A program made the position numbers and the translations under genes. A stretch of 64,000 bases of DNA from Sandaracinus amylolyticus. GTDB lineage: Bacteria; Myxococcota_A; Polyangia; Polyangiales; Sandaracinaceae. Position 1 is the first letter of the stretch; the number at the start of each line of letters is the position of its first letter. The notes under the pieces are model-generated. The model had not been told where the DNA came from and searched no databases. It was given only the letters and a program-made list of their open reading frames with translations. This document shows, piece after piece, positions 1 through 64,000 of this stretch. The stretch covers positions 3,224,001-3,288,000 of the forward strand of contig NZ_CP070225.1 in the NCBI RefSeq assembly GCF_021631985.1, in the 5' to 3' direction.

Positions 1-1159
1 GCTCCGCGTCGGGCTCGTCGTCGCTCGCGCGGTCGGTCCCGAGCTCGAGCTGCTCTGCGCGCGCGCGCTCGGCGACCTCTCCGTCGAGCTCCTTCGCGGC
101 CTCCTCGAGCTCTTCGTCCGAGTACTCGCGCTTCTCGACCGCGATGTCCGCGATGCCCTCGATGGCCTCGCCGGTGCGGCGCTGGAAGAGCGCGCGGCTC
201 TCCTCGTTCAGCTCCGAGTACTCCTTGAGCGTCGGGAGATCCGAGAGCGACGCGAGCCCGAAGAACTCCAGGAAGTAAGGAGTCGTGCCGTAGAGCAGAG
301 GGCGCCCCGGCTCGTCCTTGCGCCCGATGATCTTCACCAGGTTCTTCTCGAGCAGGACCTTCATCGCCGAGCCCGAGTCGACGCCACGGATCTCGTCGAC
401 CTCGGGGCGCGTGATCGGCTGGCGATACGCGATCATCGCGAGCGTCTCGACCTGTGCGCGCGTGAGGCGCACCGGCTTGCGCGCGACGAGCTCTCGCACG
501 AACGGCGCATTCGCCGCCGCAGAGCGGAACTGGTACCCACCCGCGACCTCGATGAGCTCGATGCCGCGACCGCGATAGTCCTCGATGAGCAGGTCGAGCA
601 GCCGCTGCACTTCCTTGGTCGTCGAGCCCGCGATCTTCGCGATGCGGTTCGCAGCGAGCGGCTTGTCGCTCACGAAGAGCAGACTCTCGATCACGCCCTT
701 CAGATGATCGGCGCCGACCGAGAGCGGCGGTGCCTTCTCGAGGCCCGGTCGATCCTCGGTGTCCTCGCCGGGCAGCGCGCCACTCTCGTCGTCGGTCGCC
801 TCGTCGAGCCCGAGCGCGCGCGCGAGCGCGGGGTCGACCGGCGCGAGATCGCCCTCGGCATCGGGCGATACGGCAGTGTCGGCGTCGACCGGGGGCGCCT
901 CGACCGGCTCGGGCTCGACGACCTCCGCTTCGGCGAGCTCGTCGGGCGCGGCGTCCGTGGCCTCGACGGCGCCCGCCTCCGCGAGCACGCGCGCGACGAT
1001 CGCGTCCGCAACCTCGTCGACCGCGCGAACGACGTCCTGGTCGTCCTGCGAGAGCGCGGTCTCGTCGGCAGTGCTCGTCGCGGCGCCCTCGTCGGTGCTG
1101 ACGTCGTCGAGCCCGTCGCCCTCTCCGGAGCGGGGCTTTCGCTTGCGCGGGCGGCTCAT
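1..1159 (-). CDS. scpB: Segregation and condensation protein B (partial, C-terminus beyond left edge)
   Basis: ScpB is the winged-helix kleisin partner that, with ScpA and SMC, forms the bacterial condensin used in chromosome compaction and segregation. The frame stays open from an ATG at 1159 to the window edge (386 codons). An acidic, Asp/Glu/Ala-rich leader of about 170 residues comes first. The ScpB core follows, with segments such as [32 protein letters not shown] and [18 protein letters not shown], then an acidic tail. The acidic leader is longer than in typical ScpB (about 200 aa in total). The ATG overlaps the scpA stop by 4 nt (ATGA), so the pair is probably translationally coupled. 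The family call is confident; the true C-terminus is not visible. Confidence 0.93.
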
Positions 1160-3222
1160 GATTCGGGGGGCTCGGCGGGGCGCGGATCCTGCGCAACGTC
1201 GCGTTCGAGATCAAGGAGCGCGAGCTCGTCCTCGGCCGCGGCGCGTTCGAGCTCGTCATCGGACGCGTCGGGCTCGGGGTCCGAGACGCCAAGATCGTCA
1301 GCGCGCTCCGACACGTCCTGCTCGCGCGCGTGGCTCGCCGCTTCCGCCGACTCGTCGTGCTCTCGCGACGCGGTCTCGATGTCCGAGGCGGGCTCGATGT
1401 CCGAGGCGGGCTCGATGTCCGAGGCGGTCTCGATGTCCGAGGCGGTCTCGATTGCCGAGGCGGTCTCGATTGCCGAGGCGGTCTCGATTGCCGAGGCGGT
1501 CTCGATGTCCGACGCGGTCTCGATTTCCGAGGCGGTCTCGATGTCCGACGCGGTCTCGATGTCCGAGGCGGTCTCGATTTCCGAGGCGGTCTCGATTTCC
1601 GAGGCGGTCTCGATTGCCGAGGCGGTCTCGATGTCCGAGGCGGTCTCGATTGCCGAGGCGGTCTCGATTGCCGAGGCGGTCTCGATTTCCGAGGCGGTCT
1701 CGATGTCCGAGGCGGTCTCGATTTCCGAGGCGGTCTCGATTTCCGAGGCGGTCTCGATTTCCGAGGCGGTCTCGATGTCCGAGGCGGTCTCGATGTCCGA
1801 GGCGGTCTCGATGTCCGAGGCGGTCTCGATGTCCGAGGCGGTCTCGATGTCCGAGGCGGTCTCGATGTCCGAGGCGGTCTCGATGTCCGAGGCGGTCTCG
1901 ATGTCCGAGGCGGTCTCGATGTCCGAGGCGGTCTCGATGTCCGAGGCGGTCTCGATGTCCGAGGCGGTCTCGATGTCCGAGGCGGTCTCGATGTCCGAGG
2001 CGGGCTCGATGTCCGACGCAGTCTCGATGTCCGACGCAGTCTCGATGTCCGACGCAGTCTCGATGTCCGACGCAGTCTCGATGTCCGACGCAGGCTCGAT
2101 GTCCGACGCAGTCTCGATGCCCGACGCAGGCTCGACGTCCGACGCAGGCTCGACGTCCGACGCAGGCTCGATGTCCGACGCAGTCTCGATGTCCGACGCA
2201 GTCTCGATGTCCGACGCAGGCTCGATGTCCGACGCAGGCTCGATGTCCGACGCAGTCTCGATGTCCGACGCAGTCTCGATGCCCGACGCAGGCTCGATGT
2301 CCGACGCAGGCTCGACGTCCGACGCGCTCTCGGGCGAAACACTCTGGGCCGCGGCGACGTCGTGCGTGTCGCGCGGCGCGCCCTCCGATGCGCTCTCGAG
2401 CGCCGCGACGTCCGAGTAGTCGCCCTCCCCCGGCCCGCTCGCGCTCTCCTCGGTCCCGTCCGCGTCGAGCACTCGGTATTCGAGGTGGATCGGCGCGATG
2501 GGCTCGCTCTGGTACACGCGCGCCAGACGTCGCTTCGCCATCTCGAGGATCGCGAGGAACGTCACGACGACGTCGTACATCGACTTCACGTCGTCGAAGA
2601 GCTCGTCGAACGTGCAGCGTCGCTTCGTCCGCAGTCGCTCGGTGAGCTGCGACATGCGGTCCTGGATGCTCACGCCCTCCGCGGTGATCTGGAACGCGAG
2701 GTCCTGCTTCGCGCGCTTGAGCACCGCCTGGAACGCGTCGAGCAGCTTGAAGAGACCGACGCCCGCGAGCGCCGCCGGGCCCGTCGCCTCCGGCGCCTCC
2801 ATCCCGCGCAGGAACACGTCGCGCCCCTGCACGCCGCGCGCACCGAGGTCCTCCGCCGCCGCCTTGTACTTCTGGTACTCGAGCAGCCGGCGGATGAGCT
2901 CCTGACGCGGGTCGATCTCTTCTTCGTCCGCGCTCTCTTCCGCTTCCGCCGTCGGGTCCGGCGGCAGCAGCGACTTGCTCTTGATGTGCGCGAGGGTCGC
3001 CGCCATCACGAGGTATTCGCTCGCGATGTCGAGGTCGAGCCTCTCCATCACGCGGATGTACTCGAGGTAGCGCTCGGTCACGAACGCGACCGGCAGGTTC
3101 ACGATGTCGAGCTCGTGCTTCTGGCAGAGGTGCAGGAGCAGATCGAGCGGGCCCTCGAAGCTCGGAAGCTTGAGCTGGAAGTTGGGATCCAGCGGCTCGG
3201 GCGTGGGCGAGGACGACGACAT
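1156..3222 (-). CDS. scpA: Segregation and condensation protein A with a giant hexapeptide-repeat C-terminal extension
   Basis: ScpA is the kleisin subunit that bridges SMC heads. Residues about 15-265 are recognisable ScpA: the N-terminal [19 protein letters not shown] motif, then [21 protein letters not shown], and the C-terminal winged-helix part ending near EYRVLDADG. Usual ScpA is 250-300 aa; this one is 688 aa. From about residue 299 to 616 it is made of 53 consecutive hexapeptides, mostly ASDIET with [18 protein letters not shown] and ASGIET variants. An acidic tail of about 70 aa follows and includes [20 protein letters not shown]. The extension is strongly negative and probably disordered. 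I see no Shine-Dalgarno before the ATG at 3222. The core function is confident; the role of the repeat is unknown. Confidence 0.94.
1373..2326 (-). repeat. 53-copy 18-bp tandem repeat inside scpA
   Basis: The array is exactly 954 bp, or 53 units of 18 bp. On the plus strand the unit reads GTCTCGATGTCCGAGGCG or a close variant. Two DNA sub-families form blocks. About 35 units at 1373-2002 mostly end in GAGGCG; 18 units at 2003-2326 end in GACGCA. Variation is mostly at one codon (GAC/GAG/GCG for Asp/Glu/Ala) and at the last codon of the hexapeptide (Thr/Pro). Because 18 is a multiple of 3, several frames on both strands stay open. Long runs of identical units suggest recent expansion by slippage or unequal recombination. 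Confidence 0.97.
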
Positions 3223-3414
3223 CGCGGGGCTCGTGCACGCGATCGCGCGGAGACGAGCGGGTCCGTGTACCCTTCCCGTTCCCCGGAGTCAAAGGGCGCA
3301 CGCGGTCGCGCCGGAAGTGCGCGAATTCGTTCTTACACCCACTGCGGCCGCCATGACACGCGCGTCTCGCTCGCCCGGGTGAGACGACACGTTTCCGCGA
3401 GGGTCCCTCGTGGC

Positions 3415-4047
3415 ATGACGAATGCTGATTCCGCGGGCATGACCCCTGTGGAGCGCGCTCGGGAGCGTCTCGTGCTCCCCTTCGACCGCGGATCGTTCGC
3501 GCGCGACGCGGTCGACTCGACGGTCGCGTACGTCGGTGTCGAGCACGCACCTCCGGGTGCATCGCGCACCCGCCGCGCCGCCGACGGCACCCTCACGCTC
3601 GAGACGCGCCTCGTGGGGCGCGTCGGTGACGTGGGACCCCAGGGCTTCGTCGTGGAGCACGCGGGGTTCCCGGCGCGCGTTCGACACCTCTTGCCCGCAG
3701 CGCTCGAGCTGCGCGCGCTCGGCGGTCACGACGTCTCGCTCGATCTCGAGGAGCGACTGCACGCGGGCCGCTGCACCGTGGACGCGCGGGTGCGCGATCG
3801 CGACGACGGCGCGCTCGTGCTCTGGACGCACGACGGCGAGCTCCCCGAGGATCGTGTCGCGCACGGGCTCGCGCTCCGGATGCGCATGGGCGACGAGGCG
3901 CGCGGGCTCGTGATCGCGCATCGCGGCGGCCTCGTGATCGTGCGCGCGCCCAGCGTCGTCGCGGTCGATACCGAGGTCGGCCCGATGCTCTTCGTGGTGC
4001 TGCGGCTCGGCGACGAGGACGTCGCGTTCGTGGCGCTCGCGAGCTGA
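3415..4047 (+). CDS. Hypothetical protein, 210 aa
   Basis: I do not recognise a family. The frame is open much further upstream only because it crosses the scpA repeat on the opposite strand. The first plausible start is the ATG at 3415, with a weak GAGGG about 11 nt before it; a second ATG lies at 3439. The product has no signal peptide or membrane helix. It is Arg- and Asp-rich, and the last 60 residues alternate hydrophobic and charged positions like a beta-rich domain (GLVIAHRGGLVIVRAP, MLFVVLRLGDEDVAFVAL). It is divergent from scpA and ends at a strong shared hairpin terminator facing the lipoprotein at 4106. Confidence 0.6.
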   Translation: MTNADSAGMTPVERARERLVLPFDRGSFARDAVDSTVAYVGVEHAPPGASRTRRAADGTLTLETRLVGRVGDVGPQGFVVEHAGFPARVRHLLPAALELRALGGHDVSLDLEERLHAGRCTVDARVRDRDDGALVLWTHDGELPEDRVAHGLALRMRMGDEARGLVIAHRGGLVIVRAPSVVAVDTEVGPMLFVVLRLGDEDVAFVALAS

Positions 4048-4056
4048 AAACGCGAC

Positions 4057-4088
4057 GAGCCCGCGAGGAGCTCACTCCTCGCGGGCTC
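4057..4088. terminator. Bidirectional hairpin terminator between convergent genes
   Basis: A perfect 14-bp inverted repeat (left arm GAGCCCGCGAGGAG, loop CTCA) sits 10 bp after the plus-strand stop at 4047 and 18 bp before the end of the minus-strand gene at 4106. CGCGAC/GTCGCG outside the arms could extend it past a short internal mismatch. There is no long T-run on either side. Confidence 0.75.
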
Positions 4089-4105
4089 GGGGTCGCGACG
4101 CGCTC

Positions 4106-5191
4106 TCAGGGGAACGGAAGTCCGCCGTCACCGAGACCGGGGAAGCCACCGCCCGCGCCGCACTCCGTGCGGAACGTCAGGGGCGGCTCGAACATCGGTC
4201 CGCAGGTCGGCGGCGCGACCGGCGCGCCCGGCGTCAGTCCGAGCGGCACGCCGCAGATGTCCTCTTCGCCCGTGCACGTCGTGCCGCACCCGCCGCAGTT
4301 CGCCTCGTCCACGGCGATGCACGTCCCTTCGCAGCAGATCTCGCCGCAGGTCGCGCCGAACGTGCCCGACATCGGGCGCTCACACACCTCGGTCCCGCAG
4401 CGGCACTCACCGCCGACGCAGGTCTCGCCCGCGCCGCACGCCGTCCCGCATGCGCCGCAGTTCGCTTCGTCGGTCATGACGTCGATGCAGCCCGTCGAGC
4501 AGCACGCGGTGCCGCCGGTGCACGCAACACCGGCCGACGAGCACTGACAGGCGCCGCCGACGCACGACTCGCCCGCCGCGCATGCATTGCCCGGCGCGCC
4601 GCAGTTGCGCGGATCGTTCGAGGTGCTGACGCAGGTGAAGCTGCCCGCCTGGCTCACGCAGAGCTCGCCCTCGCGGCACTGATCGAGCGAGCCGCACATG
4701 CAGCGCGGGGTGCCCATCGCGGCACCACCGGGGATCGAGCACGCGCTCGCGCGCTCCTCGTCGCACGCGATGCCGCAGCCGTTGCACGAGTCGAACGACG
4801 GGTCGCTGCGTCCATCGCCGCCGAACGCGTAGCCCACGCGCGACACGCACGTCGTGCCGCAGCAGCGCTCGGTCGAGCCGCACATCGGACGGCAGTCGCC
4901 GCCCGAGCCGCCGTCCCCCGGAAGGCCGCCATCGCCCTGCACGCCGGGCACGCACGCCGCCTCGCGGCAGATGCCGGAGGGACAGTGCACGCCGCACCCG
5001 CCGCAGTTGTTCGGGTCGTTGACGATGTCGCGACAAGCGATCCCGTCGCTCGCGCTACAGCACATGTAGAAGGTGGGACACGCGGGATCGCACTCTGGAT
5101 CTCCGCCGTTGTTCGCACACCCGGCGCTCCCCGCGGCGAGCGCGAAGAAGCCTGCGAGAAAGCCAGTCCGTTGCATCCAAGCGACGTTCAT
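4106..5191 (-). CDS. Cys-rich secreted lipoprotein with repeated NCGxCG motifs
   Basis: The product is a predicted lipoprotein of 361 aa. A signal peptide, MQRTGFLAGFFALAAG, leads to a lipobox SAGC. The mature part is packed with cysteines in recurring modules such as NCGGCGVHC, NCGACGTAC and NCGGCGTTC, with CCxxxC-type units between them. This pattern is common in myxobacterial outer-surface proteins of unknown function. The start at 5191 is chosen because a GGAG lies 9 nt upstream; ATGs at 5200 and 5176 are alternatives. The Cys pairs suggest disulfide-stabilised repeats or metal binding; neither is proven. Confidence 0.8.
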   Translation of the reverse strand: MNVAWMQRTGFLAGFFALAAGSAGCANNGGDPECDPACPTFYMCCSASDGIACRDIVNDPNNCGGCGVHCPSGICREAACVPGVQGDGGLPGDGGSGGDCRPMCGSTERCCGTTCVSRVGYAFGGDGRSDPSFDSCNGCGIACDEERASACSIPGGAAMGTPRCMCGSLDQCREGELCVSQAGSFTCVSTSNDPRNCGAPGNACAAGESCVGGACQCSSAGVACTGGTACCSTGCIDVMTDEANCGACGTACGAGETCVGGECRCGTEVCERPMSGTFGATCGEICCEGTCIAVDEANCGGCGTTCTGEEDICGVPLGLTPGAPVAPPTCGPMFEPPLTFRTECGAGGGFPGLGDGGLPFP

Positions 5192-5362
5192 CTCGTACAT
5201 CTCCACGCTGCGAGGCCCACACGAGCTCGGGCAGCGTACGCAATCGCCCACAGCAGCGGAAAGACGCGCCGCGTCGTGTTCTTGAGCGATCTCACTGGAA
5301 GATGAGCCGTCGCACGGAGATGCGTGTCCGGACCGGCCAGCACGCGTCCGGAGCGCACCGGA

Positions 5363-5884
5363 TCAGGCGTCGATCGCGGCGAGCACGGCGTCGACGTGCC
5401 CGTCGACCTTCACCTTCGGGAAGACCTTCTTCACCGTGCCGTCGGGGGCGATCACGACCGTGCTGCGGATGATCCCCATCGACTTCTTGCCGTACATGTT
5501 CTTCTCGCCCCACGCGCCGTACGCGTCGATCACCTGGCCTTCGCGATCACTGAGCAGCGGGAAGTCGAGCGAGTGCTTGTCGCGGAAGCGGCAGTGCGAC
5601 TCGATGCTGTCCTTGCTCACGCCGAGCACGACCGCGTTGCGCTTCGCGAGCTCGGCGCGCGCGTCGCGGAACTGGTGCGCTTCGAGCGTGCAGCCCGGCG
5701 TGTCGTCCTTCGGATAGAAATAGACCACGACGTTCTTGCCGCGCAGCGCGGAGAGCGAGACGTCGTGTCCGTCGCTCGAGGGAAGCGTGAAGTCGGGCGC
5801 AGGCGCGCCCTCGCGCAGCTTGGTCTCCGACTTCGATGCTGCGGTGGTGGTCTTCTTCGCGGGTGTCTTCTTCGCGGTCGCCAT
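5363..5884 (-). CDS. bcp: Thioredoxin-dependent peroxiredoxin (PrxQ/Bcp type)
   Basis: The product is a 173-aa thiol peroxidase of the AhpC/TSA superfamily that reduces H2O2 and organic peroxides. The domain starts after a Lys/Thr/Ala-rich N-terminal tail of about 22 residues. The peroxidatic cysteine is C65 in DDTPGCT. The usual PrxQ partner five residues later is His here (TLEAHQFRD). The only other cysteine is C98 in SIESHC, 33 residues on, close to where alpha3-type PrxQ enzymes place their resolving cysteine. The ATG at 5884 is preferred over far-upstream in-frame codons because homology begins just after it. The gene is divergent from the lipoprotein at 6063. Confidence 0.92.
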   Translation of the reverse strand: MATAKKTPAKKTTTAASKSETKLREGAPAPDFTLPSSDGHDVSLSALRGKNVVVYFYPKDDTPGCTLEAHQFRDARAELAKRNAVVLGVSKDSIESHCRFRDKHSLDFPLLSDREGQVIDAYGAWGEKNMYGKKSMGIIRSTVVIAPDGTVKKVFPKVKVDGHVDAVLAAIDA

Positions 5885-5963
5885 GCGCGCGAGTCTAGTG
5901 GCGCGCGCGGCTCGCGATCGAATGAGCAAGCTCACGAACGACGGGGGCGCAGGGCCCCGCCCG

Positions 5964-5992
5964 TTGACCACGTTTGAGCGCTGGCGTATTTG
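5964..5992 (+). promoter_or_regulatory. Sigma-70-like promoter for the lipoprotein at 6063
   Basis: TTGACC (5964-5969) and TATTTG (5987-5992) are separated by 17 bp. This predicts a start near 5999 and a leader of about 64 nt containing the GAGGAGG ribosome-binding site used by the gene at 6063. Such a clear match is unusual in this GC-rich window. Confidence 0.6.
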
Positions 5993-6062
5993 CGCCGCTT
6001 GTTCTGGGCGGCCGGGCAGGTGGCCGTGATTCGGGGGCAGCCCCGCTGAGGAGGATGTTCGG

Positions 6063-6713
6063 ATGGATCGGATGGCACTTCGACTTGCGATCGTGTGCGT
6101 CGCCCTGGTGGGCCTGGTCGCGTGCGGCGACGACGACTCGCCGGTGATCACATTCCCCGACGGCGGCGGCACGGACTCGGGCACCGGCGGTGGCACCGAC
6201 GCGGGCCGCACCGACTCGGGCACGCCCGACACCTGCCCGCCGGGCACGGGCCGCGCGCCCACCGGCAACGTCTGCGCGGCCGCGACCGCGACGTGCATCG
6301 AGGCCGCGACGACGCAGGAAGCGTACGAGGCGTGCATCGACGGCGATCCGATGGCGGACAACTGCGGCGCGTGCATCAGCAGCGAGCTGATCGCGACGTG
6401 CTCGGCGACGGGCGTCTGCGACAACGAGTTCGGCGAGATCGGCTGCTGCCTGAACGACGAGTGCGCGAGCGCGGCGGATCAGAACGCGTGCGTCGAGGCG
6501 GCGCTCGGCACCGGCGGCGCGTGCGAGGGTCAGTGGAACGCGTTCGTGACGTGCGCGAACACGGCGGCGAACGGCGGCCGCTGCGGCAACACCGACCTCT
6601 GCTTCATGGCGGCGGCGACGTTCGCGCCGAGCTTCGACGCGCGCAGCTTCCCGTTCTTCCCGGAGCTGCTCACGGCGGCCCGCGGCGCGCAGTGCGGCGC
6701 GCTGCTCCAGTGA
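6063..6713 (+). CDS. Cys-rich lipoprotein, 216 aa
   Basis: A signal peptide (MALRLAIVCVALVGLVAC, lipobox LVAC) is followed by an Asp/Gly/Thr-rich low-complexity linker of about 35 residues. A compact domain with about 16 cysteines comes next. The linker-plus-Cys architecture recurs in this window (4106, 39990, 60484). GAGGAGG lies 8 nt before the ATG at 6063. An in-frame ATG at 6072 would give a more usual signal-peptide length. It has its own promoter and a strong terminator, so it is probably a single-gene transcript. Function unknown; export to the cell envelope is likely. Confidence 0.82.
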   Translation: MDRMALRLAIVCVALVGLVACGDDDSPVITFPDGGGTDSGTGGGTDAGRTDSGTPDTCPPGTGRAPTGNVCAAATATCIEAATTQEAYEACIDGDPMADNCGACISSELIATCSATGVCDNEFGEIGCCLNDECASAADQNACVEAALGTGGACEGQWNAFVTCANTAANGGRCGNTDLCFMAAATFAPSFDARSFPFFPELLTAARGAQCGALLQ

Positions 6714-6743
6714 GCCGTCCTCGGTAACGACGGTCACGCTCGA

Positions 6744-6779
6744 CGAAGAGGCGACGATCTCCGGATCGTCGCCTCTTCG
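6744..6779 (+). terminator. Rho-independent-like terminator after lipoprotein 6063
   Basis: A perfect 16-bp inverted repeat (arm CGAAGAGGCGACGATC, loop TCCG) begins 30 bp after the stop codon. The T-run after it is weak (CGTTTCG). Confidence 0.8.
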
Positions 6780-6842
6780 CGTTTCGAAGCGCATCTTTCG
6801 GGTTTGCAGTTGCAGCGCGGGGGCCCAAGCTCGCGGCGATCG

Positions 6843-7550
6843 ATGTCCGCACGCACCGTCATCGTCGGCGACGTCCACGGCTGCCTCGACGAGCTCGAGC
6901 GACTCCTCTCGCAGATCGCCCTCACGCGCGACGATCGCCTGGTGATGGTCGGTGACCTCGTCGCGAAGGGACCGGAGTCGGTGGGCGTCGTGCGGCTGCT
7001 GCGCGAGCTCGGCGCGCAGTCGGTGCTGGGCAACCACGACGCGAGCCTGCTGCGCCTCCGCCGCGATCCCGGCGCCGACGTGAACGACGCGCTGAAGAAG
7101 GCGGCGCGCAAGCTCGACGAGCCCGAGTGGGCATGGCTCGAGGCGCTGCCCTATACGATCTCGCTGCCGGAGCACCGCGCGCTCGTGGTGCACGCGGGGC
7201 TGGTGCCGGGTGTCCCGCTCGATCGCCAGAAGCCCGAGGACATGCTGACGATGCGCTCGATCCGCGAGGACGGCACCGCGAGCAAGAGGCTCGACGACGG
7301 CACGCCGTGGGCGCGGCTCTGGGTCGGTCCGCAGCACGTCTACTTCGGGCACGACGCGGTCACCGGGCTGCAGCAGCATCCGTTCGCGACCGGGCTCGAC
7401 AGCGGCTGCGTCTACGGTGGCCGCCTCACCGCGTGCGTGCTGCCGCAGCGCGAGCTGGTGTCGGTGAAGGCGAAGCGCGTCTACGCCGAGCCGGGCAAGG
7501 CGATCGCGGCGCGGCACGCGAGCGAGAGCCAGAAGCCCAAGAAGAAGTGA
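6843..7550 (+). CDS. PPP-family metallophosphatase (ApaH/PrpE-like)
   Basis: A 235-aa calcineurin-like phosphoesterase with the PPP signature in order: GDVHG at residues 9-13, GDLVAKGP at 37-44, GNHD at 63-66, then VVHAG near residue 117. These residues coordinate a dinuclear metal centre in Ser/Thr phosphatases and in symmetrical Ap4A hydrolases. The short length and architecture fit bacterial PrpE/ApaH-like enzymes; the substrate (phosphoprotein or dinucleotide) cannot be told from sequence. The C-terminus ends in a Lys-rich tail. The Rieske gene follows after 2 bp, so the two are probably co-transcribed. The ATG at 6843 begins two residues before homology. Confidence 0.88.
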   Translation: MSARTVIVGDVHGCLDELERLLSQIALTRDDRLVMVGDLVAKGPESVGVVRLLRELGAQSVLGNHDASLLRLRRDPGADVNDALKKAARKLDEPEWAWLEALPYTISLPEHRALVVHAGLVPGVPLDRQKPEDMLTMRSIREDGTASKRLDDGTPWARLWVGPQHVYFGHDAVTGLQQHPFATGLDSGCVYGGRLTACVLPQRELVSVKAKRVYAEPGKAIAARHASESQKPKKK

Positions 7551-7552
7551 GC

Positions 7553-7909
7553 GTGAGCGATCCCCTGCGCGTCCGCGTCGGACCTCGATCGAGCCTGGGC
7601 CCCGAGCGCGTGCTCACCGCGCGCATCTCGAACGATCACGACGGCACGCCGCGCGAGGTGATCGTGCTGCTGGACGACACGGGCGGGCTGCGCGCGTACG
7701 TGAACCGCTGCAAGCACCTGCCCATCCCGATCGACGGCGGCTCGCGACGGTTCTTCGACGACGACGGGCGACACCTGATGTGCGGCACGCACGGCGCGCT
7801 CTTCCGGCGCGTCGACGGCTACTGCATCGAGGGCCCGTGCCGGGGGCGCGCGCTGGATCGCGTGGAGATCGAGGTCGACGAGAGCGGGACGATCTGGGCG
7901 CTCGGTTGA
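7553..7909 (+). CDS. Rieske [2Fe-2S] domain protein
   Basis: A 118-aa soluble Rieske-type ferredoxin-like protein. The cluster ligands are visible as C53-K-H55 and C77-G-T-H80, the CxH...CxxH pattern of Rieske centres, followed by the usual glycine-rich turn. There is no signal peptide or helix anchor, so it probably acts in the cytoplasm as an electron-transfer subunit; no oxygenase partner is adjacent. The GTG at 7553, 2 bp after the phosphatase stop, is the first start in frame that does not overlap the upstream gene. Confidence 0.87.
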   Translation: MSDPLRVRVGPRSSLGPERVLTARISNDHDGTPREVIVLLDDTGGLRAYVNRCKHLPIPIDGGSRRFFDDDGRHLMCGTHGALFRRVDGYCIEGPCRGRALDRVEIEVDESGTIWALG

Positions 7910-7927
7910 GCTACGATTCGTCTCCGC

Positions 7928-8842
7928 ATGAGCAGTCGCTCCGCGTCGGGCCCGGGTGGGACCGTTCGTCTCGAAGATCCCACCGATTTCCGGGCGGAGG
8001 TCGCGCGCGCGATCAAGACGCGGCTCGCGCCCGTGCTCGTGGTGATCGCGGGGCCGGACCTCGGGACCTCGCGCCGGCTCGATCGCACGCTGACCATCGG
8101 GCGCGCGCCCGACGCGGGGCTCTCGCTCGCGGACACCAGCGTCTCGTACCTGCACGCGCGCATCGAGGATCGCGGCGATGCGTGGGCCGTGGTCGATCTC
8201 GGCAGTACCAACGGGATGCGCGTCGACGACCTGCCCTGTCGCGAAGCGGTGCTGCGTCCCGCGACGAAGATCCAGGTCGGCACCACCGTGCTGCGCTTCG
8301 AGGTGCAGGACGAGGACGATCAGGCCTACGACGAGATGCTGCAGCGCCTGATCAGCATCGACGATCTCTCCGGGCTCTTCGTGCGACGTCGCTTCGATCG
8401 CGAGCTCGCGCAGATGATCACCGGAGCGCGTCAGGCGAGCGAGCGCGTCGCGCTGCTCGTGATGGATCTCGACGGCATCAAGCGCATCAACGACACCCAC
8501 GGGCACCTCTTCGGCGCGCACGTGATCGGCGAGGCAGGACGGCGCATCGCCCGCGCGATCGCCGGGCAGGTGGGCGCGATCGCGTGCCGGTTCGGCGGCG
8601 ACGAGTACCTCGTGGCGGCGCCGCGCCTCGACACCGAAGGCGCGAGCGCGCTCGCCGAGCAGCTGCGCGGTGTGATCGCCGACGAGCCGTATCCGAAGGA
8701 CGGCGTCGAGCTGCGCGTGGGCGTGAGCATCGGGCTCGCGGTGTTCCCCGACGAGGCGGCCGACACCCAGCAGCTCTTCCAGCGCGCGGACGAGGCGATG
8801 TACCGCGCGAAGCAGTCCGGGAAGAACCGCGTCAGCCGCTGA
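7928..8842 (+). CDS. FHA-GGDEF protein (probable diguanylate cyclase)
   Basis: A 304-aa protein with an N-terminal FHA phosphothreonine-binding domain (about residues 38-125) and a C-terminal GGDEF domain (about 140-300). FHA motifs are GRAPDAG, SxxH as SYLHA, and DLGSTNG. GGDEF motifs include MDLDGIKRINDTHGH and FGGDEY; the GGDEY form keeps the catalytic acidic residues. An inhibitory RxxD I-site is absent: the equivalent positions read QVGA. It likely makes c-di-GMP in response to a Thr-phosphorylated partner, which would link it to the Ser/Thr kinases nearby; that link is inference. It converges on map with 3 bp between the two stops. Confidence 0.88.
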   Translation: MSSRSASGPGGTVRLEDPTDFRAEVARAIKTRLAPVLVVIAGPDLGTSRRLDRTLTIGRAPDAGLSLADTSVSYLHARIEDRGDAWAVVDLGSTNGMRVDDLPCREAVLRPATKIQVGTTVLRFEVQDEDDQAYDEMLQRLISIDDLSGLFVRRRFDRELAQMITGARQASERVALLVMDLDGIKRINDTHGHLFGAHVIGEAGRRIARAIAGQVGAIACRFGGDEYLVAAPRLDTEGASALAEQLRGVIADEPYPKDGVELRVGVSIGLAVFPDEAADTQQLFQRADEAMYRAKQSGKNRVSR

Positions 8843-8845
8843 CGC

Positions 8846-9712
8846 TCAGGTGCCGGCGGGATTGCGCGCTTCGAACGCGGCGCGCGTCGAGAGCGGGCCC
8901 ACCGACGTCCACGGCTTGTCCTCGCTCGAGCGCAGCACGCCGCGCCGATGGGTGAGGACCTCGCAGCCGGTGCGCGTGACCAGCACCGTGTGCTCGAACT
9001 GTGCGGACAGCGAGCGATCGCGGGTCACGACCGTCCACTGGTCGTCGAGCATCTCGGTCTCGTAGTGCCCGACGTTGATCATCGGCTCGATGGTGAAGAC
9101 CATCCCGGCGCGCAGCCGCTGCCCTGCCCCGCGCTTGCCGTAGTGCGGCACCTGGGGCGGCATGTGGAACTCGCGCCCGACGCCGTGCCCGACGTACTCG
9201 CGCACCACCGAGCAGCCGCGGCCCTCCGCGTACTCCTGGATCGCCGCGCCGATGTCGCCGATGCGCGCGCCGTCCTTCACCTGCGCGATGCCGAGCTCGA
9301 GGCAGTGCCGCGCGGTCTCGGTGACGAGCTTCGCCTCCGCGCTCGGCTCGCCGATGTAGAACGTCGCGCTGGTGTCGCCGTGAAAGCCGCGGAAGTACGT
9401 CGTGACGTCGACGTTCACGATGTCGCCGTTCTCGAGGCGACGCTTGCCCGGGATGCCGTGGCAGACGACCTCGTTGACGCTCGTGCACACGCTCTTCGGG
9501 AACGGACGAGGCGCGCCGCCCGGCTTGTAGTTGAGCGGCGACGGGATGGCATCGTTCGAGACGATGAACTCGTGCACGAGCGTGTTGACCTCGTCGGTCG
9601 TCATGCCCGCGCGGAGCTTCTCGCCGACCATCAACAGACAGTCCGACGCGAGCTGACACGACGCGCGCATCCGCTCCAGCATCGAGGGCGTCATCAGCTC
9701 GACCGATCCCAC
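8846..9712 (-). CDS. map: Methionine aminopeptidase, type I
   Basis: MetAP removes the initiator methionine from nascent proteins. The five metal ligands can be placed: Asp in NVDVTTY, Asp in GFHGDTSATF, His in GHGVGREFH, Glu in FTIEPM and Glu in FEHTVLVT. The GTG at 9712 is chosen because GGAGG lies about 11 nt before it and the reading then starts 6 residues ahead of the conserved LMTPSMLERMRASC. The frame is open upstream to 9913, but that would overlap the divergent kinase. Predicted length is 288 aa, slightly above the 250-265 aa usual for type I. Confidence 0.94.
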   Translation of the reverse strand: MGSVELMTPSMLERMRASCQLASDCLLMVGEKLRAGMTTDEVNTLVHEFIVSNDAIPSPLNYKPGGAPRPFPKSVCTSVNEVVCHGIPGKRRLENGDIVNVDVTTYFRGFHGDTSATFYIGEPSAEAKLVTETARHCLELGIAQVKDGARIGDIGAAIQEYAEGRGCSVVREYVGHGVGREFHMPPQVPHYGKRGAGQRLRAGMVFTIEPMINVGHYETEMLDDQWTVVTRDRSLSAQFEHTVLVTRTGCEVLTHRRGVLRSSEDKPWTSVGPLSTRAAFEARNPAGT

Positions 9713-9827
9713 GTCTTCTTCTGCCTCCGCAGCGATTGCATCTAGCGCAACGGTTCTCGCGTGACCAGTGGGGCGAGCGCTTCTCTCGTGCTTGTGCACG
9801 CAGGCGCGCTCGTGGAAGGCTCGTCCC

Positions 9828-11405
9828 GTGAGCGCGGGCGCCGGCGATCCGATCGTGGGGCGCGTGCTCTCGGGGACGTACCGCATCGAGGCACGGCTCG
9901 GCGCGGGCGGCATGGGCGCGGTGTACGCGGCGCGTCACGTCCGCACCGGCAAGGCCTACGCGGTGAAGGTGCTTCTGCCGGAGATCGCGGCGCGCACCAG
10001 CGCGCTCGATCGGTTCCGTCGCGAGGCGCACGCGCTCGCCGCGCTCGGGCACGCGCACATCGTCGCGATCCACGACTTCGATCAGACGCCCGAGGGCATC
10101 GCGTTCCTCGTGATGGATCGGCTCGAGGGCGAGGATCTCGCGGCGCGCTTGCGTCGCGGCCCGCTCGCCCACGACGTCGCGCTCTCGATCGCGGATCAGA
10201 TCGCCTCCGGGCTCGAGGCAGCGCACGGGATCGGGCTCGTGCATCGCGATCTGAAGCCCGCGAACGTGTTCCTCGCGCACGTTCCCGGCGCGGGCGAGCG
10301 CGCGGTGTTGCTCGACTTCGGGCTCGCGAAGAGCCTCGCCGAGGATCCGGTGGGCGCGATCACGTCGACCGGCGTGGTGATGGGAACGCCTCACTACATG
10401 TCGCCCGAGCAGGCGCAGGGCGCAGCGCTCGACGCGCGCACGGACCTCTGGTCGCTCGGGGTGATCCTCCACGAGATGTTGAGCGGTCGCCCGCCCTTCG
10501 AGGGCGCGACGATGGCCTCGCTCTTCGTGCAGATCCTCACGCATCCGACGCCCTCGCTGCGGGCGCGGGGCGTGGTCGTGGGCGACGCGCTCGAGTCGCT
10601 GCTGCAGCGCGCGCTCGCGAAGAGCCCGAGCGAGCGTTTCCCCGACGCGACGACCTTCCGGCGCGCGCTGCACGCGATCGGGAGCGGCGCGCACGTGATG
10701 GTGCCGCCGACGATGGGCGCGACCCCCGCGACGCGCGCGACCCCCGCGGGCATCACGCCGATGGGCAATGCGTTCGCGACGACGGGCACCGGGCGCGAGC
10801 CGAGCAGCGCGCGGGCGAGCTCTCGCGCGATGTGGATCGTGCTCGCCGCGTTGTTGGCGCTCGGCGTCGTCGGAGTCGGTGCGACGATCGCGGTCGCGGT
10901 GATCGCGACGTCGATGCGCGCGAGCGAGACGAGACCGAGCGAGACGCTCGCGAGCACGCCGCCTCCGCCGCCACCGGTGATCGACGCCGGCGTGATCGCA
11001 GCGGCCGACGCGGGAACGGTCGCCGAGCCCGATTCCGGCGCACCGGTCGAGGTCGCGACGAGACGCACGCGGGCTCGACGGGCCGCGCGCGAGGAGCCGG
11101 TGCGCGACGAGCCCGCGTCGAGCGGCAGTCCCGTACCGCCGGGGTTCGACACCAGCGCGCCCGGCGCGGCAGAGCGCGTCGCGGCGCGCCCGTTCATCTC
11201 GAGCGGCGACTGGGCCGGCTGCGTGCGTGCGCTCCGAGGTGCACCGCCGACGCGCGAGGTGCTCTGGGATCGCGCGAGCTGCGCGTTCCAAGCGCGCGAT
11301 CGCGCGGAGCTGGAGCGCACGTGCGCGACCCTCGAGCAGCGCTTCGCGGGATCGCCTCAAGCGCGCGGCTGTCAGGGCCTGATCAGCGCGATGGCGTATC
11401 AGTGA
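9828..11405 (+). CDS. Transmembrane Ser/Thr protein kinase
   Basis: A 525-aa Hanks-type kinase. The catalytic domain (about residues 8-275) has the P-loop GAGGMGAVY, VAIK-like YAVKVL, catalytic loop HRDLKPAN, LDFGLA and GTPHYMSPEQ. A single helix (about 335-360, MWIVLAALLALGVVGVG) follows a Thr/Ala-rich linker. The outer part has a Pro/Asp-rich stretch and a small Cys-containing helical tail. The GTG at 9828 has GGAAGG 8 nt upstream and is preferred over the in-frame ATG at 9768, whose extra 20 residues do not match the family. It is divergent from map by 115 bp. Substrate unknown. Confidence 0.92.
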   Translation: MSAGAGDPIVGRVLSGTYRIEARLGAGGMGAVYAARHVRTGKAYAVKVLLPEIAARTSALDRFRREAHALAALGHAHIVAIHDFDQTPEGIAFLVMDRLEGEDLAARLRRGPLAHDVALSIADQIASGLEAAHGIGLVHRDLKPANVFLAHVPGAGERAVLLDFGLAKSLAEDPVGAITSTGVVMGTPHYMSPEQAQGAALDARTDLWSLGVILHEMLSGRPPFEGATMASLFVQILTHPTPSLRARGVVVGDALESLLQRALAKSPSERFPDATTFRRALHAIGSGAHVMVPPTMGATPATRATPAGITPMGNAFATTGTGREPSSARASSRAMWIVLAALLALGVVGVGATIAVAVIATSMRASETRPSETLASTPPPPPPVIDAGVIAAADAGTVAEPDSGAPVEVATRRTRARRAAREEPVRDEPASSGSPVPPGFDTSAPGAAERVAARPFISSGDWAGCVRALRGAPPTREVLWDRASCAFQARDRAELERTCATLEQRFAGSPQARGCQGLISAMAYQ

Positions 11406-11417
11406 CGGAAAGAAAAT

Positions 11418-11600
11418 GGGCCTCGAAGGGGGCGACCTTCGAGGCCCGGCTCGACGCGCGGGGCGAACGCGCGACGAGCGGTACGAGCACGTCCCGGAGG
11501 CAGGTGGGACGCTCTCGCGGATGAGAAGTGGGCCTCGAAGGGGGCGACCTCCGAAGCCCGGCTGCGAGCGCGTCCCGGAGGCAGATGGGACGCTCTCGCG
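11418..11600. repeat. Duplicated double-hairpin element between convergent genes
   Basis: Two direct copies of a hairpin pair fill the gap between the kinase stop (11405) and the stop of the 54-aa gene (11611). Copy 1 has a perfect 12-bp inverted repeat at 11418-11447 (arm GGGCCTCGAAGG) and a smaller one at 11490-11511 (CGTCCC/GGGACG). Copy 2 repeats both at 11530-11559 and near 11571-11592, with two mispairs in its first stem and 31 bp less between the hairpins. The element probably acts as a bidirectional terminator; the duplication suggests a small repeat family. Confidence 0.7.
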
Positions 11601-11610
11601 CGAATGCGGA

Positions 11611-11775
11611 TCAGTCGAAGTCCAGCTCGGCTGGATCCTTTTCGGCTTCTTCGACGCGACGCTCGAGGTTCGCGTCGGCGTACAGATCGTCGAGCGACCA
11701 GCCGAGCTTGATGTCGGTCCGGATCTCTTCGCGCTCGAACTCCTCGATCGAGTGGTATCGCTTCGGTCCACGCAT
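11611..11775 (-). CDS. Small acidic protein, 54 aa
   Basis: A short ORF with good coding signs: GGGGAG lies 9 nt before the ATG at 11775, GC-rich third positions, and a balanced charged composition (MRGPKRYHSIEEFEREEIR at the start, ERRVEEAEKDPAELDFD at the end). An upstream in-frame ATG at 11829 has no ribosome-binding site. The product is soluble, mostly helical and acidic at its C-terminus. I do not recognise it. It is divergent from parA. Confidence 0.6.
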   Translation of the reverse strand: MRGPKRYHSIEEFEREEIRTDIKLGWSLDDLYADANLERRVEEAEKDPAELDFD

Positions 11776-11915
11776 CGTGATCGACTCCCCTGCTCGGCAG
11801 CGCAGCGGTCGCGACTCCAGCGCTATCATCTGCGCCGCGCGACCACGTTGTCCTACATGTGCGCTTGTCTACCACTGACGATCGCGAGGACAAAAAAAGG
11901 TGCAACGCGAAGCGG

Positions 11916-11944
11916 TTGAAGCGGATCTCCCGCCCTGATAAACC
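11916..11944 (+). promoter_or_regulatory. Putative parAB promoter
   Basis: TTGAAG (11916-11921) and TAAACC (11939-11944) are 17 bp apart; GATAAA overlapping the second box is an alternative -10. Transcription would start only about 4 nt before the parA ATG, and no Shine-Dalgarno is visible, so parA could be read from a very short leader. Confidence 0.4.
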
Positions 11945-11954
11945 GGTCGCCCCT

Positions 11955-12725
11955 ATGGCCGAGGTCCTCGCGATCGCGAACCAGAAAGGCGGCGTCGGTA
12001 AGACGACCACCGCCGTCAACCTCGCCGCGAGCCTCGCCGTCGCCGAGCAGCGCGTGCTGCTCGTCGACATGGACGCGCAGGCCAACGCGACGAGCGGCCT
12101 CGGTCACGCGCCATCGTCGATCGAGCGCGGCACCTACGAGGTGCTGATCGGCGAAGCGTCGCTGCGCGACGTGCTGCTCGAGACCGCCGAGCTGCCCACG
12201 CTGAAGATCGCGCCGACCACGCCGGATCTCGCGGCGATCGAGACCGAGCTCGCCGACGTCGAGGATCGCGTGACGCGTCTTCGCGAAGCGATCGCGACGG
12301 TGCGCGACGACTTCGACTTCATTCTCGTCGACTGCCCGCCTTCGCTCGGTCTGCTCACGCTCAACGCGCTCGTCGCGGCGGACGCGGTGCTCGTGCCGAT
12401 GCAGTGCGAGTACTACGCGCTCGAAGGGCTCTCGCGCCTGAGCGGCACGATCGAGCGCGTGAAGAGCGTGCTCAACGAGCGGCTCCACGTGAACGGCGTG
12501 CTCCTCACGATGTACGACCCGCGCTCGAACCTCGCGCGCGAGGTCGCGGACGAGGTGCGCAAGCACTTCCGCGTGTTCGAGACGGTGATCCCGCGCAACG
12601 TGCGGCTCGCGGAGGCGCCCTCGCACGGCAAGCCCGTCATCCTCTACGACGCGGGCTCGCGCGGCTCGCACGGCTATCTGAGCCTCGCGCGCGAGCTGCT
12701 CGGCGCATCGTCCGAGGCGGCATGA
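11955..12725 (+). CDS. parA: Chromosome partitioning ATPase ParA (Soj)
   Basis: A 256-aa deviant Walker ATPase that binds DNA non-specifically and moves ParB-parS complexes. The deviant Walker A is KGGVGKTT at residues 11-18. Walker A' is VDMDAQANATSGLG and Walker B is FILVDCPPSLG. The short N-terminus, with no helix-turn-helix, is the chromosomal (type Ib/Soj) form rather than a plasmid ParA. The ATG at 11955 starts directly before the conserved EVLAIANQKGG. The gene overlaps parB by 4 nt (ATGA). Confidence 0.96.
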   Translation: MAEVLAIANQKGGVGKTTTAVNLAASLAVAEQRVLLVDMDAQANATSGLGHAPSSIERGTYEVLIGEASLRDVLLETAELPTLKIAPTTPDLAAIETELADVEDRVTRLREAIATVRDDFDFILVDCPPSLGLLTLNALVAADAVLVPMQCEYYALEGLSRLSGTIERVKSVLNERLHVNGVLLTMYDPRSNLAREVADEVRKHFRVFETVIPRNVRLAEAPSHGKPVILYDAGSRGSHGYLSLARELLGASSEAA

Positions 12726-13645
12726 GCCCCGCCGATCCCAAGCAGGGAAAGCGGCTCGGCCGCGGTCTCGATGGTCTGCTCGGGCCCGCGCCCGCGACCT
12801 CGTCGTCGCCGGGCACCACGAAGGCCGCGCCGCCCGCGCCGCGTGATCCGGTCAGCGCGGCGATCGAGGACGTGCACCCGAACCGCGCGCAGCCGCGCAC
12901 GCGCTTCGACGAAGGCAAGCTCGACGAGCTCGCGCAGTCGATCCGCGAGCTCGGCGTGCTCGAGCCGATCCTGGTGCGCAAGCGTCCGCAGGTCGCGGGC
13001 GAGCCCGCGGGCGGCTTCGAGATCATCGCGGGTGAGCGCCGCTGGCGCGCGGCGCAGCGCGCCGGGCTGCGCGAGGTGCCGATCGTCGTGCGCGAGCTCT
13101 CGACGCAGACCGCGTTCGAGGCGGCGATCGTCGAGAACCTGCAGCGCGAGGACCTCAACGCGGTCGAGACCGCGCGCGCGCTGCAGCGCCTCATCGACGA
13201 GCACGGGCACACGCAGGAGACGATCGCGCAGAAGGTCGGCAAGGACCGGACGACGATCGCGAACTCGCTGCGCCTCCTGAAGCTCCCGCAGAACGTGCTC
13301 GAGCGGCTCGAGAACGCCGAGCTCAGCGAGGGCCACGGGCGCGCGCTGCTGGGCGCGCCGAGCGCAGCGCAGATGTCCAAGCTCGCGAAGCTCGCCGTCG
13401 AGAAGGGCTGGAGCGTCCGCGAGACCGAGCGTCAGGTGCGCGCGATCGCGCGCGCGAGCGAGCCCGCGAAGGACGGCGAGGAGACGGCGAAGACGAGCAG
13501 CGCGAACGTGCGCGACCTCGAGAACCGTCTGAGCAAGAGCCTCGGCGCGCGGGTCACGCTCTCGGATCGCAAGGGCGAGGGGCACATCGAGATCAACTAC
13601 TCGAGCTACGACGAGCTCGACCGGTTGCTCGCGAAGCTCCTCTGA
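12722..13645 (+). CDS. parB: Chromosome partitioning protein ParB (Spo0J)
   Basis: A 307-aa CTPase clamp that loads at parS sites. It opens with KRLGRGLDGLLGP, the ParA-stimulating N-terminal box of chromosomal ParBs. The CTP-binding fold follows, with ENLQREDLNAVE and GERRWRAAQRAG (GERRxR). Next is the helix-turn-helix (HTQETIAQKVGKDRTTIANSLRLLKLP), read here by its positions near residues 162-188, and a C-terminal dimerisation segment. The start overlaps the parA stop. I found no convincing parS in the window. Confidence 0.96.
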   Translation: MSPADPKQGKRLGRGLDGLLGPAPATSSSPGTTKAAPPAPRDPVSAAIEDVHPNRAQPRTRFDEGKLDELAQSIRELGVLEPILVRKRPQVAGEPAGGFEIIAGERRWRAAQRAGLREVPIVVRELSTQTAFEAAIVENLQREDLNAVETARALQRLIDEHGHTQETIAQKVGKDRTTIANSLRLLKLPQNVLERLENAELSEGHGRALLGAPSAAQMSKLAKLAVEKGWSVRETERQVRAIARASEPAKDGEETAKTSSANVRDLENRLSKSLGARVTLSDRKGEGHIEINYSSYDELDRLLAKLL

Positions 13646-13653
13646 CCTTCCCC

Positions 13654-13672
13654 GGGGGGCTGTGCGCCCCCC
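13654..13672 (+). terminator. Short GC hairpin after parB
   Basis: A 7-bp inverted repeat (GGGGGGC, loop TGTGC, GCCCCCC) begins 9 bp after the parB stop. There is no T-run, so its terminator role is tentative. Confidence 0.45.
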
Positions 13673-13787
13673 TGTCGACCCCCGAGCTGCGCGCGGGTCC
13701 CCAGCCCGCTTGCGGTGCACGCTGCACGACGGTTCCTGGTCACCTCTGAGCGCTGAATCGCGCGCGAGAGCGCGCCGTCGAGGTCTC

Positions 13788-15149
13788 ATGCGAGAGCGAC
13801 TGCTCGTCCTGGCGGTGCTCGCGATCGTCACGGCCGCGTGCGGCGGCGGTGCCGAGAGCGTGCGACCGACCACGCCGGACGGAGATCACTGGGAGTCGGC
13901 GCAGGACCTGCGCTTCGTCGCGCCGGCGCGCTGCGCCACCGGCCCCTTCGAGGTGCGCTTCCCCGCGCGCGAGATCACGTGGGGCCGAAGACTGACCATC
14001 GAGGCGTACGGCCCGCGGCGCATTCCCCTCTACTACTCGATCGTCCGCCGCCACGGCGACGCGGTCCGCAGCGAGCTCAGCGGCTCGTGGAACGACGTCA
14101 GCCCCGAGGCGCACGCGCGATGCCGCGGCGACGCGGCCGCGAGCAGCGCCGCGCCCGGCGCACCGAGCGCGGCGGGCGGTGAGATCCTCCGTGCGTCCGA
14201 CGCCGTCGCGCGTCCCGGCAGTCCCGCGGCTCCCGAGGTCGCGCTCTCGGCGATGCCCGAGCTCGTTCCCTTCGCCGACGAGCCCGAGGGCTACCAGGTC
14301 GCGCTGAGCCAGGGCTACGCGTACTTCCCGCTCGGCGTGCCGACGCGCTTCGCCGACGGGATCCACACGTGGCAGTACGACGACACGCCGCGCGATGCGG
14401 GCGCCGAGATCGTCGTGCGCGTCTGGCTCTCGGCCCCGAGCGATCTCGACGGCATCGTCTTTCGGTTCCGCGACCAGGACCTCGTGCCGGACGGCTCGCC
14501 CGAGGAGTACGCCGCGCGCTTCGCGGCACGCGTCGAGAGCGAGCGCGTGCGCGCCGCGGAGTACCACGCGACGGTGCGCGCCGACGAGGAGCGCGAGACC
14601 GCGCGCTGCGAGCGCGAGCCCGACGAGGCGCGCTGCGTCGCGCGACGCACCCAGCACCCGGCCCAGCCGCCCCCGCCCCCGCTCGTCGAGACGCAGCCGC
14701 CCACGCCGTCGGCCGACGTCGACTGGGTGGCAGGGTTCTGGCGCTTCGATCAGGGCGTTCTCGACTACGTGTGGGTGCCGGGCACGTTCGTGGTGCGCCC
14801 ACCGCCGCCCGCGCCCGAGCAGCCGGAGTTCGTCGCGCGCGCCCCCGAGCCGCCGCCGCCTCCGCCGTTGCCGCCGCCTCCCCCGCCCGAGCCGCGGGCG
14901 ACCCGCGAGATCGACGTCGAGATCCCGCCGCCGCCTCCGCCGCGCACCGAGGTGATCCCCGTGCCGCCGCGCGTGCCGGGCGTGGTGTGGGTCGCGGGCG
15001 CGTGGCGGCTCGAAGGTCGCGCGTGGGTCTGGGTGCCGGGCGCGTGGCAGCTCCCGCCGAGCGCGGGCGCGCGGCCGATCGCGCCGACGGTGCGCGAGCG
15101 CAGCGGCGTGCGGATCTACGTGCCCGGCGGGTGGATCGACATCCACTGA
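13788..15149 (+). CDS. Proline-rich lipoprotein with YXWXGXW-type repeats
   Basis: The product is a 453-aa predicted lipoprotein (MRERLLVLAVLAIVTAAC, lipobox TAAC). The central region has no family that I recognise. The C-terminal third holds two WVxGxW/WVPGxW units (WVAGFWRFDQ...VWVPGTF, then WVAGAWRLEG...VWVPGAW), the YXWXGXW repeat of outer-envelope proteins. They are joined by Pro/Glu-rich stretches of PPPP runs. The ATG at 13788 places the signal peptide at the N-terminus; in-frame codons back to 13662 lack one. It probably sits in the outer membrane or periplasm, and the Pro-rich part may span the cell wall. Confidence 0.78.
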   Translation: MRERLLVLAVLAIVTAACGGGAESVRPTTPDGDHWESAQDLRFVAPARCATGPFEVRFPAREITWGRRLTIEAYGPRRIPLYYSIVRRHGDAVRSELSGSWNDVSPEAHARCRGDAAASSAAPGAPSAAGGEILRASDAVARPGSPAAPEVALSAMPELVPFADEPEGYQVALSQGYAYFPLGVPTRFADGIHTWQYDDTPRDAGAEIVVRVWLSAPSDLDGIVFRFRDQDLVPDGSPEEYAARFAARVESERVRAAEYHATVRADEERETARCEREPDEARCVARRTQHPAQPPPPPLVETQPPTPSADVDWVAGFWRFDQGVLDYVWVPGTFVVRPPPPAPEQPEFVARAPEPPPPPPLPPPPPPEPRATREIDVEIPPPPPPRTEVIPVPPRVPGVVWVAGAWRLEGRAWVWVPGAWQLPPSAGARPIAPTVRERSGVRIYVPGGWIDIH

Positions 15150-15187
15150 TTAATGAGTCCGAGGGACCGGCGGGCGGGCCGAGCGCG

Positions 15188-15979
15188 TCAGTCCTTCGGC
15201 GCCAGCTTCTCTTTGAGCGCCTTCATCGGGGTGCCGCCGAAGACGCGCTGGTGCACCGCGAGCCAGTCGGGGAACTCGGTGCCGAAGAGCACGTCCATCG
15301 TCGCCGCGACGAAGCCGTAGTGGCCGTCGAAGCGCGCGTGGTGGAGCGAGTGGTACGAGATCGGGTTCGACCAGAGCAGCGTCGTCCATCGCGTGCTGCG
15401 CGTCGGGAACATCTCGGCGTTCGCGTGGCCCGCGATGTTGCCCGACCAGTGGAGGCTCAAGAAGACGAACCATCCACCGGCACCGAGCAGACCGAAGTGC
15501 GAGAGCACGACCGGCGGCACGAGCATCATCACGATCCAGCCGATCGCCTCGGCAGGATGCATCGAGAGCCCCGTCATCGGCGTCGTCACGAGCGACTCGT
15601 GGTGCCAGCGGTGCATCCAGAAGAGCGCCTTGCTGTGCATGGCGCGGTGCATCGCGTAGTAGCCGAGCTGGAACGTGTACCAGGGCACGAAGAAGCCCGC
15701 GATCTCCGCGGCCCAGCCGCTCGAGAAGCGCATCGCGCCGCTCGCGAGCACACCCGCGAAGACCGGCACGAAGAGCACGTGGAACAGCGCGGTGCCGATC
15801 ATCTCGTGGCGCAGCTGACCGCGCTTGAGCGGCACGTCGAAGACCTTGCGCCCGCGCTTCCACGCCGCGCGCTCCGCGGCGTAGCCGCTGACGAGACCGA
15901 TCGCGGTCAGCGACGCGCACAGCGCGAAGCACGCGATGAGCAGCTCCCCGTACGATCGCGCCCCGATCCAGTCGTTCAC
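15188..15979 (-). CDS. Fatty acid hydroxylase / sterol desaturase family membrane protein
   Basis: A 263-aa integral membrane di-iron protein. The histidine boxes that bind the iron pair are visible: HRAMH, HRWHH, and the last cluster SLHHARFDGHYG. Between them are four to five hydrophobic segments (for example CFALCASLTAIGLVSGY and GWIVMMLVPPVVLSHFGLL). Members of this superfamily hydroxylate or desaturate sterols, fatty acids or carotenoids at the membrane surface. The substrate here is unknown. The start is a GTG at 15979 with no visible Shine-Dalgarno; a 22-bp perfect palindrome lies just upstream. Confidence 0.87.
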   Translation of the reverse strand: MNDWIGARSYGELLIACFALCASLTAIGLVSGYAAERAAWKRGRKVFDVPLKRGQLRHEMIGTALFHVLFVPVFAGVLASGAMRFSSGWAAEIAGFFVPWYTFQLGYYAMHRAMHSKALFWMHRWHHESLVTTPMTGLSMHPAEAIGWIVMMLVPPVVLSHFGLLGAGGWFVFLSLHWSGNIAGHANAEMFPTRSTRWTTLLWSNPISYHSLHHARFDGHYGFVAATMDVLFGTEFPDWLAVHQRVFGGTPMKALKEKLAPKD

Positions 15980-15991
15980 GAGGCGAGTCTG

Positions 15992-16013
15992 GGACCTATC
16001 GATCGATAGGTCC
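15992..16013. promoter_or_regulatory. 22-bp perfect palindrome between folD and the hydroxylase gene
   Basis: The half site is GGACCTATCGA, repeated inverted with no loop. Flanking GTCTG/AGAC extends the symmetry past a one-base bulge. It lies between the folD stop (16023) and the GTG of the next minus-strand gene (15979). It could be a terminator for ileS-folD or an operator for the downstream gene. The absence of a loop favours a protein-binding site. Confidence 0.55.
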
Positions 16014-16022
16014 AGACCCGTT

Positions 16023-16880
16023 TCACCACGACGCGCGTCGCTCCGCGGCGTCGACCGTGTTCGAGAGCAACATCGCGATGGTCATCGGCCCGACGCCGCC
16101 GGGCACCGGCGTGATCCACGACGCGCGCTCCGCCGCGCCCGCGTACTCGACGTCGCCGATCAGCTTCCCGCTCGCGCTGCGGTTGATGCCGACGTCGATC
16201 ACGACCGCGCCGTCCTTGATCCAGTCGCCGCGCACCAGCTCGGCCTTGCCCACGGCCGCGATCACGACGTCGGCCTCGCGCACCCGCGCCGCGAGATCCT
16301 TCGTGCGCGAGTGCGCGAGCGTCACCGTCGCGTTCTTCGCGAGCAGCATCGCCGCGATCGGCTTGCCCACCAGCGCGCTGCGCCCGATCACCACCGCACG
16401 CGCGCCCTCGAGCTCGATGCCGGTGTGCTGCAGCAGGCGCATGCATCCCCACGGCGTGCACGGACGCAGGCCCGGACGGTCGCTCCACAACAAGCCGGTG
16501 CTGATCGGCGTGAGCCCGTCGACGTCCTTGCCCGGCTCGAGCACGTCGATCACACGCTGCGAGTCGAGGTGCTTCGGCAGCGGCAGCTGCACGAGGATCC
16601 CGTCGACGTCGGGCGCGGCGTTCAGCTCGCGCACCTTCGCCTCGAGCGCCTCCTGGGTCGTGTCGCTCGGCATGCGATGCACCGCACCGCGGATGCCGAC
16701 GGTGCCCGCCTGCTTCTCCTTGCTGCCGACGTAGACCTGGCTCGCGGGGTCGTCACCCACGAGCACCACGTCGAGCCCGGGCGCGCGCCCGTGCTTCTCG
16801 ACGAACGCCTTCACGCGCTCCGCGACCTCGGCCTTCACCTCCGCCGCGATCGCCTTGCCGTCGATGATCTTCGCCGTCAC
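16023..16880 (-). CDS. folD: Bifunctional methylenetetrahydrofolate dehydrogenase/cyclohydrolase
   Basis: FolD interconverts 5,10-methylene-THF and 10-formyl-THF for purine and formyl-Met synthesis. The 285-aa product shows the family motifs: [19 protein letters not shown] (with the catalytic Lys in YVGSK), [39 protein letters not shown] for NADP binding, and [15 protein letters not shown] near the end. The GTG at 16880 overlaps the ileS stop (GTGA), so it is coupled to ileS. The long in-frame extension upstream is a shadow of ileS. Confidence 0.95.
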
Positions 16881-19800
16881 GTCGCCACCTCGATCCAGAA
16901 CGTCAGCTTGGCGCCATCGACGTCGGCTTCGTGCTTCGTGCCCGCGCCCATGCCGCGATCCATCCGCGTCGCGAGCACCTCGCCCGCGACGTATGCGCCG
17001 TGCTCGCCGAGCGCCTGCGCGAGCTCCCCCTCGGCCTCCCACGCGAGCGCGATGCGCGCGTCGAACGCGAGGTCCATCGTCTTGCGCGCGCCCTGGATCT
17101 TGCTGACCGCCTCGCGCGCCATGCCCTTGCGGCGCAGCGCGTCGTCGACGTGCGTGTCGAGCACCACCACGCGGCCGCGATCGCTCGCCGCCGCGAAGCC
17201 TTCCTTCGCGCTCAGCCGGATCTCGACCTCGCTCGCCTCGAGCTCGATCGTCGTCTCGGGGAGCGCGAGCACGATCTTCCCGTTCGACTCGAGCTCGCGA
17301 TAGAGCGCGCTGCCGTCCGCCTTGCCCAGCGCGGCCTTGCACGCGGGCACGTGCTTGCCGAGCTTCGGCCCGAGCGCGCGGAAATTCGGCACGAGCTGGA
17401 ACTGCACGATCTTCTCGGGCTCGCTCGTGAAGCTCAGCTTCTCGACGTTGAGCTCGTCGACGATCGCGTCCTGGAAGCGCTCGACGGTGCGGCGATCCGA
17501 CTCGTCGGTGACGACCACGATCGCCTCGGCGAGCGCCTGACGCACCTTGAGCTTGCCCTGTGCCCGCACCCGCGCGCCGAGCCCGACGATCGCGCGAGCA
17601 GCCGCCATGTCGCGTCGCAGCGCGTCGTCGCGGCGCTCGTCGTGCGGCTTCGGGAAGTCGGTGAAGTGCACGCTCGCGGGCGCCTCGGGATCGTCGGTGC
17701 GCACCAGGTTCTGGTAGAGCGACTCCGCGAGGAAGGGCGTGAACGGCGCGATCAGCTTCGCGAGATCGACGAGCACCTCGTAGAGCGTCGCGAACGCCGC
17801 GCGCTTGTCCGCGGCCTCCTCGGACAACAGAGCACCCGACGCCCAGAAGCGCGCGCGGCTGCGCCGCACGTACCAGTTCGACAGCGACTCGATGAAGTCG
17901 GAGAGCGAGCGCGCCGCGGGGTGCGTGCGATAGGCCTCCAGACTGCCGCGCACGTCGCGCACCGTCTGATCGAGCTCGGCGAGGATCCAGCGATCGAAGT
18001 CGTGTCGCTCCGACACCGCGGGGCGCGGCATCGACGGAGTCCATCCGTCGATCGACGCGTAGGTCACGAAGAACGAGTAGACGTTCCAGACCTTGAGCAG
18101 GAACTCCTTGATCGCCTCGACCGCGCCGCCCTCGAACCAGCGGTTCGTCTGGCCCGGGACGCTCTGCGCGTAGAGCGCCCAGCGCACCGCGTCGGCCCCG
18201 TAGAGATCGAACATCTCTCCCGGGTCCTTGTAGTTCTTCTTGCTCTTGCTGAGCTTCTGGCCCTTCTCGTCGGTGATCAGGCCGAGCACCACGCAGTTCT
18301 TGAAGGGGTGCGGATAGCCCTCCTTCTCGAAGAGCATCGTGCTGATCGCGAGCAGCGAATAGAACCAGCCGCGCGTCTGATCGACCGCCTCGGTGATGAA
18401 GTCCGCGGGGAACTCGCGCTCGAACTGCGCCTTGTTCTGGTGCGGATAGCCGTGCTGCGCGAAGGGCATGCAGCCCGAGTCGAACCAGCAGTCGATCACC
18501 TCGGGCACGCGGCGATAGACGCCGGGCTCACCGGGGTTCTCCCAGGTCACCTCGTCGACCCACGGCTTGTGGACCATCAGGTGATCACTGAGCGACGGAT
18601 TGGCCTCCTTCGCGCGGCGCCAGTGATCGAACGCGCGCGGGTTCTTCGCGAGGATCTGCTCGACCGAGTCGATGCACTCCATGCGACCGCTGACGTCGTT
18701 GATCCAGATCGGCAGCGGCGTGCCCCAGAAGCGCTCGCGGCTGAGGGCCCAGTCGACGTTGCTGCGCAGGAACTCGCCGAAGCGACCTTCCTGGATGTGC
18801 TCGGGCTCCCAGTGGATCGTGCGGTTGTTCTCGATGACGCGGGAGATCTCCTGCGTCGTCCGGATGAACCAGCTGCGCCGCGCGTACTGGATCAGAGGAT
18901 CGGTGTCGCGCCGCCACGAGAAGGGATATTGGTGGCGATAGACTTCCTCTTTGAACAAGAGTCCACGCTGCCGGAGATTGCGGATGATGTCGCGGTCCGC
19001 CTCCTTGCAGAAGCGACCCGCGAAGTCCGTCACGCGCTCGTCGAAGGTGCCGTTCGGGCGAACGAGCTGGAGGAACCCGAGGCCCTGCTGCTTGCAGACC
19101 TTGAAGTCCTCTTCGCCGAACGCGGGCGCGACGTGCACGATGCCGGCGCCGCTCTCGAGCGTGACGAAGTCCGCCGCGATCACGTGGTGCGCGGGGCCGC
19201 CTTCGGGCTCGGCGTAGGAGAACGGCGGCACGTACTTCGTGCCGAGCAGCGCCTTGCCCTTCTTGGTCTCGACGACGCGGTGCTCCTTGTCGCCGAGCAC
19301 CTTGCCGATCAGCGCCTGCGCGAGGATGAGCCGCTCGCCCTCGACCTCGACGACCGCGTAGTCGAAGTCCTCGTGCACCGCGAGCGCGATGTGGCTCGGC
19401 AGCGTCCACGGGGTCGTCGTCCACGCGAGGAACGAGGTCTTCTCCGCACCCGCTCCGCTGTCCGAGAGCGGGAAGCGCACGAACACCGAGGGATCGTCGA
19501 CCTCTTTGTAGCCCTGGCCGACTTCACCGGCCGACAGCGCGGTGCCGCCCTGGGGCCACCACCAGACGATCTTGTAGTCCTGGTAGAGCAGGCCCTTGTC
19601 GAAGAGCGTCTTGAGCGCCCACCACACGCTCTCGACGTACGGCTTGTGGAACGTGACGTAGGCCGCGTCGAGATCGACCCAGAACGCGATGCGCTGGGTC
19701 ATCTTCCGCCACTCGTCGATGTAGCGGAACACGCTCTCGATGCAGCGATGCGTGAAGGCCTCGACGCCGTACGCCTCGATCGCCTGTCGCCCGCTGATGC

Positions 19801-20104
19801 CCAGCGCCTTCTCGACCTCGACCTCGACCGGCAGACCGTGGGTGTCCCAGCCGCCGCGCCGCGGGACGTGCCAGCCCGTCATGCTGCGGTAGCGCAGGAA
19901 CACGTCCTTCATCACGCGCGTCAGCACGTGACCCGGGTGCGGCATCCCGTTGGCGGTCGGCGGGCCCTCGAAGAAGACGAAGGGCGGCTTGCCCTCGCTC
20001 GACTCGACCGAGCGCTCGAAGATGCGCTCGCGCTGCCAGAGGTCGAGGAAACGGCGCTCGAGATCGGGGAACGAGACCTTCTGCGGAACCGGCTCGAAAG
20101 GCAT
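16877..20104 (-). CDS. ileS: Isoleucyl-tRNA synthetase, type 2 (eukaryote-like)
   Basis: A 1075-aa class Ia synthetase that charges tRNA-Ile. The HIGH box is PHPGH at residues 55-59; the KMSKS box reads KLSKSKKN near residue 618. Editing (CP1) and anticodon-binding domains lie in the usual order. The length, segments such as [11 protein letters not shown] and WGTPLPIW, and a C-terminus without the zinc-binding cysteines of type 1 enzymes point to the type 2 (IleS2, archaeal/eukaryotic-like) class. That class often tolerates mupirocin; this is family knowledge, not tested here. The ATG at 20104 directly abuts a strong hairpin. The gene is coupled to folD by a GTGA overlap. Confidence 0.95.
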
Positions 20105-20130
20105 GGGGGCGTGGATCTATCACGCCCCCA
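20104..20130 (-). promoter_or_regulatory. Hairpin abutting the ileS start codon
   Basis: A perfect 10-bp inverted repeat (TGGGGGCGTG, 7-nt loop, CACGCCCCCA) ends on the first base of the ileS ATG. In the mRNA the start codon would sit at the base of a very stable stem, and no Shine-Dalgarno is visible. It is either a terminator for the upstream lipoprotein transcript or a translational control element for ileS. Confidence 0.5.
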
Positions 20131-20184
20131 CGCCTCACGCGCGCCCGCTCGGTCCAGCTGAGTGCCTGCGCGCGCGAGCCGAGC

Positions 20185-22788
<2,604 letters not shown>

Positions 22789-22880
22789 CGCGCGCGAGGA
22801 TAGACGAACGCGCGTCAGTCCGCGCGCGCGCAACGCGCGGTGGTCTGGCGCACCACGCCGAGCTCGCGCGTCGCGATCGT

Positions 22881-23170
22881 GCGGGTGGGTGATCGCGGAC
22901 GAGAGCACCGGCCGGCGGGCGTGCGGGGAGGTGATCGCGGACGAGAACACCCACCCGGAAGCGCGCGGGTGGGTGATCACGGACGAGAACACCCACCCGG
23001 AAGCGCGCGGGTGGGTGATCACGGACGGACACACCCGCCCGGAAGCGTGCGGATTGGTTGCTCGCGCGCGAAACACCCACCGGGAAACGCGCGGGTGGGT
23101 GATCGCGGACGGACACACCCGCCGGGAAGCGCGCGGGTGGTCGATCGCGCGGATCGACCACCCGGGGATC
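22881..23170. repeat. Array of seven 42-bp hairpin repeats
   Basis: Seven units with a 42-bp period start at 22881, 22923, 22965, 23007, 23049, 23091 and 23133. Units 2-4 and 6 match well; units 1, 5 and 7 are divergent. The best unit has arms CGGGTGGGTG and CACCCACCCG around a 14-nt loop, so each unit is itself a hairpin. Unit 7 is a perfect 12-bp hairpin (23135-23163, arm GGGTGGTCGATC, 5-nt loop). The array begins at the stop codon of the minus-strand gene at 23169 and reaches about 90 bp from the start of the lipoprotein gene. There are no spacers, so it is not CRISPR. This accounts for the 380-bp gene-free stretch 22789-23168. Confidence 0.9.
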
Positions 23171-23858
23171 ACCCCGCGGCGGGCGGCGGGCGATCGCCCG
23201 CGTCGTCGTCCTCGTCGCGCCCGCGGCGGGGCGCGCGCACGGTATCGAAGAAGAGGTCCTGCTGCTCGCGATCGCGCGGGAAGCGCTGGCGGATGACGCT
23301 CGCGGACACGTCGTACGCGCGGCAGAAGTCGTCGCGGGTCGCGAGCTCGTTCGCGTAGGCCTGTCCGAAGGCCTGGGCGGCGGTCGCGCGGGCGGCGAGC
23401 GCTGCGTCGAGGCTCGCCACGGCGTTGGTGAGGCGGGGCAGGTGCTCGGCGCGCAGCGGCTCGGCGGCGCCGAAGGCGGTGAGGCGCTGCAGGACGCGGC
23501 GGGCGGCCGCGCTCTGAGCGGCGGCGCGCGGCGTCACCTCGGCGGCGATCCCCGCCGGGAAGATCGCGCTCGCAATCTCCCCGCCGCGGCCGCGATCGAG
23601 GGCCTCGGCGGCGCTGCGGAGGGCGCGCAGCTCGAGCTCGACCTCGCGCTCGGCGAAGCGCACGAGGACGCGGGGCTCGATCATCGCGAGCTCGGCCGAG
23701 GCGCGGACCGCGGCGGCAGCCACCAGCGCCGCATGCACCGGCTCGAACGACGCGACGAGATCCGCGAAGGCCGCGCCCGCACGACGGAGAGCGGCAAGGT
23801 GGAAGCGCCCCAGTGGGTCGAGGCGCGACGACGAGAGATCGGGAGTGGGCATCTGCAT
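23169..23858 (-). CDS. Hypothetical Ala/Arg-rich helical protein
   Basis: I do not recognise a family. The 229-aa product is strongly helical, rich in Ala, Arg and Glu, with no signal peptide. Long amphipathic stretches occur (VELELRALRSAAEAL, SAAARRVLQRLTAFG) and a charged C-terminal tail ends in DDDAGDRPPPAAG. The start is uncertain: ATGs at 23858 and 23852 are only 6 bp apart, and no clear ribosome-binding site is visible; in-frame codons up to 23948 are Arg/Pro-rich and unlikely. Its 3' end runs straight into the 42-bp hairpin array. Confidence 0.6.
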   Translation of the reverse strand: MQMPTPDLSSSRLDPLGRFHLAALRRAGAAFADLVASFEPVHAALVAAAAVRASAELAMIEPRVLVRFAEREVELELRALRSAAEALDRGRGGEIASAIFPAGIAAEVTPRAAAQSAAARRVLQRLTAFGAAEPLRAEHLPRLTNAVASLDAALAARATAAQAFGQAYANELATRDDFCRAYDVSASVIRQRFPRDREQQDLFFDTVRAPRRGRDEDDDAGDRPPPAAG

Positions 23859-23981
23859 GCGATGGAGGCTCGCACGCGCGAGGAGAGGCGCGGAAGGGGG
23901 GCGACGACCGGCCCGACCGCGAAGCGATCGTAAGTGCACGCCGGGCACGGTGTCGGGCCGGATCGACTAGACGTTCGGGGC

Positions 23982-25406
23982 ATGTCCACGCCCTCGCGAG
24001 ACGCGCGCCTGCTCGCAGTGGTCACCTCGTTGACCCTGGCGTGCGGATGCTCCGGCACCGCGGTGGAGCCGCCGAGCGCCACGATCGAGCCGGAGCGCCC
24101 CGCCGCCGCCGAGGCCGCCGAGCCACCGCCGTCGGCACCCCCGCCGCGCGCGACCGCCTCGACCGCGCTCGAGGCGATGCTCGTCCACCACGCCGCGGGC
24201 GACGCGCGGCCCGACGCAGCGGCGCTCCTCGTGTTGCAGCAGGCGCCTCTCGCAGCGGCGCAGGCGGTCGTGCTCTACGCGTGGGACCAGAGCGCGTTCG
24301 ACCGCGCTGCGCTCCTCGCGCGGGATCCTTCGATCGCGCCGGTGCTCGCGCGGCTGGGGGCGGAGGTCAGCCTCGAGGCGGCGGATGGTGGTGAGCTCTG
24401 CCGGGACCGCGACACGGCGGTGGGCGAGCTCCGCTGTCGGATCGAGCTCTCGCCGACCGAGGCGCTCGCGCTGCGCGAGCTGTGCGAGGTGAGGAGCATC
24501 GGGATCGCCGTCGTCGAGGAGGAGCGCCCCGGCGTCTTCGCGATCGCGCGCGCGCAGCAGCTCGTCGCGCACGCGTGTGAGCCCAGCGCGCGGCAGAGCG
24601 AGCTCTCGGTGTCCGACCTCGACGGGGACGGCGCGCCCGAGATCCGCGCGGTCGTCGAGACGATTGCCCCGATGCCGCTCCACATGCCGCCCGAGCACCC
24701 CGCCGACCTGCGGGTGCGGTCGGCGTTCTTCCTCGATGCTCGCGATCTCCATCTCCAGCTCGAGGTCGAGCTCGAGGTCGACAGCTGGGGGAGCTCCTGC
24801 GCCGAGAGCGTGCTCGAACGTCGGGTGCAGATCCGCTTCGCGGCGCGCGACGACGGGCGCCTGGTTCCGACGGTGAGCGGCCGTGAGCGCGTCGAGGAGT
24901 GCCCCGACGACGACGACATCGCCGACGGAGCGATCGAGAGGCGTGTCGAGGCGAATTGCCGGTACGTCGACCAGGAGGATCGCTGGAGCTGCTCCCCCGA
25001 CGTCGCGACGGCGCTGGACGACGAGGTGCGCATCGGCGGGCACTCCCTGCGATCGAGCGCCGAGCGCGGCTGGCGTCGCGGTGAGCTCCTCGGCCCGGGC
25101 GGCGCCGGCGCTCGATTTCCCGCGATGCGCGCGCAGATCCAGCGCGTTCTCGCGCTGGAGGCGGAGGATGCGCCTCGAGCGCCGAGCGGCACCGTCGTCT
25201 GCCCGGTCCGCGTCGAGGATCCCGCCCCGCCGCTGCACGTGCGCGCCGAGCGCTCGTCGCGCTCCGCGATCGTCGGCGACCTCGAGAACGGAACCGTCGT
25301 GGCTCCGCGCGAGCGACGCGGGAGCTGGGTGCGCATCGACGCACCGGTGCCCGGCTGGGTGTGGAGCGCGAGCCTCCGAGACAGCTGCAATCGGCAGCGC
25401 GAGTGA
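23982..25406 (+). CDS. Lipoprotein with C-terminal SH3-like domain
   Basis: The product is a 474-aa predicted lipoprotein (LLAVVTSLTLACGC; Cys at the lipobox). It has a Pro/Glu/Ala-rich linker and a middle region holding one FG-GAP/EF-hand-like DLDGDGAPEI. The last 60 residues resemble a bacterial SH3 domain (LHVRAERSSRSAIVGDL, then GSWVRIDAPVPGWVWS), a fold often used to bind cell wall or peptides. The ATG at 23982 is placed just before the signal peptide. It is divergent from the helical protein at 23858. Function unknown. Confidence 0.75.
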   Translation: MSTPSRDARLLAVVTSLTLACGCSGTAVEPPSATIEPERPAAAEAAEPPPSAPPPRATASTALEAMLVHHAAGDARPDAAALLVLQQAPLAAAQAVVLYAWDQSAFDRAALLARDPSIAPVLARLGAEVSLEAADGGELCRDRDTAVGELRCRIELSPTEALALRELCEVRSIGIAVVEEERPGVFAIARAQQLVAHACEPSARQSELSVSDLDGDGAPEIRAVVETIAPMPLHMPPEHPADLRVRSAFFLDARDLHLQLEVELEVDSWGSSCAESVLERRVQIRFAARDDGRLVPTVSGRERVEECPDDDDIADGAIERRVEANCRYVDQEDRWSCSPDVATALDDEVRIGGHSLRSSAERGWRRGELLGPGGAGARFPAMRAQIQRVLALEAEDAPRAPSGTVVCPVRVEDPAPPLHVRAERSSRSAIVGDLENGTVVAPRERRGSWVRIDAPVPGWVWSASLRDSCNRQRE

Positions 25407-25422
25407 TCTCGAGCGCGAGATC
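25405..25422 (+). terminator. Short hairpin overlapping the stop codon of lipoprotein 23982
   Basis: A 7-bp inverted repeat (GATCTCG, loop AGCG, CGAGATC) starts within the TGA. There is no T-run; a weak terminator candidate. Confidence 0.4.
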
Positions 25423-25911
25423 TCGAGGTCGTCATTCGCGCGCGAGAGCGCGAGCCCGTCCATTCGGCTCACGATGGGCGATGCCAGCACGAACCGTGTG
25501 AGCTCCGCGCCGTCGCTCCCGCGCCGTCGCTCCACATCCACCACGACTCATCGGGCGAGGCGCGGAGCGCGAGCCCGCCCAATTCGGCTCACGAAGCCGA
25601 AGGCGAGTCGGTCCGCGCGTGGTCGAGCGAGGACGCGAAGCGGACTCGGGCGACCACGCGCTCTCCTCCACCACGAAGAGAGCCGCGCCCTCCCCTCCGC
25701 GCGCGGCCGAGACCTCACCAGCAGGGCGGGGGGCACGGGGGCCGAGCGATCCCGCAGCGGCCTCCCGACGCCGACCAGGTTCCTGCGCGGTCCGCAGAGG
25801 GAGCGCGAAGCGCTCACGACGCGGACGACCCCGCCACCCGACGCCTTACCGCGATCGCCCGAGATCCGCGATGACTAGCGAGGCCCCCGTGCCCCCCGCC
25901 CCGCCGAAGCC
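25407..25911. other. 505-bp gene-poor stretch with a direct repeat
   Basis: Between two convergent genes. No ORF here shows a start with a ribosome-binding site or a recognisable product. It contains an imperfect direct repeat of about 29-31 bp at 25446-25474 and 25565-25595 (shared core GAGCGCGAGCCCG, then TTCGGCTCACGA). The rest is low-complexity GC-rich sequence. It may be decayed coding DNA. Confidence 0.55.
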
Positions 25912-26979
25912 TCACCCCGCGCGAAGCATCGCCGAGCTCCGCCGCTGCAACACCGGCCACAACGCAGCAGCAGCCACCACGATCACCACGCCGACCCACT
26001 GCGACGTCGACAGCGCCCCGACCCCGCCACGATCGTCGGCCCGGAAGAACTCGAGCACGAAGCGCAGCACCGCATACGCGATCATCGACACGCAGAAGAC
26101 CTGCCCGTCGAAGCGCTTCCGCGGCTCGAGCCACCCGATGATCGCGAACGCGATCAGCAGCGACCCACCCGCCTCGAGCAGCTGCGTCGGGATCACCGGC
26201 AGCGAGGGGTGCGACGGATGCTCGAGCAGGTGCGCGCGCCACTGCGCCTCGCTCGCGGGCGACCACGCGGGGAACGACACGCCGAACCACGCGTCGGTCG
26301 GCTGACCGAAGCAGCACCCTCCGAACCAGCACCCGAGCCGCCCGAAGAAGAGCCCGAGCGGCAGGATCATCCCCGCGAGGTCCAGCGTCTTGATGCGCGG
26401 GAAGCCTTCCTTCTTGAGGAAGTACATCGCGTACCCGATGCCGAGCACCATCCCGCCGTACCAGGTGAGCCCGCCGGCCCAGAACCGCGCCCACGCGAAG
26501 CAGTCGGCCTCGGTCGGCCTGCACACGTTCGCGGCCGCGTCCCACGCGCCCTGCACGGACTCGCTCGCGCACTGCTCCGGCGTGATGTGCCAGGCCACCT
26601 GCGACGGGTCCGTGCAGAGGTGCACGTAGTCCATGAAGAACCCGTCGAAGAGCACGTGCGCGATCCGCGACCCCGCGACCCCGGTGATCAGCGAGATCAG
26701 CGCGAGATCGATCAGCACGTCGTGGTCGCGCTTCTCGCGCTTGGCCCACCGCACCGCGAACCACGTGCACGCGGCGAACGCCGCCATGAGCATCGTGAAG
26801 TACGCGGGGATCGGCTCGTCGAACGCGTGTGCCGCGATCGCGCCCAGGGCGACCAGGAGCGCGCCCCCGAGCACCGGCTTCGGATCGAGATCGCGGCGGA
26901 TGCTCCAGACGCCGAGCGCGCCGAGCAGCACGACGACACAGACCGCCGCGATCAGGCGCCCGTCGAAGGTCGAGATCAC
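25912..26979 (-). CDS. lgt: Prolipoprotein diacylglyceryl transferase
   Basis: Lgt transfers diacylglycerol from phosphatidylglycerol to the lipobox cysteine, the first step of lipoprotein maturation in the inner membrane. The 355-aa protein has about seven hydrophobic segments. The family signature is GRLGCWFGGCCFG near residue 215, a Cys-rich variant of the GRxGNFxN box, and the earlier GGLTWYGGM box has Tyr where many Lgt have His. A soluble insert with three Cys (about residues 120-160) is larger than usual. The GTG at 26979 has GGAGAA about 10 nt upstream, inside the end of lspA. It is the third gene of a micro-lipoprotein-lspA-lgt operon. Confidence 0.92.
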   Translation of the reverse strand: MISTFDGRLIAAVCVVVLLGALGVWSIRRDLDPKPVLGGALLVALGAIAAHAFDEPIPAYFTMLMAAFAACTWFAVRWAKREKRDHDVLIDLALISLITGVAGSRIAHVLFDGFFMDYVHLCTDPSQVAWHITPEQCASESVQGAWDAAANVCRPTEADCFAWARFWAGGLTWYGGMVLGIGYAMYFLKKEGFPRIKTLDLAGMILPLGLFFGRLGCWFGGCCFGQPTDAWFGVSFPAWSPASEAQWRAHLLEHPSHPSLPVIPTQLLEAGGSLLIAFAIIGWLEPRKRFDGQVFCVSMIAYAVLRFVLEFFRADDRGGVGALSTSQWVGVVIVVAAAALWPVLQRRSSAMLRAG

Positions 26980-26986
26980 GCGGCCG

Positions 26987-27661
26987 TCATTCTCCGGCCG
27001 CTTCCCGCGGATCGCCAGTGCGCTGGTCGCCCGCCCCTTCGGCGGTCTTCGTCTTCGCGGCCGGCGCGGCCTTCTCGTCCACCTTCGCCGGCTCCTCGCG
27101 ACGGAAGCCGTCGATCAAGAGGAGCACCACGCCGATCGTGATCGCGATGTCGGCGACGTTGAACGTCGGGTAGTCGAACTCGTCGCGCCAGTGCCAGTGG
27201 ATGAAGTCGACGACGTACCCGTAGCGGATGCGGTCGATCAGGTTCCCGAGCGCGCCCGACACGACGAAGGGCACGCTCCACGCGAACCACGGCCCACCGC
27301 GGCCCTGGATGAAGAGCCACAGCAGCACGATCGTCGCCGCGGTCGCCGCGATGCCGAAGATCGTGGTGCGCAGCGCGGTCGGTGCGTTGCGCAGCAGACC
27401 GAACGCCGCGCCGCAGTTCTCCGCGTACTCGAGCTCGAACACGTCCTCGATGACGACGAGCCCGGGACGGCGCGCGCGCTGGTACCGGATGTACCCGTCC
27501 TCGTCGGACGCGCACACCTCGGGGCGCTCGCCGGTGCGCTCCGCGCTCAGCGCGTTCTCGGCCCACGTCTTGGTGCCGATGTCGAGCGCGACGAGCGCGA
27601 TCGTCGACACGATGCACGCGGCGATCAGCGCGCTTCCGCGGCGCGTCGTGGTCGGCGCCAC
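26987..27661 (-). CDS. lspA: Lipoprotein signal peptidase (signal peptidase II)
   Basis: LspA cleaves the signal peptide of diacylglyceryl-prolipoproteins. Catalytic aspartates lie in GNLIDRIRYG and FNVADIAI; the substrate-contact box is ENCGAAFG. Four membrane helices are visible. The product is 224 aa against about 160-170 usual. The extra length is a periplasmic insert after helix 1 (SAERTGERPEVCASDEDG) and a Lys/Glu/Ala-rich C-terminal tail. The GTG at 27661 is 1 bp after the stop of the upstream micro-lipoprotein; lgt follows 7 bp downstream. Confidence 0.93.
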   Translation of the reverse strand: MAPTTTRRGSALIAACIVSTIALVALDIGTKTWAENALSAERTGERPEVCASDEDGYIRYQRARRPGLVVIEDVFELEYAENCGAAFGLLRNAPTALRTTIFGIAATAATIVLLWLFIQGRGGPWFAWSVPFVVSGALGNLIDRIRYGYVVDFIHWHWRDEFDYPTFNVADIAITIGVVLLLIDGFRREEPAKVDEKAAPAAKTKTAEGAGDQRTGDPREAAGE

Positions 27662-27662
27662 G

Positions 27663-27788
27663 TCAGTGCCCCGCGGGCTCGGAAGGAGCGGCCGCCGGCG
27701 ACGCCTCGCGATCGGCGCGCGTGAAGAAGGGGCACCCGGGCAGCATCGTGAGCGTGCCGAGCGCGAGAAGGACCAACAGGACGCGCAT
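27663..27788 (-). CDS. Micro-lipoprotein, 41 aa
   Basis: A very short predicted lipoprotein: signal peptide MRVLLVLLALGTLTMLPGC with lipobox LPGC, then a mature peptide of only about 23 residues rich in Ala, Pro, Ser and Glu. It is the first gene of the run ending in lspA and lgt, with 1 bp between its TGA and the lspA GTG. Being lipoprotein-maturation substrate and operon leader at once, it may be a small envelope protein or mainly a translated leader that couples lspA. The longer frame upstream to 28385 is a shadow of the divergent gene. Confidence 0.65.
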   Translation of the reverse strand: MRVLLVLLALGTLTMLPGCPFFTRADREASPAAAPSEPAGH

Positions 27789-27867
27789 GCGGCTCGTCGT
27801 GTAGCAGAGCGAGAGCCCGTCGCAAAGACCGAAGAAACACGGATATCCTGCGCGCTCGGAGGTCGAC

Positions 27868-28995
27868 GTGACCCATCGACGCTCGGGCGCGCTCCTGCTC
27901 GCGATCGCCACGCTCCTCGGGTGCGACGGGACGCTCAGCGGAGGCGACCCACCGCGCGTCGAGCCCGACGTCGACGGCGGCCCAGGCCCTCGGACCGACG
28001 CGGCGACGGCGCGCGAGGACGGCGGCACGATCGTCGACACGGGCGTCGCGATGCCCGACGGCGGCACGCCCGATCCCTGTCTCACCGTGCGATGCGGCGC
28101 GAACGCGCGCTGCGAGCCGACCACCGGCACCTGCGTGTGCACCCCGGGCTTCCTCGACTCGGGCGGCGGGGTCTGCACCGCGATCCCCGCCGGTGATCCC
28201 GCCGGCCGCACTGCGACCGAGGTGTGCGACGCGTGGGCGGCAGGGCACGTCCAGAACGCGAGCGATCCCTGGAACGAGGTGCCCGGCGACTCGTGCGCGC
28301 CCGGCTCGCTCACGCGCGACGCGATCGACGACACGCTGCGCCGGGTGAACCTCTTCCGATGGATGGTCGGCCTCGCGCCGGTCACCGACGATCCCGCGCA
28401 GCACGCGAACGATCAGGCCTGCGCGGTGCTGATGACGCGCAATGGTCAGCTCGATCACGCGCCGCCGATGTCGTGGACCTGCTGGTCGATGGCGGGGGCG
28501 AACGGCGCGGGCTCGTCGAACCTCGCGCTCGGCGTGGGCTCTCCCGGCGACGCGATCGATCTCTACATGGACGACTCGGGCGTGCCGAGCCTCGGACATC
28601 GCCGATGGGTGCTGAACGGCCCGCTCGGGCGCGTCGGGGTCGGGTTCGCGGGCAACGCGCAGTGCCTCGGGGTGTTCGACGGCTCGGGCTCGAGCACGCG
28701 CGCGTGGACCTCGTGGCCGAGCCCCGGGCCGATCCCGCGCGAGGCGCTGCGCGGCGACTGGTCGTTCCACTCGAATTCGATCTCGATGCGCGCGGCCTCG
28801 GTGCGCGTGGTGCGGGTGAGCGACGGAGCCGAGCTCGAGGTGAGCGTCGATCACCCGGCCGATGGCTACGGACCGAGCACCGTCTCGTTCCGCCCGATGG
28901 GCTGGAGCCCGGCGGCCGGAGAGCGGTACCGGGTGACGATCGAGGGCATCGACGGCGGCTCGATCACCTACGAGGTCGCCCCCGTCGAGTGCTGA
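27868..28995 (+). CDS. Lipoprotein with EGF-like module and CAP/SCP-like domain
   Basis: The product is a 375-aa predicted lipoprotein (GALLLAIATLLGC). After a Gly/Asp-rich linker, residues about 70-105 form a six-Cys EGF-like unit (CLTVRCGANARCEPTTGTC). The C-terminal part (about 125-370) resembles the CAP (cysteine-rich secretory/SCP) fold, with RVNLFRWMVGLAPV, the QACAVLMTRNGQLDHAPP region and a GHRRWVLNGPLGRVGVGF box. CAP proteins act outside the cell in adhesion, lipid binding or proteolysis; the activity here is unknown. The GTG at 27868 follows GGAGG by 5 nt. It is divergent from the lspA operon. Confidence 0.72.
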   Translation: MTHRRSGALLLAIATLLGCDGTLSGGDPPRVEPDVDGGPGPRTDAATAREDGGTIVDTGVAMPDGGTPDPCLTVRCGANARCEPTTGTCVCTPGFLDSGGGVCTAIPAGDPAGRTATEVCDAWAAGHVQNASDPWNEVPGDSCAPGSLTRDAIDDTLRRVNLFRWMVGLAPVTDDPAQHANDQACAVLMTRNGQLDHAPPMSWTCWSMAGANGAGSSNLALGVGSPGDAIDLYMDDSGVPSLGHRRWVLNGPLGRVGVGFAGNAQCLGVFDGSGSSTRAWTSWPSPGPIPREALRGDWSFHSNSISMRAASVRVVRVSDGAELEVSVDHPADGYGPSTVSFRPMGWSPAAGERYRVTIEGIDGGSITYEVAPVEC

Positions 28996-29084
28996 TCACC
29001 GCGTGACACACGCGTTTCGTCGACCTTTCCTGCGGATGTAACACGCCGTGTGACGATTTTTTCTTGACGCGAATCACGGCGTGA
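28996..29084 (+). promoter_or_regulatory. Three palindromic operator-like sites and a weak promoter before the RHH gene
   Basis: Three 11-bp palindromes share a CAC-3 nt-GTG layout: TCACCGCGTGA (28996-29006), ACACGCCGTGT (29041-29051) and TCACGGCGTGA (29074-29084). Centre spacings are 45 and 33 bp. Sites 1 and 3 match at 14 of 15 bases when the following ACACA is included. A -35 box TTGACG (29064-29069) lies between sites 2 and 3, so site 3 overlaps the promoter spacer; the -10 (near 29087) is poor. The layout fits autorepression by the ribbon-helix-helix protein at 29100. Confidence 0.6.
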
Positions 29085-29099
29085 CACAGAACCTGGCTC

Positions 29100-29651
29100 G
29101 TGACCGCCGAGCGCGACGACGAGCCCACGACCTCCTCCGCCGATGCCGCGGACGAGCCCGCCGAGCGCGCGAAGAAGGAACGCGTGCTCCACACGCGGGT
29201 GCCCGCCGTGCTCGAGCAGGAGCTCAAGCGCCTGGCGACGAACCTCAAGATGCCGGTGTCGAACCTGGTGCGCGCGATCCTCGAGGACGCGCTCGATGCC
29301 GTCGATGCGGTCGGTCAGCGCGCCGAGGGCGAGCTCCACGGCATCGCAGAGCGCCTCCGCGTGCAGCGCGATGCGCTGCGCAGCACTGCGGTCGCGCGGC
29401 CCTCGCGCAGCGCGAACGGCGCCTCGACCGAAGGGCCGGCGTGCCCCGCGTCGAGCGTCTCGCTCGAGGGCGTGATCGGCTTCCAGTCGCTGGTGCTCGT
29501 CGCCGACTCGACCTGCACCGGGTGCGGCCGGACGCTGCGCAAGGGGACCAAGGCGTGCCGTGGGGTGCGCGAAGAGCCGGGCCCGAGGGTCCTCCTCGGG
29601 CCGGAGTGCGAGCTGCTGCCGAGCGGTCTCGCAGAGGAGGATGGAACATGA
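29100..29651 (+). CDS. Ribbon-helix-helix DNA-binding protein with a C-terminal Cys cluster
   Basis: A 183-aa protein. Residues about 28-66 form a ribbon-helix-helix (Arc/CopG-like) fold: beta strand VLHTRVP, helix EQELKRLATNL, turn KMPVSN and helix LVRAILEDALD. The middle is Ser/Ala-rich. The C-terminus has CTGCGRTLRKGTKAC and a further Cys about 18 residues later, a possible zinc knuckle. RHH proteins bind palindromic operators as dimers, and three palindromes lie upstream. The GTG at 29100 is near the predicted transcription start. The stop overlaps the next gene by 4 nt (ATGA), so the small partner is probably co-made, as in toxin-antitoxin or regulator pairs; a toxin is not evident. Confidence 0.75.
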   Translation: MTAERDDEPTTSSADAADEPAERAKKERVLHTRVPAVLEQELKRLATNLKMPVSNLVRAILEDALDAVDAVGQRAEGELHGIAERLRVQRDALRSTAVARPSRSANGASTEGPACPASSVSLEGVIGFQSLVLVADSTCTGCGRTLRKGTKACRGVREEPGPRVLLGPECELLPSGLAEEDGT

Positions 29652-29896
29652 CGAGCGAGAGCCAGGATCGCGACGCGACGATCGAGCAATGCGTGGGCAA
29701 CGTGGTGCGCATCGGCCGCCTCTGGGCGGTCTACGGGCTCGAGGTCGGGCGCGCCGCGCTGCGGACGAGCGCCGAGACGCTGAGGACCACGTCGGAGCTC
29801 CTCGGGAACCTCGCGAAGCAGCTCGACGAGCAGCAGCCCGCGGCCGAGGCGCCCGCCACGACGGCGCCGGTGGCCACCACCGATCAGCCCGTCTGA
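29648..29896 (+). CDS. Small hypothetical protein coupled to the RHH regulator, 82 aa
   Basis: The ATG overlaps the stop of the RHH gene and has a good GGAGGA about 8 nt upstream. The product is helical (EQCVGNVVRIGRLWAVYGLEV, here only its span 13-33 is cited), with one tryptophan and a Thr/Ala/Pro-rich tail. No toxin or enzyme family is recognised. The amphipathic middle could be a dimerisation or membrane-associating helix similar to phasin-like small proteins; this is a guess. Confidence 0.65.
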   Translation: MTSESQDRDATIEQCVGNVVRIGRLWAVYGLEVGRAALRTSAETLRTTSELLGNLAKQLDEQQPAAEAPATTAPVATTDQPV

Positions 29897-29945
29897 TTTC
29901 GCGAACGACCCGGCTCGCCCGCGCCGCGCGAGCGCTCCGGTGGAG

Positions 29946-30461
29946 TCAAAAACCCGCGAGCCAGACGCGGGCGCGCATTCCGAGCTCGGTGGTGTAGCCC
30001 ACCTCGACGTGCCGGATGTCGCCCTCGCGGTCGACGTAGAAACTCGTCGGGAGCGCGCGCACGCCCCAGCGCTGCGCGAGCGTGCCCCGTGGATCGGCGA
30101 CGATGCGCGTCGCGCCGAGCTCCGTCTCGGACTCGATCCACGCGCGCACCTCGTCGGGTGAGCCGGACGTCGTGGCGATCGCGATCACGTCGTGATCGCG
30201 CGCGATCGCTGCGACGTTCGGCTCCTCGGCGCGACACACGCCACACCAGCTCGCCATGAAGTGCACGATCACCGGGCGCTCGAGGTCCTCGAGCGAGACC
30301 GGCGTGCCCGCGAGATCACGCGCGTCGAGGGCGGGCGCAGGGCCGCTCGGCAGATCGCGCGTCTGCCACGCGCGGACCGCGACGAAGATCGCGATCACGA
30401 CGAGCGCCTCGAGCATCCAACGACGCCATCGCGGCGCGCTCGGCTTCGCGGGGTCGCTCAT
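29946..30461 (-). CDS. Membrane-anchored TlpA/ResA-like thioredoxin
   Basis: A 171-aa disulfide reductase. An N-terminal helix (about residues 17-31, LEALVVIAIFVAV) anchors it in the inner membrane. The periplasmic thioredoxin fold has W72-C73-G-V-C76 as redox centre and the cis-Pro loop ALPTSF. The AhpC/TSA-type layout (VIVHFMASWCGVCRAEEPNV) is typical of TlpA/ResA proteins that reduce cytochrome c apoproteins or copper-centre cysteines. It is divergent from the FHA gene with only 32 bp between start codons, so the two promoters must overlap. Confidence 0.88.
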   Translation of the reverse strand: MSDPAKPSAPRWRRWMLEALVVIAIFVAVRAWQTRDLPSGPAPALDARDLAGTPVSLEDLERPVIVHFMASWCGVCRAEEPNVAAIARDHDVIAIATTSGSPDEVRAWIESETELGATRIVADPRGTLAQRWGVRALPTSFYVDREGDIRHVEVGYTTELGMRARVWLAGF

Positions 30462-30493
30462 GTCCGCTGGTATAGCCTGCTACGCTCGGTGCG

Positions 30494-31519
30494 GTGGACG
30501 ACTCGCGCGGCTCTCGGATCGACGCGGTGCGCGGTGCGCCGAACGTCGGAACCGAGATGCGCATGGGTCGCGACGAGCCGCGACTTCCGAGCCACGCGCT
30601 CGCGAGCGCGTGGTCGTCGCTCGTGCCCGCGCTCTCGCTGATCGCGCCGAGCGATGCGCGCGCGGCGTATCGGCTCTTCTGGACGGGGCGCGGCGAGAAC
30701 GGGTTCCGCGACTTCGCGCTGGCGCGCGATGCGCACCTGATCGTGGGCCGACACTCGGCGTGCGACGTGGTGCTCGCGGGCGACGCGGAGCTCTCGCTGC
30801 GGCACTTGTTGATCGTGCCGGCGCACGTCGAGGGCGGCGCGGGGCTGCGGCTCGTCGATCTGCAGGGCTCGATGCCGATGCACCTCGACGACGACTCGGC
30901 GCAGCGCTCGCTGCTCGCGCAGGGTCCGTTCGCGGTGCGGCTCGGGCGCTACGTGATCGGAGGCTTTCCGATCGGCGCGGGACAGCCCTCGCCGCCCCAC
31001 GATCTGCCGCGCTCGGAGCGCGTCGATGCGTCGTCGATCGACGCGGCTTCGCAGGATGTGTCGGCGAGCGTCTCGCACGGGCACGGGCCCTATCGCGAGG
31101 CCGCGGTGGGTCGATCGCGCACCGTGATCACAGCGCTGCCGCGCCCGATCACGATGGTCGAGGAGATCGCGAGCGCGAGCGCCGCGCCGGATGCGGTGGG
31201 GCTGCTCGGCGCGGCACGTGACGGAGAGCGCGCGCGCATCACCGTGGGCCGTCGCGCGCTCGGCGCGGGTGTGCTCGTGGGTCGCGCCGACAAGTGCGAC
31301 GCGGGGCTGAAGGCGCTGCTGACGATCCGTGTTTCGCGCGTGCACGCGGTCGTGATCGAGATCGACGGGCGCGTGATGCTCTACGACTGCGCGTCGACGA
31401 ACGGGACGATGGTCGCGGGACGCCGGGTGCGCAGCGTCGAGCTCGACGGCGACGCGCCGGTGGTGCAGCTCGCGGGCAGCGACGGAGTCGAGCTGCGCTG
31501 GACCGCGCTGCATCGTTGA
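30494..31519 (+). CDS. Double-FHA domain protein
   Basis: A 341-aa soluble protein with two FHA domains that bind phosphothreonine. The first (about residues 72-165) has LIVGRHSACDVVL and SLRH. The second (about 240-341) has VLVGRADKCD, VSRVHAVV and the complete DCASTNGT box. The first domain lacks a clear STNG loop (it reads LQGSMPMHL), so only the second looks fully competent. The linker is Ser/Asp-rich and could be phosphorylated. The crotonase gene starts 13 bp downstream. The GTG at 30494 is the only reasonable start given the divergent neighbour. Confidence 0.85.
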   Translation: MDDSRGSRIDAVRGAPNVGTEMRMGRDEPRLPSHALASAWSSLVPALSLIAPSDARAAYRLFWTGRGENGFRDFALARDAHLIVGRHSACDVVLAGDAELSLRHLLIVPAHVEGGAGLRLVDLQGSMPMHLDDDSAQRSLLAQGPFAVRLGRYVIGGFPIGAGQPSPPHDLPRSERVDASSIDAASQDVSASVSHGHGPYREAAVGRSRTVITALPRPITMVEEIASASAAPDAVGLLGAARDGERARITVGRRALGAGVLVGRADKCDAGLKALLTIRVSRVHAVVIEIDGRVMLYDCASTNGTMVAGRRVRSVELDGDAPVVQLAGSDGVELRWTALHR

Positions 31520-31532
31520 ACGGAGGAGCGTG

Positions 31533-32294
31533 ATGGTGCGCGTCGAGAAGGACGGGGAGATCACGATCGTCGTGATCGATCGTCGCGAGGCGAAGAACGC
31601 GGTCGATCGCATCACCGCGGAGGCCCTCGCCGATGCGTTCCGCGCGTTCGACGCCGACGAGAGCGCGCGCGTCGCGGTGCTCGCGGGGGATCACGGGACG
31701 TTCTGCGCGGGCGCGGATCTGAAGGCGTTCTCGCGCGGCACGCCGAATCGGATCGCGCCCGACGGCGACGGACCGATGGGGCCGTCGCGCATGCTGCTGC
31801 GCAAGCCGGTGGTCGCGGCGATCGCGGGGCACGCGGTCGCGGGTGGGCTCGAGCTCGCGCTCTGGTGCGATCTGCGCGTGGTCGAAGAGGACACGGTGAT
31901 GGGCGTGTTCTGCCGTCGCTGGGGCGTGCCGCTGATCGACGGAGGCACGGTGCGCTTGCCGCGCATCGTGGGGCTCGGGCGCGCGCTCGATCTGATCCTC
32001 ACCGGGCGCGCGGTCGACGCGCAGGAAGCGCTCGCGATGGGCCTCGCGAATCGGGTCGTCGCGAAGGGACGCGCGCGCGAGGAAGCGGTCGCGCTCGCGA
32101 AGCAGATCGCGAGCTTCCCGCAGACGTGCATGCGCGAGGATCGCCTCAGCGCGTACGAGCAGGACGGCATGTCGATCGACGCCGCGCTCGCGAACGAGCT
32201 GCAGCACGGGATGAGATCGCTGGCCGACCCCGAGATGATCGCCGCCGTGATGCGCTTCGTCGGAGGCGCAGGCCGCGGCGGCAAGCTGGAGTAG
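31533..32294 (+). CDS. Crotonase-family protein (enoyl-CoA hydratase/isomerase fold)
   Basis: A 253-aa acyl-CoA enzyme of the crotonase superfamily. The oxyanion-hole segments are FCAGADLKAF and GHAVAGGLELAL. At the position where enoyl-CoA hydratases carry the catalytic Glu of an FxxPE box, this protein reads VFCRRWGVPLIDGG, so it may be an isomerase or another subfamily rather than a hydratase. GGAGGA lies a few bases before the ATG at 31533; the GTG at 31530 is possible. It shares a transcript with the double-FHA gene, with no obvious metabolic partner, and converges on the lipoprotein at 32296 with 1 bp between stops. Confidence 0.88.
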   Translation: MVRVEKDGEITIVVIDRREAKNAVDRITAEALADAFRAFDADESARVAVLAGDHGTFCAGADLKAFSRGTPNRIAPDGDGPMGPSRMLLRKPVVAAIAGHAVAGGLELALWCDLRVVEEDTVMGVFCRRWGVPLIDGGTVRLPRIVGLGRALDLILTGRAVDAQEALAMGLANRVVAKGRAREEAVALAKQIASFPQTCMREDRLSAYEQDGMSIDAALANELQHGMRSLADPEMIAAVMRFVGGAGRGGKLE

Positions 32295-32295
32295 C

Positions 32296-33153
32296 TCAGG
32301 GAGGATCGCTGCGGAAGATCACCGCGCCGACGTCGTCGGCGATGCGCGGGAGCGGCACCACGCCGTACGCGTACCAGCGACCGAACTGCGCGACCTCGCC
32401 GGTGAAGCCGCCCGGGCTGCGCGCGAGACCGGCGTTCCGTGCGGCGGCGTCGGGGACGATCGTGTCGAGGTCCGCCGGCGTGCCGTGGTGGTGGAGCTGA
32501 TCGCCGCGATAGAGGTAGACCCAGAGGATCAGGCCCTGGTTGATGTCGCTCGCCTGATCCGCCTGGAGCTGACGACCGAGGCGCTGCGCGGTGCGCCACA
32601 GCGGCGTGCCCGCGAGCACCGCGCCCACGATGCGCCCGTCGCGCATGCGCGCCGGCGCGACGTAGAGCACGGTCTGCGACGGCGGCTGATCGGGGATCAG
32701 CGCGGGGAACTGCTCGAGCTCGTAGCCCGACCATCCCTCTTCGAGCGCGCGTCGCACCATCGGGAACGCCTCGCGCGCGTCGAAGCCCGCCATCGGGTCG
32801 GGCTCGGCGTCGCGCGCGACCACGATCCCGTTCGCGTCGACCGCGGCGACGAACGAGATCGGCGAGATCATCAGCTCCTGGATCCCGCGCGGCGGCTGGC
32901 GCAGCAGATGGAGCGCGGTCCGCATCTCGCGCTCTCGGCGCTCGGGATCCTCGACCAGGAATCCAGGCGCGAGCTTCGTTCCCGCGACCTCCACGCCTCG
33001 CACGCCGCGCTGCAGGTCCTCGCGCACGATCTCCTGCACGCGTGGGGCGTGGGTCTGGATGATCTCGTGCTGCGCGTGCTGCGCGCCCTCTTCGCACGCG
33101 ACCAGCGCGAGCGCGCCGACGAGGAGCGCGAGGAACGATGTGAGGCGATGCAT
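32296..33153 (-). CDS. Lipoprotein with Cache-like sensor features
   Basis: The product is a 285-aa predicted lipoprotein (MHRLTSFLALLVGALALVAC). The mature part has no transmembrane segment. It contains SFVAAVDANGIVVARDAEPDPMAG and a later GRIVGAVLAGTPL, read here only by position (about 100-125 and 190-202), which resemble the dCache ligand-binding folds of extracellular sensors. The kinase-like gene at 33247 is divergent, and a sensory pairing is possible. The ATG at 33153 has GAGG close upstream; a GTG at 33171 is in frame. Confidence 0.7.
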   Translation of the reverse strand: MHRLTSFLALLVGALALVACEEGAQHAQHEIIQTHAPRVQEIVREDLQRGVRGVEVAGTKLAPGFLVEDPERREREMRTALHLLRQPPRGIQELMISPISFVAAVDANGIVVARDAEPDPMAGFDAREAFPMVRRALEEGWSGYELEQFPALIPDQPPSQTVLYVAPARMRDGRIVGAVLAGTPLWRTAQRLGRQLQADQASDINQGLILWVYLYRGDQLHHHGTPADLDTIVPDAAARNAGLARSPGGFTGEVAQFGRWYAYGVVPLPRIADDVGAVIFRSDPP

Positions 33154-33246
33154 GCGCCTCGGACGGTACACGATGCACGCTCGCGCGCGGAGGTGGGGTC
33201 AAGGACGGACGGAACGCGGCCATAGACGCCAAGAGAGGGGCACGAC

Positions 33247-34818
33247 GTGGAACGAGCCATGACCGTGTACCGATCGACCGGCGGAACGACCGTCGTACGC
33301 GGGGTGGGTGCGATGGCGAGACCGCGTGATATCGTCACCCCCGTGTCCCGCAGCTCCGCGAGACCACCGTCGATGCCGCGGGTGGTGGACGGGAAGTTCC
33401 GCCTCATCGAGACCCTCGACGGTGGCACCGACACCGTTCGTTTCCTCGCCGAGCACACCGGCATCCGCCGCCAGGTCGAGCTGGAGACGCTCGCGCAAGG
33501 TGTCCCGTGGCCGGGGCCCGAAGCGGAGCGACTGCTGCGCGAGGCGCGCGCGATGGGCTCGGTGTCGCACGCCGCGATCCAGAGCGTCGTCGACTCGGGC
33601 ACCGATCCCGAAGGTCGTCCTTACGTCGTCTACGAGGCGCTGCGCGGCACGCGCGTGTCGGAGCTGCTGACGCAGGCGCCGAGCGGCATCGGTGCGGTGC
33701 GCGCGGGGCGCATCGTGCTCGGCGCGCTCGAGGCGATCCGCGCGATGCATCGCGCCGGAGTCGTGGTGCGCGGGCTCGGCCCCGAGAACGTCGTGGTCCT
33801 CCCGGCGCGCGGAGACGACGACGAGCCGGTGAAGCTGCGCGCGCTCGAGCGCGCCGCGTTCCTCGCGGAGCCGGCGCCGCCCGGCGAGATCCCCTACACG
33901 CCGTGGATCGCGCCGGAGATCCGCCGTGGGAGCGCGGGGCTCGATCCGCGCTGCGACATCTACTCGGTGGGCATGATGCTCCGGCACCTGATCACCGGGC
34001 GCACCCAGTCGATGCATCCGGTGCCCGACACCGCGCGTCGCGCGATCGAGCGTGCGACCGCGGAGGATCCCGACGAGCGGTTCCCCGACGTCGACGTGCT
34101 GATGCAGGCGGTGTCGCTGCTCGTGCCGAGCGAGGGCCGCAGGCCGCGCGACGAGATGCCGACGCCGCAGGATCCGCTCGCCGCGGACCTGCACTGGCTG
34201 TCGATGCGCCGCACCACGCGCCACGGTCAGCGCACGGTCCCGGAGGGCGCGGCGAAGATCCACCTGCTGCCGGTGCTGCTCACGATCGAGGCGATCTACC
34301 GGAGGCTCGGCGAGGACGCGTGGTCGCAGCTCGCGGCCGAGGTGCCCGGCGTCGACGATCTGCTGCCGGGATCGGGCAACACCGAGCTGCACCTCGCGAC
34401 GGGCGTCCCGATCGGGCTGTTCGCGCAGATCGTGAGCGCGGCGGACGCAATCGCGGGGCACGGTGATCTCTCGATGCTCACCGACATCACCGAGGCGGTC
34501 GCGCACCGCGGGCTTCGCAGGCTGCTGCCCGATCTGCCGAGCCCGATCGTCGTCGAAGCGCTGATCGATGGCTTCCCGTACGTCTGGTCGCGGATCACGC
34601 GCCAGGGGACGGCGATGGTCCTCGAGCGCGACATGCGCTCGGCGCGCCTCGCGGTGCGCGATCAGGCGCAGCCCTCGCTCGAGCTCTCGGGCTTCGTCGC
34701 AGGCGTCTTGCGCGCGGCGATCCGCCAGAGCGGCGTGCGCGAGTGCGACGTGACCCTGACGTCGTGCGAAGCGCTCGGCGACGCCCACGACGTGTTCCGC
34801 GTCGAGTGGAAGGCGTGA
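33247..34818 (+). CDS. Pseudokinase with C-terminal DUF2378-like (TIGR02265) domain
   Basis: A 523-aa protein with a Ser/Thr-kinase-like N-terminal domain (about residues 47-300) that lacks the catalytic residues. The beta3 segment reads RRQVELETL without the VAIK lysine. The catalytic loop is VVVRGLGPEN instead of HRDLKPEN. The DFG position reads LRALERA. The APE-like helix (WIAPEI) and the DIYSVGMML helix are kept. The C-terminal 190 residues, with AIYRRLGEDAW and LLPDLPSP, resemble the myxobacterial DUF2378/TIGR02265 domain often found next to kinases; this second call is less sure. An active PEGA kinase gene follows 140 bp downstream, so the pseudokinase may be a scaffold. Confidence 0.8.
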   Translation: MERAMTVYRSTGGTTVVRGVGAMARPRDIVTPVSRSSARPPSMPRVVDGKFRLIETLDGGTDTVRFLAEHTGIRRQVELETLAQGVPWPGPEAERLLREARAMGSVSHAAIQSVVDSGTDPEGRPYVVYEALRGTRVSELLTQAPSGIGAVRAGRIVLGALEAIRAMHRAGVVVRGLGPENVVVLPARGDDDEPVKLRALERAAFLAEPAPPGEIPYTPWIAPEIRRGSAGLDPRCDIYSVGMMLRHLITGRTQSMHPVPDTARRAIERATAEDPDERFPDVDVLMQAVSLLVPSEGRRPRDEMPTPQDPLAADLHWLSMRRTTRHGQRTVPEGAAKIHLLPVLLTIEAIYRRLGEDAWSQLAAEVPGVDDLLPGSGNTELHLATGVPIGLFAQIVSAADAIAGHGDLSMLTDITEAVAHRGLRRLLPDLPSPIVVEALIDGFPYVWSRITRQGTAMVLERDMRSARLAVRDQAQPSLELSGFVAGVLRAAIRQSGVRECDVTLTSCEALGDAHDVFRVEWKA

Positions 34819-34958
34819 GGGCGTCACCCGAACGTGTGAGCGTCAGCTCGCCTCGGTGAGCCGTCGGAGGTCGCGCGAGACACGCGCGACGGAGCCCGGC
34901 CCACGAGGCCCTTTCACTTCCGGTTCACCGCGCCCGTGCGATACCCTCCACCCGGCGC

Positions 34959-36881
34959 GTGGACCTCGCGGGACGCACTCTCCTCGGCAAGTACCGCATC
35001 GACGGCCAGCTCGGTCAGGGCGGCATGGGCACGGTGTGGCGCGGCGCGCACGTCGTCACCGGGCGCAAGGTCGCGATCAAGGTGCTCGACGAGCGCTTCC
35101 TCTCGAACGTGAACGTCGTCCAGCGCTTCGGCCGCGAGGCGCGCGCCGCGAGCGCCATCCAGCACGAAGGGATCGTCGAGGTCCTCGACCTCGATCAGAC
35201 CGAAGAAGGCCTGCCCTTCCTCGTGATGGAGTTCCTCGAGGGCGAGACGATCAGCTCGCGCATCGATCGCAAGAAGCGCCTCTCGCAGGACGAGGTCGTG
35301 CGCATCGGCGTGATGCTCCTCGAGGCGCTCGAGGCCGCGCACCAGCACGGCGTCGTCCATCGCGACCTCAAGCCCGACAACATCTACCTCGTGCCCGCGG
35401 GCCGTCGCGGCGAGATCGTGAAGATCCTCGACTTCGGCATCTCGCACAAAGACGACGAGGCGCAGGCCAAGCTCACGATGACGGGCTCGGTCCTCGGGAC
35501 GCCGCACTACATGTCGCCCGAGCAGGCGATGGGCGAGACCACGCTCGATCGCCGCGTCGACGTCTACGGCGCGGGCGTCGTGCTCTACGAGTGCCTGGTC
35601 GGCGACGTGCCCTTCGACGCGCCCAACTACAACAAGCTGCTGCGCGTCATCCTCGACGAAGAGCCGGTGCCGCCGAGCAAGCGCGGCGCGATCGTCGACG
35701 AGCGCGTCGAGGCCGTGATCCTCCGCGCGATCGAGAAGGATCGCGACAAGCGCCCGCAGACCGCGCGCGAGCTGCTCGAGGAGCTGCGCGCCGCAGCGCG
35801 CCCTGCTTCGTCGCCGGCACCGCGACGCGCGGCGTCCGCGAGCTTCGCGAAGCCGAGCGACGTCCCCCGCACCCCGACGCCCACGCCGCGCCCCGCGCCC
35901 GCGACCTCGACCCTTCGACCGCGTGAGGCGCCGAGCTCGAGCTCGTTCGATCTCGCGGTCGGCGACGAGCTCGAGGGTCTCTCCCCGAAGCCGCGCGCGC
36001 CCGCGCGTCCGCCGCTGAGCCTCGAGAGCAAGAGCGGCAGCACGAGCCTCGGTGGGCTCGACGCGCTCGACGATCCGCTCTCGTCGGGCGCGCCCTCGCT
36101 CGAGATCGACGAGACCGCCCTTCCCTCGCGCTCTGGACAGCACCGCATCATCATCGAGCGCAACGCGAGCGATCGCAGCGGCACCGATCATCGCGTCGAG
36201 CGCACCGAGCCTCGCCCGATCGATCGCGCCGTCTCCAAGCGAGCGATCCCCGCGCAGCGCGAAGCACCGCGCGCCGGCGTGTCGTCGACGAGCACTCCGC
36301 GCATGGCCGCGACGCGCGCGAGCAGCGACGCGATCCCGCGCGCGATCCCGCCCGTCGCATCGACGCCGCCGATGCCGCGCTCCGATCCGCCCGCGCGCGC
36401 GCCGATCAGCACGCCGGTCTCGAAGGCGCCGCCCGCGACCGGCCTCGGGGGTCGCTGGAGCGAGCTCCCCGACGGGACCCGCCGCGCGATCGTGCTCGGC
36501 ATCGTCGGCCTCGTGCTCTTCGTCGGGATCGTCACCGCGGTGCGCGTGATCGTGCGGCCCGGCGAGGGCGTCGATCGCGCCAGCACCGACGTCGCGACCG
36601 GCGATCCCGTGCTGCCCACGACGCCGGAGACCCCGGAAGCGCCCGGCGTGCGCGACTGGGTGCTGGTCGAGGTCGACGGAGTGCCGCCCGGCGCGCAGCT
36701 CCGCCTCGACGGCCTGCCCGGCGCGACGCTCCCGCTGCGCGTGCGTCGCGGCGGCACCCACGTGCTCGAGATCCGCGCGCCCGGCTACGAGGATCGACGG
36801 CTCGAGTTCACCGCGCAGGGCAACCAGCGCCTGCGCGCGGATCTGCGCCCCGCGATCGGCACGACCCAAGAGCTGCCCTAG
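34959..36881 (+). CDS. Transmembrane Ser/Thr kinase with extracytoplasmic PEGA domain
   Basis: A 640-aa Hanks-type kinase with all key motifs: GQGGMGTVW, VAIKVL, HRDLKPDN, LDFGIS and GTPHYMSPEQ (domain about residues 10-280). A long Ser/Pro/Arg-rich linker (about 285-500) precedes a single helix (about 508-532, VLGIVGLVLFVGIVTAV). The last 70 residues are a PEGA domain (PPGAQLRLDGLPGATLPL...HVLEIRAPGYEDRRLEF), a beta-sandwich common on myxobacterial kinases. GTG start at 34959. It follows the pseudokinase in the same direction. Confidence 0.93.
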   Translation: MDLAGRTLLGKYRIDGQLGQGGMGTVWRGAHVVTGRKVAIKVLDERFLSNVNVVQRFGREARAASAIQHEGIVEVLDLDQTEEGLPFLVMEFLEGETISSRIDRKKRLSQDEVVRIGVMLLEALEAAHQHGVVHRDLKPDNIYLVPAGRRGEIVKILDFGISHKDDEAQAKLTMTGSVLGTPHYMSPEQAMGETTLDRRVDVYGAGVVLYECLVGDVPFDAPNYNKLLRVILDEEPVPPSKRGAIVDERVEAVILRAIEKDRDKRPQTARELLEELRAAARPASSPAPRRAASASFAKPSDVPRTPTPTPRPAPATSTLRPREAPSSSSFDLAVGDELEGLSPKPRAPARPPLSLESKSGSTSLGGLDALDDPLSSGAPSLEIDETALPSRSGQHRIIIERNASDRSGTDHRVERTEPRPIDRAVSKRAIPAQREAPRAGVSSTSTPRMAATRASSDAIPRAIPPVASTPPMPRSDPPARAPISTPVSKAPPATGLGGRWSELPDGTRRAIVLGIVGLVLFVGIVTAVRVIVRPGEGVDRASTDVATGDPVLPTTPETPEAPGVRDWVLVEVDGVPPGAQLRLDGLPGATLPLRVRRGGTHVLEIRAPGYEDRRLEFTAQGNQRLRADLRPAIGTTQELP

Positions 36882-36937
36882 TCACGCACGGCGCGCACTT
36901 TCCGGCGCCGCGATCCGCGTGCTAGTCGTTCGCTCCC

Positions 36938-39613
36938 ATGTCGCGCGACGAACGTTACACGCCCGCCGAGATCGAGCCGAAGTGGCAGGCCTTCTGGGAG
37001 AAGGACCGCACCTTCGCGACCGACGAAGACCCGAACAAGCCCAAGGCGTACGTCCTCGACATGTTCCCGTACCCGTCGGGCTCGGGCCTGCACGTGGGAC
37101 ATCCCGAGGGCTACACCGCGACCGACATCGTCGCGCGTTACCTGCGCGCGAAGGGCACGGCGGTGCTGCACCCGATGGGCTGGGACGCGTTCGGTCTGCC
37201 CGCGGAGCAGCACGCGATCAAGACCGGCACGCACCCCGCCGAGACCACGCAGAAGAACATCGCGACGTTCAAGCGACAGCTGAAGTCGCTGGGCCTCTCG
37301 TACGACTGGGATCGTGAGATCGACACGACCGATCCCGAGTACGTGAAGTGGACGCAGTGGATCTTCCTGGAGCTCTTCGATCGCGGGCTCGCGTACCAGG
37401 CCGAGCTGCCGGTGAACTGGTGCCCCGCGCTCGGCACCGTGCTCGCGAACGAAGAGGTGAAGGACGGCCGCAGCGAGCGCGGCGGTCATCCCGTGTTCCG
37501 CGTCCCGCTGCGCCAGTGGATGCTGAAGATCACCGCGTACGCCGATCGGCTGCTCGAGGATCTCTCGCAGGTCACGTGGCCCGAGGGCACGCGCGTGATG
37601 CAGACCGAGTGGATCGGTCGCAGCGAGGGCGCGGAGGTCGACTTCGCAGTCGACGGGCACCCCGGCAAGAAGGTCGAGATCTTCACGACGCGGCCCGACA
37701 CGCTGTTCGGCGCGACCTTCATGGTGCTCGCGCCCGAGCACCCGCTCGTCGCGCAGATCACGACGCGCGAGCACACCGTGCAGGTGCAGCAGTACGTCGA
37801 GCGCGCGAAGCGTCGCAGCGAGCGCGATCGCCGCGAGAACAAGGAGAAGACCGGCGTCGCGACCGGCGCGTACGCGATCAACCCGGTGAACGGGAAGACG
37901 ATCCCGATCTGGATCGCCGACTACGTGCTCTGGGGCTACGGCACCGGCGCGATCATGGCCGTTCCCGGGCACGACGAGCGCGACTTCGAGTTCGCGAAGA
38001 GGCTCGGGCTGCCGATCGCACGCGTGGTGCGCGAGCCGGACGGCGATCCCAACGCGCCGCTGGAGAACGCGCTCGTCGGCGAAGGCATCGCGTGCCACTC
38101 CGGCCAGTACGATGGTTTGAGCACCAACGAATTCAAGACGCGCATCACCGCGGATCTCGAGCAACGCGGACAGGGCAAGAAGCGCGTCGAGTACAAGCTG
38201 CGCGACTGGATCTTCTCGCGTCAGCGCTACTGGGGCGAGCCGTTCCCGATCTACTTCCCGGTGGAGTGCGAGGGGGATCCGCGCACGCTGCCGAACGAGA
38301 AGGTGAAGATCGACTTCTCGCGGCCGATCGCGGTCTCGCGCGAAGAGCTGCCGGTGCGCCTGCCGGACCTCGAGGACTTCAAGCCGGGCGACGATCCCGC
38401 GGGTCCGCTCGCGCGCGCGAAGGACTGGCGCTTCTTCCAGAAGGACGGGAAGTGGTACGCGCGCGAGACCAACACGATGCCGCAGTGGGCGGGCTCGTGC
38501 TGGTACTACCTGCGCTTCATCGATCCGAAGAACCGCGAGCGCATCTTCGACGCCGAGAAGGTGACGCGCTGGCTGCCGGTCGACCTCTACGTGGGCGGCG
38601 CGGAGCACGCGGTGCTGCACCTGCTCTACGCGCGCTTCTGGCACAAGGTGCTCTTCGACGCGGGCCTGGTGCCGGTGGAGGAGCCGTTCACGAAGCTCGT
38701 GCACCAGGGCATGATCCTCGGTGAGATCGAGTACACGACGTACGTCGCGGCCGACGGCATGTACGTCAGTCGCGAGAACGTCAAAGAGCAGGAAGACCCG
38801 GTCGGCGGGACCGAGCACCTCGACAAGCGCAACGGCAGCGGCGTGCAGCCCGTCCGCGTGAAGGACGAGCAGGTCGAGAAGGTCGGCGGCCGCTTCGTGC
38901 TGATCGAGCACCCCACCATCGCGGTCGACGCGCGCGCCCACAAGATGAGCAAGTCGCGCGGCAACGTGATCAACCCCGATCACATCGTGCAGCAGTTCGG
39001 CGCGGACTCGCTGCGCCTCTACGAGATGTTCATGGGGCCGCTCGAGGCGACCAAGCCGTGGTCGACGAGCAGCATCACGGGCGTGAAGCGCTTCCTCGAT
39101 CGCGTGTGGACGGTGTCCACGCGGACGCTGAGCGAGTCGGCTCCGAGCGAGGCGCTCGATCGCATGCTCCACAAGACGATCCGAAAGGTCGGCGAGGACA
39201 TCGAGGGGCTGCGCTTCAACACCGCGATCAGCACGCTGATGGAGCTCACCAACGAGCTCTTCGCGATCGAGCAGCCGCCGAAGCGCGCGATCGAGGTGCT
39301 CGTGCAGCTGCTGCACCCGCTCGCGCCGCACATCGCGGAGGAGCTGTGGCAGGGCCTGGGTCACGGGCAGAGCGTGCAGCGCGCGGCGTGGCCGCAGTTC
39401 GATCCCGCGAAGTGCGTCGACGAGGAGATCGAAGTGCCCGTGCAGGTGAACGGGAAGGTCCGCGGGCGCGTGAAGGTCGCGGCCGACGCGAGCGCCGGCT
39501 CGGTGGTCGCGGCGGCGAAGGCCGACGAGGCCGTCGCGAAGTGGCTCGAGGGCAAGCAGATCGTGAAGGAGCAGTACGTCCCGGGACGCATCCTCACGAT
39601 CGTCGTGAAGTGA
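36938..39613 (+). CDS. leuS: Leucyl-tRNA synthetase
   Basis: An 891-aa class Ia synthetase that charges tRNA-Leu. The HIGH box is HVGH (about residues 53-56), KMSKS is near residue 669 (HKMSKSRGN), and the editing domain lies between. Bacterial-type features include FPYPSGSGLHVGHPEGYTATD and the C-terminal tRNA-binding domain ending in PGRILTIVVK. Size is typical (about 860-890 aa). A MazF-like gene starts 22 bp downstream. Confidence 0.97.
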   Translation: MSRDERYTPAEIEPKWQAFWEKDRTFATDEDPNKPKAYVLDMFPYPSGSGLHVGHPEGYTATDIVARYLRAKGTAVLHPMGWDAFGLPAEQHAIKTGTHPAETTQKNIATFKRQLKSLGLSYDWDREIDTTDPEYVKWTQWIFLELFDRGLAYQAELPVNWCPALGTVLANEEVKDGRSERGGHPVFRVPLRQWMLKITAYADRLLEDLSQVTWPEGTRVMQTEWIGRSEGAEVDFAVDGHPGKKVEIFTTRPDTLFGATFMVLAPEHPLVAQITTREHTVQVQQYVERAKRRSERDRRENKEKTGVATGAYAINPVNGKTIPIWIADYVLWGYGTGAIMAVPGHDERDFEFAKRLGLPIARVVREPDGDPNAPLENALVGEGIACHSGQYDGLSTNEFKTRITADLEQRGQGKKRVEYKLRDWIFSRQRYWGEPFPIYFPVECEGDPRTLPNEKVKIDFSRPIAVSREELPVRLPDLEDFKPGDDPAGPLARAKDWRFFQKDGKWYARETNTMPQWAGSCWYYLRFIDPKNRERIFDAEKVTRWLPVDLYVGGAEHAVLHLLYARFWHKVLFDAGLVPVEEPFTKLVHQGMILGEIEYTTYVAADGMYVSRENVKEQEDPVGGTEHLDKRNGSGVQPVRVKDEQVEKVGGRFVLIEHPTIAVDARAHKMSKSRGNVINPDHIVQQFGADSLRLYEMFMGPLEATKPWSTSSITGVKRFLDRVWTVSTRTLSESAPSEALDRMLHKTIRKVGEDIEGLRFNTAISTLMELTNELFAIEQPPKRAIEVLVQLLHPLAPHIAEELWQGLGHGQSVQRAAWPQFDPAKCVDEEIEVPVQVNGKVRGRVKVAADASAGSVVAAAKADEAVAKWLEGKQIVKEQYVPGRILTIVVK

Positions 39614-39635
39614 GCGCCGGGGCGCGATCCAGAAC

Positions 39636-39980
39636 GTGCGAATCGACCGCGGTGACGTGTTCTGGATCGCGCCCGACGACGCGAACGGCTACCCGCATCC
39701 GCACGTCGTGGTGCAGGACGACGTCTTCAATCACTCGCGCATCACGACCGTCGTGGTGTGCGCGCTGACGACGAACCTGCACCGCGCGAGCGAGCCGGGG
39801 AACGTGCTGCTCGACGTCGGCGAAGCGAGCCTGCCCAAGCAGAGCGTGGTCGTCGTCTCGCAGATCGCGTCGGTCGAGAAGGCGCGCTTGGGCGAGAAGA
39901 TCGGAGCGCTGCCTTCGGCGCGCGTGGAGCAGATCCTCGCGGGCCTGCGGTTCCAGCAGGTGTCGTTCTTCGAGCGGTGA
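39636..39980 (+). CDS. MazF/PemK-family protein without visible antitoxin
   Basis: A 114-aa protein with the PemK/MazF layout: RGDVFWIAPDDANG at the start, HPHVVVQDDVFN, VVVCALTTNLHRA, GNVLLDV, and SQIASVEKARLGEKIGALP. MazF toxins are sequence-specific endoribonucleases, but many chromosomal homologues are solitary. No antitoxin ORF lies upstream: leuS ends 22 bp before. The GTG start at 39636 has no strong ribosome-binding site. It is probably co-transcribed with leuS. Toxicity is unproven. Confidence 0.78.
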   Translation: MRIDRGDVFWIAPDDANGYPHPHVVVQDDVFNHSRITTVVVCALTTNLHRASEPGNVLLDVGEASLPKQSVVVVSQIASVEKARLGEKIGALPSARVEQILAGLRFQQVSFFER

Positions 39981-39989
39981 ACGGGACGC

Positions 39990-40547
39990 TCAGCTCGGGT
40001 CCCAGCTGCACCCGAGCTGCGTGTCGCAGGTCTCTTCGTCGAGCAGCGCGCAGCGCGTGATCTGACCCGAGCAGACGCCGCTGTAGAAGCAGCCCGGCTG
40101 CGCGTCGCAGGTGTCCTCGTCGAACGTCGCGCAGCTGCGCTGGGGCCCCACGCAGCGGCCCATGGCGTCGCTCCAACTGCAGCCGGCCACGGCGCTGCAC
40201 TCGTCGGGCGTGGGCTGGTCGATGCAGCGCTCGGCCGCACCGAGACAGCGCGGCACGACCATGCAGCCGATGCCGATCTCGCACGCGGCCACGTCGCGGC
40301 CGTAGCAGGACACCGCGTTGCCGACGCAGTCGGGCGCCGGCGCGTCGACGGGCGTGCTCGCGTCTTCGATGGGTGTGCTCGCGTCGACGTCGTCGTCGGG
40401 CGCCGATGCATCGAGCACCGCGGCGTCGAAGATCGCAGCGTCGACGCCGGGACCGCCGTCCGTCGTCGGATCGTCGGAGCCGGCATCGCTGCCGCACGCG
40501 GTGAGGAAGAGCGAAGCGATGAGCAGATGCAAGAGAAGGTGTTGCAC
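39990..40547 (-). CDS. Cys-rich lipoprotein with repeated C-x-W-like modules
   Basis: A 185-aa predicted lipoprotein (QHLLLHLLIASLFLTAC). An Asp/Ala/Thr-rich linker of about 55 residues leads to a Cys-rich domain with repeated D-E-x-T-C-D-x-Q-x-G-C units (DEDTCDAQPGCFY, DEETCDTQLGCSW) and SWSDAMGRC. About 15 cysteines suggest several disulfides. The start is a GTG at 40547 with no clear Shine-Dalgarno. It lies 51 bp after the three-gene TonB operon and is in the same direction. Function unknown. Confidence 0.75.
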   Translation of the reverse strand: MQHLLLHLLIASLFLTACGSDAGSDDPTTDGGPGVDAAIFDAAVLDASAPDDDVDASTPIEDASTPVDAPAPDCVGNAVSCYGRDVAACEIGIGCMVVPRCLGAAERCIDQPTPDECSAVAGCSWSDAMGRCVGPQRSCATFDEDTCDAQPGCFYSGVCSGQITRCALLDEETCDTQLGCSWDPS

Positions 40548-40597
40548 GGTGAGTGCAGAAGGATTGGCGACCGCGCTCTCGCTCCGTCACGCCGCGC

Positions 40598-41452
40598 TCA
40601 GCGCGCGACGTCGTACTCGCAGTGACCTTCCCCGTTTAGATGGCCGACGCTCGTCGCGACCGCGATCACGAACGCGCGGAGATCGCCCGATGCGAGCGGC
40701 GTCGCGCCCGGATCGTACGTGACGCCGAGCGGCCCACCGCCGATCCCGCGCAGATCCGCGAGCGACTGGGACGCGAGATCGTCGAGCGTGATCACACGGT
40801 CCTCTCCCGCCGCCGCGGCCCACGCCTCGAAGCGCATCTCGGGCTCGGCGCCGAGATCGTCGAAGAAGAGGTGATCGAGGTGGAACGTGAGCTCGGTGTC
40901 GGCGATGCCGCCCTCGGGCACCACGATGCCGAGCGTTCCGTCCTCGAGCTCGCAGCCCACGTTGTCGACGTCGAGCGCGAGGCCCAGCGAGAGCTCGTAG
41001 GTGCCGTGCTCGGGGTGCGTGGCGCGCCCCTCGAGCAGCATCGACCAGCCCGAGTCGATCATCCGCATCACGTCCGCGCTCTGCACGCTGCCGAGCGTGC
41101 GCGCGCCCGCGGTGGGAGGCGCGATGCGCCAGTCGAGGCGCTCCCAGCGGCGTGCACCGATCGCCTCGAAGCGCCACGCCTCGATCGGTCCGCCGTGGAG
41201 ATCGGCGACGACGGGATCGACCTCGAGCGCGACGCGCTCGCCGTCCCCTCCGGCGATCGAGAACGCGCTCACCGAGACGATCACGCGATCGAATTCGAGC
41301 GACCATTCGTCGGCGAACGCGATGGTCTCGCCGTCGATCTCGAGCGGCCATCCGTGCTCCGCGGCCGCTTCGCCACCGAGGCGCACTGCGAGCGTTCCGT
41401 GGGCCTGCGAGCAACCCGCGAGCACGCACGCGAGCACGATCCATCGTCTCAT
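40598..41452 (-). CDS. Lipoprotein with conserved-looking His clusters (TonB operon, third gene)
   Basis: A 284-aa predicted lipoprotein (MRRWIVLACVLAGC). No family is recognised with confidence. Histidines cluster in RATHPEHGTYEL and TFHLDHLFFDDL, together with acidic residues, a pattern compatible with metal binding. Its ATG overlaps the stop of the preceding lipoprotein by 4 nt, and that gene overlaps the TonB receptor the same way, so all three are one translationally coupled unit. It may be a surface or periplasmic metal- or ligand-binding partner of the receptor; this is inference. Confidence 0.7.
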   Translation of the reverse strand: MRRWIVLACVLAGCSQAHGTLAVRLGGEAAAEHGWPLEIDGETIAFADEWSLEFDRVIVSVSAFSIAGGDGERVALEVDPVVADLHGGPIEAWRFEAIGARRWERLDWRIAPPTAGARTLGSVQSADVMRMIDSGWSMLLEGRATHPEHGTYELSLGLALDVDNVGCELEDGTLGIVVPEGGIADTELTFHLDHLFFDDLGAEPEMRFEAWAAAAGEDRVITLDDLASQSLADLRGIGGGPLGVTYDPGATPLASGDLRAFVIAVATSVGHLNGEGHCEYDVAR

Positions 41453-42129
41453 TCCGCACCTCCTGTCTCGTCCCAGATCACGACGAACGCGCGGGCATCA
41501 CGCACACCGAGCGACCACGCGAGCGCGATCGCGTCGTCTTCGAAGCGCGCCTGATCGAGCCAGCGATCGACGGCGATCGAGACCTGCAGCGCGCCGAGCT
41601 CGTCGACCGTCGCGTCGAGCGGGAGCCCTTCGAGGCGCAGCCCGCCGGGCACGACGAGCTCGTCGTCGAACGAGACCTCCTGGTCTCCGCGCCTCGCGAC
41701 GCCGCGCACGCGCGCGACGAGGTCGCTCTCGCCGAGCTCGAGATCGATGGCGCGCGCCGGGCCGGCGCTGCCGTGCGCGATCCCGATCTCGACGGGCTCG
41801 GGATCGAGCGCGTCGAGATCGATCGGCCCGAGGAGCTCGGCGCGCACGCCGCGCGCGAGCGCGTGGCCTCCGTGCGCGCGCGCGACCGGCACGAAGAGCA
41901 GACGCGCGAGCGGCTCGTCGTCGGCCGCGAGCACCCGCAGCGCCCGCAGCGTGACGAACGCCTCGTCGAGCGCCACGTCCCAGCCCGTGCTCGTCGTGAA
42001 CGTGGGACCCGCGCTCGCGCGCGCGACCACCGGGAACGTGACCGTACGCCCGCTGGTGCCCGCGCACGCGACGAACGAGAGCGCGACCAGAGAGAGCGCG
42101 ATCGAGAGCACGGCGAGCGGACGTCTCAT
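41449..42129 (-). CDS. Lipoprotein with AHGGHALARG motif (TonB operon, second gene)
   Basis: A 226-aa predicted lipoprotein (LSIALSLVALSFVAC). The middle carries VPVARAHGGHALARGVRAELLG, cited by position about 85-105, with two close histidines, and an acidic stretch IDLDALDPEPVE. The C-terminus reads VDRWLDQARFEDDAIAL. It overlaps the TonB receptor by 4 nt upstream and the next lipoprotein by 4 nt downstream. The His/acid pattern and the operon place suggest a metal-capture lipoprotein; not proven. Confidence 0.7.
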   Translation of the reverse strand: MRRPLAVLSIALSLVALSFVACAGTSGRTVTFPVVARASAGPTFTTSTGWDVALDEAFVTLRALRVLAADDEPLARLLFVPVARAHGGHALARGVRAELLGPIDLDALDPEPVEIGIAHGSAGPARAIDLELGESDLVARVRGVARRGDQEVSFDDELVVPGGLRLEGLPLDATVDELGALQVSIAVDRWLDQARFEDDAIALAWSLGVRDARAFVVIWDETGGAE

Positions 42130-44318
42130 GGCATCTCCTCCGCGATCCCGCGCAGGGGATCGCTCTCGTCGATCAAGAGCGCGAGCGTGATCAGCGCGGC
42201 GCGCGGGGCGCCCGCAGCGGCGTGGAGCGCGGGCAGGCGCGAGGGCGTGGCGCCCGCGTCGAAGCTCGACGGGTAGAAGAAGACGTTCTGGTCCCAGCCC
42301 GCGTCTCCGAGGTTCGTGATCTGCGCGCCGACCTCGACGATGCGCCATCGCACCACGATGCCGACGTCGACGAGCACGAACGCCGGCGCGACGCGACCGA
42401 GCGGGAGCGGACGCTCGCCGAGCGCGCCGATGCCGAGCCCACCGCCGATCGTGATCGTCTCGCCCGCGACGGTGATCGCGTGGTGGGTCGCGACGTCGAG
42501 CCGCGCGGTCCAGCGCGGCACGTAGGGCAGGCGCTGATCGCTCGTGAATTCCTGCCATCCGGCGCTCGGCGCGAGCAGGAACGCCTCGGTCCACGCGCCG
42601 CTCGCGAGCACGTCGAGCCATCGCGCGACCCGCACCCGCACCGAGGCGAGCGCGCCGAGCCGGCTCGATGCGCCGGCGTCGACGTTGCGCGCGCGCTCGG
42701 GATCGAAGACGAGCTCGCGATCGACGTGGGTGTGGAACCCGACGAGACGCGCATCGAGCGCCCACGCGGTGTGATCGGCGAGGCCGAGCGCGAGGCCGCT
42801 CTCGATAGCGATCGCGCGCGCGAAGGGCGCGCGCTCGCCATCGGAGAGCGCGACCGCATCCGACGAGCGCGTGCCGACGCCCGCGCTGCTCTGCCACTCG
42901 AGCCAGGGCGCGAAGCGGATGCGCAGCGTGCCGCGCGGCTGCAGCGAGATGCCGAGCGCATCGGTGGTGCGGAAGGGAAGACGCTCGCCCTCGCGATCGC
43001 GCTCGGGCTCGGTGTGATCGGTCGTCGCGTACGCGAAGCCATCGGCACGCAGCGCGGCGCGGAGCGCGATCCACTCTGCGAAGTCGAGCTCGGCCGCGAC
43101 GTGCGCGCCGACGTGGGTGATCGCGATCGTGTCGTCGAAGTCGGCGCGATAGGGCGCGCCGTCGCTCGCGCGCAGGCGCAGCGCGCGCGTCGTGCCCGCG
43201 TCGTGGCGCGCGATCCACCCGAGCTCGAGGTGCTGCGGGCGATCGTCGAGGGCGCGCACCGTCGCGCGATAGCTGCCGCGCAGACCGGCCTGTCCGGTCT
43301 CGTACTGCTGATCGACGAGATCGCCGCGTGGATCGAGGAGAAAGCCCGTGAAATTCTCGCGCATGCGGAGCCGGCGCCAGCCGCCCCAGATCGTCTGCTC
43401 GAGGCGCGTGCCCGGGCGCGTCCACGAGAGCGTCGCGATGAGCAGCGCGCGCGACGACGCACCGCCTTGGGTGTCGTCGTAGGCGCAGAGGCGCTGGGCG
43501 CGCTCGCTCGGTGCGCACGGGAGCGTGTGGGCCGCGAGATCGTCGGCGCGCAGCACGCCCGCGGAGTCGAAGTCGGCGAAGTGCGCGAAGCCGAGCAGCG
43601 CGAGACGGACCTCGGGTGAGACGACGTGCTCGTAGCCCGCGTTGAGCGCGAGCGACGTCGATGCGCGGTGGCGGCCGAAGCCGCGCGCATCGCGGAGATC
43701 GACGGCCGCGAAGGTGCCGCGCTCCGCGGCGACCGGCGCCCACGCTAGCAAGAGACGGCGCGTGTCGAACGAGCCGAGCTCCCCTTGGACGCGAAGCCCG
43801 CGCGCGCGAACACCGAGGCGGTGCTCGACGCTGCCCGCGAGCGCGAAGTCGGATTGCTCGGGCGCGAACGGGCCCTCGGTGACGCGGAGCGAGTCGACGA
43901 GCTCGGGGATGACGAAGTGCGTGTCGGCATAGCCGTGACCGTGCGCGTTCGAGGGCTCGTTGATCGGCACGCCGTGGACGAGCACCGCGAGGTCGCGACC
44001 TTCGCCGGCGTCGAAGCCGCGAAGGAGGATTGTGGACGCGTGGAACGCACCGGCGTGGTTGAGCAGGAAGAGGCCGGGCACGAGCGTGAGGAACGACTCC
44101 GCCGTGCGGCGCGGGACGACGCGGAACGGAGCGAGCTGGAGATCGGGCGTAGACGGAGGAGGAGGAGAAGCGGTCGCGCGGGCGTGGAAATCCGAGACGG
44201 GCTCCGCGTCGGACTGCGCGCACACGAGGGCACGCGGGAGCACGAGCCACGTCGCGACTCCGATGATCGTCAGGGCGCGCGCTCGCTGCGCGCGCGCTCG
44301 TTCCGTTGCGCGAACCAC
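42126..44318 (-). CDS. TonB-dependent outer-membrane receptor
   Basis: A 730-aa predicted TonB-dependent transporter. A signal peptide (about residues 15-35, ALTIIGVATWLVLPRALVCAQS) precedes a plug domain with HASTILLRGFDAGEGRDLAVLVHGVPINEP (about residues 95-125). The following 500 residues alternate as expected for a 22-strand barrel and end in DQNVFFYPSSFDAG. No TonB box is obvious. The plug's LVHGVPINEP resembles siderophore and vitamin receptors. GTG start at 44318. It overlaps the two lipoproteins and lies 159 bp after a His-rich exported protein. The ligand is unknown. Confidence 0.88.
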   Translation of the reverse strand: MVRATERARAQRARALTIIGVATWLVLPRALVCAQSDAEPVSDFHARATASPPPPSTPDLQLAPFRVVPRRTAESFLTLVPGLFLLNHAGAFHASTILLRGFDAGEGRDLAVLVHGVPINEPSNAHGHGYADTHFVIPELVDSLRVTEGPFAPEQSDFALAGSVEHRLGVRARGLRVQGELGSFDTRRLLLAWAPVAAERGTFAAVDLRDARGFGRHRASTSLALNAGYEHVVSPEVRLALLGFAHFADFDSAGVLRADDLAAHTLPCAPSERAQRLCAYDDTQGGASSRALLIATLSWTRPGTRLEQTIWGGWRRLRMRENFTGFLLDPRGDLVDQQYETGQAGLRGSYRATVRALDDRPQHLELGWIARHDAGTTRALRLRASDGAPYRADFDDTIAITHVGAHVAAELDFAEWIALRAALRADGFAYATTDHTEPERDREGERLPFRTTDALGISLQPRGTLRIRFAPWLEWQSSAGVGTRSSDAVALSDGERAPFARAIAIESGLALGLADHTAWALDARLVGFHTHVDRELVFDPERARNVDAGASSRLGALASVRVRVARWLDVLASGAWTEAFLLAPSAGWQEFTSDQRLPYVPRWTARLDVATHHAITVAGETITIGGGLGIGALGERPLPLGRVAPAFVLVDVGIVVRWRIVEVGAQITNLGDAGWDQNVFFYPSSFDAGATPSRLPALHAAAGAPRAALITLALLIDESDPLRGIAEEMP

Positions 44319-44477
44319 GCTCGTTCCCCTCGTCGCGACGCGCGCGCATCACGCGCGCGAATCGCGAATCGCGATCCCGATCTCGAATCGCACGCGCGCG
44401 CGGCGCGCACGATGCGCTCCACGCGAGCACGCGACGCCGCGCGCCGACCGCGACATCGTCGCGATCGCCGGGCGCGC

Positions 44478-44864
44478 TCAGCCGATCGTGCTCGCGGGCG
44501 GGGCTCTCGCGCGAGGTCGTTCGACGCGCGGCGCGGAGACGCGCTCCACCTCGCGCGCGGGGGTGACGATCTCCGCGATGCACGGACCGATCAGCGCCGC
44601 GAGGACCGGCGCCGGCGCGAGCGCCGCGAGGCCTCCGTGCTCGAGGCTCCCTGCGCCGTGATCGGGCGCCGGACGCTCGTCTCGCTCACTGCCTTCGTCG
44701 TCGTGACAGACGCCGTCGTGACAGTGCGTCGCCGCGCCCGCGCCGTGCTCGTGCGCGCCGAGCGACGCGTGTCGCGCGAGGTGCAGCGCTGGACCGACCT
44801 CGAAGCCGACGAGCCACGCGAGCGCGAACAGCAGCGCCGGGATCTCCCGCGCTCGCTCCTTCAC
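44478..44864 (-). CDS. His-rich exported protein, 128 aa (upstream of TonB receptor)
   Basis: A small protein with an N-terminal hydrophobic segment (ALLFALAWLVGFEVG) and a His/Cys cluster of about 30 residues (LARHASLGAHEHGAG, THCHDGVCHDD). A second hydrophobic segment (AALAPAPVLAALIGPCIAEIV) and an Arg-rich end follow. The cluster looks like a divalent-metal-binding site. The start is a GTG at 44864; the in-frame sequence further upstream belongs to the shadow of the trehalose gene. It lies 74 bp after that gene and 159 bp before the TonB receptor in the same direction. Confidence 0.65.
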   Translation of the reverse strand: MKERAREIPALLFALAWLVGFEVGPALHLARHASLGAHEHGAGAATHCHDGVCHDDEGSERDERPAPDHGAGSLEHGGLAALAPAPVLAALIGPCIAEIVTPAREVERVSAPRVERPRARAPPASTIG

Positions 44865-44938
44865 GCTCGCTCTCGAGCCCGGCCGCACGCGCGCATTCTC
44901 TCGCGTGCTCCCCTCCCCCGCGCAAGCCCCTCTCGCGC

Positions 44939-47146
44939 TCAGCGCCGCTCGAGCTCGCGCAGGAACGCGTCCGCCCACACCTCGGGCGTGCTCCGTCGCA
45001 CTCGCTCGAGCATCGGCGCGTGACGCGCGATGCGCTCCTCCACCGGCATCTCGAGCGCGCGCACCAGATCGCGCGCCATCCCATCGCGGTCGTGAGGGTT
45101 CGTGAGGATCGCGCCCTCGAGCTCGTCCGCTGCGCCCGCGAACCTCGACAGGAGCAGCACGCCCGGGCTCGTCGGGTCCTGCGCCGCCACGTACTCCTTC
45201 GCGACGAGGTTCATCCCGTCGCGCAGCGGCGTCACGTAGCCCACGTCCGCCGCGCGATAGAGCGCCGCGAGCTGTCCGCGCCCGTACGAGCGATACACGT
45301 ACCGCACCGGCATCCAGTGCGCCTCGCCGTGCTCTCCGTTGATGCGCCCGACCAGCGTCTCGATCGCGCGCCGCTGCTCCGCGTACTCCGGCACGTCGGC
45401 GCGGGAGGGCACCGCGACCTGCAGCATCGACACGCGACCGCGCCACTCGGGATGCAGCTCGAGCATCCGCCCGAAGGCATCGAGCCGCTCGACGATCCCC
45501 TTCGTGTAGTCGAGCCGATCGACGCCGAGCACGAGCTTGCGACCACGCAGCGCCACCTGCAGCTCCGCGATCTCACCCTCGCTCGCCGCATCGATCTCCT
45601 CGAAGGGCGCCGCGTCGATCCCGAGCGGGAACACGCCGACGCGCACCTCGCGCCCGTCGACGCGCACGCCCGACGCGGTCGCGGTCGCGCGCGCCAGCTC
45701 CTCCGCGCATCGCACGAAGCTCTGCGCATAGCGGCGCGTGTGGAACCCGACGAGATCGAAGGCGAGCATCCCGTCCATCAGCGCGCGCGACCACGGGATC
45801 GTCTCGAAGAGATCGAGCGCGGGGAACGGGATGTGGAGGAAGAGCCCGAGCGGTCCGTGATGACCTCGCGCGCGCATCGAAGCCGCGACGAGCAGCAGGT
45901 GATAGTCGTGCACCCACACCGTGCCGCCGGGCGACACCAGGCGCGTCGCCATCTCGCCGAACACGTCGTTCACCTCGACGTAGGCGCGCCACTCGCTCTC
46001 GTCGTAGCGCGCGCGCCCGGGAAACCCATGGAAGATGGGCCAGAGGCTGCGGTTGGCGAACCCGTTGTAGAAGCGCGCGTGCCACTCGGGATGGAAGTCG
46101 AACGACGCGCGCACCGGGCTCGACGTCTCGTCCACCGCGAGCTCGAGCGCGCCGGGACGACGCCCGCCGCTCCACCCGAGCCACACACCGCCGCGCGCCG
46201 CGAGCGCCGGCGCGAGCCCCGAGACGAGCCCACCGACGTTGCGCGCGCGCTCGCTCTCGCCCGCCGCCGCGCTCGGCGCGTCGGGCAGGCGGTTCGAGAG
46301 CACGAGGAGCGACGTGCCATCGCGCGCCCCGCGGGGGAGCGGGCGCGGGAACGCGAGCTCGCCGCTGGGATCCACCTCCTGTCGCGCGCGCAGCAACGTG
46401 CGCAGGAACGAGCGCACGGCGCGCGGATCGTCGAGCCGTGCCTTCGCCCGCGTGGGTCGATCCGCGTTGCCCACGAGGACTGCGACGTCGTCGTCGTGCA
46501 GCGCCGCGAACGTGTCCTCGTCGGTGCGATCGTCGCCGAGCGCGACGAAGAGCGTTCCCGGCGGCACGTGCCCGCGCACCCACTCGACCGCGCTGCCCTT
46601 GTGCGCGCCGCGATGCCGCACCTCGAGCACCTGATCGCCCTCCAGCAGCTCGTACTCCGGGTGATGGAGCGCCCACGTCTCGATCGCGTCCGACGCCTCG
46701 ACGATCAGCGCCTCTCGCGCGCTCTCGGGCACACGCCGGAAGTGCAGCGTGACCGACCACGTCTTGCGCTCGACGAGCGCGCCTTCGTGCGGTCGCGCGA
46801 GCCTGCGCAGCGTGCGCTCGATGGGCGCGGGATCGGCGCCGTGCAGCTCGAGCTGGGCCCACCCGCGCTCGTCGCGCCGCCACGCGCCGTGCTCCGCCGC
46901 GAGGAGCACGCCCGCCACGTCGCCGAGCCGCGCGTCGAGCTCGTCGCGCTTGCGCCCGCTCACCACCGCGACGCTCACCCCGGGCGTGCCCGCGAGGCCC
47001 GACACCAGCTCGCGCGTGGGAGGGTCCACGATCGCCTGAGCAGGCGTCGCTGCGAACGGGATCAGTGTGCCGTCGAGATCGAGGATCAGCGCGACGTGCG
47101 GCGCGCGCGCGATCGTCTCCAGCAGCTTCGGGCCTCGTGCGTCCAT
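44939..47146 (-). CDS. otsBA: Fused trehalose-6-phosphate phosphatase / trehalose-6-phosphate synthase (TPP-TPS order)
   Basis: A 735-aa bifunctional enzyme for trehalose synthesis. The N-terminal HAD domain (about residues 1-245) has DLDGTLIPF, SGRKRDEL, and the C-terminal KGSAVEWV and GDDRTDEDTF boxes of trehalose-6-phosphate phosphatase. The GT20 domain (about 278-735) has LVLSNRLP, WVHDYHLLLV, VGVFPLGID, VDRLDYTKG and PLRDGMNLVAKEYVAAQ of trehalose-6-phosphate synthase. Most known fusions place TPS first; here the order is reversed. The ATG at 47146 begins close to the HAD domain. It probably makes trehalose under osmotic or desiccation stress. Confidence 0.93.
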   Translation of the reverse strand: MDARGPKLLETIARAPHVALILDLDGTLIPFAATPAQAIVDPPTRELVSGLAGTPGVSVAVVSGRKRDELDARLGDVAGVLLAAEHGAWRRDERGWAQLELHGADPAPIERTLRRLARPHEGALVERKTWSVTLHFRRVPESAREALIVEASDAIETWALHHPEYELLEGDQVLEVRHRGAHKGSAVEWVRGHVPPGTLFVALGDDRTDEDTFAALHDDDVAVLVGNADRPTRAKARLDDPRAVRSFLRTLLRARQEVDPSGELAFPRPLPRGARDGTSLLVLSNRLPDAPSAAAGESERARNVGGLVSGLAPALAARGGVWLGWSGGRRPGALELAVDETSSPVRASFDFHPEWHARFYNGFANRSLWPIFHGFPGRARYDESEWRAYVEVNDVFGEMATRLVSPGGTVWVHDYHLLLVAASMRARGHHGPLGLFLHIPFPALDLFETIPWSRALMDGMLAFDLVGFHTRRYAQSFVRCAEELARATATASGVRVDGREVRVGVFPLGIDAAPFEEIDAASEGEIAELQVALRGRKLVLGVDRLDYTKGIVERLDAFGRMLELHPEWRGRVSMLQVAVPSRADVPEYAEQRRAIETLVGRINGEHGEAHWMPVRYVYRSYGRGQLAALYRAADVGYVTPLRDGMNLVAKEYVAAQDPTSPGVLLLSRFAGAADELEGAILTNPHDRDGMARDLVRALEMPVEERIARHAPMLERVRRSTPEVWADAFLRELERR

Positions 47147-47209
47147 CGGGGGTCCACGACACTCATGGTCACCGCGCCCGCGATGTCACGTCCGAAATCG
47201 CCACAGTGA

Positions 47210-47231
47210 GATCGTTTGACCTCAAACGATC
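47210..47231. promoter_or_regulatory. 22-bp palindrome upstream of otsBA
   Basis: Perfect 10-bp arms (GATCGTTTGA and TCAAACGATC) around CC, 63 bp before the otsBA start and next to a separate hairpin. It is AT-rich for this genome and could be an operator of otsBA. Confidence 0.5.
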
Positions 47232-47233
47232 GC

Positions 47234-47266
47234 GAGCGGCGCGCAGCGTCTGGCCGCGCGCCGCTC
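47234..47266 (-). terminator. Hairpin after lipoprotein gene 47281
   Basis: An 11-bp inverted repeat (arm GAGCGGCGCGC, 11-nt loop) starts 15 bp after the minus-strand stop at 47281. It probably ends the TPR/lipoprotein transcript. Confidence 0.6.
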
Positions 47267-47280
47267 GTCTCGTGGAAGGC

Positions 47281-48888
47281 TCAGACGCCGCCGTTGCCGA
47301 GGCAGGCGCGCGCCGCGCCGACGTGCACGCGACCCATCGTTCCGTCGCCGCGCACGTACGCGTAGACGATCGTGATCATCCCGCCCGTGGCCCCGAGCGG
47401 CTGGAAGGTGAAGTGCGCGGCGGTCTCGAGGATGTTGCCCACGCCGGGCGCGGGGATCTCGATCGGCGCGATGGCGTCCGGGAGCGGCTCGGTCTCGACG
47501 CTCGCGAAGCGCAGCGAGGTCGCGCCGACGCCCGGATCGCCCCAGAGCAGCCCGAACGCGCTCTCGCTGAAGCGCAGCGAGCTCATGCTCACACGCCCTT
47601 CACCCCACGGCATCGCGTAGGTCGTCGCGGTGTCGAAGCCGCACTCGGAGAGGCGCGCGTCGGGCGCGCAGTTGCCGCGCATGATCTCGATCTGGCTCGC
47701 CTGCGGCACCAGCACCGTGTACGCGACGAGGCCCGCCGTCGGCGCGCGGAGCACGTGCACCGCGGGCTCGCCGGTGAGCGGGAGCATCGGGACGATGCGC
47801 GTCCCGTTGGGCTCGCCCCCCGCGACGCCGTTCCACACCACGATGCCGTCCTCGTAGCCGGGGAACACCGCCGCGCGTCCGTCGGAGCGCGACCATCGGT
47901 CCTCGCCCGCGTCGGGCGAGATGCGGGTGAGGGTCCCCGCGCCGGGATCGATCCGCACGAGCCCGCGCCGGCGGTTCCCCGCCTCGAGCCACGAGCCCAC
48001 CACCGCGACGTCGTAGCTGCTCGTCCCGAAGTCGGCGGCCGGATGCACGAGCGCGGGCTGGCCTTCCACACGGAACATCTGGAACTGCGTGGGATCGGGC
48101 GAGAACGTCTCTTCCCCGCCGTTGCTCCAGCCGTCGGGGCGGAACTCGACGCTGCGCGCGTGGATCGCGCCGTCGGCATCGGCGAACAACATGCCGACGA
48201 AGCTCGTCTGCGTGGCCTCGTCGACCTGGTGGTCGTAGCCGATGTTGTTCGCGCCGGTCGGCAGCGGCTGGCCCGTGAGCTCGTGCAGCGTCTGCGAGGT
48301 GAGCGTCGCCGCACCGACGGTGGGCTCCGAGACCATCACGGTCCCGCGGCCGTCGTCGATCTGCCAGAGCACGAGCGCGCGGCCGGGCTCGCCGCCGTAC
48401 GCGCGCACCCGCAGGCGATGCGGTCGGTTCGGCGGGCCCTGGATCGGGCGCGCCTCGACGAAGCCGAGCTCGTCGACCTCGGCGTTGAGCTGCAGGTCCA
48501 CCGGCGCGGTCGACGCGCACGCCTCGTCGATGCCGTTCGCGCAGATCGGCGTGGCGCCCGGATGGATGTCGGCGTCGTCGTCGTCGCAGTCGATCGGCGT
48601 CTCGGGCAAGCACTCGGCGATCAGGTAGCCGTCCTCGTCCTCGTCGCAGGCGTCGCACTCGCCGTCGTCGCACCACTGGTCGTCGTCGCACTGGTCGTTC
48701 GTCTCGCAGGGCACGGGCGCGGCGTCGACCGGCGCCTGCGCGTCGGCGGTGCCTCCGTCGTTGCCGCCGGCGTCGCCCTGATCGCTCGGCCCGCCCGTGT
48801 AGTCCGAGCCGTCGAAGAGCACCGAGCACGCAGGCAGCGAGATGCCCGCGAGCGCGATCACGATGAAGGTCCTCAGCGCGCGGCCCAT
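47281..48888 (-). CDS. Lipoprotein with MopE-like motif
   Basis: A 535-aa predicted lipoprotein (TFIVIALAGISLPAC, lipobox LPAC). Residues about 60-140 are Cys/Asp-rich, with DDQWCDDGECDACDEDEDG and CANGIDEAC, similar to the MopE metal-binding motif. The remaining 400 residues form a beta-rich domain with repeated GxxxVW and WxxGxxG-like segments, possibly a propeller. The ATG at 48888 overlaps the stop of the TPR gene by one base (TGATG), so they are coupled. The frame is open far upstream, but only in the shadow of other genes. Function unknown. Confidence 0.75.
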   Translation of the reverse strand: MGRALRTFIVIALAGISLPACSVLFDGSDYTGGPSDQGDAGGNDGGTADAQAPVDAAPVPCETNDQCDDDQWCDDGECDACDEDEDGYLIAECLPETPIDCDDDDADIHPGATPICANGIDEACASTAPVDLQLNAEVDELGFVEARPIQGPPNRPHRLRVRAYGGEPGRALVLWQIDDGRGTVMVSEPTVGAATLTSQTLHELTGQPLPTGANNIGYDHQVDEATQTSFVGMLFADADGAIHARSVEFRPDGWSNGGEETFSPDPTQFQMFRVEGQPALVHPAADFGTSSYDVAVVGSWLEAGNRRRGLVRIDPGAGTLTRISPDAGEDRWSRSDGRAAVFPGYEDGIVVWNGVAGGEPNGTRIVPMLPLTGEPAVHVLRAPTAGLVAYTVLVPQASQIEIMRGNCAPDARLSECGFDTATTYAMPWGEGRVSMSSLRFSESAFGLLWGDPGVGATSLRFASVETEPLPDAIAPIEIPAPGVGNILETAAHFTFQPLGATGGMITIVYAYVRGDGTMGRVHVGAARACLGNGGV

Positions 48889-49727
48889 CAGAAGCTCCCT
48901 CCGATCACGATCCCCGCGCCGTCGCGCGATGCCATCGGCAGCACCTCGATCGCGCCCGCCGTGCGCTCGCTCGGCGCGCTCTCGCCGGTGCCGACGATCA
49001 GGAAGATCACGCCGACCGCCGCGCCCGCGAGCGCGACGCCGAGGCCGACGTCGGTGACCGCCGCGAACGCGCGCATGGTCGAGAGATCGTCGTCGGTGCA
49101 CGAGCGCGTCGCGCCGCATCCGTTCGAGAGCGACGAGTCCTCCGCGATCGTCAGGGGACCGAAGATCACCGCGGTCACGAGCCCGAGCGCGGCGACCGAG
49201 AACCCCGCGATCGCGGGGACGTTGAGCGGCGCCTCGGCCTGCGGCGCGGGCTCGACCGGCGCGGTCGTCGTGGCCGTGGTCTCGGCGGGGGTCGTCGTCG
49301 CCGTCGTGGTCGTCGCAGGCTCGGTCGTCTCGGGCGTCGGCTCGGGCTGCGGCTCGGGCGCTCCGGTCTGCCCTCGCGCGATGCGCTCGCGGAGGTTGCG
49401 CAGTCGGATCTCGAGGTTCGCGCGGTTCTCGATCTCCGCGACCTCGGCGAGATAACGCTCGAGGTAGTCGGCGGCCTGCGGGAGATCGCCGAGGTTCTGG
49501 TAGCAGAGCGAGAGGTTGTAGAAGAGCTGCGGTCGATGGCTGAGGTCGTACGCGCGCTGGAACTCGCGCAGCGCGTCCTCGTACTCGCCGGCCTCGTAGT
49601 ACGACGCGCCCGACTCGAAGTGGAGCCGCGCGCGCTGATCGTCCTGGGCCTCCGCGTCCGCCGCGATGCACGCGATCGCGCACGCGCACGCCATCGCCGC
49701 GACCCATGTGTTCGTCGCTCGAAGCAA
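48888..49727 (-). CDS. TPR protein with C-terminal membrane segments
   Basis: A 279-aa exported protein. A signal sequence (WVAAMACACAIACIAADAEA) is followed by tetratricopeptide-like repeats (about residues 30-110, HFESGASYYEAGEYEDALREF and LFYNLSLCYQNLGDLPQAADYL cited by position). A Thr/Pro/Glu-rich linker and two hydrophobic C-terminal helices (IAGFSVAALGLVTAVIFG, GVALAGAAVGVIFLIVG) follow. The TTG start at 49727 has GGAGG 7 nt upstream; ATG codons in frame lack one. The gene overlaps the next by one base. Probably an envelope scaffold. Confidence 0.75.
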   Translation of the reverse strand: MLRATNTWVAAMACACAIACIAADAEAQDDQRARLHFESGASYYEAGEYEDALREFQRAYDLSHRPQLFYNLSLCYQNLGDLPQAADYLERYLAEVAEIENRANLEIRLRNLRERIARGQTGAPEPQPEPTPETTEPATTTTATTTPAETTATTTAPVEPAPQAEAPLNVPAIAGFSVAALGLVTAVIFGPLTIAEDSSLSNGCGATRSCTDDDLSTMRAFAAVTDVGLGVALAGAAVGVIFLIVGTGESAPSERTAGAIEVLPMASRDGAGIVIGGSF

Positions 49728-49893
49728 GTCGTCGCCTCCCTCGTCGCGATGATAGTCCGGCGCTTCGTTCGATGACCAGGCAGACGAATGTTGTCGACGG
49801 AATTCGCGCGATTGGCCCACGCGACGTCGCGGGCGCGTCCGATCGCCGAGGCTTGCTCTCGCGCGGACGCGCGCGGCACCATCTCGCCGCGCC

Positions 49894-50736
49894 ATGCGTC
49901 ACCGCGATCCACCGCGTGATCCCGACGCCGAGCCCGCGCCCGACGACATCTTCGCGGACTTCGTGCGCCGCGCGAACACCGAGTGGGTCGCGTCGGTCGA
50001 GGCGCTGCTGAGCGAGCCGGATCCGTCGACGCACGAGGTCGAGAGCGACGAGGTCATCGAGCTCGACGAGGTCACCGAGGAGCACGAGCCCGCGACCAGC
50101 GATCGCGGCACCGATCGCATCGTGCTGCTCACGAACAAGAAGTCGCAGCCGCCGCCCGAGCCCGAGCGCGATCCCGAGCAGACCGTGCGGCGCAGCGAAG
50201 CGGAGATCCTCGCATCGGCAGGCCCGCGCGCGCGACGTCGCCGGAGCGCGAAGGACGCGGCGTGGCGCAGCGTGGTGCCCGAGCGCTCCGAGACCACGCA
50301 GCGCGTCGAGGCCGCGCGCGTGGTGCCCGACGTGGCCTCGGTGCCGCCGCCACCGCAGCTCCCGCAGGAAGGCAGCGAGGACGGGCAGATGCCGGCGGGC
50401 GAGCTCGATCGGAAGCTCGCCGACATGGACGTGCTGCTTCGCTACGGGCACGCGTCGCAGGTCGGCGCCGAGCTCGAGTCGCTGCGTCTCGTGTACCCGC
50501 GCGATCTCCTCCTGCTCCGGCGCATCGCGGAGCTCTACGTCGTGCACGACATGCGCGGCGCCGCGCTCGAGGCGCTCTTCGCGCTCGCCCACGCGCTCTT
50601 CGAGCGACGCAACGTCGAGGGCATGAAGCAGGCGCTCGAGCAGGTGCGCGTGCTCGATCCGAGCAACGGCCGCGCGGCGCGCCTGCTCGCGCTGCTCGCG
50701 CGCCGCCCCGAGTCCCAGCCGCCGCCGCGACGCTGA
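49894..50736 (+). CDS. Hypothetical TPR-like protein
   Basis: A 280-aa soluble protein. The N-terminal half is low-complexity and acidic (Glu/Asp/Pro). The C-terminal half is helical, with repeat-like segments (ELDRKLADMDVLLRYGHASQ, cited at about residues 170-190) that resemble degenerate TPRs. There is no signal peptide. ATG at 49894, divergent from the TPR gene at 49727. The sulfotransferase operon begins 93 bp downstream. I do not recognise a family. Confidence 0.65.
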   Translation: MRHRDPPRDPDAEPAPDDIFADFVRRANTEWVASVEALLSEPDPSTHEVESDEVIELDEVTEEHEPATSDRGTDRIVLLTNKKSQPPPEPERDPEQTVRRSEAEILASAGPRARRRRSAKDAAWRSVVPERSETTQRVEAARVVPDVASVPPPPQLPQEGSEDGQMPAGELDRKLADMDVLLRYGHASQVGAELESLRLVYPRDLLLLRRIAELYVVHDMRGAALEALFALAHALFERRNVEGMKQALEQVRVLDPSNGRAARLLALLARRPESQPPPRR

Positions 50737-50829
50737 GCGCGTGCCATCCGTCCGGCGAGGATCCGATCGCGCGCGCCGACCGCTCCACGTGGCAGAATCC
50801 GCCGCGCGGAGGTTCCGTCGGACGGGCGC

Positions 50830-51657
50830 ATGGGCGAGCGCGAGAAGGTCGTCTTCATCGGTGGCGCGGGCCATTCGGGCTCGACGCTGCTGGGCCTGAT
50901 GCTCGGCGCGCACCCGCAGGTCTTCTACGCCGGCGAAGCGCGCAAGAGCCTCTTCCTCGGCGACGAGAGCAAGCCGCTCAAGAAGCGCGTCTGCAAGCTC
51001 TGCGGCCCGAGCTGTCCGATCTGGGGCGAGCTCGGGCGCGCGCCCGGCGAGGACCTCTACGCGACGCTGGTGCGCCGCACCGGGCGGCGCATCGTCGTCG
51101 ACTCGACGAAGAACCTCTCTTGGCTCGACGAGCAGCTCGAGACGCTCGGGCACCGCGACGTCGATCGCCACCTCGTCTTTCTCGCGCGCGACGGACGTGC
51201 GGTCGTGTGCTCGCGCCTGCGCAAGTACCCCGAGCGCAGCGCGCGCGAGCACGCCGAGGACTGGGCCGCACAGATCCGCGCGACCGAGGCGCTCGTCGCG
51301 CGCTTCCCGGGCACCGTGCTGCGCCTGCGCTACGAAGCGCTCGCGTCCGCGCCCGAGCCCACGATGCGCGAGGTCGCGTCGTTCCTCGGCATCGACTACG
51401 TGCCCGCGATGATCGCGCCGTGGACCACCGAGCAGCACCCGCTCGGCGGCAACAACGGCACGCAGTTCCTCATGCGCGGCACCGAGGGCGGCGTCGTCGC
51501 GCTGACCGACAAGACGCGCGATCACTACGGCGCGCATCCGCGCGGCATCGTCCTCGACCTGCGCTGGAAGCGCGAGCTGGGCGACGACGCGCGCGCCGCG
51601 TTCGACGAGGTCGCCGGAGACCTGAACCGCGCGTACGCGTGGGACGGAGAGACGTGA
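50830..51657 (+). CDS. Sulfotransferase (PAPS-dependent)
   Basis: A 275-aa cytoplasmic sulfotransferase. The 5'-phosphosulfate loop is GAGHSGSTLLGLML (about residues 11-24). The 3'-phosphate-binding region is FLARDGRAVVCSRLRKY. These bind PAPS; the acceptor substrate is not predictable. A CKLCGPSCPIW segment (about 55-65) adds four cysteines near the active site. Its stop overlaps the next gene's GTG (GTGA), and that gene overlaps the ABC transporter by TTGA, so the three are one unit. GGAGG lies about 14 nt before the ATG at 50830. Confidence 0.85.
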   Translation: MGEREKVVFIGGAGHSGSTLLGLMLGAHPQVFYAGEARKSLFLGDESKPLKKRVCKLCGPSCPIWGELGRAPGEDLYATLVRRTGRRIVVDSTKNLSWLDEQLETLGHRDVDRHLVFLARDGRAVVCSRLRKYPERSAREHAEDWAAQIRATEALVARFPGTVLRLRYEALASAPEPTMREVASFLGIDYVPAMIAPWTTEQHPLGGNNGTQFLMRGTEGGVVALTDKTRDHYGAHPRGIVLDLRWKRELGDDARAAFDEVAGDLNRAYAWDGET

Positions 51658-53144
51658 GAGCCAGCATCGAAGAAGGCGTCGTCGAGACGCTCCCCGGAAC
51701 CTACGCGCCGCCGGGCGCGCGACCGATCGAGCTCGTGTTCCGCACCGTCGGCGAGCGCACGAGCGACCTCGCGCTCCAGTTGGCCCTGCAGCACGTGAAG
51801 CCGACGCGCGCGCACGTGATCCGCGACGTGAAGCCCTTCGCGCTCGCGGTGCGCAAGATGCTCGAGATCGAGCACCACTGCGATCACGTCGTCCACATGG
51901 ACGCGGACTGCCTGATCCTCGAGGACATGCGTCCGTTCCTCGACGCGAACACGCTGCCCTACGTCGACTGCTACGTGCGGGATCGTTTCCGCGGGCGCAT
52001 CCACTGCGGCGTGCACGTCACGCGCATCGACGTCGTCGACAAGATGCGCTCCATCCCCGAGCCGCTCGACGATCTCGCGTACGTGCTCCGCCCCGAGTCG
52101 CGCCTGCGCAACATGGCGCTCGCCGACCTCGCGCTCGAGAAGCAGCTCAAGAGCTTCCACATCCTGCACGACCACTTCCAGCGCTTCACCGACATCTTCG
52201 CGAAGTACGCGCTGCGCGAGCTGCGGAGCCGCACCGAGTTCCAGAAGAAGCGGCTCGGCGCGTCGATGGCGCGCTGGGGCGAGGGCACCGACTACGACGT
52301 CGCGCGCCGCGCGGTGCAGCACGCGGCGAGCACGGTCCCCGAGGACGCGAAGGCGAAGCACGTCGAGCTCTACATCCGCAACCTCCCGTACATCGCGGAG
52401 GTCGAGGTCCGGAACATGGGCCTCGAGCAGAGCGGACAGGTCACGATGGAGGAGGTCGAGGCAGCGGTGAACGGCGATCCGACGAAACTTGGTCCGGCAC
52501 CCAAGAAACCGAAGGTGTTCGGGCTCGGCCTCTCGCGCACCGGAACGCGCTCGCTCACCGCGGCGCTCCACGTGCTCGGCTTCGACACGGTGCACTACCC
52601 GACCGATCGCGCGACGCTCGACACGCTGGTGCGCGGCGACGCGCGCTTCCCGCTGCTCGATCACTACGACGGCATGACCGACATCACGACGGCGCCGTAC
52701 TTCGAGGACTTCGATCGCCTGTACCCCGGCAGCAAGTTCGTGCTCACGGTGCGCGACACGCCGGCGTGGCTGCAGAGCTGTCGCAACCACTGGACCGGTC
52801 GCTCGGCGTACGAAGCCGCGTCGACGAGCGATCCGATCGCGGCCGAGGAGCACCGCGTGCACATGGAGATCCGCCGCTTCCTGCGCGCGGCGGTGTACGC
52901 GAGCTACGAGTTCGACGAAGCGCGCTTCGAGCGTGCGCATCGGCGCCACGTCGAGAACGTCACGCGCTACTTCGCGAATCGCCCGAACGATCTCCTGGTG
53001 CTCGACATCGCGGGCGGTGACGGCTTCGAGAAGCTCGCGCCCTTCCTCGGCGTGCCCGTGCCCGAGCAGCCCTTCCCGCACAAGGGGAAGCGGCTGAGCG
53101 AGCGCATGGCAGAGAAGCACGCGAACCTCGAAGTCGACGATTGA
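51654..53144 (+). CDS. Glycosyltransferase-like / sulfotransferase fusion
   Basis: A 496-aa protein with two parts. Residues about 20-200 look like a GT-A glycosyltransferase with a DxD-type HMDADCLIL near residue 82 and HCGVHVTRIDVV. Residues about 285-490 form a second sulfotransferase of the Sulfotransfer_4 type (VFGLGLSRTGTRSLTAALH, then TVRDTPAWLQSC and NDLLVLDIAGGDGFE). Fusion of these activities, next to a separate sulfotransferase and an exporter, suggests synthesis of a sulfated glycan or glycolipid. The GTG at 51654 overlaps the upstream stop. Domain calls are good; the product is inferred. Confidence 0.8.
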   Translation: MRASIEEGVVETLPGTYAPPGARPIELVFRTVGERTSDLALQLALQHVKPTRAHVIRDVKPFALAVRKMLEIEHHCDHVVHMDADCLILEDMRPFLDANTLPYVDCYVRDRFRGRIHCGVHVTRIDVVDKMRSIPEPLDDLAYVLRPESRLRNMALADLALEKQLKSFHILHDHFQRFTDIFAKYALRELRSRTEFQKKRLGASMARWGEGTDYDVARRAVQHAASTVPEDAKAKHVELYIRNLPYIAEVEVRNMGLEQSGQVTMEEVEAAVNGDPTKLGPAPKKPKVFGLGLSRTGTRSLTAALHVLGFDTVHYPTDRATLDTLVRGDARFPLLDHYDGMTDITTAPYFEDFDRLYPGSKFVLTVRDTPAWLQSCRNHWTGRSAYEAASTSDPIAAEEHRVHMEIRRFLRAAVYASYEFDEARFERAHRRHVENVTRYFANRPNDLLVLDIAGGDGFEKLAPFLGVPVPEQPFPHKGKRLSERMAEKHANLEVDD

Positions 53145-55003
53145 GCACGAACGGTCACGCGAACGGCGGCGGGCGCATCGCGGCGAGCCTCTGGGTGCTG
53201 CGGCTCGCGTTCCGCGCCGCGCCGCGCGCCACGATCGCGATGGCGGTCTGCACCATCGCGATCGGCGTGCTGCCCGCGGCGGCCGCGTACGTCGGCAAGT
53301 GGATCGTCGACACGGTCGTGCTCGCGCTCCCGCTGCGCGAGACCGGATGGGGCCAGTACAAGCCGACGCTCTGGATGCTCGTCGCGCTCGAGGGCTCGCT
53401 GATCGGCCTGCTCGTCGCGGCGCAGCGCGCGCAGAGCGCGGCGCAGGCGATCCTCAAGACGCGCATCTCGAACCGCGTCGCCGAGATGATCCTCGCCAAG
53501 GCGACGACGCTCGAGCTCGCGCACTTCGAAGATCCCGAGGTGCACGATCGGCTCACGCGCGCGCGGCGCGACGCGGGGGTGCGCCCCTACAACCTCGTCA
53601 CCGGGATCTTCGTCGTCGCGCGCAACCTCGTGACGCTCGCAGCGTCGATCGTCGTGCTGCTCGCGCTCTCGTGGTGGGCGGTGCTGATCGTCGTGCTCGC
53701 GGGTCTGCCCGCGTTCGTCGCGGAGCTCTCGTTCTCGCAGCAGATCTTCGATCAGCAGCGCAGGCGCACGCCCGAGCAGCGCGAGCAGGCGTATCTCGAG
53801 GCGGTCCTCACGCGCGAGGACTTCGCGAAGGAGGTGAAGCTCTACGAGCTCGCCGAGCCGCTGCTCGAGCGCTTCCGGACCATCGCGTCGCGCATCGAGC
53901 AGGAAGAGCGCGCGATCACGCTGCGCCGCAATTGGTGGGGCACGCTGCTCAACCTGATCGGCACCGCGGCGTTCTATCTCGCGTACGCGTGGATCGTGCG
54001 ACGCACCGTGAACGAGCACCTCACGCTCGGACAGATGACGATGTACCTCGTCATCTTCCGCCAGGCGCAGCAGGGCGTGACGCAGGGGCTCGCGAGCCTC
54101 GGCATGATGCTCGACGACCACCTCTACCTGCGCGACCTCGAGTCGTTCCTCGCGCTCCCGATCGCCACGGTCGACGGCACGCGGACGTCGGGCCTCGGTC
54201 CGCGCGCGGGGCTCGTCGTGAAGAACCTCTCGTTCACGTATCCGGGCGCGACGGTGCCGGCGCTCGAGAACGTGTCGTTCACGATCGCGCCCGGCGAGAT
54301 CATCGCGCTCGTCGGACAGAACGGCTCGGGCAAGACGACGCTGATCAAGCTGATCACGCGTCTCTACGACGTGCCGCGGGGGCGCATCTTCCTCGACGGG
54401 CTCGACGTGCTCGACTGGGACGTACACGCGCTGCGACATCGGTTCGCGCCGGTGTTCCAGGACTTCGTGCGCTTCCGGATGAAGGCGGGCGAGAACGTCG
54501 GCGCGGGCGACGTCGAGCACTGGTACGACGAGCAGCGCTGGATCGACGCGGCGAAGCTCGGCCTCGCGCACGACTTCGTGTCGGAGCTGCCCGAGGGCTA
54601 TCACACGCAGCTCGGCAAGTGGTTCAAGGGCGGCCAGGAGCTCTCCGGCGGTCAGTGGCAGAAGATCGCGCTCTCGCGTGCGTTCATGCGCGAGCAGGAC
54701 GCGATCCTGGTGCTCGACGAGCCGACGAGCGCGCTCGATCCCGACGCCGAGGTGAAGATCTTCGAGCACGTCCAGCAGACGCGCGGACAGCGCATGGTGC
54801 TGCTCATCTCGCACCGCTTCGGATCGGTGCGAATGGCGGATCGCATCGTGGTGCTCGACGAAGGACGCGTCGTCGAACAAGGCCCGCACGACGCGCTGAT
54901 CGAGAACGAAGGCCTCTACGCGCGCCTCTTCAAGCTGCAGGCCGCGGGCTATCTGGGCCGCAACAGCCTCGCACCCGCGCGCGAAGCCGACGACTCCGAC
55001 TGA
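53141..55003 (+). CDS. ABC transporter, fused permease-ATPase
   Basis: A 620-aa half-transporter of the MsbA/MDR export class. The N-terminal membrane domain (about residues 15-330) has five to six helices. The ATPase has Walker A GQNGSGKTT (about 392-400), Q-loop FQDFVRF, signature LSGGQ (near 500), Walker B ILVLDEP and the H-loop LISHR. Such half-transporters work as homodimers and often export lipids or polyketides. The TTG start at 53141 overlaps the fusion gene's stop (TTGA). Its cargo is probably the sulfated product of the two upstream genes. Confidence 0.92.
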   Translation: MSTNGHANGGGRIAASLWVLRLAFRAAPRATIAMAVCTIAIGVLPAAAAYVGKWIVDTVVLALPLRETGWGQYKPTLWMLVALEGSLIGLLVAAQRAQSAAQAILKTRISNRVAEMILAKATTLELAHFEDPEVHDRLTRARRDAGVRPYNLVTGIFVVARNLVTLAASIVVLLALSWWAVLIVVLAGLPAFVAELSFSQQIFDQQRRRTPEQREQAYLEAVLTREDFAKEVKLYELAEPLLERFRTIASRIEQEERAITLRRNWWGTLLNLIGTAAFYLAYAWIVRRTVNEHLTLGQMTMYLVIFRQAQQGVTQGLASLGMMLDDHLYLRDLESFLALPIATVDGTRTSGLGPRAGLVVKNLSFTYPGATVPALENVSFTIAPGEIIALVGQNGSGKTTLIKLITRLYDVPRGRIFLDGLDVLDWDVHALRHRFAPVFQDFVRFRMKAGENVGAGDVEHWYDEQRWIDAAKLGLAHDFVSELPEGYHTQLGKWFKGGQELSGGQWQKIALSRAFMREQDAILVLDEPTSALDPDAEVKIFEHVQQTRGQRMVLLISHRFGSVRMADRIVVLDEGRVVEQGPHDALIENEGLYARLFKLQAAGYLGRNSLAPAREADDSD

Positions 55004-55154
55004 GGAGAGCAGGAGTTGCAGGAGAGTCGTGGCGCACTTCACGCGAGCCACGGCTGGCGACGTCGCGCTCTGTGGTCTCGGAGGACAGCCGTGCGTCGAT
55101 CGCGCGGCGGGAGACCGGGCCTCAGCGGCACCCGGTGGCGAGCACAGCCCGGAG

Positions 55155-55168
55155 CCTACTCGAGTAGG
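55155..55168. promoter_or_regulatory. 14-bp perfect palindrome between the ABC and kup genes
   Basis: CCTACTCGAGTAGG without loop, between convergent genes. No other regulatory sign nearby; the rest of 55004-55254 holds nothing recognisable. Confidence 0.35.
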
Positions 55169-55254
55169 TGAGGACTGCGCGCAGACAGCGGGTGACGATC
55201 AGGCCCGGGATCGCGCCGCGTCCTTCCCGGTGGATCACCGGCACGCGTTTCCCG

Positions 55255-57165
55255 TCAGAGCTCGAGCTGCATGCCCATCTCGACCACACGATCGGGCGGC
55301 AGTCGGAAGAAATCCGTCGCGGGTCGCGCGTTCCTCGAGAGGAACGAGAAGAGCACCTTGCGCCAGTGCGCGAGCCCCGGGTTCTTCGTGATCACCAGCT
55401 TCTCTCGACCGAGATAGAAGCTCGTGTCCTCGGGCTTCGTGTGCAGCCCTTCTTCGTGACAGGCACGCAGGATGTCCGTCACCCGCGGCGACTGCATGAA
55501 CCCGTAGTGCGCCGTCACCTGGAAGAAGTTCTCGCGCAGTCGCTCCACCTTCACGCGCTCTCGGCGCGGCACCGTCGGCACGTCGTCGGTCACGACGCTC
55601 AGCAGCACGACTTGATGGTGCAGCACCTTGTTGTGCTTGAAGTGATGGAGCAGCACCGGCGGCGTGCCGCCCAGCTGCGACGTCATGAACACCGCAGTGC
55701 CGGGCACGCGGATCGGATCCTTCGCGTCCACCTCGTCGAGGAACTCGTCGAGCGGCCGCGAGCGCTCCCGCAAGAAGCGCCCGACGCGATCGCGCCCCGC
55801 CTTCCACGTCGTCAGGATCGCCAGCATCACCGCCGCCGTCGCGATCGGGAACCAGCCGCCGTGCGGGAGCTTGTCGACGTTCGCGAGCAAGAACGGGATG
55901 TCGACCGCGAGCATCAACGCGCAGAGGACCCCCGCGCGCGCCGGGCCCCACCAACGACGCGCCACCAGGAAGAAGAGCACGCTGGTGATCGTCATCGTGC
56001 CCATCACCGACATGCCGTACGCCGCGGTGAGCCTCGAGCTCGTCTGGAACACCAGCACGAGCGCGATGCACGCGACCATCAAGAGCCGGTTCATCTCGGG
56101 CACGTAGATCTGCCCTTCGGTCTCGCTCGACGTGTGACGCACCTCGAGGCGCGGCAGATATCCGAGCTGGATCGCCTGGCGCGTCAGCGAGAACGTCCCC
56201 GAGATCAGCGCCTGCGACGCGATCACCGTCGCGAGCGTCGCGAGGAGCACGAGCGGGATGCGGAACGCATCGCCGACGAGCCCGTAGAACGAGTCCTCCG
56301 CGCGCTCCGGGTGCGCGAGCAACATCGCGCCCTGACCGAAGTAGTTCAGGACGAGGCCGGGCATCACGACGCTGAACCACGCATTGCGGATCGGCGTGCG
56401 CCCGAAGTGCCCGAGATCCGCGTACAGCGCCTCGCCGCCGGTGACGCAGAGCACGACGCTGCCGAGGATCCAGAACCCGTCGAGCCCGTTGCGCAGGAAG
56501 TACGAGACCGCGTGGTGCGGCGAGAGCGCGCCGAGGATCTCGGGGCGCTGCGCGATCCAATAGACGCCCATCGCGCCGATGGTCAGGAACCACACGACCA
56601 TCACGGGCCCGAACACCGCGCCCACGCGCCCCGTGCCGCGCTTCTGCGCGAGGAAGAGCACCACGATGATCACCAGCGCGAGCGGGACGACGAAGCGCTG
56701 CATCCCGTGCGCGACACCGCCGAGGCCCTCGACCGCGCTGAGCACCGAGACCGCGGGCGTGAGCATCCCCTCGCTGCACAGCAGCGAGGTCCCGAAGAGC
56801 CCCATCACCACCAGGACCGTCGGGCGCACGCCGCGCTTCGGCAGCGCCAGCGCGAGCAGCGCGAGCGTGCCGCCCTCCCCGCCGTTGTCGGCCCGCGTGA
56901 CGAAGCCGAGGTACTTCACGACGATGACGAGCGTCAGCGTCCAGAAGAAGAGCGAGAGCACGCCGTAGACGTTCGCCGTGGTCGGCGCGACCGCGTGCGG
57001 CCCGTGGAAGCACTCGCGGAGCGCGTAGAGCGGCGAGGTGCCGATGTCGCCGTACACCACGCCGAGCGCGCCGAGCGTGAGCGCGAGAGCACCGGTGCGG
57101 TGATGGTGCCCTCCGTGCGCATGCGCGTGCGAGTGCGAGGAGCTGCTGGCTGCGCTGTCCGCCAT
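55255..57165 (-). CDS. kup: Potassium uptake protein Kup (second of tandem pair)
   Basis: A 636-aa KUP/HAK-family K+/H+ symporter with about 12 membrane helices and a cytoplasmic C-terminal domain. The family motif GVVYGDIGTSPLYALRE is near residue 35. Other markers are LFLAQKRGTGRVG and RQAIQLGYLPRLEVRHTS. The N-terminus is His-rich (SHSHAHAHGGHHHR). It starts 1 bp after the stop of an upstream paralogue and shares its motifs, so it arose by duplication. Confidence 0.93.
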   Translation of the reverse strand: MADSAASSSSHSHAHAHGGHHHRTGALALTLGALGVVYGDIGTSPLYALRECFHGPHAVAPTTANVYGVLSLFFWTLTLVIVVKYLGFVTRADNGGEGGTLALLALALPKRGVRPTVLVVMGLFGTSLLCSEGMLTPAVSVLSAVEGLGGVAHGMQRFVVPLALVIIVVLFLAQKRGTGRVGAVFGPVMVVWFLTIGAMGVYWIAQRPEILGALSPHHAVSYFLRNGLDGFWILGSVVLCVTGGEALYADLGHFGRTPIRNAWFSVVMPGLVLNYFGQGAMLLAHPERAEDSFYGLVGDAFRIPLVLLATLATVIASQALISGTFSLTRQAIQLGYLPRLEVRHTSSETEGQIYVPEMNRLLMVACIALVLVFQTSSRLTAAYGMSVMGTMTITSVLFFLVARRWWGPARAGVLCALMLAVDIPFLLANVDKLPHGGWFPIATAAVMLAILTTWKAGRDRVGRFLRERSRPLDEFLDEVDAKDPIRVPGTAVFMTSQLGGTPPVLLHHFKHNKVLHHQVVLLSVVTDDVPTVPRRERVKVERLRENFFQVTAHYGFMQSPRVTDILRACHEEGLHTKPEDTSFYLGREKLVITKNPGLAHWRKVLFSFLSRNARPATDFFRLPPDRVVEMGMQLEL

Positions 57166-57166
57166 G

Positions 57167-59143
57167 TCAGAGCTCGAGCTGCATGCCGATCTCGAGCACG
57201 CGGTCGGGTGGCAGCTTGAAGTAGTCCGACGCGGGACGCGCGTTCCTCGAGAGGAACGTGAAGAGCACCTTCCGCCACTGCGCCATGCCGGGGTTCTTCG
57301 TGACCACGAGCTTCTCTCGACCGAGATAGAAGCTCGTCTTCTCGGGTCGCGTCGAGAGCCCGTGCTTCTTCTCCGCCGCGCGCAGGATGTCGGTCACCTT
57401 CGGTGACTGCATGAAGCCGTACTTCGCGGTGACTCGATAGATCCCGTGCCCGAGATCGTCGACGCTCACACTCTCGTCCTTGGGCACGAAGGGCACGTCC
57501 TGCACCTGGATGCTGAGCAACATGATCTGCTCGTGCAGGACCTGATTGTGCCGATAGTGGTGCACCAAGACCGGCGGGGTTCCGTTCGCGGACGCGGTCA
57601 TGAACACCGCAGTGCCCTTCACGCGGAACGGGCTCTCGCGCTCGATGCGCGGGATGAACTCGTCGAGCGGCACCGAGCGATTCTGCAGGAAACGGGCGAC
57701 GCGCTCGCGCCCCCTCTTCCAGCTCGTCATCACCGCGAGCACACCCAACGCGACCACGATCGGGACCCAACCACCGCTCGCGATCTTGACGACGTTCGCT
57801 CCGAAGAACGCGAGGTCCACCACCAACATCGGCGCGCACACCGCGACGGCGCGCGCCGTGCCCCACCACTTACGCACCACGACGTAGAACAACACCGTCG
57901 TGATGCCCATCGTGCCGGTCACCGCGATGCCGTACGCCGCGGCCATGCGGCTCGAGCTCTGGAACGCGATCACGAGCGCGATGCACGCGACCATGAGGAT
58001 GCGGTTCACCTCGGGCAGGTAGACCTGGCCCTCGGTCATGCTCGACGTGTGTCGGATCTCGAGGCGCGGGAGGTACCCGAGCTGGATCGCCTGGCGCGTG
58101 AGCGAGAACGCGCCCGAGATGAGCGCCTGTGACGCGATGACCGTCGCGAGCGTCGCGAGGATCACGAGCGGGATGCGCATCCAGCCCGCGGCCATCGAGA
58201 AGAACGGCGCGTGGGCGTGCTCGGGATGCGCGAGCAGGAGCGCGCCCTGCCCGAGGTAGTTGAGGATCAACCCGGGAAACGCGACCGCGAACCACGCGAG
58301 CACGATCGGGCGCCGCCCGAAGTGCCCCATGTCGGCATAGAGCGCCTCGCCACCGGTGATGCACAGCACGACGCTGCCGAGCACCAGGAATCCGATCAGC
58401 TGGTGACGCGCGAAGAACGTGACCGCGTGGTGCGGCGAGATCGCGGCGAGCACCTCGGGATGCTGCACCACCTGCACCGCGCCGAGCGCGCCGATCACCA
58501 CGAACCAGAGCAGCATGATCGGCCCGAAGATCATGCCGACGCCGCCGGTGCCGCGCTTCTGCGCCAGGAAGAGCACGACGAGGATCGCGATCGCGATCGG
58601 CACGATCCAGTCGTCGAGACGGTGCCCGACACCTTCGATCTGCTCGATGCCCTCGACCGCCGACACGACGGAGATCGCGGGCGTGAGCATGCCGTCGGCG
58701 TAGAGCAGCGACGCGCCGAAGAGGCCCATCAGCACGAGCCAGCCCACACGCGGACCGCGCTTGGGCAGCACGAGCGCGAGCAGCGCGAGGATCCCGCCCT
58801 CGCCCTGGTTGTCCACGCGCGTGACGAAGAAGATGTACTTCACGACGACGACGAGCGTCATCGCCCACACGAAGAGCGAGAGGACGCCGAGCACGTTCTC
58901 GTGCGTGGGCGTGATCCCCGAGGACTCGTGGAAGCACTCGCGCAGCGCGTAGAGCGGCGAGGTCCCGATGTCGCCGTACACCACCCCGAGCGCGCCGAGC
59001 GCCAGCGTGCCGAGCGCACCGTGGTGATGATGTCCGCCGTGGCCGCGCGAGTCGCTCGTGGTCTCTGCCCCGATCGGCGCGGTGGTGGCGGCGCCGCCCG
59101 ACGGTGGGCCGGCGTCCTCGGTGCCTGGGGTCGGTCCCGACAT
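57167..59143 (-). CDS. kup: Potassium uptake protein Kup (first of tandem pair)
   Basis: A 658-aa KUP-family transporter, paralogue of the downstream gene. It has GVVYGDIGTSPLYALRE near residue 57, LFLAQKRGTGGVG and RQAIQLGYLPRLEIRHTS. The N-terminus is longer and carries GHGGHHHHGALG. The ATG at 59143 lies 14 codons inside a longer open frame and directly precedes a plausible N-terminus (MSGPTPGTEDAG). One base separates it from the second kup, so the two are co-transcribed. Confidence 0.93.
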   Translation of the reverse strand: MSGPTPGTEDAGPPSGGAATTAPIGAETTSDSRGHGGHHHHGALGTLALGALGVVYGDIGTSPLYALRECFHESSGITPTHENVLGVLSLFVWAMTLVVVVKYIFFVTRVDNQGEGGILALLALVLPKRGPRVGWLVLMGLFGASLLYADGMLTPAISVVSAVEGIEQIEGVGHRLDDWIVPIAIAILVVLFLAQKRGTGGVGMIFGPIMLLWFVVIGALGAVQVVQHPEVLAAISPHHAVTFFARHQLIGFLVLGSVVLCITGGEALYADMGHFGRRPIVLAWFAVAFPGLILNYLGQGALLLAHPEHAHAPFFSMAAGWMRIPLVILATLATVIASQALISGAFSLTRQAIQLGYLPRLEIRHTSSMTEGQVYLPEVNRILMVACIALVIAFQSSSRMAAAYGIAVTGTMGITTVLFYVVVRKWWGTARAVAVCAPMLVVDLAFFGANVVKIASGGWVPIVVALGVLAVMTSWKRGRERVARFLQNRSVPLDEFIPRIERESPFRVKGTAVFMTASANGTPPVLVHHYRHNQVLHEQIMLLSIQVQDVPFVPKDESVSVDDLGHGIYRVTAKYGFMQSPKVTDILRAAEKKHGLSTRPEKTSFYLGREKLVVTKNPGMAQWRKVLFTFLSRNARPASDYFKLPPDRVLEIGMQLEL

Positions 59144-59390
59144 GGCGGAGCGCTCTACCCCCGCGCCTCCGAGCGCGCAACACACGGGGGTCCCCCCGCT
59201 TGCTGGTGTGATCCACGGATGCTACCGGCCGGGACGGGAGCGCGGTGGTGCGTCCAGAGAAGTGCGCCGGAGGATGCTCGCTTCGTTATGCTGCGCTCGC
59301 TGGCTTCGTTCGGGGGTTTGGGTCGCAGCGTGTGGGTCTCTGCCACGGGCTGCTCGGGAGCACGCACGGCTCCCGGAGGGTGCTCTCGCG

Positions 59391-60464
59391 ATGAGACGTG
59401 ATCTGCTCCTCTCCTTCGCGCTCGCGGCCATCGCGCTGTCGAGCGTCGTTCCCGTGACCGCTGCCTTTCCTTCGCTCGCTCGCGCGCAGACAGAGACGTG
59501 CGTGATGCTCCCATCGCCCTCGACGACGGCGCCCGAGGCCGCGCGGGAGCAGGTGCAGGCGATCGTCACCGAGGAGCTGCGCGAGCACGGCAACGTCGTG
59601 CTCGGCCCGCGTGACGCGCAGCTGCGCATGATGGGTCAGCCGGTGCGCGACTGCGCGGCGATCGACTGCGCGGCGGCGGTGAATCGATTCCTCGGCACCG
59701 GCTTCGCGGTGCTGACGGAGATCGCGTGGGTCGGCGGACGGATCACGATGGTGAACGTCGCGCTGATCGGCCTCGAGGACGGCGAGTCGGTCGGCGGGCA
59801 GGCGGAGGTCGTCGCGGGCGACGTCGCGGCCGCCACCCGCGCCGCGTTCACCGCCGCGTGGGATCGCTGGGCCGCGGCGCAGCAGGGCTACATCGTCGTG
59901 ACCACGACGCCTCCCGGTGCGTTCGTGGAGCTCGACGGTGCGTCGCTCGGTCGCTCGCCGATCCGCAGACTGACGCGCTCGGGCGTGCACACGCTGCGCG
60001 CGACCCTCGAGGGCTATCGCTCGGTGACGCGAGAGATCACGATCGACCGCCACGAGGAGCGGGAGATCGCGATCACGCTGACGCCCGGCGAGGGCGAGGA
60101 TCCGACGCACGGCGGCGGAGGGAGCGCGGCCGGCGACGTGATCGGCGGCGACGACGGGACGACCCTGCCTCCGGTCGAGACGCGCGACGAGCCGCACTGG
60201 TCGAACTTCCTGATCGGCGGCGGTCTGATCGCGGCGGGAATCGGTGCGCTGATCTCGCCGGTGTGGACGCTCGCGGTCGAGGGCGATGCATGGGGCGACG
60301 AAGGCACGGAGTACGTGAGCTTCGGCGCGCAGAGCGGTGTGCTCCTGGGCGTCGGCATCGCGGCGATCATCGGTGGTGCGGTGGTGATGATCGTGCAGCC
60401 GGTCACGACGACGGTGACGGTGTCGCCGACGAGCGCCGGTATCGAAGTCTCGGGTCGCTTCTGA
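59391..60464 (+). CDS. Exported PEGA-domain protein
   Basis: A 357-aa protein with a signal peptide (LLLSFALAAIALSSVVPVTAA) and a first domain (residues about 35-165) that may be a caspase-less sensor-like or CsgG-like region. A PEGA domain follows (about 170-230, TTPPGAFVELDGASLGRSPIR...TLRATLEGYRSVTREI, by position), then a Gly/Asp linker and two hydrophobic segments near the end. GGAGGG lies 10 nt before the ATG at 59391. The Cys-rich lipoprotein follows after 19 bp. Function unknown. Confidence 0.75.
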   Translation: MRRDLLLSFALAAIALSSVVPVTAAFPSLARAQTETCVMLPSPSTTAPEAAREQVQAIVTEELREHGNVVLGPRDAQLRMMGQPVRDCAAIDCAAAVNRFLGTGFAVLTEIAWVGGRITMVNVALIGLEDGESVGGQAEVVAGDVAAATRAAFTAAWDRWAAAQQGYIVVTTTPPGAFVELDGASLGRSPIRRLTRSGVHTLRATLEGYRSVTREITIDRHEEREIAITLTPGEGEDPTHGGGGSAAGDVIGGDDGTTLPPVETRDEPHWSNFLIGGGLIAAGIGALISPVWTLAVEGDAWGDEGTEYVSFGAQSGVLLGVGIAAIIGGAVVMIVQPVTTTVTVSPTSAGIEVSGRF

Positions 60465-60483
60465 GAGCGCGGGAGTCGAACGA

Positions 60484-61362
60484 ATGAGTCGCTTCTCTCA
60501 TCTCGCTTGGATCGTGCTCGCGGCGACGATGCTCGGGGGCTGCCCCGAGACCACGAGCTGCCCCGAAGGACAGCGCTACTCCGAGACCGAAGGGTGCGTC
60601 GGCAACGCCGACGGCGGCGGAGACGGGGGCCTGAACGGCCGCGACAGTGGCCCTGACGCGGGGCCCTGTGGCGGTGAGTGCGATCTCGAGCACTGCGACG
60701 TGTCGAGCGGACGTTGTCTCGAGTGCCTCGGTGACGTGGAGTGCACGACTTCCGAGGCGCCGGTGTGCACCGCGGGCGAGTGCGGCGAGTGCACGACCGA
60801 CGAGCAGTGCACGCGCCTCGGGCTGCACGAATGTCACGAAGGCGCGTGTGTCGATTGCACGCCCGACACCGAAGAGGCGATCTGCACGCCGACGTTCGTG
60901 TGCCTTCCCGACGGGAGCTGCTCGGACAGCGACGTTCGCGGCTCGGTCGGCCCGTGCGGCGCATGCGTCGCCGACAGCCACTGTGCCGTCGGTTACGACT
61001 GCGTCCCGATGAATTTCGCGGGCACCCCGCGCGAAGGAGCCTATTGCCTCCGTCGCATGTCGCTCGGCTGCTCGCGCCCCTACGGCGTCCCGATCACGGC
61101 TCGCACGACGCTGTCGGGCGTGACTGGAGAGACGTACTGCGGGATCAACGAGGCGCTGACCACGTGCGAGGCAGTCCTGGCGTTCGCACAGGAGTGCGCG
61201 AGCGGGCTCGCGAGCGACTGCACGAGCGCACCGGGCGCGATCTGCGGAGTCGTCGGCGGCATCCCGAACACCTGCACGTACCCGTGCACGGATGCCCTGC
61301 AGTGCGACTCGTCGCGTCTCTGCCCCGACGCGAGCGACTACTGCGGCGGACCGGCGATCTGA
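60484..61362 (+). CDS. Cys-rich lipoprotein
   Basis: A 292-aa predicted lipoprotein (HLAWIVLAATMLGGC). A short Gly/Asp linker leads to about 34 cysteines in repeated CxxC and CxxDxxC units (CGGECDLEHC, CLECLGDVEC, CGECTTDEQC). This is the pattern of myxobacterial Cys-rich surface proteins. GGGAG lies 8 nt before the ATG. It ends at a clear terminator and shares its transcript with the PEGA protein. Function unknown. Confidence 0.8.
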   Translation: MSRFSHLAWIVLAATMLGGCPETTSCPEGQRYSETEGCVGNADGGGDGGLNGRDSGPDAGPCGGECDLEHCDVSSGRCLECLGDVECTTSEAPVCTAGECGECTTDEQCTRLGLHECHEGACVDCTPDTEEAICTPTFVCLPDGSCSDSDVRGSVGPCGACVADSHCAVGYDCVPMNFAGTPREGAYCLRRMSLGCSRPYGVPITARTTLSGVTGETYCGINEALTTCEAVLAFAQECASGLASDCTSAPGAICGVVGGIPNTCTYPCTDALQCDSSRLCPDASDYCGGPAI

Positions 61363-61379
61363 GCGCTGCCACAACCGAG

Positions 61380-61412
61380 AGAGCCCGGATCGTCAGCCGA
61401 CGTCCGGGCTCT
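61380..61412 (+). terminator. Rho-independent terminator after lipoprotein 60484
   Basis: 10-bp arms (AGAGCCCGGA and TCCGGGCTCT) around a 13-nt loop, followed by TTCGC, starting 18 bp after the stop. Confidence 0.75.
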
Positions 61413-61434
61413 TTCGCATTCGGCGCATGACACG

Positions 61435-61472
61435 AAAAAGGCCCGGTGCACCGCGTCCGCGGTGCCCAGGCC
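61435..61472 (-). terminator. Rho-independent terminator after the AT-hook gene
   Basis: An inner perfect 8-bp stem (GCACCGCG, loop TC, CGCGGTGC) with outer GGCC pairs spans 61440-61472. On the minus strand it is followed by five U at 61439-61435, the classic intrinsic form. Confidence 0.8.
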
Positions 61473-61525
61473 CTCTCGAGATTCGAGCCGATCGCGCGTG
61501 AGCCGGACTCACGCGCTCGGCGCGA

Positions 61526-62074
61526 TCACTTCTTCTTGCCCTTCTTCTTGCTCGCCTTGCCCGGCGGACGACCACGGCGCTTCGGAGCGGCGGCCTCGCC
61601 CGCGCTCGCGCTCGCGCTCGCCGACGCCGCGCCACCCTCGCTCGGGTAGTACTTCGTCGCGCGCTTCTCGCCCTCGGTGCGCACCGAGCCGCGCTGCACG
61701 AGCTTCTTCATCGGGCGCGCGAGCTCCGCCGTCGCGAAACCGATCGCCTTGCCGATCGCCTCGATTCCCTGGCCGGGATTCGTGCGCACGAAATTCTCGA
61801 GCGAGCCCTCGAGCTGCGCGAGCTCGTCGGCAGTCCGCTTCTCGCCCTTCTTGCGCGCCTTCGCCGCACGCGCCTTGGGCGCCGGGGCCGACACTGCGGC
61901 GGCCGCGCCATTTCCAGCCGCCGACTTCGGCGGACGGCCCGGGCCACGGCGCACCGGAGCGCCGCCCGTGCCGAGCGCGCTGGCCACCGCGTCCAGCGCC
62001 TGCTTCCGCACGAGCTCGTTCAGCTCGGATACGAACTTCTCGATGCGGGCTTCGATCTCTTGCGTAAGGCTCAT
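61526..62074 (-). CDS. AT-hook DNA-binding protein
   Basis: A 182-aa basic protein. Two AT-hook cores are visible (GPGRPPK near residue 50 and RRGRPPGK near 170), separated by a predicted helix-turn-helix/winged-helix-like middle (NPGQGIEAIGKAIGFATAEL...KKLVQRGSVRTEGEKRATKY, by position about 90-140). It ends in a Lys-rich tail. Such proteins are frequent in myxobacteria as nucleoid-associated or regulatory factors. The ATG at 62074 has GGAG about 5 nt upstream; codons further upstream lie beyond the promoter. It has a strong promoter and a clean terminator. Confidence 0.83.
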   Translation of the reverse strand: MSLTQEIEARIEKFVSELNELVRKQALDAVASALGTGGAPVRRGPGRPPKSAAGNGAAAAVSAPAPKARAAKARKKGEKRTADELAQLEGSLENFVRTNPGQGIEAIGKAIGFATAELARPMKKLVQRGSVRTEGEKRATKYYPSEGGAASASASASAGEAAAPKRRGRPPGKASKKKGKKK

Positions 62075-62218
62075 CTGCGCTCCGTTCCGTCGCCGCGACT
62101 CCGAGCTCGATTCGGCTGCTCCCGGTATTCGCCGCTCACTGGGTCGACACCGTTTCGTCCGGAGCGGCCGCCCTGCTCGGGGGTTGTGTCCGTGAGTACG
62201 CGAATCGCGACGATTTCC

Positions 62219-62247
62219 CAAGTATTCGATTCGAGAGTGCTTGTCAA
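62219..62247 (-). promoter_or_regulatory. Strong sigma-70-like promoter of the AT-hook gene
   Basis: On the minus strand TTGACA (62247-62242) and TACTTG (62224-62219) are separated by 17 bp. Transcription would start near 62212, giving a leader of about 138 nt before the ATG at 62074. Confidence 0.65.
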
Positions 62248-62308
62248 TGTGCCAGCGTAGGAGTCGTGTGCGACTGAAAGCCCGTTCCGGCCACGCTATC
62301 CTCGTCTC

Positions 62309-62734
62309 ATGCGTTTCCTGCACACGATGCTGCGCGTTCGAGATCTCGACGCTGCGTTGGATTTCTTCGTCACCAAGCTCGGCCTGCGCGTAGTCCGGCG
62401 CAGCGATCACGAGGCCGGGAGATTCACGCTCGTCTTCCTCGCGACCGGCGCGGAAGGCGACTCGGCGCAGATCGAGCTGACGCACAATTGGGATCAGGAG
62501 GAGCCCTATCCGACCGGGCGGTTCTTCGGACATCTCGCGTTCGAGGTCGACGACATCCACGCGACGTGCGCCCACCTGCGCGACTCCGGAGTCGTCATCC
62601 ATCGTCCGCCGCGCGATGGGCGAATGGCGTTCGTGAAGTCGCCCGACGGGCACTCCGTGGAGCTCTTGCAGCGTGGTGGAGCGCTGACGCCGATCGAGCC
62701 CTGGAAGTCGATGTCGAACGTCGGGGAGTGGTGA
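62309..62734 (+). CDS. gloA: Glyoxalase I (lactoylglutathione lyase)
   Basis: A 141-aa metalloenzyme that converts methylglyoxal-glutathione hemithioacetal to lactoylglutathione. The four metal ligands can be placed by analogy with E. coli GloA: His in RFLHTM, Glu in QIELTHNW, His in FFGHLAFEV and Glu in SVELLQRG. Length and motifs match bacterial GloA. It starts at an ATG at 62309 and is followed after 1 bp by an alpha/beta hydrolase gene. Confidence 0.93.
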
Positions 62735-62735
62735 C

Positions 62736-63614
62736 ATGCCCGAGATCGTCTCGAACGGGCTGACGCTCCACTACGACACGTTCGGCGACTCGCGCGATCC
62801 CGCCGTGCTCCTCGTGATGGGGCTCGGGACGCAGATGATCGCGTGGCGCACCGAATTCTGCGAATCGCTCGCGTCGCTGGGCCTGCACGTCATTCGATTC
62901 GACAATCGCGACGTCGGGCTCTCGACGAAGATCCACGGCGCGCCGCTGCCCTCGATTCCGCGCACGCTGATGCTCCGGCCCTGGGGCTTCGCGCGCTCCG
63001 CATACACGCTCTCCGACATGGCGCGAGACGCGGTCGGAGTGCTCGACGGACTCTCCATCCGCGCTGCGCACGTGGTCGGAGTCTCGATGGGCGGAATGAT
63101 CGCCCAGACGCTCGCCATCGAGCATCGGAGTCGGACTCTCTCGCTCACGTCGGTCATGTCGAGCCCGGGCGACTACCGACTCCCGCCTCCGACCCACGCC
63201 GCGCGCACGATGCTGCTGCGCCCGGCGCCGCGATCGCGCGAGCAGGCGATCGATCAGGTCGTCGCGCTCTTCCGCGTGATCGGGAGTCCGAAGTACTTCG
63301 ACGAAGCGCGGGTGCGCGAGCGAGCGGGAGAGTCCTACGATCGCTCGAGCTATCGCCTCGGCACGGCGCGACAGCTGGATGCGATCCTCGCGTCGCGGCC
63401 GCGCTCACCCGCGCTCCGAGAGCTCCGGATCGCGGCGACCATCGTGCACGGCGCGCTCGATCCGCTCGTCCCGATCGCGCACGGCCTCGCCACCGCGAAG
63501 GCGATCCCGGGCGCAGATCTGCACGTCATCGACGATCTCGCGCACGACCTGCCCGAGCCGAAATGGCCCGAGCTCGTCCGCGCGATCTCGAGAACGATCG
63601 AGCGCGCCGCCTGA
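62736..63614 (+). CDS. Alpha/beta hydrolase
   Basis: A 292-aa hydrolase. The nucleophile elbow is GVSMGG (near residue 113), the acid is Asp in HGALDPLVP, and the His is in DDLAHDLP. The oxyanion segment is VMGLGTQMIAW. The family includes RdmC-like esterases and other carboxylic-ester hydrolases; the substrate is unknown. It is co-transcribed with gloA, 1 bp downstream, so it may act on a related small metabolite, such as a thioester or lactone, but this is a guess. Confidence 0.85.
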   Translation: MPEIVSNGLTLHYDTFGDSRDPAVLLVMGLGTQMIAWRTEFCESLASLGLHVIRFDNRDVGLSTKIHGAPLPSIPRTLMLRPWGFARSAYTLSDMARDAVGVLDGLSIRAAHVVGVSMGGMIAQTLAIEHRSRTLSLTSVMSSPGDYRLPPPTHAARTMLLRPAPRSREQAIDQVVALFRVIGSPKYFDEARVRERAGESYDRSSYRLGTARQLDAILASRPRSPALRELRIAATIVHGALDPLVPIAHGLATAKAIPGADLHVIDDLAHDLPEPKWPELVRAISRTIERAA

Positions 63615-63716
63615 CTCGCAGGCGACGCGCTCGCGCTCGAACGTCGGAGTCGAAGACCGTCGAACATCGGCTCGCCGGCGGTCCGGGACCCGCGGGACGA
63701 GCACTCCGGCGAGGAG

Positions 63717-64000
63717 TCAGCCCGGAAGACGCTTGCGCGTCGTCCAGAACTCCGCGACCGGGCCGACACGATCCGGGCCCTTCGCCGACTCCTCGTCGGC
63801 ACCGACCACGAGGAAGCCGATCGCGTCCTCGCGCCCGAGCCGCACCTGGAGCTTCACGAGATCGGCGGGCGAGAGCGTGCCCTCGCGCACCAGCACGATC
63901 ACTCGATCCGCGAGGCGCGCCGCGCGGCGCAGCGTCGGGCCTTCCATCGCGCCGGTCCACGCGAGCGCGACCGCCTGCTCGTGCGGCGCACGCGACTCGG
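63717..64000 (-). CDS. C-terminal fragment of a probable BY-kinase/CpsD-like ATPase (partial)
   Basis: The frame is open from the right edge to a stop at 63717. The 94 visible residues include WTGAMEGPTLRRAARLADRVIVLVREGTLSPADL, cited by its parts: TGAMEGPTLRRAARLAD then RVIVLVREGTL, and LGREDAIGFLVVG. This arrangement resembles the C-terminus of bacterial tyrosine (BY) kinases / exopolysaccharide chain-length regulators with a Walker ATPase. The upstream part lies beyond the window, so no Walker motif is visible. The call is tentative. Confidence 0.4.
   Translation of the reverse strand, partial: ESRAPHEQAVALAWTGAMEGPTLRRAARLADRVIVLVREGTLSPADLVKLQVRLGREDAIGFLVVGADEESAKGPDRVGPVAEFWTTRKRLPG

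Follow-up and report, generated by a model that had tools for sequence, protein, structure and literature searches.

The array and its flanking genes

The window, a stretch of 64,000 nucleotides from the genome of the soil bacterium Sandaracinus amylolyticus, carries a tandem array in the gene-free gap between the start of a MopE-repeat gene at 22788 and the end of the next gene at 23169, both on the minus strand (Table 1). TRF reports a period of 42 bp, 6.4 copies, 81% matches and a score of 315 for 22881-23149, against a best score at any period of 107 in 300 dinucleotide-preserving shuffles of 22700-23300 (601 bp). Units start at 22882, 22924, 22966, 23008, 23050, 23092 and 23134, so that all steps are exactly 42 bp with zero indels, and adjacent units abut directly. 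The description given by the sequence-only reading, seven 42-bp units without spacers in a gap free of genes, is therefore correct. A CRISPR array was rejected because the units abut and leave no unique spacers.

Table 1. Features in and around the array of the window
Feature	Positions	Strand	Details
Gene downstream of the array, lipoprotein-like	20185-22788	-	MHARLLLVLSLSVLVACGDDD; five Cu-binding_MopE stretches (PF11617)
Spacer between the array and the MopE-repeat gene	22789-22880		92 bp; neutral yardstick
Six 42-bp units, imperfect inverted repeats	22881-23133		arms CGGGTGGGTG / CACCCACCCG; starts 22882-23092
Terminal unit, perfect 13-bp hairpin with a 5-nt loop	23134-23164	-	related to the array units
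Gene upstream of the array	23169-23948	-	259 aa from GTG or 229 aa from ATG at 23858

Each unit had also been read as an inverted repeat. The arms are present, but their match is imperfect in several units (a mean of 8.0 of 10 positions paired over seven units), and CGGGTGGGTG can pair with CACCCACCCG either within its own unit or in the neighboring one. Fold z-scores of -7.1 and -7.8 for the array are inflated values, because shuffling also destroys the tandem repetition. In an Rfam search the only matches were two microRNA models, one scoring 22 bits (cut-off 108) and the other 21.8 bits (cut-off 60), and a known RNA family was rejected on this basis.

The terminal unit forms the hairpin CGGGTGGTCGATC / GCGCG / GATCGACCACCCG, which is perfect, as had been noted, and 13 bp long rather than 12; it lies 4 nt from the TGA stop codon (23169-23171, minus strand) of the neighboring open reading frame, whose product has no Pfam match. 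A GC-rich hairpin placed directly after a stop codon is shared with intrinsic terminators that lack a U-run: no U-run follows the hairpin, CGCGCTTCCC coming next on the minus strand, and a terminator scan gave no match there, the promoter and terminator scan being otherwise uninformative. The terminal hairpin most probably serves the upstream gene as its 3'-end or termination hairpin. The likeness to such terminators extends to the terminal unit alone, whereas the other six units are diverging extras.

Elsewhere in the window, positions 1366-2332 hold an 18-bp unit (CGAGGCGGTCTCGATGTC) in 53.7 copies with 95% matches, a long low-complexity repeat that is probably coding.

Copies of the window family and comparison between species

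We searched for the window family in its own genome (G000; 10.96 Mb in two contigs) and in others, including a sister genome of the same genus (G008). A second window-family array lies at C1:3390382-3390613 of G000, 31 bp past purA, and here too a perfect hairpin adjoins the stop codon. Beyond these two loci, the remaining matches in G000 have E values of at least 0.009 and span at most 63 bp, which rules out a single sequence family dispersed everywhere. Among 10 genomes of the same taxonomic family, one other, G008, carries window-family arrays, two in number. The expectation of further copies in the genome is thus borne out by the purA array and the two in G008, and many arrays of other families, described below, add to them. 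Across 289 genomes of the class, 12 give a match, with pieces of at most 58 bp outside the genus.

An orthologous array occupies the same place in G008, flanked by the same two genes. Over 280 bp it differs from the window array by 37 substitutions (13.2%; 86.8% identity) and zero indels, and 13 of the 37 are concentrated within 17 bp of one unit. By codon position the substitutions number 15, 11 and 11, and the window array is therefore not coding. Between the two genomes, DNA identity reaches 96.7% in the upstream gene (23169-23948) and 93.4% in the MopE-repeat gene (first 800 bp); it falls to 85.9% in the gene-free spacer of 92 bp and stands at 98.75% in the 80-bp stretch containing the terminal hairpin (23121-23200). 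Since the array value lies close to that of the spacer and well below that of the hairpin stretch, the array drifts as spacer does while the stop-codon hairpin is kept. The window array evolves like ordinary spacer, and conservation between the two species, the absence of which the sequence-only reading had listed as counting against it, appears limited to the terminal hairpin.

That reading had further suggested that changes in the arms preserve pairing. In four window-family arrays, tests of arm covariation gave p values of 0.17, 1.0, 0.13 and 0.26, none of them significant, and 0.02 when all 26 units were pooled. We reject strong covariation, as pairing is not clearly above that of shuffled arms in any single array; covariation being weak, any RNA function of the window array is hypothetical.

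In the window-family array at G008:C1:6129199-6129499 (locus L036; at 6129267), the core appears by eye to be inverted relative to the linker, and the outer units have diverged with the 42-bp spacing still exact. The same locus holds, at 6982-7197, two near-identical 117-bp copies, each with a perfect palindrome, TCGAGCATCGAAGATGCTCGA.

A class of arrays with units of about 42 bp

The survey for tandem arrays covered five segments of G000 totaling 1.67 Mb, together with 0.40 Mb of G008. Each place contributed a single array, which had to have a TRF score of at least 80, at least 2.5 copies and a period of 15-100 bp; gene boundaries came from a purpose-written codon-usage caller rather than from annotation. 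Periods of 40-44 bp occur in 15 of 39 non-coding arrays and in 0 of 47 coding ones (Fisher P = 1.2e-6), and this peak is present in each genome alone (9 of 27 non-coding arrays in G000 and 6 of 12 in G008). Periods of 20-22 bp account for 8 of the 39 non-coding and 3 of the 47 coding arrays, and those of 82-86 bp for two non-coding arrays. Within each array, be its unit 41, 42 or 43 bp long, the spacing hardly varies.

For the most part, units at different places show no sequence relationship. Thirteen family consensus units yielded no common motif, their commonest 4-, 5- and 6-mers falling below the 95% point of the shuffled maximum, and a common binding motif across these families was rejected by this k-mer test. 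CGTC is found in 5 of the 13 units and GTAG in 1, counted anywhere in the unit irrespective of the stem.

Consensus units of the class tend to fold. The mean fold z is -1.13 for 20 arrays of 40-44 bp, compared with +0.63 for 10 coding arrays (P = 0.002) and approximately zero for 22 other non-coding arrays (P = 0.01). Four of the 20 lie above zero and five more between 0 and -0.6; with four above zero, palindromy is common in the class and not universal.

A query with eight families found at least 11 loci in G000 and at least 16 in G008, eight of these being the seeds; the counts are lower bounds, because 40 candidates were scored per genome. Five of the loci were inspected: one is a site already sampled, and the other four are arrays with periods of 41-43 bp, three of which sit in convergent gaps. 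When nine families were used to query 115 genomes of the order, two genomes matched, both of this genus. A third genome of the genus, a fragmented 6-Mb assembly in 820 pieces, gave no match to these families.

The 2.07 Mb of both genomes contain 21 arrays with a period not divisible by three. A small control, 372 kb from one genome of the same taxonomic family, contains one such array. Approximately 2.5 arrays would be expected in that control, and one period-42 array was seen, which is of low complexity and less than 800 bp from a contig start. A second control, 1.35 Mb from 80 diverse bacterial loci (matches of a PurA scan, mostly in distant bacteria), contains four arrays of this kind; the three of them whose period exceeds 12 bp have periods of 14 to 16. 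We conclude that the window array is one member of a sequence-diverse class of arrays, with units of about 41-43 bp, in two Sandaracinus-like genomes.

Two adjoining 42-bp arrays at 5991-6345 of locus L061 have units that seem, by eye, to be related in inverted orientation. One gene gap, the same in both species (locus L058, 10862-11028, and G008:C1:4171238), holds next to an array of 41-42 bp a tandem repeat of 81-83 bp that contains a GACCAC..GTGGTC palindrome.

Placement at gene ends and turnover between species

Sixteen gaps between genes hold an array of 40-44 bp: 9 of 101 convergent, 7 of 449 same-strand and 0 of 269 divergent gaps. Under Fisher tests, which assume that gaps are independent, convergent gaps are enriched (P = 2.6e-5, and P = 6e-5 when only gaps of at least 200 bp are counted) and divergent gaps depleted (P = 0.002). 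Arrays thus cluster at gene 3' ends, and the 3'-end placement read from the window alone holds for the class. A palindromic array of 40-bp units (TCGCGCGAAATGGCCATTTCGCGCGA) at G008:C1:4182849-4183690 has a diverged counterpart in G000; the stretch directly before it is RNase P RNA-like, as we take it.

Several sites carry an array in one species and none in the other. The G000 array at 3419991 faces a 77-bp gap in G008, and the G008 arrays at 4339188 and 4391182 face 49 bp and 82 bp in G000. The second window-family array of G008, which follows an acyl-CoA-dehydrogenase-like gene, has a short gap as its G000 counterpart, with no array. At some array-less counterpart gene ends a simple hairpin alone is found.

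At no fewer than three sites both species have arrays of the same or nearly the same period and changed sequence. One is the purA site, where G008 likewise has a 42-bp array (TRF period 42, 5.7 copies) of different sequence; the second is G000 3358500 with G008 4171660; and the third is a 22-bp array, at G000 3470778 and G008 4061212. In the second pair both stem arms differ and the loop orientation is, by eye, opposite, and the hairpins remain. Arrays are gained and lost between the two species, or place and period are kept while the sequence is replaced.

Discussion

We propose, with moderate confidence, that the window array belongs to a fast-turnover, REP/BIME-like satellite that is tolerated at gene ends, here beside a conserved 3'-end hairpin. 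Quasi-palindromic units would probably often be seeded by, or copied beside, hairpins at gene ends; slippage or template switching would then enlarge and homogenize the arrays, and units may occasionally be copied to other loci. Arrays would persist where neither promoter nor coding sequence suffers. In the window, the stop-codon hairpin would perform the 3'-end work for the upstream gene, and, if the array itself has any effect, it may resemble the one proposed for BIMEs, namely a soft bidirectional transcription barrier or a topological buffer between gene ends. The array as a whole may thus terminate transcription or buffer topology. The interpretations offered by the sequence-only reading (a multi-hairpin 3' UTR, a small RNA, a protein-binding array or a transposon-like repeat) are thus partly supported.

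Plain neutral slippage would not by itself predict spacing that stays exact and free of indels at 13% substitution, nor a period common to unrelated families. Also to be set against the proposal are the units that lack palindromy, the missing common motif among 13 families and the third, fragmented genome of the genus, which matched none of these families. Forty-two base pairs would correspond to four helical turns at 10.5 bp, and periods of 21 and 84 bp are also seen. A simpler alternative to helix geometry is that the size of the parent hairpin sets the period.

REP/BIME elements are palindromic units of 20-40 bp that occur in tandem clusters, located for the most part near 3' ends and in gaps whose genes converge or share a strand, as described in the part of the account consulted here (PMC3733652). 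The arrays reported here resemble them in having palindromic units (in the window family) in extragenic space at gene 3' ends. They differ in comprising many unrelated unit families with one common period, and in occurring as arrays rather than as single elements. No RAYT gene was found in the two genomes, and GTAG and CGTC, counted anywhere in the unit, do not recur consistently. The high number of dispersed single copies that marks REPs is not a feature of the window family, which has two array loci in G000. Other traits by which REP/BIME elements are recognized are a RAYT (Y1) transposase gene in the genome, an unpaired GTAG or CGTC tag at one end of the hairpin, and binding of gyrase, IHF or Pol I.

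Two other repeat systems invite comparison. Borgs, archaeal extrachromosomal elements, carry genome-specific, fast-evolving tandem repeats of unrelated sequences that arose independently; their intergenic unit lengths are mostly not multiples of three, and the repeats are perfect copies, enriched in A, about half of them within open reading frames, according to the relevant portions of one report (PMC9879509). Genome-specific, independent and rapid repeat turnover is common to both systems, whereas the units described here are diverged, mostly GC-rich and often quasi-palindromic, and form a non-coding class at gene ends with a narrow range of periods. Bacterial minisatellites or VNTRs of the MIRU type are tandem intergenic units of tens of bases that turn over in copy number; they differ from the present arrays, in which one unit length extends across many unrelated families with a strong 3'-end bias. 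A search of one collection of papers for 42-bp, myxobacterial and convergent-gap tandem repeats found nothing on such arrays, and the portions of the S. amylolyticus genome paper available to us mention repeat searches for CRISPR and IS only.

The foremost rival, tentative and on balance rather improbable, is that the arrays are functional multi-hairpin terminators or insulators, read from either strand, in which structure is kept and sequence is not. Placement after stop codons and in convergent gaps, perfect hairpins adjoining the stop in the window and purA arrays, self-complementarity above that of both coding and other non-coding arrays, and the orthologous site where both stem arms have changed and hairpins remain are all consistent with it. 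Yet at certain of these sites the gene end is array-less in the sister species, in some cases with a simple hairpin only, the window hairpin has no U-run, covariation is weak and divergence is spacer-like.

A more ambitious account, which we consider unlikely, posits a bacterial satellite-DNA system confined to one genus, in which some process or binding protein would build or keep arrays of unrelated sequence. Only unit length (four, two or eight turns) and position at the gene 3' end would be specified, and the role of the arrays would be that of periodic buffers, topological or transcriptional, whose sequence is replaced and whose hairpin loops are flipped between species. Eukaryotic satellite monomers, which follow nucleosome length, would offer a parallel to arrays specified by unit length.

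Less probable again is a reading of the arrays as DNA to which a nucleoid protein or a topoisomerase binds at sites on one helix face (4 x 10.5 = 42 bp), with geometry selected and sequence free. The periods of unrelated sequences, which group at 40-43, 20-22 and 82-86 bp, spacing that is almost exact in each array, the 41-bp and 43-bp ones included, and a location between convergent genes, a setting in which positive supercoils should accumulate, would fit such sites. Against this, the 13 families have no common motif, an array's own spacing of 41, 42 or 43 bp is also explained by inheritance through duplication, and most convergent gaps have no arrays, which moreover come and go.

Classical REP/BIME elements moved by a RAYT transposase are a very unlikely source of the arrays. 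The arrays share with REPs the short palindromic units, the location outside genes at 3' ends, the tandem clustering and the presence of dispersed copies (in the part of PMC3733652 drawn on), but the RAYT model PF01797 matches neither genome, with a positive control in 5 of 14, and on this ground we reject RAYT-borne REPs; the window family has hardly any single dispersed copies, and neither GTAG nor CGTC, sought anywhere in the unit, is common to the 13 families. Scarcely credible is a coding array, that is, an N-terminal extension of the MopE-repeat gene made of 14-residue repeats within ORF 20185-23172, which is open in both genomes and agrees with a unit length divisible by 3 and zero indels: we reject it because the 37 substitutions are not concentrated at one codon position. 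In addition, the array lies upstream of the lipoprotein signal, which starts at 22788, and periods of 41 and 43 occur elsewhere in the class.

The class of arrays described here carries a warning, in that a striking hairpin array at a single locus may sample a genome-wide process and not regulate its neighbors. It also raises a testable question, namely whether the period is set by DNA-helix geometry, by RNA hairpin size or by an amplification enzyme. Satellite-like DNA is generally regarded as scarce in bacterial genomes. Our data describe numerous tandem families of unrelated sequence that have a unit length and a genomic address in common, so far in one genus, with turnover between sister species.

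Follow-up and report, generated by a model that had tools for sequence, protein, structure and literature searches.

PAPS-dependent sulfation of glycolipids is known from the Nod-factor NodH/NoeE and the mycobacterial Stf0 sulfolipid systems, and to our knowledge sulfated glycans and glycolipids are poorly known beyond cyanobacteria, rhizobia and mycobacteria. The cassette described here (genes P1, P2 and P3, listed below) may resemble these systems in its chemistry, and no nodulation or mycolate genes were seen near it. The synechan (xss) cluster of Synechocystis 6803, which makes a sulfated exopolysaccharide (PMC8205485), resembles the cassette in being a bacterial cluster that combines two sulfotransferases of distinct subfamilies with glycosyltransferases and an export system. 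It differs in having eight separate glycosyltransferases and Wzx/Wzy polymerisation (PMC8205485); in the cassette a single GT domain is joined to a sulfotransferase, a polymerase is absent and the exporter is of ABCB type. At the level of single proteins, Cpz8 (PDB 9kf1/9kf2) and SgdX2 (8y9p) resemble the C-terminal domain of P2 in fold and PAPS-binding region, at 27-28% identity, but both are stand-alone sulfotransferases of other pathways that lack a GT-A domain. WrtF, LgtC and GT2/GT8-type enzymes have a GT-A-type fold and a DxD motif in common with the P2 N terminus, from which they are nevertheless remote (TM <0.5, about 12% identity), the window protein lying outside the Pfam GT families at cut-off. 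Exporters of the MsbA/PglK ABCB type have the same half-transporter architecture as P3 and the same intact ATPase motifs, although the match to PglK covers the ATPase part only.

The cassette consists of three intact plus-strand genes at positions 50830-55003 of the window, the whole 64,000-nucleotide stretch of DNA that was analysed (C1:3224001-3288000 of a 10.96 Mb genome), joined by 4-bp overlaps. Its features are as follows.

50830-51657, + strand: P1, ATG start, 275 aa, Sulfotransfer_3, predicted PAPS-type sulfotransferase
50863-50895, + strand: putative PAPS 5'-phosphosulfate loop GAGHSGSTLLG, P1 residues 12-22, kept in 16 homologues from several phyla
50992-51015, + strand: three-cysteine motif of P1, C55-x2-C58-x3-C62, all three Cys invariant in 53/53 homologues
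51654-51657, + strand: GTGA overlap of the P2 start with the P1 stop
51654-53144, + strand: P2, GTG start, 496 aa, fusion of a GT-A-type domain with Sulfotransfer_4
51714-52478, + strand: GT-A-type domain, P2 residues 21-275, from AlphaFold, Foldseek and weak Glycos_transf_2 matches among members
51900-51908, + strand: DxD motif D83-A84-D85, invariant in 50/50 homologues from 10 phyla
52167-52172, + strand: H172-D173, candidate third metal ligand, invariant in 50/50 homologues
52512-53090, + strand: Sulfotransfer_4 domain, P2 residues 287-479, Pfam E 5e-37, best PDB matches Cpz8 and SgdX2
53141-53144, + strand: TTGA overlap of the P3 start with the P2 stop
53141-55003, + strand: P3, TTG start, 620 aa, predicted homodimeric-type ABC exporter (ABCB/MsbA-like)

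The coordinates, starts and overlaps were all confirmed, and the coupling of three genes through GTGA and TTGA in the original prediction is real; a 98%-identical copy in a second genome of the genus, along with the 66 loci found elsewhere, rules out chance. P2 has no second match in its own genome and P1 has a single distant one (30.7 bits), with no close paralogue. A scan for promoters and terminators was uninformative, giving 0 promoters and 1 terminator where 1.4 were expected. The upstream gene at 49894-50736, with a weak TPR match, was set aside as a fourth operon member because its conservation is patchy and its distance to P1 differs: its C-terminal part is kept upstream in L018, L026 and L027, L019-L021 lack it there, and it is separated from P1 by 93 bp in the window and by about 600 bp in L018. 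Two tandem Kup-type potassium transporter genes on the minus strand (55255-57165 and 57167-59185) converge on the cassette, and a minus-strand gene at 44939-47146 encodes one chain in which a trehalose-phosphatase domain precedes a GT20 trehalose-phosphate synthase domain. A polymerase or flippase together with several glycosyltransferases, as in a Wzx/Wzy or capsule-type cluster, was absent from the tested window neighbours and recurrent nowhere in the 66 loci.

We consider it fairly probable, from the sequences and their conservation, that the three genes form an operon-like cassette for a sulfated glycoconjugate, which would glycosylate an acceptor, sulfate it at probably two sites and often export it. 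We infer that the GT-A domain of P2, with a metal held by D83-x-D85, would transfer a sugar from a nucleotide-sugar to the acceptor, and that the fused Sulfotransfer_4 domain would then sulfate the glycosylated product with PAPS as donor. P1, a second PAPS sulfotransferase, would act at another position on the same molecule, and P3, where present, would move the product across the cytoplasmic membrane. Among a glycan, a glycolipid and a small glycoside as the product, the data favour none.

Both sulfotransferases of the original prediction were borne out by family matches. P1 scores 62.5 bits against Sulfotransfer_3 (PF13469; gathering score 27, E 9e-17), the P2 C terminus belongs to Sulfotransfer_4, and the match of P1 to the NoeE model is 12.7 bits only (cut-off 500). 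Within P1, the GHSGST loop is present in a motif that we take, from knowledge of the family, to be the PAPS loop, and R120 and S128, the Arg and Ser of the 3' site, are found in 53/53 homologues; the three invariant cysteines are possibly a metal site. In relatives from the same family a third sulfotransferase gene lies directly upstream of P1 (L019 12987-13925, L020 2858-3835, L021 6385-7329), and the L020 copy, which was tested, is a Sulfotransfer_3 member. P3 matches ABC_tran (E 2.6e-28) and, weakly, ABC_membrane (25 bits, just below the 28-bit cut-off). It aligns over its full length to MsbA and ABCB1 chains with the Walker A, LSGGQ, Walker B and H-loop residues conserved, and reads as an ABCB-type exporter with a TM domain fused to one ATPase. 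Its nearest equivalog is MsbA (TIGR02203), for which it scores 284.2 bits, below the 602-bit cut-off, so that the description as MsbA-like is fair but identity as MsbA itself is not.

Among 284 members of the phylum, the N-terminal domain of P2 was found only in the window's own family, Sandaracinaceae, where P2 occurs in 9/10 genomes (11 loci counting the window) and 10 full-length relatives align with the window P2 at 53-97% identity. A profile was run against 84,980 species genomes with anchor peptides from this family, so that more distant members may be missing, and gave 66 loci in ten phyla, many of them from MAGs: Cyanobacteria, Alphaproteobacteria (mostly Maricaulaceae), Streptomyces/Kitasatospora, Lokiarchaeota, Spirochaetota, Bacteroidota, Chloroflexota, Acidobacteriota, Gemmatimonadota and Myxococcota. 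The Lokiarchaeota contigs that carry P2 are L048, L071, L072, L075, L076 and G503. Where it is present P2 is rare, with 3 of 386 cyanobacteria, 15 of 200 genomes of the Maricaulis order, 3 of 247 of the genus Streptomyces and 4 of 195 Asgard genomes. The N-terminal domain is fused to Sulfotransfer_4 in all 66 loci, counting the broken copies L087, L088 and L093, and 25/25 profile matches in 1,028 further genomes lie within open frames of at least 454 aa; the fusion or its remnants in every locus, together with these open frames, rules out a local accident or an annotation artefact. Across a family that spans many phyla, the fusion is the standard arrangement. It had been called unusual, which is right within the literature searched and misses that this is the only form in which the N-terminal domain was seen.

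The partners of P2 are kept to different degrees. A P1 relative is present in 54 of 65 loci and lies immediately next to P2 in 49, with a spacing of ≤15 bp in 35 of the 44 co-directional adjacent loci, and ABC relatives occur in 38/65 and adjoin in 34. The order is mostly P1-P2-ABC, becoming P2-ABC-P1 in three Streptomyces loci and ABC-P2 in Kitasatospora, and in the five Lokiarchaeota loci examined P2 is convergent with P1 and has no adjoining ABC gene. That the linkage survives rearrangement points to a shared function for P1, P2 and the ABC protein. Across the 200 genomes of the alphaproteobacterial (Maricaulis) order, the same 15 carry P2 and P1, and every pair is adjacent. The pairwise identity matrices also correlate (P2-P1 r 0.80, P2-ABC 0.87, P1-ABC 0.84, against a permutation null of ≤0.40), correlations and co-occurrence both being uncorrected for shared ancestry. 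Joint conservation of the neighbours, as originally predicted, is therefore strong for the P1-P2 pair and only partial for the ABC gene.

Within Sandaracinaceae P1 adjoins P2 in all loci. The ABC gene follows the pair in the window, L018, L019 and L021 and is absent from L024, L025, L026 and L027, where the flanks are present; L020, L022 and L023 stop at contig edges. The P1-P2 pair is the core and the ABC gene a frequent partner, a distinction that the original prediction did not draw. In a second branch of the family P1-P2 is flanked by a divergent gene (L022 2883-3944, L023 2949-4010, L024 4327-5328, L025 9994-11028) and by a conserved gene string; for the L077 copy of L025, which was tested, the divergent gene belongs to the Putative esterase family (PF00756).

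These gaps bear on an alternative in which the P1-P2 pair is the real unit and ABC genes were recruited independently in each lineage, P3 then not transporting the product of the pair. It would account for the absence of an adjoining ABC gene in the Lokiarchaeota loci and in half of those Sandaracinaceae loci whose flanks could be read, and for the presence of two or more divergent ABC types, which are 21-63% identical to P3 across loci and only 21-30% in many cyanobacterial and actinomycete loci. We nevertheless think it unlikely, given the 34 immediate ABC neighbours in unrelated phyla, the closer type (35-41% identical to P3) in Alphaproteobacteria, Acidobacteriota, Gemmatimonadota and Spirulina, the P2-ABC correlation and the gene overlap in the window. 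The exported sulfated glycan or glycolipid pathway of the original prediction is sound in outline and partly supported: the cassette is conserved and the predicted fold agrees, the chemistry is still a matter of what we infer, and export through P3 is not obligatory, because several loci whose flanks are intact, some from the same family, have no ABC gene next to the pair.

The P2 tree suggests that P2 was passed between phyla with its partners kept, because five actinomycete rows fall inside the myxobacterial group (100/99) and the Gemmatimonadota and Acidobacteriota rows inside the alphaproteobacterial group (98/82). The Lokiarchaeota rows form one group adjoining a Bacteroidota row, and four of the Lokiarchaeota contigs have further neighbours in common, which argues against mis-binning.

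In the cassette reading the N-terminal part of P2 is taken to be a glycosyltransferase. For the window protein, these ∼280 aa gave nothing above the Pfam cut-off, and the domain is absent from Pfam; 16/47 members of the domain match Glycos_transf_2 (best E 1.7e-5), and a weak match to GT92 was also seen. The sole PDB-sequence profile match, which is non-significant (E 0.89) and suggestive only, aligns the DxD with YIDAD of a UDP-Gal transferase. A match to Cas Csm6-HEPN (E 0.03-0.13) came from one of the 47 members only and was discarded as chance. AlphaFold modelled the whole of P2 at pLDDT 82 and the N-terminal domain alone, with 47 diverse sequences, at pLDDT 96.3 and pTM 0.91. The leading PDB matches of the domain model in Foldseek are the WrtF fucosyltransferase, hyaluronan synthase, galactosyltransferases and sugar nucleotidyltransferases, with a probability of about 1.0 yet a TM of only 0.31-0.46, from which the modelled fold is of GT-A type and the family distant from anything solved. 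The GT-A domain predicted for the fusion is in this respect supported by the model. About 20 residues are invariant in 50/50 homologues, D83, D85, H172 and D173 among them, and H172-D173 is a candidate third metal ligand of the GT domain, a role that we presume from LgtC-type enzymes.

Because KdsB and the sugar-1-phosphate nucleotidyltransferases match structurally at comparable E-values, and every structural match stays below a TM of 0.5, the domain might instead be a sugar-activating nucleotidyltransferase or a catalytically dead binding domain of GT-A fold. We regard this as decidedly unlikely, since the DxD is invariant together with about 20 further residues, which is not expected of a dead domain, and the weak sequence matches are with Glycos_transf_2, GT92 and, at the DxD, the UDP-Gal transferase.

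The C-terminal domain of P2 covers positions 1-211 of the 215 in the Sulfotransfer_4 profile (PF17784; 128 bits, gathering score 22.8) and is predicted to carry out PAPS-dependent sulfuryl transfer. In 11 P2 proteins R295, D343 or R367 is missing from the fused domain. An intact stand-alone Sulfotransfer_4 gene is present in the same locus in 7 of these 11, compared with 4 of the 53 proteins whose fused domain is intact (Fisher p 1e-4, a statistic that ignores shared ancestry). The seven belong to two independent lineages, Streptomyces (L042, L065, L066, L074) and cyanobacteria (L055, L056, L068); L037, L044, L049 and L086 have a decayed fused domain and no visible partner in the stretch examined. 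The Streptomyces fused domain, with G at 295 and S or G at 343, is predicted to be inactive and its stand-alone neighbour active. The domain tree places the stand-alone proteins of Streptomyces within the fused group of Sandaracinus type (99/97) and those of cyanobacteria within the fused group from cyanobacteria (97/94). The simplest reading is that in both lineages duplication was followed by decay of the fused active site. Hence the fused sulfotransferase activity appears to be needed and able to act in trans, while the remainder of P2 is still kept, and its replacement by a stand-alone duplicate, seen in two lineages, serves as a natural test of what the domain does. A YcaO gene and another conserved gene occur near the same four Streptomyces copies and suggest a larger biosynthetic cluster.

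Genes for the supply of activated sulfate and sugar accompany the cassette. There are two APS kinase matches in the window's genome and at least one in 24/24 cassette genomes tested, and in the Asgard sample APS kinase is found in 4/4 cassette genomes compared with 79/195 overall (chance about 0.03). In a Leptospiraceae locus P1 is preceded by an APS kinase gene (Pfam E 7e-62), and in a Bacteroidetes locus P2 is followed by a gene for an EF-Tu-like GTPase, read as CysN. Four actinomycete loci and one Gemmatimonadota locus have a gene for an NAD-dependent epimerase next to the cassette, and three Streptomyces loci have a GT4-type gene there. Such supply-type neighbours favour sugar plus sulfate chemistry, and no acceptor-making gene is conserved among the cassette loci. 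A further alternative, also decidedly unlikely in our estimate, is that sulfation is a chemical activation, providing a leaving group on a small secondary metabolite exported by a drug-type ABC protein: activating sulfation has precedents in the curacin/olefin-synthase and SgdX2-type sulfotransferases, SgdX2, described as an activating enzyme, is among the nearest solved relatives, P1 weakly matches a polyketide-synthase sulfotransferase domain in the PDB (E 6e-5), and YcaO, PhyH and amidohydrolase genes occur near some of the actinomycete copies, but no elimination, thioesterase or polyketide gene is conserved, genes other than the triad recur in at most 5 of the 66 loci, the Maricaulis triad stands alone and the GT domain is fused in every case.

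Literature on GT-sulfotransferase fusions, on Sulfotransfer_4 and on sulfotransferases of Asgard archaea, Sandaracinus and Maricaulis, in which few subscription journals were covered, contained no description of the fusion or the cassette, and the architecture of P2 is new to that literature. Returning to the reading of the three genes as a glycosylating and sulfating cassette, we would tentatively go further and propose a transferable, self-contained cassette for a new class of doubly sulfated glycoside or glycolipid, built on an acceptor common to Bacteria and Asgard archaea, in which one chain would carry out glycosyl transfer and one sulfuryl transfer and a P1-type enzyme with an invariant three-cysteine site would take part. 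The cassette is small, with two or three genes, occurs in cultivable strains and makes definite predictions: one DxD, two PAPS sites and one exporter. It predicts one common kind of sulfated sugar compound in Maricaulis, Glycocaulis, Streptomyces, Spirulina, Sandaracinus and Lokiarchaeota, probably one that nobody has isolated.
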